Of a DNA stretch of 11,351 nucleotides, positions 1 to 11,351 are shown one piece after another. The position numbers and the translations under genes were made by a program. The notes beneath the pieces are model-generated. The model was given only the letters and a program-made list of their open reading frames with translations. It had not been told where the DNA came from and searched no databases. This stretch comes from Clostridiales bacterium. GTDB taxonomy: Bacteria; Bacillota; Clostridia; Christensenellales; Aristaeellaceae. Every line of letters starts with the position of its first letter. Positions within the stretch are counted from its first letter, which is position 1. The DNA lies in assembly GCA_012513735.1 (NCBI GenBank), contig JAAZBR010000200.1, forward strand, positions 1 through 11,351, read 5' to 3'.

Positions 1-32
1 ACCATTTCCAGCAGTTTCTTTTTCTCTGACAA
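1..32 (-). CDS. Partial: probable start of sugar ABC transporter ATP-binding protein
   Basis: Only about ten codons are visible before the gene runs off the left edge. Read leftward from a TTG at 32-30 they give MSEKKKLLEM followed by V or a similar residue. This resembles the opening of RbsA/MglA-type sugar ABC ATPases, which commonly begin with a short charged stretch and LLEM just before the first nucleotide-binding domain. A GGGGA lies 6 bases ahead of the TTG and can serve as ribosome binding site. An in-frame GTG at 62-60 would add ten residues but has no visible binding site. The position directly downstream of a sugar-binding protein gene, separated by a hairpin, is the usual place for this ATPase. 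No Walker motif is in view, so the call rests on a very short match plus context. Confidence 0.45.
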   Translation of the reverse strand, partial: MSEKKKLLEM

Positions 33-83
33 ATCGATTCCCCACTTTCGATGCCCGGGCACAGCGCCCGTGTATAATCTGCA

Positions 84-113
84 GACGGGGCTCCGCCAGA
101 GTGGAGCCCCGTC
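84..113 (-). terminator. Strong intercistronic hairpin (attenuator or weak terminator)
   Basis: A perfect 11-bp stem (84-94 pairs with 103-113, arms GACGGGGCTCC and GGAGCCCCGTC) has an 8-base loop. In the leftward transcript it lies 35 bases past the stop of the sugar-binding protein gene. The sequence after it (TGCAGATTATACA) has no real U-run, so it looks more like a partial terminator or an RNA-stabilising 3' hairpin than a full stop. Such hairpins are known to keep binding-protein mRNA more abundant than that of the downstream ABC genes. Confidence 0.6.
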
Positions 114-148
114 GTCATAGCTTAGTATTCAGTCAGGCGAACGGCTGC

Positions 149-1084
149 TTACTGCCAGCCCTCAACGCCGAACTGCTCAACGTTCTCCTGGTTGATCAGG
201 AAGGTGTCGACGGGCACGCGGACAAACTCCTTCTGCTCGCCATTCAGAATCTTGTAGGCAACTTCCACCGACAGCTTGCCGATGTTGATGGGGGACTGGG
301 CGCCGGAGCCGATAAACTGGCCCTTCTCCGCAATGGCCTTTTTGGCGTCGGGGGAACCGTCCACGCCGTAGATTTCGATCTCGGTACGGCCAGCAGCCAG
401 GCAGGAGGCGTAGATGCCCAGGGCTGTGGGGTCGTTGCCGCCAAAGGCCGCAATGATGCCGCCCTCAAACTCGCGCTGCAGAATGTCATCCATGATGCCC
501 ATGGCCTTCTGCAGGTCGCCCATGGCCGCCTGCTGGGCAACCACGTTGAACTTCACGCCGGACTTTGCAATCGCATCGTTGAAGCCGTTGATGCGGTCCA
601 CCACGCTCTGTGCCATGGGGTAGTCCAGGATCACGATGTTGCCGCCGTCAGGGTGGCGCTTGGCCAGGTCTTCGCCGCAGACATAGCCTGCATTGTAGTT
701 GTTGGAGCCTACATAGGCGGCTACGTACTTCTCGTAGTCGGCCACTTCGGCGTCATAGTTGACCACGGGGATGCCTGCCGCCTGCAGCTGCACCATGGCG
801 GGGATGATGCCTTCCTTGTCCGCCGCGTTGACAAACATCAGCTGCACACCCTTGCTGATGGCATCTTCAATCTGAGAGATCTGCAGGGCGTTGTCCATGG
901 CCGGGTCAAAGGTGATCAGGGTGTCGCCGTTGGCTTCCACCACCTCGCGGATAGCTTCTTCAATTACGATAAAGAAGGGGTTGAGCATGGTCATGGCGGT
1001 ATAGCCAAACACCTTGCCTTCTGCCATCACGGTGCCTGTGAGGGCCAGGAGCAGGACCAGAACCAGAGCGAGTACCTTTTTCAT
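149..1084 (-). CDS. Sugar ABC transporter substrate-binding protein (ribose/galactose type)
   Basis: This 311-residue exported receptor of the periplasmic-binding-protein 4 (RbsB/MglB-like) family captures a sugar and delivers it to an ABC permease. The start at 1084 is chosen because AAAGGAGGA lies 8 bases upstream and it opens directly into a signal peptide (MKKVLALVLV...TGTVMA). An in-frame ATG 30 bases earlier lacks this spacing. Ligand-contact positions typical of RbsB can be seen: N35-P-F-F38 near the N-terminus, R164 in VDRINGF, N217-D218 in FGGNDPTALG, D242 in YGVDGSPDA and Q263 in SGAQSPINIG. There is no lipobox cysteine; the signal peptide ends in a signal-peptidase-I-like site (VMA/EG). 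It heads a leftward operon with its own strong promoter. The family is clear; a pentose or hexose ligand is likely but unassigned. Confidence 0.93.
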   Translation of the reverse strand: MKKVLALVLVLLLALTGTVMAEGKVFGYTAMTMLNPFFIVIEEAIREVVEANGDTLITFDPAMDNALQISQIEDAISKGVQLMFVNAADKEGIIPAMVQLQAAGIPVVNYDAEVADYEKYVAAYVGSNNYNAGYVCGEDLAKRHPDGGNIVILDYPMAQSVVDRINGFNDAIAKSGVKFNVVAQQAAMGDLQKAMGIMDDILQREFEGGIIAAFGGNDPTALGIYASCLAAGRTEIEIYGVDGSPDAKKAIAEKGQFIGSGAQSPINIGKLSVEVAYKILNGEQKEFVRVPVDTFLINQENVEQFGVEGWQ

Positions 1085-1140
1085 AGAAGAGTCCTCCTTT
1101 GTTATGGGCGCCATGTGCGATTTGACGCATTGCTTGCCTG

Positions 1141-1170
1141 ATTATACAAGCCTGAAACGGGCCTTGTCAA
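1141..1170 (-). promoter_or_regulatory. Sigma-A promoter of the sugar-binding-protein operon
   Basis: Reading leftward, TTGACA (1170-1165) and TATAAT (1146-1141) are both perfect consensus hexamers separated by 18 bases, with a TG directly before the -10. The predicted transcription start is near 1134, giving a leader of about 50 bases ahead of the ATG at 1084. The twin palindromes at 1181-1224 lie just upstream of this -35. Confidence 0.8.
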
Positions 1171-1180
1171 CAGGGCGGCG

Positions 1181-1224
1181 TGTTCAATTTATTGAAACAG
1201 AGGTGTGTTTCAACTTATTGAAAC
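1181..1224. promoter_or_regulatory. Twin palindromic operators, 26 bp centre to centre
   Basis: The copy at 1207-1224 is GTTTCAACTTATTGAAAC, an 18-bp inverted repeat with half-site GTTTCAA. The copy at 1181-1198 is TGTTCAATTTATTGAAAC, which differs from it at only three positions. The centres are 26 bp apart, about two and a half helical turns. Relative to the predicted start of the leftward promoter they sit near -55 and -81, which fits an activator or a dimer pair. A weaker leftward promoter (TTGAAA-N16-TAAATT) could also lie within them, which would fit repression. The regulator is not encoded in this window and its family cannot be named from the site. Confidence 0.62.
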
Positions 1225-1311
1225 ATAATACGTTCAGCTACCGGCTTGCCGGACGCTGTCTTTCGCACGTATCCGGTCTGCTGCGGGTTGGTGCGAGCGG
1301 GCTCGAAATGC

Positions 1312-1340
1312 TTGCAGGGGCGGGCGGCATGGCCTATACT
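1312..1340 (+). promoter_or_regulatory. Probable promoter of the rightward phosphatase-kinase-aldolase operon
   Basis: TTGCAG (1312-1317) and TATACT (1335-1340) are separated by 17 bases. The -10 matches five of six consensus positions, the -35 only three. It lies about 40 bases ahead of the ATG at 1381, the first gene of the operon. The rest of 1225-1311 holds only a small CCGGC-TT-GCCGG inverted repeat and no gene. Confidence 0.45.
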
Positions 1341-1380
1341 GACAGGGATCTACGACCGTCTTTGATGAACGGAGGCCCAC

Positions 1381-2202
1381 ATGCGAAAGAAACTGTCCAC
1401 TGCCCTCCGGCAGAAAAAGCTGTATCTGCTGGACATGGACGGCACCCTCTATCTGGGGGACAGGCTGTTTGAGGATACGCTGCCCTTTCTGCATGCCCTT
1501 AAGGACCATGGGGCACGGCCTGTATACCTGACCAACAACTCCTCCCGCAGCACGGAGGCCTATGTGGACAAGCTGGCCCGGCTGGGCATCCGGGCCTCGG
1601 CAGAGGATTTCTTTACCTCCACCGACGCCGCCTGCGCCTGGCTGAAGCACCGGTATGGCGGAAACGGCATCTATGCCCTGGGCACAGCCTCCTTCCGCAC
1701 CCAACTGGCGGCGGAGGGACTGCCCGTGCGGGATAGCCTGACGGATGACGTCGACTGCCTGCTGCTGGGCTATGACACGGAGCTTACGTATCAAAAACTG
1801 GTAGACGCCTGCAAGCTGTTGAAGCGGGGGGTGCTGTACCTGGCCACCAACCCCGACCTGGTGTGCCCTACGGAGTTCGGCTATGTGCCCGACTGCGGCT
1901 CCCTGACCCAGGCGCTGGAGCACGCCACCGGCAGGATGCCCACAGTGATCGGCAAGCCCCAGCCCCAGATGGCGCTGCTGGCCATGGATAAATATGGCTG
2001 CACCAAGGAGGAGACTATTCTGGTGGGCGACCGACTGTACACCGACATCGCCTGCGGCGTTAGCGCCGGTATTGACACGGTGCTGGTGTTCAGCGGCGAG
2101 GCCCGGCCTGAGGATCTGTTGAAGAGCAAGGTCAAGCCCGCCTTCACCGCCGCAGGTGTGGGTGAACTGCTTGAGGCGCTGGATCCGGCCCACCGGCCAT
2201 AG
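1381..2202 (+). CDS. HAD-superfamily phosphatase, subclass IIA (NagD/4-nitrophenylphosphatase-like)
   Basis: This 273-residue cytoplasmic phosphatase has the four HAD motifs in order: motif I D18-M-D20-G-T with the nucleophile D18; motif II T51 in YLTNNSS; motif III lysine K192 in GKPQP; and motif IV G216-D217-x4-D222 (GDRLYTDI). The spacing, with a large C2 cap between motifs II and III, and the NNS and GKP signatures are those of HAD-IIA enzymes. That family includes NagD, pNPPase and phosphoglycolate phosphatases. GGAGG lies 5 bases before the ATG. It is the first gene of a six-gene rightward operon; the next start is one base past its stop. Beside a kinase and aldolase it may dephosphorylate a sugar phosphate or phosphoglycolate; the substrate is unknown. 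Confidence 0.9.
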   Translation: MRKKLSTALRQKKLYLLDMDGTLYLGDRLFEDTLPFLHALKDHGARPVYLTNNSSRSTEAYVDKLARLGIRASAEDFFTSTDAACAWLKHRYGGNGIYALGTASFRTQLAAEGLPVRDSLTDDVDCLLLGYDTELTYQKLVDACKLLKRGVLYLATNPDLVCPTEFGYVPDCGSLTQALEHATGRMPTVIGKPQPQMALLAMDKYGCTKEETILVGDRLYTDIACGVSAGIDTVLVFSGEARPEDLLKSKVKPAFTAAGVGELLEALDPAHRP

Positions 2203-2203
2203 C

Positions 2204-2959
2204 ATGCGCTACCTGTTTGTCGGCGATACCCATGGCAGCAAGGACCTGGACAAGCTGTGCCGGGCTCTGCCGTCCTTACAGCTCACCCCCCGGGACGTCC
2301 TGATCCATTGCGGGGACTTTGGCGCACCCTGGGCCAGTGACGATGATGAAACCCTTCGGTGGTGGCAGGCATTGACCTGCAAGAAGATCATCTGCCTGGG
2401 CAACCACGAGAACTATGGCTGGATCAGGCGTCAGCCGGTGGTGCGCCGTTTTGGCTGTCGGGGATATGATCTGGGGGGCGGGCTGTTCGCTCCCCTGGCC
2501 GGACAGATCGCCCGCATCGGCGGCCGCAGCTTCTGGTTTTACCCGGGTGGATTCTCTGTGGATTTCCTGCTGCGCAAGCCGGGCTACAATGTGTTTCAGG
2601 AGGAGTTGACGCCGGCCCTCCAGGCCCGGGCAGCGCTGAACAAGCTCCTGCGCCATGGCCCGGTGGACTATGTGATCAGCCACGACGGCCCCCGACAGCA
2701 TGTGATGCAGCGCTTTGGGTTTCCCTTGGGGCTGCCCCCGTCCCTTTACTGGCAGCACCTGAATCAACCGGCGGACAGCCGCACCCACCCCGCCTTTCTG
2801 CTGGATCAGGTGTACGCAAGGCCGGATCTCTATGGCAGGTGGTACTTCGGCCACCATCACAGGGACGACGCTGTAGGCAAGTTGCGCTGCCTGTGGCAGC
2901 ACATGGTGCTGGAGGACGGCCTGACCGGGCAGGCGCAGCTGATTGAGCCGTCCGCCTAG
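2204..2959 (+). CDS. Calcineurin-like metallophosphoesterase
   Basis: This 251-residue protein carries the complete metallophosphoesterase motif series: G-D8-x-H10-G at the N-terminus, G37-D38-F, G-N67-H68-E69, H160 in ISHDGP and G216-H217-x-H219. These supply the two-metal site, so the enzyme should be active. The ATG at 2204 is chosen because it opens directly into the MRYLFVGDTHG strand and starts one base after the stop of the HAD gene, implying translational coupling. An in-frame ATG at 2156 lies inside the HAD gene and would add a tail with no family resemblance. No clear ribosome binding site is seen, which also fits coupling. Members of this family act on phosphomonoesters, phosphodiesters or nucleotides. 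Two unrelated phosphatases in tandem is unusual for a simple sugar operon; the substrate is not assigned. Confidence 0.88.
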   Translation: MRYLFVGDTHGSKDLDKLCRALPSLQLTPRDVLIHCGDFGAPWASDDDETLRWWQALTCKKIICLGNHENYGWIRRQPVVRRFGCRGYDLGGGLFAPLAGQIARIGGRSFWFYPGGFSVDFLLRKPGYNVFQEELTPALQARAALNKLLRHGPVDYVISHDGPRQHVMQRFGFPLGLPPSLYWQHLNQPADSRTHPAFLLDQVYARPDLYGRWYFGHHHRDDAVGKLRCLWQHMVLEDGLTGQAQLIEPSA

Positions 2960-2978
2960 CACGCGAAAGGAGGTTTCC

Positions 2979-3917
2979 ATGCCCCGCTACGATGTGATCA
3001 GTGCCGGTTTGATGGTGATGGATGTGATCGCCACCGGCGTGGACCGTACAGTATTTGACCGGGACACCACCTATGCCGAGCGCATTCAGTATGTGCCCGG
3101 GGGTGATGCCCTGAACGTGGCCATCAACCTGAGCAGGCTGGAAGTGGATGTTGCCATGGCGGGCAATGTGGGCCAGGATGCCTCCGGCGGCATGATCCTG
3201 CAGCAGCTTGAGGGCCTGGGTGTCCGCACCCATCTGGTGCGGGAACTCCCGGATGTTGCCACGGCCACCAGCATCGTGCTGTCCATGCCCGATGCCGAGC
3301 GTCATTTCATTTATCAGGCGGGTGGCAATGACCTGTTCGATGGGGCGCAGCTCACCGATCAGGCGCTTTCTGAGGCCCGCATTTTGTACATCGGCAGTGT
3401 GTTGGGCTTGCCTGCGCTGGCGGACGCGCATCTACCCTCCCTGCTGCAGCGGGCCCGGGCGCTGGGCCTGCAGACGGTGATGGACGCCTGCGACCCGCGG
3501 GAGCTGTCCCAGGTGGAGCGAATCTGGCAGGCACTTCCCCATGTGGATGTGTTCATCCCAAGCTGGGCGGAAGCTGTGCTGATGACCGGGGCCGGTACCC
3601 CTGAGGAAGCCGCCCGGTGCTTCACGGACCACGGCGTGGGCCTGGCGGGGGTCAAGCTGGGGGCGGAGGGCGTGTACCTGTTTGACGGTCGCCAGGGCCA
3701 GCGCGTGCCGGCCATTCCCTGTGCACATCCTGTGGACACCACGGGCGCCGGCGATGCTTTTATGTCCGGTTTCCTGCTGGGCATGCTGCAGGGCGAGCCG
3801 GTGGAGCGTTGCGCCCGCATGGGTACGGTGATGGGCCATTGCTGCATCCAGAGCTATGGCGCCACCACTCATGGCTGCACCCTGGCCTCCCTGCAGCAGA
3901 GGATGCGCTCCCTGTAG
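2979..3917 (+). CDS. PfkB/ribokinase-family carbohydrate kinase
   Basis: This 312-residue cytoplasmic kinase is predicted to transfer a phosphate from ATP to a sugar or sugar phosphate. Features seen are the N-terminal substrate-side motif GGDALNVA (G41-A48), the FIYQAGGND strand-loop around residue 110, and the C-terminal PfkB signature DTTGAGDAFMSGF, with the anion hole G256-A-G and catalytic base D259. The length is normal for the family. The start at 2979 is preceded by AAAGGAGG with 5 bases of spacing; an upstream in-frame ATG inside the previous gene is rejected. The gap from the phosphoesterase stop is 19 bases. With an aldolase as the next gene it most likely makes a ketose phosphate or ketose bisphosphate, analogous to fructokinase, tagatose-6-phosphate kinase or IolC, but the specificity is not visible. 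Confidence 0.92.
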   Translation: MPRYDVISAGLMVMDVIATGVDRTVFDRDTTYAERIQYVPGGDALNVAINLSRLEVDVAMAGNVGQDASGGMILQQLEGLGVRTHLVRELPDVATATSIVLSMPDAERHFIYQAGGNDLFDGAQLTDQALSEARILYIGSVLGLPALADAHLPSLLQRARALGLQTVMDACDPRELSQVERIWQALPHVDVFIPSWAEAVLMTGAGTPEEAARCFTDHGVGLAGVKLGAEGVYLFDGRQGQRVPAIPCAHPVDTTGAGDAFMSGFLLGMLQGEPVERCARMGTVMGHCCIQSYGATTHGCTLASLQQRMRSL

Positions 3918-3992
3918 GCGATGCCCTGCCGGTTTGGCAGCTTCAATAAAAACACCAAGACTCAACATTATTTATAGAAAAGAGGACACAAC

Positions 3993-4826
3993 ATGCTGGT
4001 TACATCGAAGGAAATACTGCAGGACGCCCGGGTCCGCCACTACGGAGTGGGTATGTTCAACACCTTTAACACCGAGATGGCCCTGGGGGTGATGGAGGCC
4101 GCGGAAGAGTTGCGGGCCCCGGTGATCATTGGCACTGCGGAGGCGCTTTTGCACTGTTGTGACCTGGACCTGACCTTCAGCATGCTGAAATGCCTGGCGG
4201 ATCGCGCCCGGGTGCCGGTAGCCATCCACCTGGATCACGGCTTTACCGAATCACTGATCAAGAAGGCCATCGACATGGGATTTACCTCCGTGATGTTTGA
4301 CCAGAGTGAGCTGCCCTACCAGCAGAACGTGGACAATCTGCGCCGCATGGCCGACTATGCCCACCAGCGGGGCGTGTCCATTGAGGGAGAGCTGGGCCAT
4401 GTGGTGTTCGACTCTGCGGAGGATACCGGCTATGCTTACACCAAGCCGGAGGATGTGGCCGATTTCGTCCATCGCACCGGGGTGGATGCGCTGGCTATCG
4501 CCATCGGCACCGCCCATGGGGTGTACAAGGAGGTGCCGGTGCTGGATCTGGAGCGTTTGCGGGCAATCCGCAAGGTGACCGATGCCGCTTTGGTGCTCCA
4601 CGGGGGGTCTGGGTTGTCGGATGATGATTTCCGCAACGTTGTGCGGGATGGCATCCAGAAGATCAACATCTATACCGACGTCAGTTTTGCCACCAGCCAG
4701 GCCGCCCACGACTGGGTAGCCGCCCATGACCCGCGCATTGAGAACGTGTCCGTGAAGATGCGCGAGGCGGCCCGGGATGCCGCCATTAAAAAGCTGTTGC
4801 TGTTCAACTGCCAGGGCAAGGCCTGA
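3993..4826 (+). CDS. Class II (zinc-dependent) ketose-phosphate aldolase, FbaA/GatY/IolJ family
   Basis: This 277-residue enzyme is predicted to reversibly split a ketose (bis)phosphate into dihydroxyacetone phosphate and an aldehyde. The class II active site is intact: HLDHG with catalytic D81 and zinc ligand H82, EGELG (E133), GTAHG with zinc ligand H175, LHGGSG with zinc ligand H203, and the phosphate-binding K223-INIYTD loop. This last loop is a variant; KINVGTD or similar is more usual in fructose-bisphosphate and IolJ aldolases, and the I-Y pair may reflect a different substrate. AAGAGGA lies 6 bases before the ATG. The 75-base gap after the kinase gene holds only a very short inverted repeat (TGCC/GGCA) and an A-rich patch. 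Fructose-, tagatose- and deoxyketogluconate-type substrates all remain possible. Confidence 0.92.
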   Translation: MLVTSKEILQDARVRHYGVGMFNTFNTEMALGVMEAAEELRAPVIIGTAEALLHCCDLDLTFSMLKCLADRARVPVAIHLDHGFTESLIKKAIDMGFTSVMFDQSELPYQQNVDNLRRMADYAHQRGVSIEGELGHVVFDSAEDTGYAYTKPEDVADFVHRTGVDALAIAIGTAHGVYKEVPVLDLERLRAIRKVTDAALVLHGGSGLSDDDFRNVVRDGIQKINIYTDVSFATSQAAHDWVAAHDPRIENVSVKMREAARDAAIKKLLLFNCQGKA

Positions 4827-4870
4827 TCCACAGCCCGACTGTCCGACTACCGTTCAAAGGAGGCATGGCC

Positions 4871-5596
4871 ATGGAAAGCTTCAGCCCCAACAGCACCTTC
4901 CTTTACCTGGTCGCCGGCGTGGTGATTGTGTATGTGCTGGCACAATCCGCCTTCTTTTTGTACAAGGCGCTGCGTCAGGGCCGTGCCCTGGGCATTGCCC
5001 GCAGCACACTGCGCAAGACCTTCTGGTCTTCCGCCTTGTTCTCCATCATGCCGGCCGTCAGCTTCCTGATCGGGGTCATCAGCCTGTCGGCCTTTCTGGG
5101 GCTGCCGCTGCCCTGGATCCGCCTCAGCGTCATCGGCGCCATTACCTACGAGCTGCCGGCCGCCGAATCCACCGCCCGCGCCCTGCAGGTGCCCACCAAC
5201 ACGCTGGTGGCGGATGCAGGCAACTTTGCCACCATTGCCTGGGTGATGACGCTGGGCATCCTGTCCGGCCTGCTGGTGATTCTGTTCGGTCTCAGGCGCA
5301 TCCAAAGCGGCCTGCTCAGCATTAAATCCAAGGACGAGCGCTGGGGCGAGATCTTTGTCAGCGCTCTTTTCATGGGCATGATCGCCGCTTTTGTGGGCAT
5401 GCTGTTTGCGGATATCCGCCAGGGGCTTTCCGGCTGGGTGCCGGTGGCTGTGGCGCTGGCCAGCGCCCTGCTGATGGCAGTCTGCGGCCTGCTGATCAAA
5501 AAGCTGAAATGGACCTGGCTGGAGCAGTATGCTTTGCCTCTTTGCATGCTGGGCGGCATGGCCCTGTCGCTGCCCTTGACCGCCTGGATGAAGTGA
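4871..5596 (+). CDS. DUF5058-family integral membrane protein, putative transporter subunit
   Basis: This 241-residue hydrophobic protein has about six predicted membrane segments (near residues 10-32, 54-78, 117-141, 160-180, 188-210 and 218-238). A conserved-looking stretch GAITYELPAAESTARAL follows the second segment. The opening SPNSTFLYLVAG and the overall pattern match my memory of DUF5058 proteins of anaerobic Firmicutes, whose function is unknown. The start at 4871 is chosen over the ATG at 4865 because AAAGGAGG at 4856-4863 is 7 bases from the former and only 1 base from the latter. It follows the aldolase by 44 bases and precedes a second membrane protein by 12, so both are probably made together. 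A transport role is inferred from size and pairing, not from any transporter motif. Confidence 0.8.
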   Translation: MESFSPNSTFLYLVAGVVIVYVLAQSAFFLYKALRQGRALGIARSTLRKTFWSSALFSIMPAVSFLIGVISLSAFLGLPLPWIRLSVIGAITYELPAAESTARALQVPTNTLVADAGNFATIAWVMTLGILSGLLVILFGLRRIQSGLLSIKSKDERWGEIFVSALFMGMIAAFVGMLFADIRQGLSGWVPVAVALASALLMAVCGLLIKKLKWTWLEQYALPLCMLGGMALSLPLTAWMK

Positions 5597-5608
5597 GGGG
5601 ATGGAATT

Positions 5609-6286
5609 ATGAAGAACAGACCGCAAAGCGCTGTTACCCCGTATTTGGAGCAGGTGCACACCTGGGGCCGCATTTCCATGGCCATCGGCCTGCTGGTGAT
5701 GCTGATGGTGCCTGCGTCCATCAGCCTGCGCTATGGGGCCTGGCCCCAGATGGGGCCGCTGCTCAAGGGCCTGCTGGGGGTAGCGCCCATCTTCTGGACG
5801 GTGGGCATCATCGAAGCCTTTACCTTCGCGCCCATGCTGGGCAGCGGGGGCAGCTACTTAAGCTTCATCACCGGCAACCTGACCTCCCTCAAGGTGCCCT
5901 GCGCCCTCAACGCCATGGAAGCGGCGGGTGTCAAGGCCTCCACCCCCGAGGGAGAGGTGATTTCCACCATCGCGGTGGCGGCTTCCTCTATGACCACCAC
6001 CCTGGTGCTGACGGTGGGGGTGCTGCTGCTGGGCCAGATCCGCCCCGTGCTGGAGCGGCCGGAGCTGGCGCCGGTGTTTGCCAATATCCTGCCCGCTTTG
6101 TTTGGCGCTATGGGTGCGGTATACATCAGCAAGAACCCCCGGTTAGCGGTGGCGCCCCTGGTGTTCATGGTGGCGCTGTTTATCGCGGTGCCCAGCCTGT
6201 CCAGCTCCGTGGGCATTCTGGTGCCCGTGGGCGCGCTGATCACCCTGGCGGTGGCCCGGGTGCTGTACAAGCAGGGGAAGCTGTAA
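5609..6286 (+). CDS. Small multi-pass membrane protein, partner of the DUF5058 protein
   Basis: This 225-residue protein has about six hydrophobic segments (near 21-40, 52-78, 118-142, 156-175, 178-196 and 199-218). A glycine-rich motif at about 78-98, GSGGSYLSFITGNLTSLKVP, looks like a re-entrant or substrate-contact loop. I do not recognise a named family with confidence. The gene starts 12 bases after the DUF5058 gene with GAGGGGATGG as binding region, and is the last gene of the operon. Its second and third hydrophobic blocks, with the G-x-[IL]-T...P-x-A motif between them, can be laid beside residues 57-140 of the upstream protein, hinting that the two are distant relatives forming a heteromer. 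This is an eye alignment only. The repeat element begins 9 bases after the stop. Confidence 0.8.
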   Translation: MKNRPQSAVTPYLEQVHTWGRISMAIGLLVMLMVPASISLRYGAWPQMGPLLKGLLGVAPIFWTVGIIEAFTFAPMLGSGGSYLSFITGNLTSLKVPCALNAMEAAGVKASTPEGEVISTIAVAASSMTTTLVLTVGVLLLGQIRPVLERPELAPVFANILPALFGAMGAVYISKNPRLAVAPLVFMVALFIAVPSLSSSVGILVPVGALITLAVARVLYKQGKL

Positions 6287-6295
6287 TACGAACTT

Positions 6296-6457
6296 ATACT
6301 GATTCCAAACTTTAACGCATCGTCGCGCTGGCACTTTTGCCCCCCTGCTGCGTCGGCTGCTTGGTCGGCGTAGCACCACTGCGCCTCCCTCATCTGCTCC
6401 TTGCAGTGAACCAAAAGCCCACACCGCTTTGGATGCATTAAAATTTTATATCAGTAT
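6296..6457 (-). mobile_element. MITE-like inverted-repeat element, copy 1 (162 bp)
   Basis: The 26-base ends (6296-6321 and 6432-6457) are inverted repeats matching at 21 of 26 positions and beginning ATACTGAT. The interior is predicted to fold further: arms around CTTTTG/CAAAAG, and GGCG...CGCC enclosing a CACCACTG core. The element shares its ends, its order of blocks and its length with the copy at 7572-7730, but lies in the opposite orientation. It fills most of the 189-base convergent space between the membrane-protein gene and the dehydrogenase gene, where no other intrinsic terminator is seen. No transposase is encoded. The ends TA-CTGA...TCAG-TA would fit insertion with duplication of a TA dinucleotide, as in IS630/mariner-type elements; this is an inference. 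Confidence 0.68.
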
Positions 6458-6475
6458 CAGGCAGTAGGCTGCGAC

Positions 6476-7441
6476 CTACGCTCGGTACCCGGACGCGTAA
6501 TCCACCCGGGCGATGAATTGCCCGCCCTCCCGCAGCGCGCGGATGTTGTGGGCGGCGATGTCGATGATCCGGTCATGGGTGATCTGCATGTGGTATTGGC
6601 CGGAAATGTGGGGCGTGAGCACCAGGTTCTGCTGCTGCCACAGGGGATGATCCGGGGGAAGGGGCTCCGGCACAGTCACGTCCAGGCCGGCGCCGGCCAG
6701 GTGTCCTGACTGCAGGGCGGCCAGCAGGGCTTCCTGGTCCACCGCGCTGCCCCTGCCCACATTGATCAGGTAGCTGTTCTGCTTCATCAGACCCAGCCGC
6801 CGTACATCCATCAGACCGATGGTTTCTTTGGTTTCGGGCAGTGACAGGGCCACCACATCCGCCTGGGGCAACAGTCGGTCCAGCGCCTCCATGGTGGCCA
6901 CCTGTTCCACGCCTTCAGGCGGGGTGCCTGCCCGGCGGCGGATGCCCGCGACCCGGGCCCCCATCAGGGAAACCAGGCGCGCAAAGCTCTGCCCGATGTC
7001 GCCCAGGCCAACCACCAGCACCCGGGCATGCTGAAGGCCACGCACCGTCCCGTGGTCTACCCAGGCGGCCTGGTGCTGGTCGTCCCGGTATTGGTGCAGG
7101 CGCTTCATCAGCATCAGCAGTACAGCCAGCATATGCTCGGATATGGCGGGGCCATAGGCGCCCGAGGCGCAGCACAGCACAGTGTCGGGCGCTGTTTGAC
7201 CCAGGGCCAGGTAGGGAGCGGCTACTCCTGCGGTGTTGAGCTGCAGCAGCCGGGCCTTTTTCATTTTGGGCAGCCGCTCCGGGGGCAGGTTGCCCACGAT
7301 CACATCTGCTGCTTCAATCTGTTCATCGGTCAGGGTTTTCACGCTCTGGCGGATGACCTCCGCCTCCGGCGCTGCCTGTCGCAGTTTTTCAAGATGCGAT
7401 TCCTCCCCCCGCATGATCACCAGCACATTCCGTATATTCAT
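6476..7441 (-). CDS. D-isomer-specific 2-hydroxyacid dehydrogenase (NAD(P)-dependent)
   Basis: This 321-residue enzyme is predicted to interconvert a 2-oxoacid and a D-2-hydroxyacid (for example hydroxypyruvate/D-glycerate or glyoxylate/glycolate). The nucleotide-binding fold has G145-L-G-D-I-G150. The catalytic triad is present: R230 in INVGRGSAVD, E259 in VPEPLP and H278 in LTPHISGQ. At the end of the second beta strand, where NAD-specific enzymes carry an aspartate, it has R168-R-R170, suggesting NADPH preference. The start at 7441 is fixed by an in-frame TGA nine bases upstream, but the AAAGGAGGG site is then 13 bases away because of a 10-bp tandem duplication (7437-7456). It is monocistronic, with its own promoter at 7485-7514, and converges on the rightward operon. 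The substrate is not assignable; phosphoglycerate dehydrogenase is less likely because no C-terminal regulatory domain is present. Confidence 0.92.
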   Translation of the reverse strand: MNIRNVLVIMRGEESHLEKLRQAAPEAEVIRQSVKTLTDEQIEAADVIVGNLPPERLPKMKKARLLQLNTAGVAAPYLALGQTAPDTVLCCASGAYGPAISEHMLAVLLMLMKRLHQYRDDQHQAAWVDHGTVRGLQHARVLVVGLGDIGQSFARLVSLMGARVAGIRRRAGTPPEGVEQVATMEALDRLLPQADVVALSLPETKETIGLMDVRRLGLMKQNSYLINVGRGSAVDQEALLAALQSGHLAGAGLDVTVPEPLPPDHPLWQQQNLVLTPHISGQYHMQITHDRIIDIAAHNIRALREGGQFIARVDYASGYRA

Positions 7442-7456
7442 AGACCTTCATAGACC
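7437..7456 (-). repeat. Perfect 10-bp tandem duplication over the dehydrogenase start codon
   Basis: In the leftward transcript GGTCTATGAA occurs twice in direct succession. Each copy contains an ATG. The outer ATG (7451-7449) lies at close spacing to AAAGGAGGG but in a different frame, and opens a 20-codon frame ending at TGA. The inner ATG (7441-7439) starts the dehydrogenase. The parent arrangement presumably had the binding site and true ATG at short spacing. Confidence 0.85.
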
Positions 7457-7484
7457 CTCCTTTTGCAGCGACTTGTACAAAAGG

Positions 7485-7514
7485 ATTCTACCCGTTCAGG
7501 TGCGGGGGTTGCAA
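7485..7514 (-). promoter_or_regulatory. Probable promoter of the hydroxyacid dehydrogenase gene
   Basis: Leftward TTGCAA (7514-7509) and TAGAAT (7490-7485) are separated by 18 bases, matching four and five of six consensus positions. The predicted start near 7478 leaves about 37 bases before the dehydrogenase ATG. It lies directly downstream of the terminator of the amino-acid ABC operon, so this gene is likely a separate unit. Confidence 0.55.
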
Positions 7515-7545
7515 CGAAAAAGAAAACGGCCTATCTTGGGCCGTT
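7515..7545 (-). terminator. Intrinsic terminator of the amino-acid ABC operon
   Basis: Reading leftward, AACGGCC (7545-7539) pairs with GGCCGTT (7531-7525) around a 7-base loop. The transcript continues as TTCTTTTT, giving a 7-bp GC-rich stem plus U-run. It lies about 185 bases past the ATPase stop codon, with the second inverted-repeat element in between. Confidence 0.8.
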
Positions 7546-7571
7546 CAGAGACTATTGATTCTATTGACATC

Positions 7572-7730
7572 ATACTGAACGAAAACATCAATGCAATTAT
7601 GGGCGAAACATTTTTGATGGCTCCGCTACACCGAAAGAACGAGGCGTAGCGGCGCTATGTTGAGTGAAAGAGGCAACGCGGAGACGCAAAAACACCCGCC
7701 CATGGAAGCATGAAGGTTTGAGTTCAGTAT
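7572..7730 (+). mobile_element. MITE-like inverted-repeat element, copy 2 (159 bp)
   Basis: The 23-base ends (7572-7594 and 7708-7730) are inverted repeats matching at 18 of 23 positions and beginning ATACTGAAC. Inner pairs continue the stem: ATGGGCG (7599-7605) with CGCCCAT (7697-7703), TTTTTG (7611-7616) with CAAAAA (7687-7692), and CTCCGC (7621-7626) with GCGGAG (7678-7683). An alternative hairpin pairs CGCTAC (7624-7629) with GTAGCG (7646-7651). Against copy 1 on the opposite strand, the first 24 bases match at 18, the last 45 at about 30 without gaps, and an inner 19-base block (7641-7659) at 15. Its right end touches the last base of the ABC ATPase stop codon. No protein is encoded. Confidence 0.68.
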
Positions 7731-8452
7731 CAGAGCACTTTTGACAGGAACCCCTGCAGCCGCTCGTTCTGTGGGTTGCCAAATAGTTCGGCCGGGGCGT
7801 TTTGCTCCACAATGACGCCCTCATCCATGAACATGACCCGGTTGGCCACCTCCTTGGCAAAGCCCATCTCGTGGGTGACAATCACCATGGTCATACCTTC
7901 CTCGGCCACCTCACGGATCAGGTCCAGCACCTCACCCACCATCTCCGGGTCCAAGGCGCTGGTGGGTTCGTCAAACAGCATCACCTTGGGGTTCATGGCC
8001 AGCGCCCGCACAATGGCCACCCGCTGCTTTTGCCCGCCCGACAGCATGTTGGGGTAGGTGTCCGCCTTGTCAATGAGACCGATGCGGGTCAGCAGCTCCC
8101 TGGCCTTTTCCTTGGCCTGGTCAGCGCTTTGCAGCTTCAGGTGGGTGGGCGCCAGGGTGATGTTTTCCAATATGGTCAGGTGGGGGAACAGGTTGAAGTG
8201 CTGAAACACCATGCCCATGCGCTGGCGCACCTTGTCGATGTCGCAGCCCTTGGCCGTGATCTCCTGCCCGTCAAACCAGATCTGGCCGCCGGTGGGTACC
8301 TCCAGCAGGTTCAGGCAGCGCAGGAAGGTGCTTTTGCCTGAGCCGGAAGGGCCGATCACCGCCACCTTCTCCCCTTGGGCAATCCGCTCGGTGATACCCT
8401 GCAGCACGTGCAGGCCGCCAAAGTCCTTGCGTAAGTCCTTAACTTCGATCAC
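7730..8452 (-). CDS. Polar amino-acid ABC transporter ATP-binding protein (GlnQ/HisP type)
   Basis: This 240-residue cytoplasmic ATPase drives uptake by the permease encoded just upstream. All motifs are intact: Walker [10 protein letters not shown] (34-42), Q-loop Q84 in [10 protein letters not shown], signature LSGGQKQR (137-144), Walker B VMLFDEP with D161 and E162, D-loop SALD and switch H194 in VTHEMGFA. The [11 protein letters not shown] segment and the length are typical of the polar amino-acid uptake (PAAT) class. It begins with GTG at 8452, overlapping the permease gene by 14 bases; AAGAGG lies 10 bases ahead of the GTG and translational coupling is likely. It is the last gene of the operon. 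The repeat element abuts its stop codon. Confidence 0.96.
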
Positions 8453-9134
8453 TGCGCGCCAGCCTCTTTTCCATTCGTTTTTGCAGGGCAGCCAGTCCGG
8501 CTACCATGATCAGGTACAATGCGGCCGCCAGGTACAGGGGTACCGAGTTGAAGGTGCGGCCCCGGATGCCGTCGGCCACCTTGGTCAGGTCCCTAACAGC
8601 GATGTAGCCGGCCACTGAAGTCTCCTTCAGCAGGGCAATAAACTCGTTGAACAGGGCGGGCAGCGTGTTTTTGATGGCTTGGGGCAACACAATCAACCGC
8701 ATGGTGGGCCACTGGCCCAGGCCCAGGGAGCGCCCGGCCTCCCGCTGGCCGATGTCGATGGAGTTGAGCCCGCTGCGGAAGATCTCGGCCACATAGGCGC
8801 CGGAGTTGATGCCAAAGCCGATGATGGAGGCGTACAGCCCATCGGTGAAGTAGCTCAGGTTGTACAGGATCAACAACTGCACAATGATGGGGGTGCCACG
8901 GATCACTGTGGTATAGGCGGTGCAGATGGCACCCGCCACCTTCCAGGGGCCGGATTTCTTGGTGGAGGCAATGTACTTGATCAGCGCCACCACCAGCCCG
9001 ATCACAATGCCGATCAGGCAGGCGAGGGCTGCGATTACCAGCGTGTTCCTGAGGCCTTCCAGGTATAGCTGCCAGCGGTTTTCCCGGAGCAGCGCCCCGG
9101 AGATATCCTGCCACAGTTTCTCTAATCCAGTCAT
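8439..9134 (-). CDS. Polar amino-acid ABC transporter permease (HisM/GlnP type)
   Basis: This 231-residue membrane protein forms the translocation path for an amino acid. It has an N-terminal hydrophobic segment at about 30-52, the conserved [16 protein letters not shown] region typical of the HisMQ family, and the EAA loop that contacts the ATPase ([23 protein letters not shown] written here as one loop near 135-155). Further hydrophobic segments are near 160-180 and 200-220. AAGGAGG lies 4 bases before the ATG at 9134. It sits between the binding-protein gene (97-base gap containing a hairpin) and the ATPase gene (14-base overlap). Only one permease gene is present, so the channel is probably a homodimer. 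Confidence 0.95.
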
Positions 9135-9176
9135 TTAACCTCCTTGGCCCATCTGTGCATCAGACACGGAAAGGCC

Positions 9177-9203
9177 GGCCGGCGCTTCCGTGGAAGCCCG
9201 GCC
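9177..9203 (-). terminator. Strong hairpin between binding-protein and permease genes
   Basis: GGCCGG+GCTTCC pairs with GGAAGC+CCGGCC, giving 12 bp with one bulged base and a two-base apex. No U-run follows in the leftward transcript. It most likely stabilises the 3' end of the binding-protein mRNA or partly attenuates reading into the permease gene. The sugar operon at 84-113 has a comparable hairpin in the same relative place. Confidence 0.6.
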
Positions 9204-9231
9204 AGGCCCTGTAGATACACCACCGCGGGAA

Positions 9232-10011
9232 TCAGTCGCCCGCGCCCTCCACCATGTGCTTGTCGATGGAAGCCTGCAAAGCACCGCTGTCAATGGCCTC
9301 CTGCAGCACTTCGTTCACCAATGCTACCAAATCCTCTTTGCCCTTGGCAATGCCCATGGCGGTATCTTCTTCGGCTGCCATCTCATCCAGCAGCATCAGC
9401 TTGCCGCCGCTGTTTTTCACCATGCTCTCGGCGGGCAGCTTGTCCATGATGGAGGCATCGGCCTTACCGTTGGCCACGGCGTTGCCCGCTTCCACGGCGC
9501 TCTTGTACTGCTGCAGGCTGGCGCCTTTGATGTTGTCGGTTGCCCAGATGTCGCCGGTGGTGCTTTCCTGCACGGCGATCTTCTTGCCTTCCAGGTCGGC
9601 GATGGTCTTGATGCTGCTGCCGGCGGGCACGATGACCTTCAGGCCGTTCTTTACATAGATGATGGAGAAGTCGATCTGCTCGGCACGCTCGTCGGTCCGC
9701 GTCATGCCGGCGGCCACGATGTCGCCCTTACCGCCCTTGAGGGCTTCAATCAGCAGGCCGAAGTCCATGTCCATGATCTCCAGCTCCACGCCCAGCTTGT
9801 CGGCGATCATCTGGCTCAGGTCGGCGTCGATGCCCGCCACCTTGGTGTCTTTGATGTACTCAAAGGGCGGGAAAGTGGCGTTGGTCATCATGATCAGCTT
9901 GCCCTTTGCCTTGATGGCGTCAATTGTGGGCGTGGCGGATTCGGCCAGGCCGGCTACCGTGAGGCTGAGTGCCAGCATCAGGCACAGGGCAAATGCAAAC
10001 AGTTTCTTCAT
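9232..10011 (-). CDS. Polar amino-acid ABC transporter substrate-binding protein
   Basis: This 259-residue exported receptor belongs to the bacterial solute-binding protein family 3. The start at 10011 follows GGGAGGG by 9 bases and gives a typical signal peptide (MKKLFAFALCLMLALSLTVAGLA). An in-frame ATG 66 bases upstream lies at the predicted promoter and is rejected. Family landmarks are GKLIMMTNATFPPFEY (38-52), the GIDADLSQMIADKLG helix, AAGMTRTDERAEQIDFS with carboxylate-binding R109, and D190 in ADASIMDKLPAE, where the ligand amino group is usually held. The signal peptide has a cysteine at position 10 but no lipobox, so signal-peptidase-I cleavage after GLA is more likely than lipidation. 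It heads the leftward operon. The ligand (for example cystine, glutamine or basic amino acids) is not assignable. Confidence 0.94.
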   Translation of the reverse strand: MKKLFAFALCLMLALSLTVAGLAESATPTIDAIKAKGKLIMMTNATFPPFEYIKDTKVAGIDADLSQMIADKLGVELEIMDMDFGLLIEALKGGKGDIVAAGMTRTDERAEQIDFSIIYVKNGLKVIVPAGSSIKTIADLEGKKIAVQESTTGDIWATDNIKGASLQQYKSAVEAGNAVANGKADASIMDKLPAESMVKNSGGKLMLLDEMAAEEDTAMGIAKGKEDLVALVNEVLQEAIDSGALQASIDKHMVEGAGD

Positions 10012-10068
10012 GATCAGGTTCCCTCCCAATTTCTGTCGTTCTGTGTATTCCCCAATGGGAATGCCGTC

Positions 10069-10097
10069 ATCATACATGCATAATGTTTCGTTGTCAA
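10069..10097 (-). promoter_or_regulatory. Sigma-A promoter of the amino-acid ABC operon
   Basis: Leftward TTGACA (10097-10092) is a perfect -35, and TATGAT (10074-10069) matches five of six -10 positions, with 17 bases between them and TG directly before the -10. The predicted start near 10062 leaves about 50 bases to the ATG. A very A/T-rich tract upstream (about 10108-10134) could act as an UP element. Confidence 0.78.
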
Positions 10098-10143
10098 TGG
10101 GTATTAATGCAAATTGTAAAAATATTTTTTAGAACACTCCACC

Positions 10144-10172
10144 TTGCATCCTGGGTGCATTCATATTACAAT
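10144..10172 (+). promoter_or_regulatory. Probable promoter of the racemase gene
   Basis: TTGCAT (10144-10149) and TACAAT (10167-10172) are 17 bases apart. The -10 is a good match and the -35 is moderate. The start would fall near 10179, about 30 bases before the GTG at 10210. Both hexamers coincide with the palindromes listed at 10145-10175. Confidence 0.5.
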
Positions 10173-10175
10173 ATG
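10145..10175. promoter_or_regulatory. Two adjacent palindromes overlapping the racemase promoter
   Basis: TGCATCC-T-GGGTGCA (10145-10159) is an inverted repeat with one mismatch in seven. CATATT-AC-AATATG (10162-10175) is a perfect 14-bp inverted repeat. They overlap the predicted -35 and -10 respectively, a position suited to repression of the racemase gene. Either could be chance in an A/T-rich promoter; no regulator gene is adjacent. Confidence 0.4.
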
Positions 10176-10209
10176 TAGAAGAATGATAGAGAATCGGGAG
10201 GAAAAACGG

Positions 10210-11351
10210 GTGGACTGCTTTAGCTCCTATGTGGAGATCGACTGCCGGAGGCTATGCAATAATATACAATCAATCAAAGCGGATATGGGGCCGGGTACGG
10301 TGCTAATCCCCGTATTAAAGTGCGATGCCTATGGCCTGGGGGCGGTGAAGCTGGCCCGGGAGATCGCGGTAGCCTGCGATGTGTCCACTTTTGCAGTGGC
10401 CCAGGTGGGGGAAGCAGTGACCCTGCGGCAGGGTGGGATTTTGAAGGACGTGTTGGTGTTGTCCGGTGTTCCCGTGGAACACTTGCCTGCAGCCATCTCA
10501 AACAATCTGCTGCTGCCCGCCTACAGCATGGAGTTCCTTCAGCAGGTGGCGGCGGAAGCGGAAAGGCAGCAGCGGCCCGCCCGGCTCCATATTAAAGTAG
10601 AAACCGGGCTCAACCGCCTGGGTGTCAAGCCGGGGGAGGAGTTGCAGCAGTTAATTGGCCTGATCCGCCAACACCCCCTGCTGCAGGTGGAGGGGGTCTA
10701 TTCCCACTTTGTGGATGGGGAGCGGGCCCACAGCCCCCTTGCTGGGAAACAGTTCACCCTTTTTCAGCAGGCCTTGGCCCAACTGGCGGAAAACGGCATC
10801 CGCCCGCCCCTGGCGCACCTGTGCAACACAGGCGCCTCCGAATGGTATCGCGAGGCCTTGCTGGGCGGGGCGCGCATCGGCCGGCGCCTGTATATGGACC
10901 ATCCCTGTCATCCAAAGCCGGTCGGTGCCCCCGGCGCAATAGAGGAGGTGACCTCCTGGCGGGCCCAGGTATTGTACCTGCGGCAGCTGATACCAGGCGA
11001 CACCGTGGGTTATGACGAGGCTTTCCGAGCCACCAAACCCACCACGGTGGCAGTAATCAGCGTGGGTTATGGCGACGGGCTGGACGAACGGCTGGCCCTG
11101 TCGGGCGCTGCTGCGCTGATTACTCAGGCCGGGTATCGGGCTCCCTACCTCAGCATCTGCATGGATCAGGCGCTGGTGGATGTCACCGGCATCCCCTGCC
11201 GGGTGGGGGATGAGGTGACGCTGTATGGCCGCACCTCAGGGGGGGTGCTGCTGTCTGCCCAGCAGGTGGCGGGCTATATCGACCACGAGGGGGTGTACCT
11301 GTACAGCCGCCTCAACCGGCGGGTGAAGCGGGTGTACATCAACGCCAGTAC
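10210..11351 (+). CDS. alr: Alanine racemase-family PLP enzyme (3' end cut by window)
   Basis: About 380 residues are visible and only a few C-terminal residues seem to be missing. It is a PLP-dependent amino-acid racemase, normally supplying D-alanine for peptidoglycan. The PLP lysine is K37 in VLKCDAYGLG, followed by the expected tyrosine Y41. Other landmarks are KVETGLNRLGV, HLCNTGAS, ARIGRRLYM, the second catalytic tyrosine Y268 in TVGYDEAF, SVGYGDGL and ICMDQ (316-320). LKCDAYG replaces the common VKANAYG, and the M after RLY replaces the usual G, so specificity for another amino acid such as serine is possible. The start is GTG at 10210, with GGGAGG 8 bases upstream; no in-frame ATG lies nearby. 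It is transcribed divergently from the amino-acid ABC operon with a shared 198-base control region. Confidence 0.9.
   Translation, partial: MDCFSSYVEIDCRRLCNNIQSIKADMGPGTVLIPVLKCDAYGLGAVKLAREIAVACDVSTFAVAQVGEAVTLRQGGILKDVLVLSGVPVEHLPAAISNNLLLPAYSMEFLQQVAAEAERQQRPARLHIKVETGLNRLGVKPGEELQQLIGLIRQHPLLQVEGVYSHFVDGERAHSPLAGKQFTLFQQALAQLAENGIRPPLAHLCNTGASEWYREALLGGARIGRRLYMDHPCHPKPVGAPGAIEEVTSWRAQVLYLRQLIPGDTVGYDEAFRATKPTTVAVISVGYGDGLDERLALSGAAALITQAGYRAPYLSICMDQALVDVTGIPCRVGDEVTLYGRTSGGVLLSAQQVAGYIDHEGVYLYSRLNRRVKRVYINAS

Follow-up and report, generated by a model that had tools for sequence, protein, structure and literature searches.

MITE subfamilies with a 3-bp TNA target duplication in a Clostridiales genome and the recurrence of their hairpin core between different ends

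Our analysis shows that a Clostridiales metagenome-assembled genome (MAG) of the family Aristaeellaceae (GCA_012513735.1) and related genomes carry a new set of MITE subfamilies that duplicate a 3-bp TNA target. The set is ordinary in kind and unusual for its core, which recurs between different ends. Two copies, A and B, lie in the 11,351-nucleotide contig JAAZBR010000200.1 that was analyzed here as a whole (“the window”) (Table 1). Both are nearly palindromic, about 160 bp long, and bounded by TACTGA/TCAGTA terminal inverted repeats with paired arms; they lie within the MITE size criterion of 50 to 500 bp and contain no transposase gene and no conserved frame. The best explanation is that they are MITEs that an IS5/IS1031-like transposase mobilizes in trans, a reading to which we give a probability of roughly 80%. 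A preliminary description of the window had proposed a non-autonomous transposon as one possibility, and this is supported by the multiple copies, the fixed ends, and the target duplication.

Table 1. Coordinates of the two elements, their flanks, and their cores in the window
Feature	Position	Strand	Remarks
MITE copy A (subfamily A1), TACTGA...TCAGTA	6297..6456	+	39 further A copies in host genome
Left flank of copy A, TTA (target side)	6294..6296	.	
Right flank of copy A, TCA	6457..6459	.	Imperfect duplication TTA/TCA in copy A
Hairpin core of copy A	6333..6420	+	Model match at L001:1544-1631; central stem GCGTAG/CTGCGC
MITE copy B (subfamily B), TACTGA...TCAGTA	7573..7729	-	Five further B copies
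TCA beside copy B, one half of target duplication (TGA on minus strand)	7570..7572	.	
TCA beside copy B, other half of duplication	7730..7732	.	Minus strand: TGA stop codon of ABC ATPase gene
Hairpin core of copy B	7609..7693	-	Model match at L001:2820-2904 minus

The preliminary description had placed the pair at 6296-6457 (162 bp) and 7572-7730 (159 bp), with ends beginning ATACTGA, in opposite orientation, and sites, lengths, ends (ATACTGA/TCAGTAT), and orientation are all borne out, as is an inner 19-base block that is identical at 15 positions. Two of its counts were slightly in error: the first 24 bases match at 17 positions rather than 18, and the last 45, ungapped, match at 24 (copy B reversed) or 28 (as read) rather than at about 30. 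When copy A is aligned over its whole length with the reverse complement of copy B, the score is 24, which was reached by none of 1,000 dinucleotide-preserving shuffles (mean, 10.9; maximum, 22). Both copies, described earlier as folding end to end, fold better than shuffled sequences on both strands (z, -5.5 to -7.3).

The two copies enclose a 2-hydroxyacid dehydrogenase gene. Copy A lies 9 bp past the stop of the preceding gene, and 18 bp separate it from the stop of the dehydrogenase gene, which is convergent. Copy B is on the upstream side of the dehydrogenase gene and has one end on the TGA stop of an ABC transporter ATPase gene (top scores TcyN and GlnQ, both under their cut-offs). In six further copies an end likewise coincides with a stop codon, which makes seven with copy B. 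Gene context, from crude open reading frame (ORF) calls that allowed 30 of 45 copies to be classified, is tandem in 16 cases, convergent in 10, and divergent in 4; the background gene pairs number 14, 4, and 3, respectively. A 709-aa frame running over one B copy was considered as an in-frame insertion into a protein and rejected, since Pfam gave no match for it and the frame is probably an artefact of antisense reading. Outside the elements, between copy B and the dehydrogenase gene, a terminator-like hairpin with a T-rich tail is present on the minus strand (7524-7546).

Further copies, for which the preliminary description had proposed a search, were found in the host genome, a 1.68-Mb MAG of 381 contigs that is 70% complete. 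Searches at E<=1 yielded 47 match rows for query A (among the 40 of 48 candidates scored) and 10 for query B. Counted whole or cut, the host copies comprise 40 of A and 6 of B, 46 altogether, including L013 with TAA/TAA flanks; besides the window copies, there are thus 39 A copies with 79 to 94% identity and five B copies with 72 to 75% identity. These copies beyond the window give the observation its principal support, and the case in which the preliminary description would have seen a local duplication or chance resemblance, that of no further copies, does not apply. Subfamily A divides into A1 (ends TACTGA) and A2 (ends TACTCA), and the two arms change together: at those differing arm positions that could be read in 23 A copies, 17 copies fully match the A1 or the A2 letters (6 and 11, respectively), two are A2/A1 hybrids, and four are otherwise different.

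Within the family, query A matches 7 of 200 genomes, host included, at E<=1e-6 (four candidates scored per genome). The end motif, with one mismatch allowed, occurs in 45 of 300 genomes and 17 of 50 genera, with three or more matches in 15 genomes; because the reversed pattern, used as a control, also matches 6 genomes, those with one or two matches are unsure. For the 21 loci covered, the named carriers are the MAGs JAAYLK01 (Clostridiales bacterium AS15tlH2ME_231), JAKPNM01, and JASGUQ01 (the latter two Bacillota). In a tree of the cores, copies group mostly by genome, and A and B fall into separate clusters, each of which also holds copies of other genomes; deep support is weak.

Aberrant forms also exist. 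At two sites in one genome, G063 (L085:2631-2858 and L086:515-741), a 227- to 228-bp form has its central hairpin swapped for another hairpin-containing sequence. A 67-bp form (L090:960-1026, genome G000), with TAA on each side, and a 79-bp form (L093:1436-1514, G146) consist of little beyond both ends, and deletion forms of 67 and 105 bp retain the ends and exact flanks. The 227- to 228-bp form with its replaced centre and the 67-, 79-, and 105-bp forms with their ends kept show that there is no strict need for the standard centre, provided that the deletions did not follow insertion; in this respect, the form at the two G063 sites counts against the best explanation. A 168-bp sequence with TACTGA...TCAGTA ends and an apparently unrelated interior (G000:C71:8406-8573) may represent a different family that the same enzyme mobilizes, or may be a chance occurrence.

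The target duplication is a 3-bp TNA. When the element is taken as TACT...AGTA, the flanks read TNA, and among the 40 of 45 host copies used, exact TNA-type repeats are present in 24 (shuffled mean, 7.8; maximum, 16), while the middle N is equal in 28 (expected, 10.9; shuffled maximum, 22). Two other pairs of flank positions exceed expectation by more than 5, more weakly (17 versus 10.6 and 15 versus 9.6). In other genomes, 68 end pairs were picked solely by their ends; exact repeats flank 36 of them (shuffled maximum, 30), and of the 45 copies in which both flanks read TNA, 36 have the same N. Duplication thus extends to the base beyond ATA/TAT, which makes TNA the duplicated target and the inner TA a part of the element. 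A C precedes the TNA in 16 and a G follows it in 17 of the 40 host copies. Copy B is flanked by TGA and TGA on its own strand; the unequal flanks of copy A, TTA and TCA, count against the best explanation.

These features point to a transposase of the IS5 superfamily. In the IS1031 group of IS5, the target is TNA and the repeat is exclusively 3 bp (PMC12016507), the same duplication as in the elements studied here. The elements here differ in being without a transposase. Their ends, TACT[G/C/A]A, also differ from the end given there for ISLrh of the IS1031 group, 5'-GAACCTGTCTAGTATCT. PIF/Harbinger elements duplicate TWA, and NuwaII, placed with them in the PHIS superfamily, prefers C|TNA|G, which resembles the C/G lean seen here; both groups are related to IS5 (PMC4482050).

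A full-length element with matching ends around a transposase, which the preliminary description had proposed as a check, was looked for in draft genomes at loci of four Pfam families and at 266 scanned loci, and none was found. No similar end pair surrounds the gene at PF13340, PF01609, PF13586, or PF13359 loci, which carry single TACTGA-like words only, and the 266 loci contain no two ends that agree at 17 of 26 bases and are spaced 600 to 3,500 bp from each other. PF13340 was detected in 1 of 9 genomes, below the cut-off; PF01609 in 7 of 9, not all element-rich genomes being covered; PF13586 in 5 of 13, with 3 above the cut-off; and PF13359 in 1 of 13. The partner may be lost or unassembled, may belong to another transposase family, or may have different ends; that none was found in these searches counts against the best explanation.

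Fixed TACT[G/C/A]A ends, the 3-bp TNA duplication, the many copies, and their mostly genome-wise clustering form the base of the following proposal, which is further supported by the joint changes of the two arms, by the deletion forms that retain ends and exact flanks, and by covariation within the core. An IS5-superfamily DDE transposase that selects targets as IS1031 does and is provided in trans would bind both ends of about 25 bp, excise the element, and join it to a staggered cut at TNA. Because TNA includes TGA and TAA, an insertion at a stop codon would copy the stop and leave the gene intact, as with copy B. The pairing of the core would be kept by selection, and the core may act as element DNA rather than as RNA, e.g., by folding so that the ends meet or as a site for a host factor.

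The core is an imperfect hairpin of about 87 nt between the ends. In 29 diverse cores, 83.7% of cells pair, compared with 77.0% in shuffled sequences and 28 to 48% in slid versions, the latter control favoring the structure because it was derived from the same 29 sequences. Both-sided changes affect 10 of 16 pairs (shuffled, 4.7). In paired percentage, in both-sided changes, and in score, the real cores surpass all 500 shuffles; in further pair types, 23 of the 500 attain the value observed. In a set of 105 cores fitted to the model (105 of 145 rows kept, the remainder repeating these places on the opposite strand), covariation is strongest at a column pair that belongs to the structure, and columns outside the model covary as well (41-76, 94% Watson-Crick with 49 GC and 36 AT; 44-75, 92%). 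Among the column pairs that rank high, some do not follow Watson-Crick pairing and mirror the division into subfamilies.

The same core is found between other ends. In G043, a genome of the same family, 17 loci were sampled: 11 have the ends GGGCGTGTTCGAAAAAT, 2 have TACTAA (L219 and L220), and 4 are cut or unclear and without ends. The GGGCGTGTTCGAAAAAT-ended elements (L207-L217 and L066) are about 160 bp long and flanked by TA, on the left in 10 and on the right in all 12 when L066 is included. In the core tree, the GGGCG cores of this genome form one clade (0.99) apart from its TACT-type cores, with unsupported deeper placement; one G043 core, L207:179-259, is labelled TACT on this tree by sequence, without sight of its ends.

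A model built from the element family of the window, one G043 core included (R1), was run against 391 genomes of the class (11 candidates scored per genome) and matches 12 of them at E<=1e-4. Ten of these genomes belong to seven other families, with E values of 1e-7 to 1e-4; 17 listed genomes from other families of the same order gave no match among the 11 candidates scored in each. Several matches lie within palindromic elements of about 155 to 166 bp. The ends of such elements are AGGAACAACTAAATAATA in G380 (three copies; with the element start read as GGAAC, N is equal in 3 of 3 and TNA exact in 1 of 3), GTACCTTGTAACA in three genomes of one genus, and GTACAACATTCGG in G593 (three copies); for each of the latter two kinds, inspection by eye shows TA at 5 of 6 flanks. 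A second model trained on some of these elements (R2) matches 13 of 14 chosen genomes (G303 was not confirmed), with up to 76 rows, both strands counted, in G093. Around the core matches at L160, L162, L165, and L166, no convincing ends were seen. The weak core matches at L162 and L165 (G437 and G608, from two families) share an AAGGC...CGGAG-like stretch, and their genomes have 5 and 3 R2 rows; perhaps they represent a further relative. Copy A has no match in phages and plasmids, six patterns have none in viral contigs, and two other-family elements have none in plasmids. A weak core-like match without recognizable ends (75.8% over 92 bases) lies in MT838926.1:4073-4165 (L185:301-393), an unverified metagenomic scaffold named “Bacteriophage sp.”

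The core looks like a portable module. This is the most daring of our readings, and outside the family its basis is draft genomes with modest numbers of copies. More tentatively still, the real selfish unit could be the core of about 87 nt itself, an old satellite that has repeatedly acquired new ends from different transposons, IS5-like or other (five end kinds), with its pairing and the total of about 160 bp kept. Such a core may help transposition generally, e.g., through a DNA fold joining the ends of an element that is too short and stiff. We consider this possible but less likely than not.

The preliminary description had also raised a structured RNA or terminator. A structured RNA, or a transcription or processing element, could have been spread by transposition and now be kept for its RNA fold. 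The covarying internal pairs and stable folds agree with this idea. By RNAalifold, the consensus fold is better on the minus strand (-27.6 versus -9.4 kcal/mol), a modelled preference that counts against the best explanation and that an RNA role would explain too. Moreover, A-C cells, which are G-U on the minus strand, outnumber G-T cells across the 105 cores (94 versus 31) and in two of three groups (17 versus 6 and 20 versus 10; consensus fold and group counts from 55 of 62 rows). However, 75 of the 94 A-C cells are confined to two pairs, with 19 A-C versus 18 G-T in the other 14, and group A has 23 A-C versus 28 G-T cells. There is no clear orientation preference relative to genes, with 9 same versus 7 opposite orientations in tandem pairs by the crude ORF calls. 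Neither copy contains a terminator-like site, and Rfam gave no match at E<=1 across the window. The covariation therein stands, and the RNA role is otherwise unsupported; we regard it as improbable.

Mobilization by IS630/mariner, suggested earlier from TA-flanked ends, would make these copies IS630/Tc1-mariner MITEs of the form CTGA...TCAG with a TA duplication. IS630/mariner MITEs duplicate TA and resemble the present elements in their AT-rich short target. TA does directly abut CTGA/TCAG in both window copies, and other elements with the same kind of core, those with GGGCGTG ends in G043, do have TA flanks. A TA duplication does not predict that the next base outward is duplicated, as seen here in the host and elsewhere, and this matching N rules out a TA-only duplication; the TA is the element's own, and such an origin is very unlikely for these copies. 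Least credible is that a local segmental duplication involving the dehydrogenase gene region, or mere chance, made the two alike, which would suit two copies flanking a single gene in opposite orientation: A and B are different subfamilies found at many other sites, in different core-tree clusters shared with copies of other genomes (deep support being weak), and the shuffles exclude chance.

ERIC and BOX are short palindromic multicopy repeats, and Correia and RUP elements duplicate TA. The MITEs described here have different ends from these four, duplicate TNA rather than the TA of Correia and RUP, and are unlike them in having a core that recurs between unrelated ends. As in those repeats, the elements are short, palindromic, mostly intergenic, and multicopy and form stable hairpins, the traits listed for bacterial MITE-like repeats in a review; the usual explanation given there is that bacterial MITEs are deletion leftovers of one insertion sequence (PMC10969869). 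By title and abstract, no publication on the present elements was found, in a search with subscription journals mostly outside its coverage. In several families of one class, a conserved and covarying core stands between ends unrelated to one another, some of the elements having TNA-like and others TA flanks, and a deletion-leftover origin does not readily account for this. The elements give a clear record of target duplication together with coupled changes of both ends, and the purpose of a MITE interior becomes directly testable.
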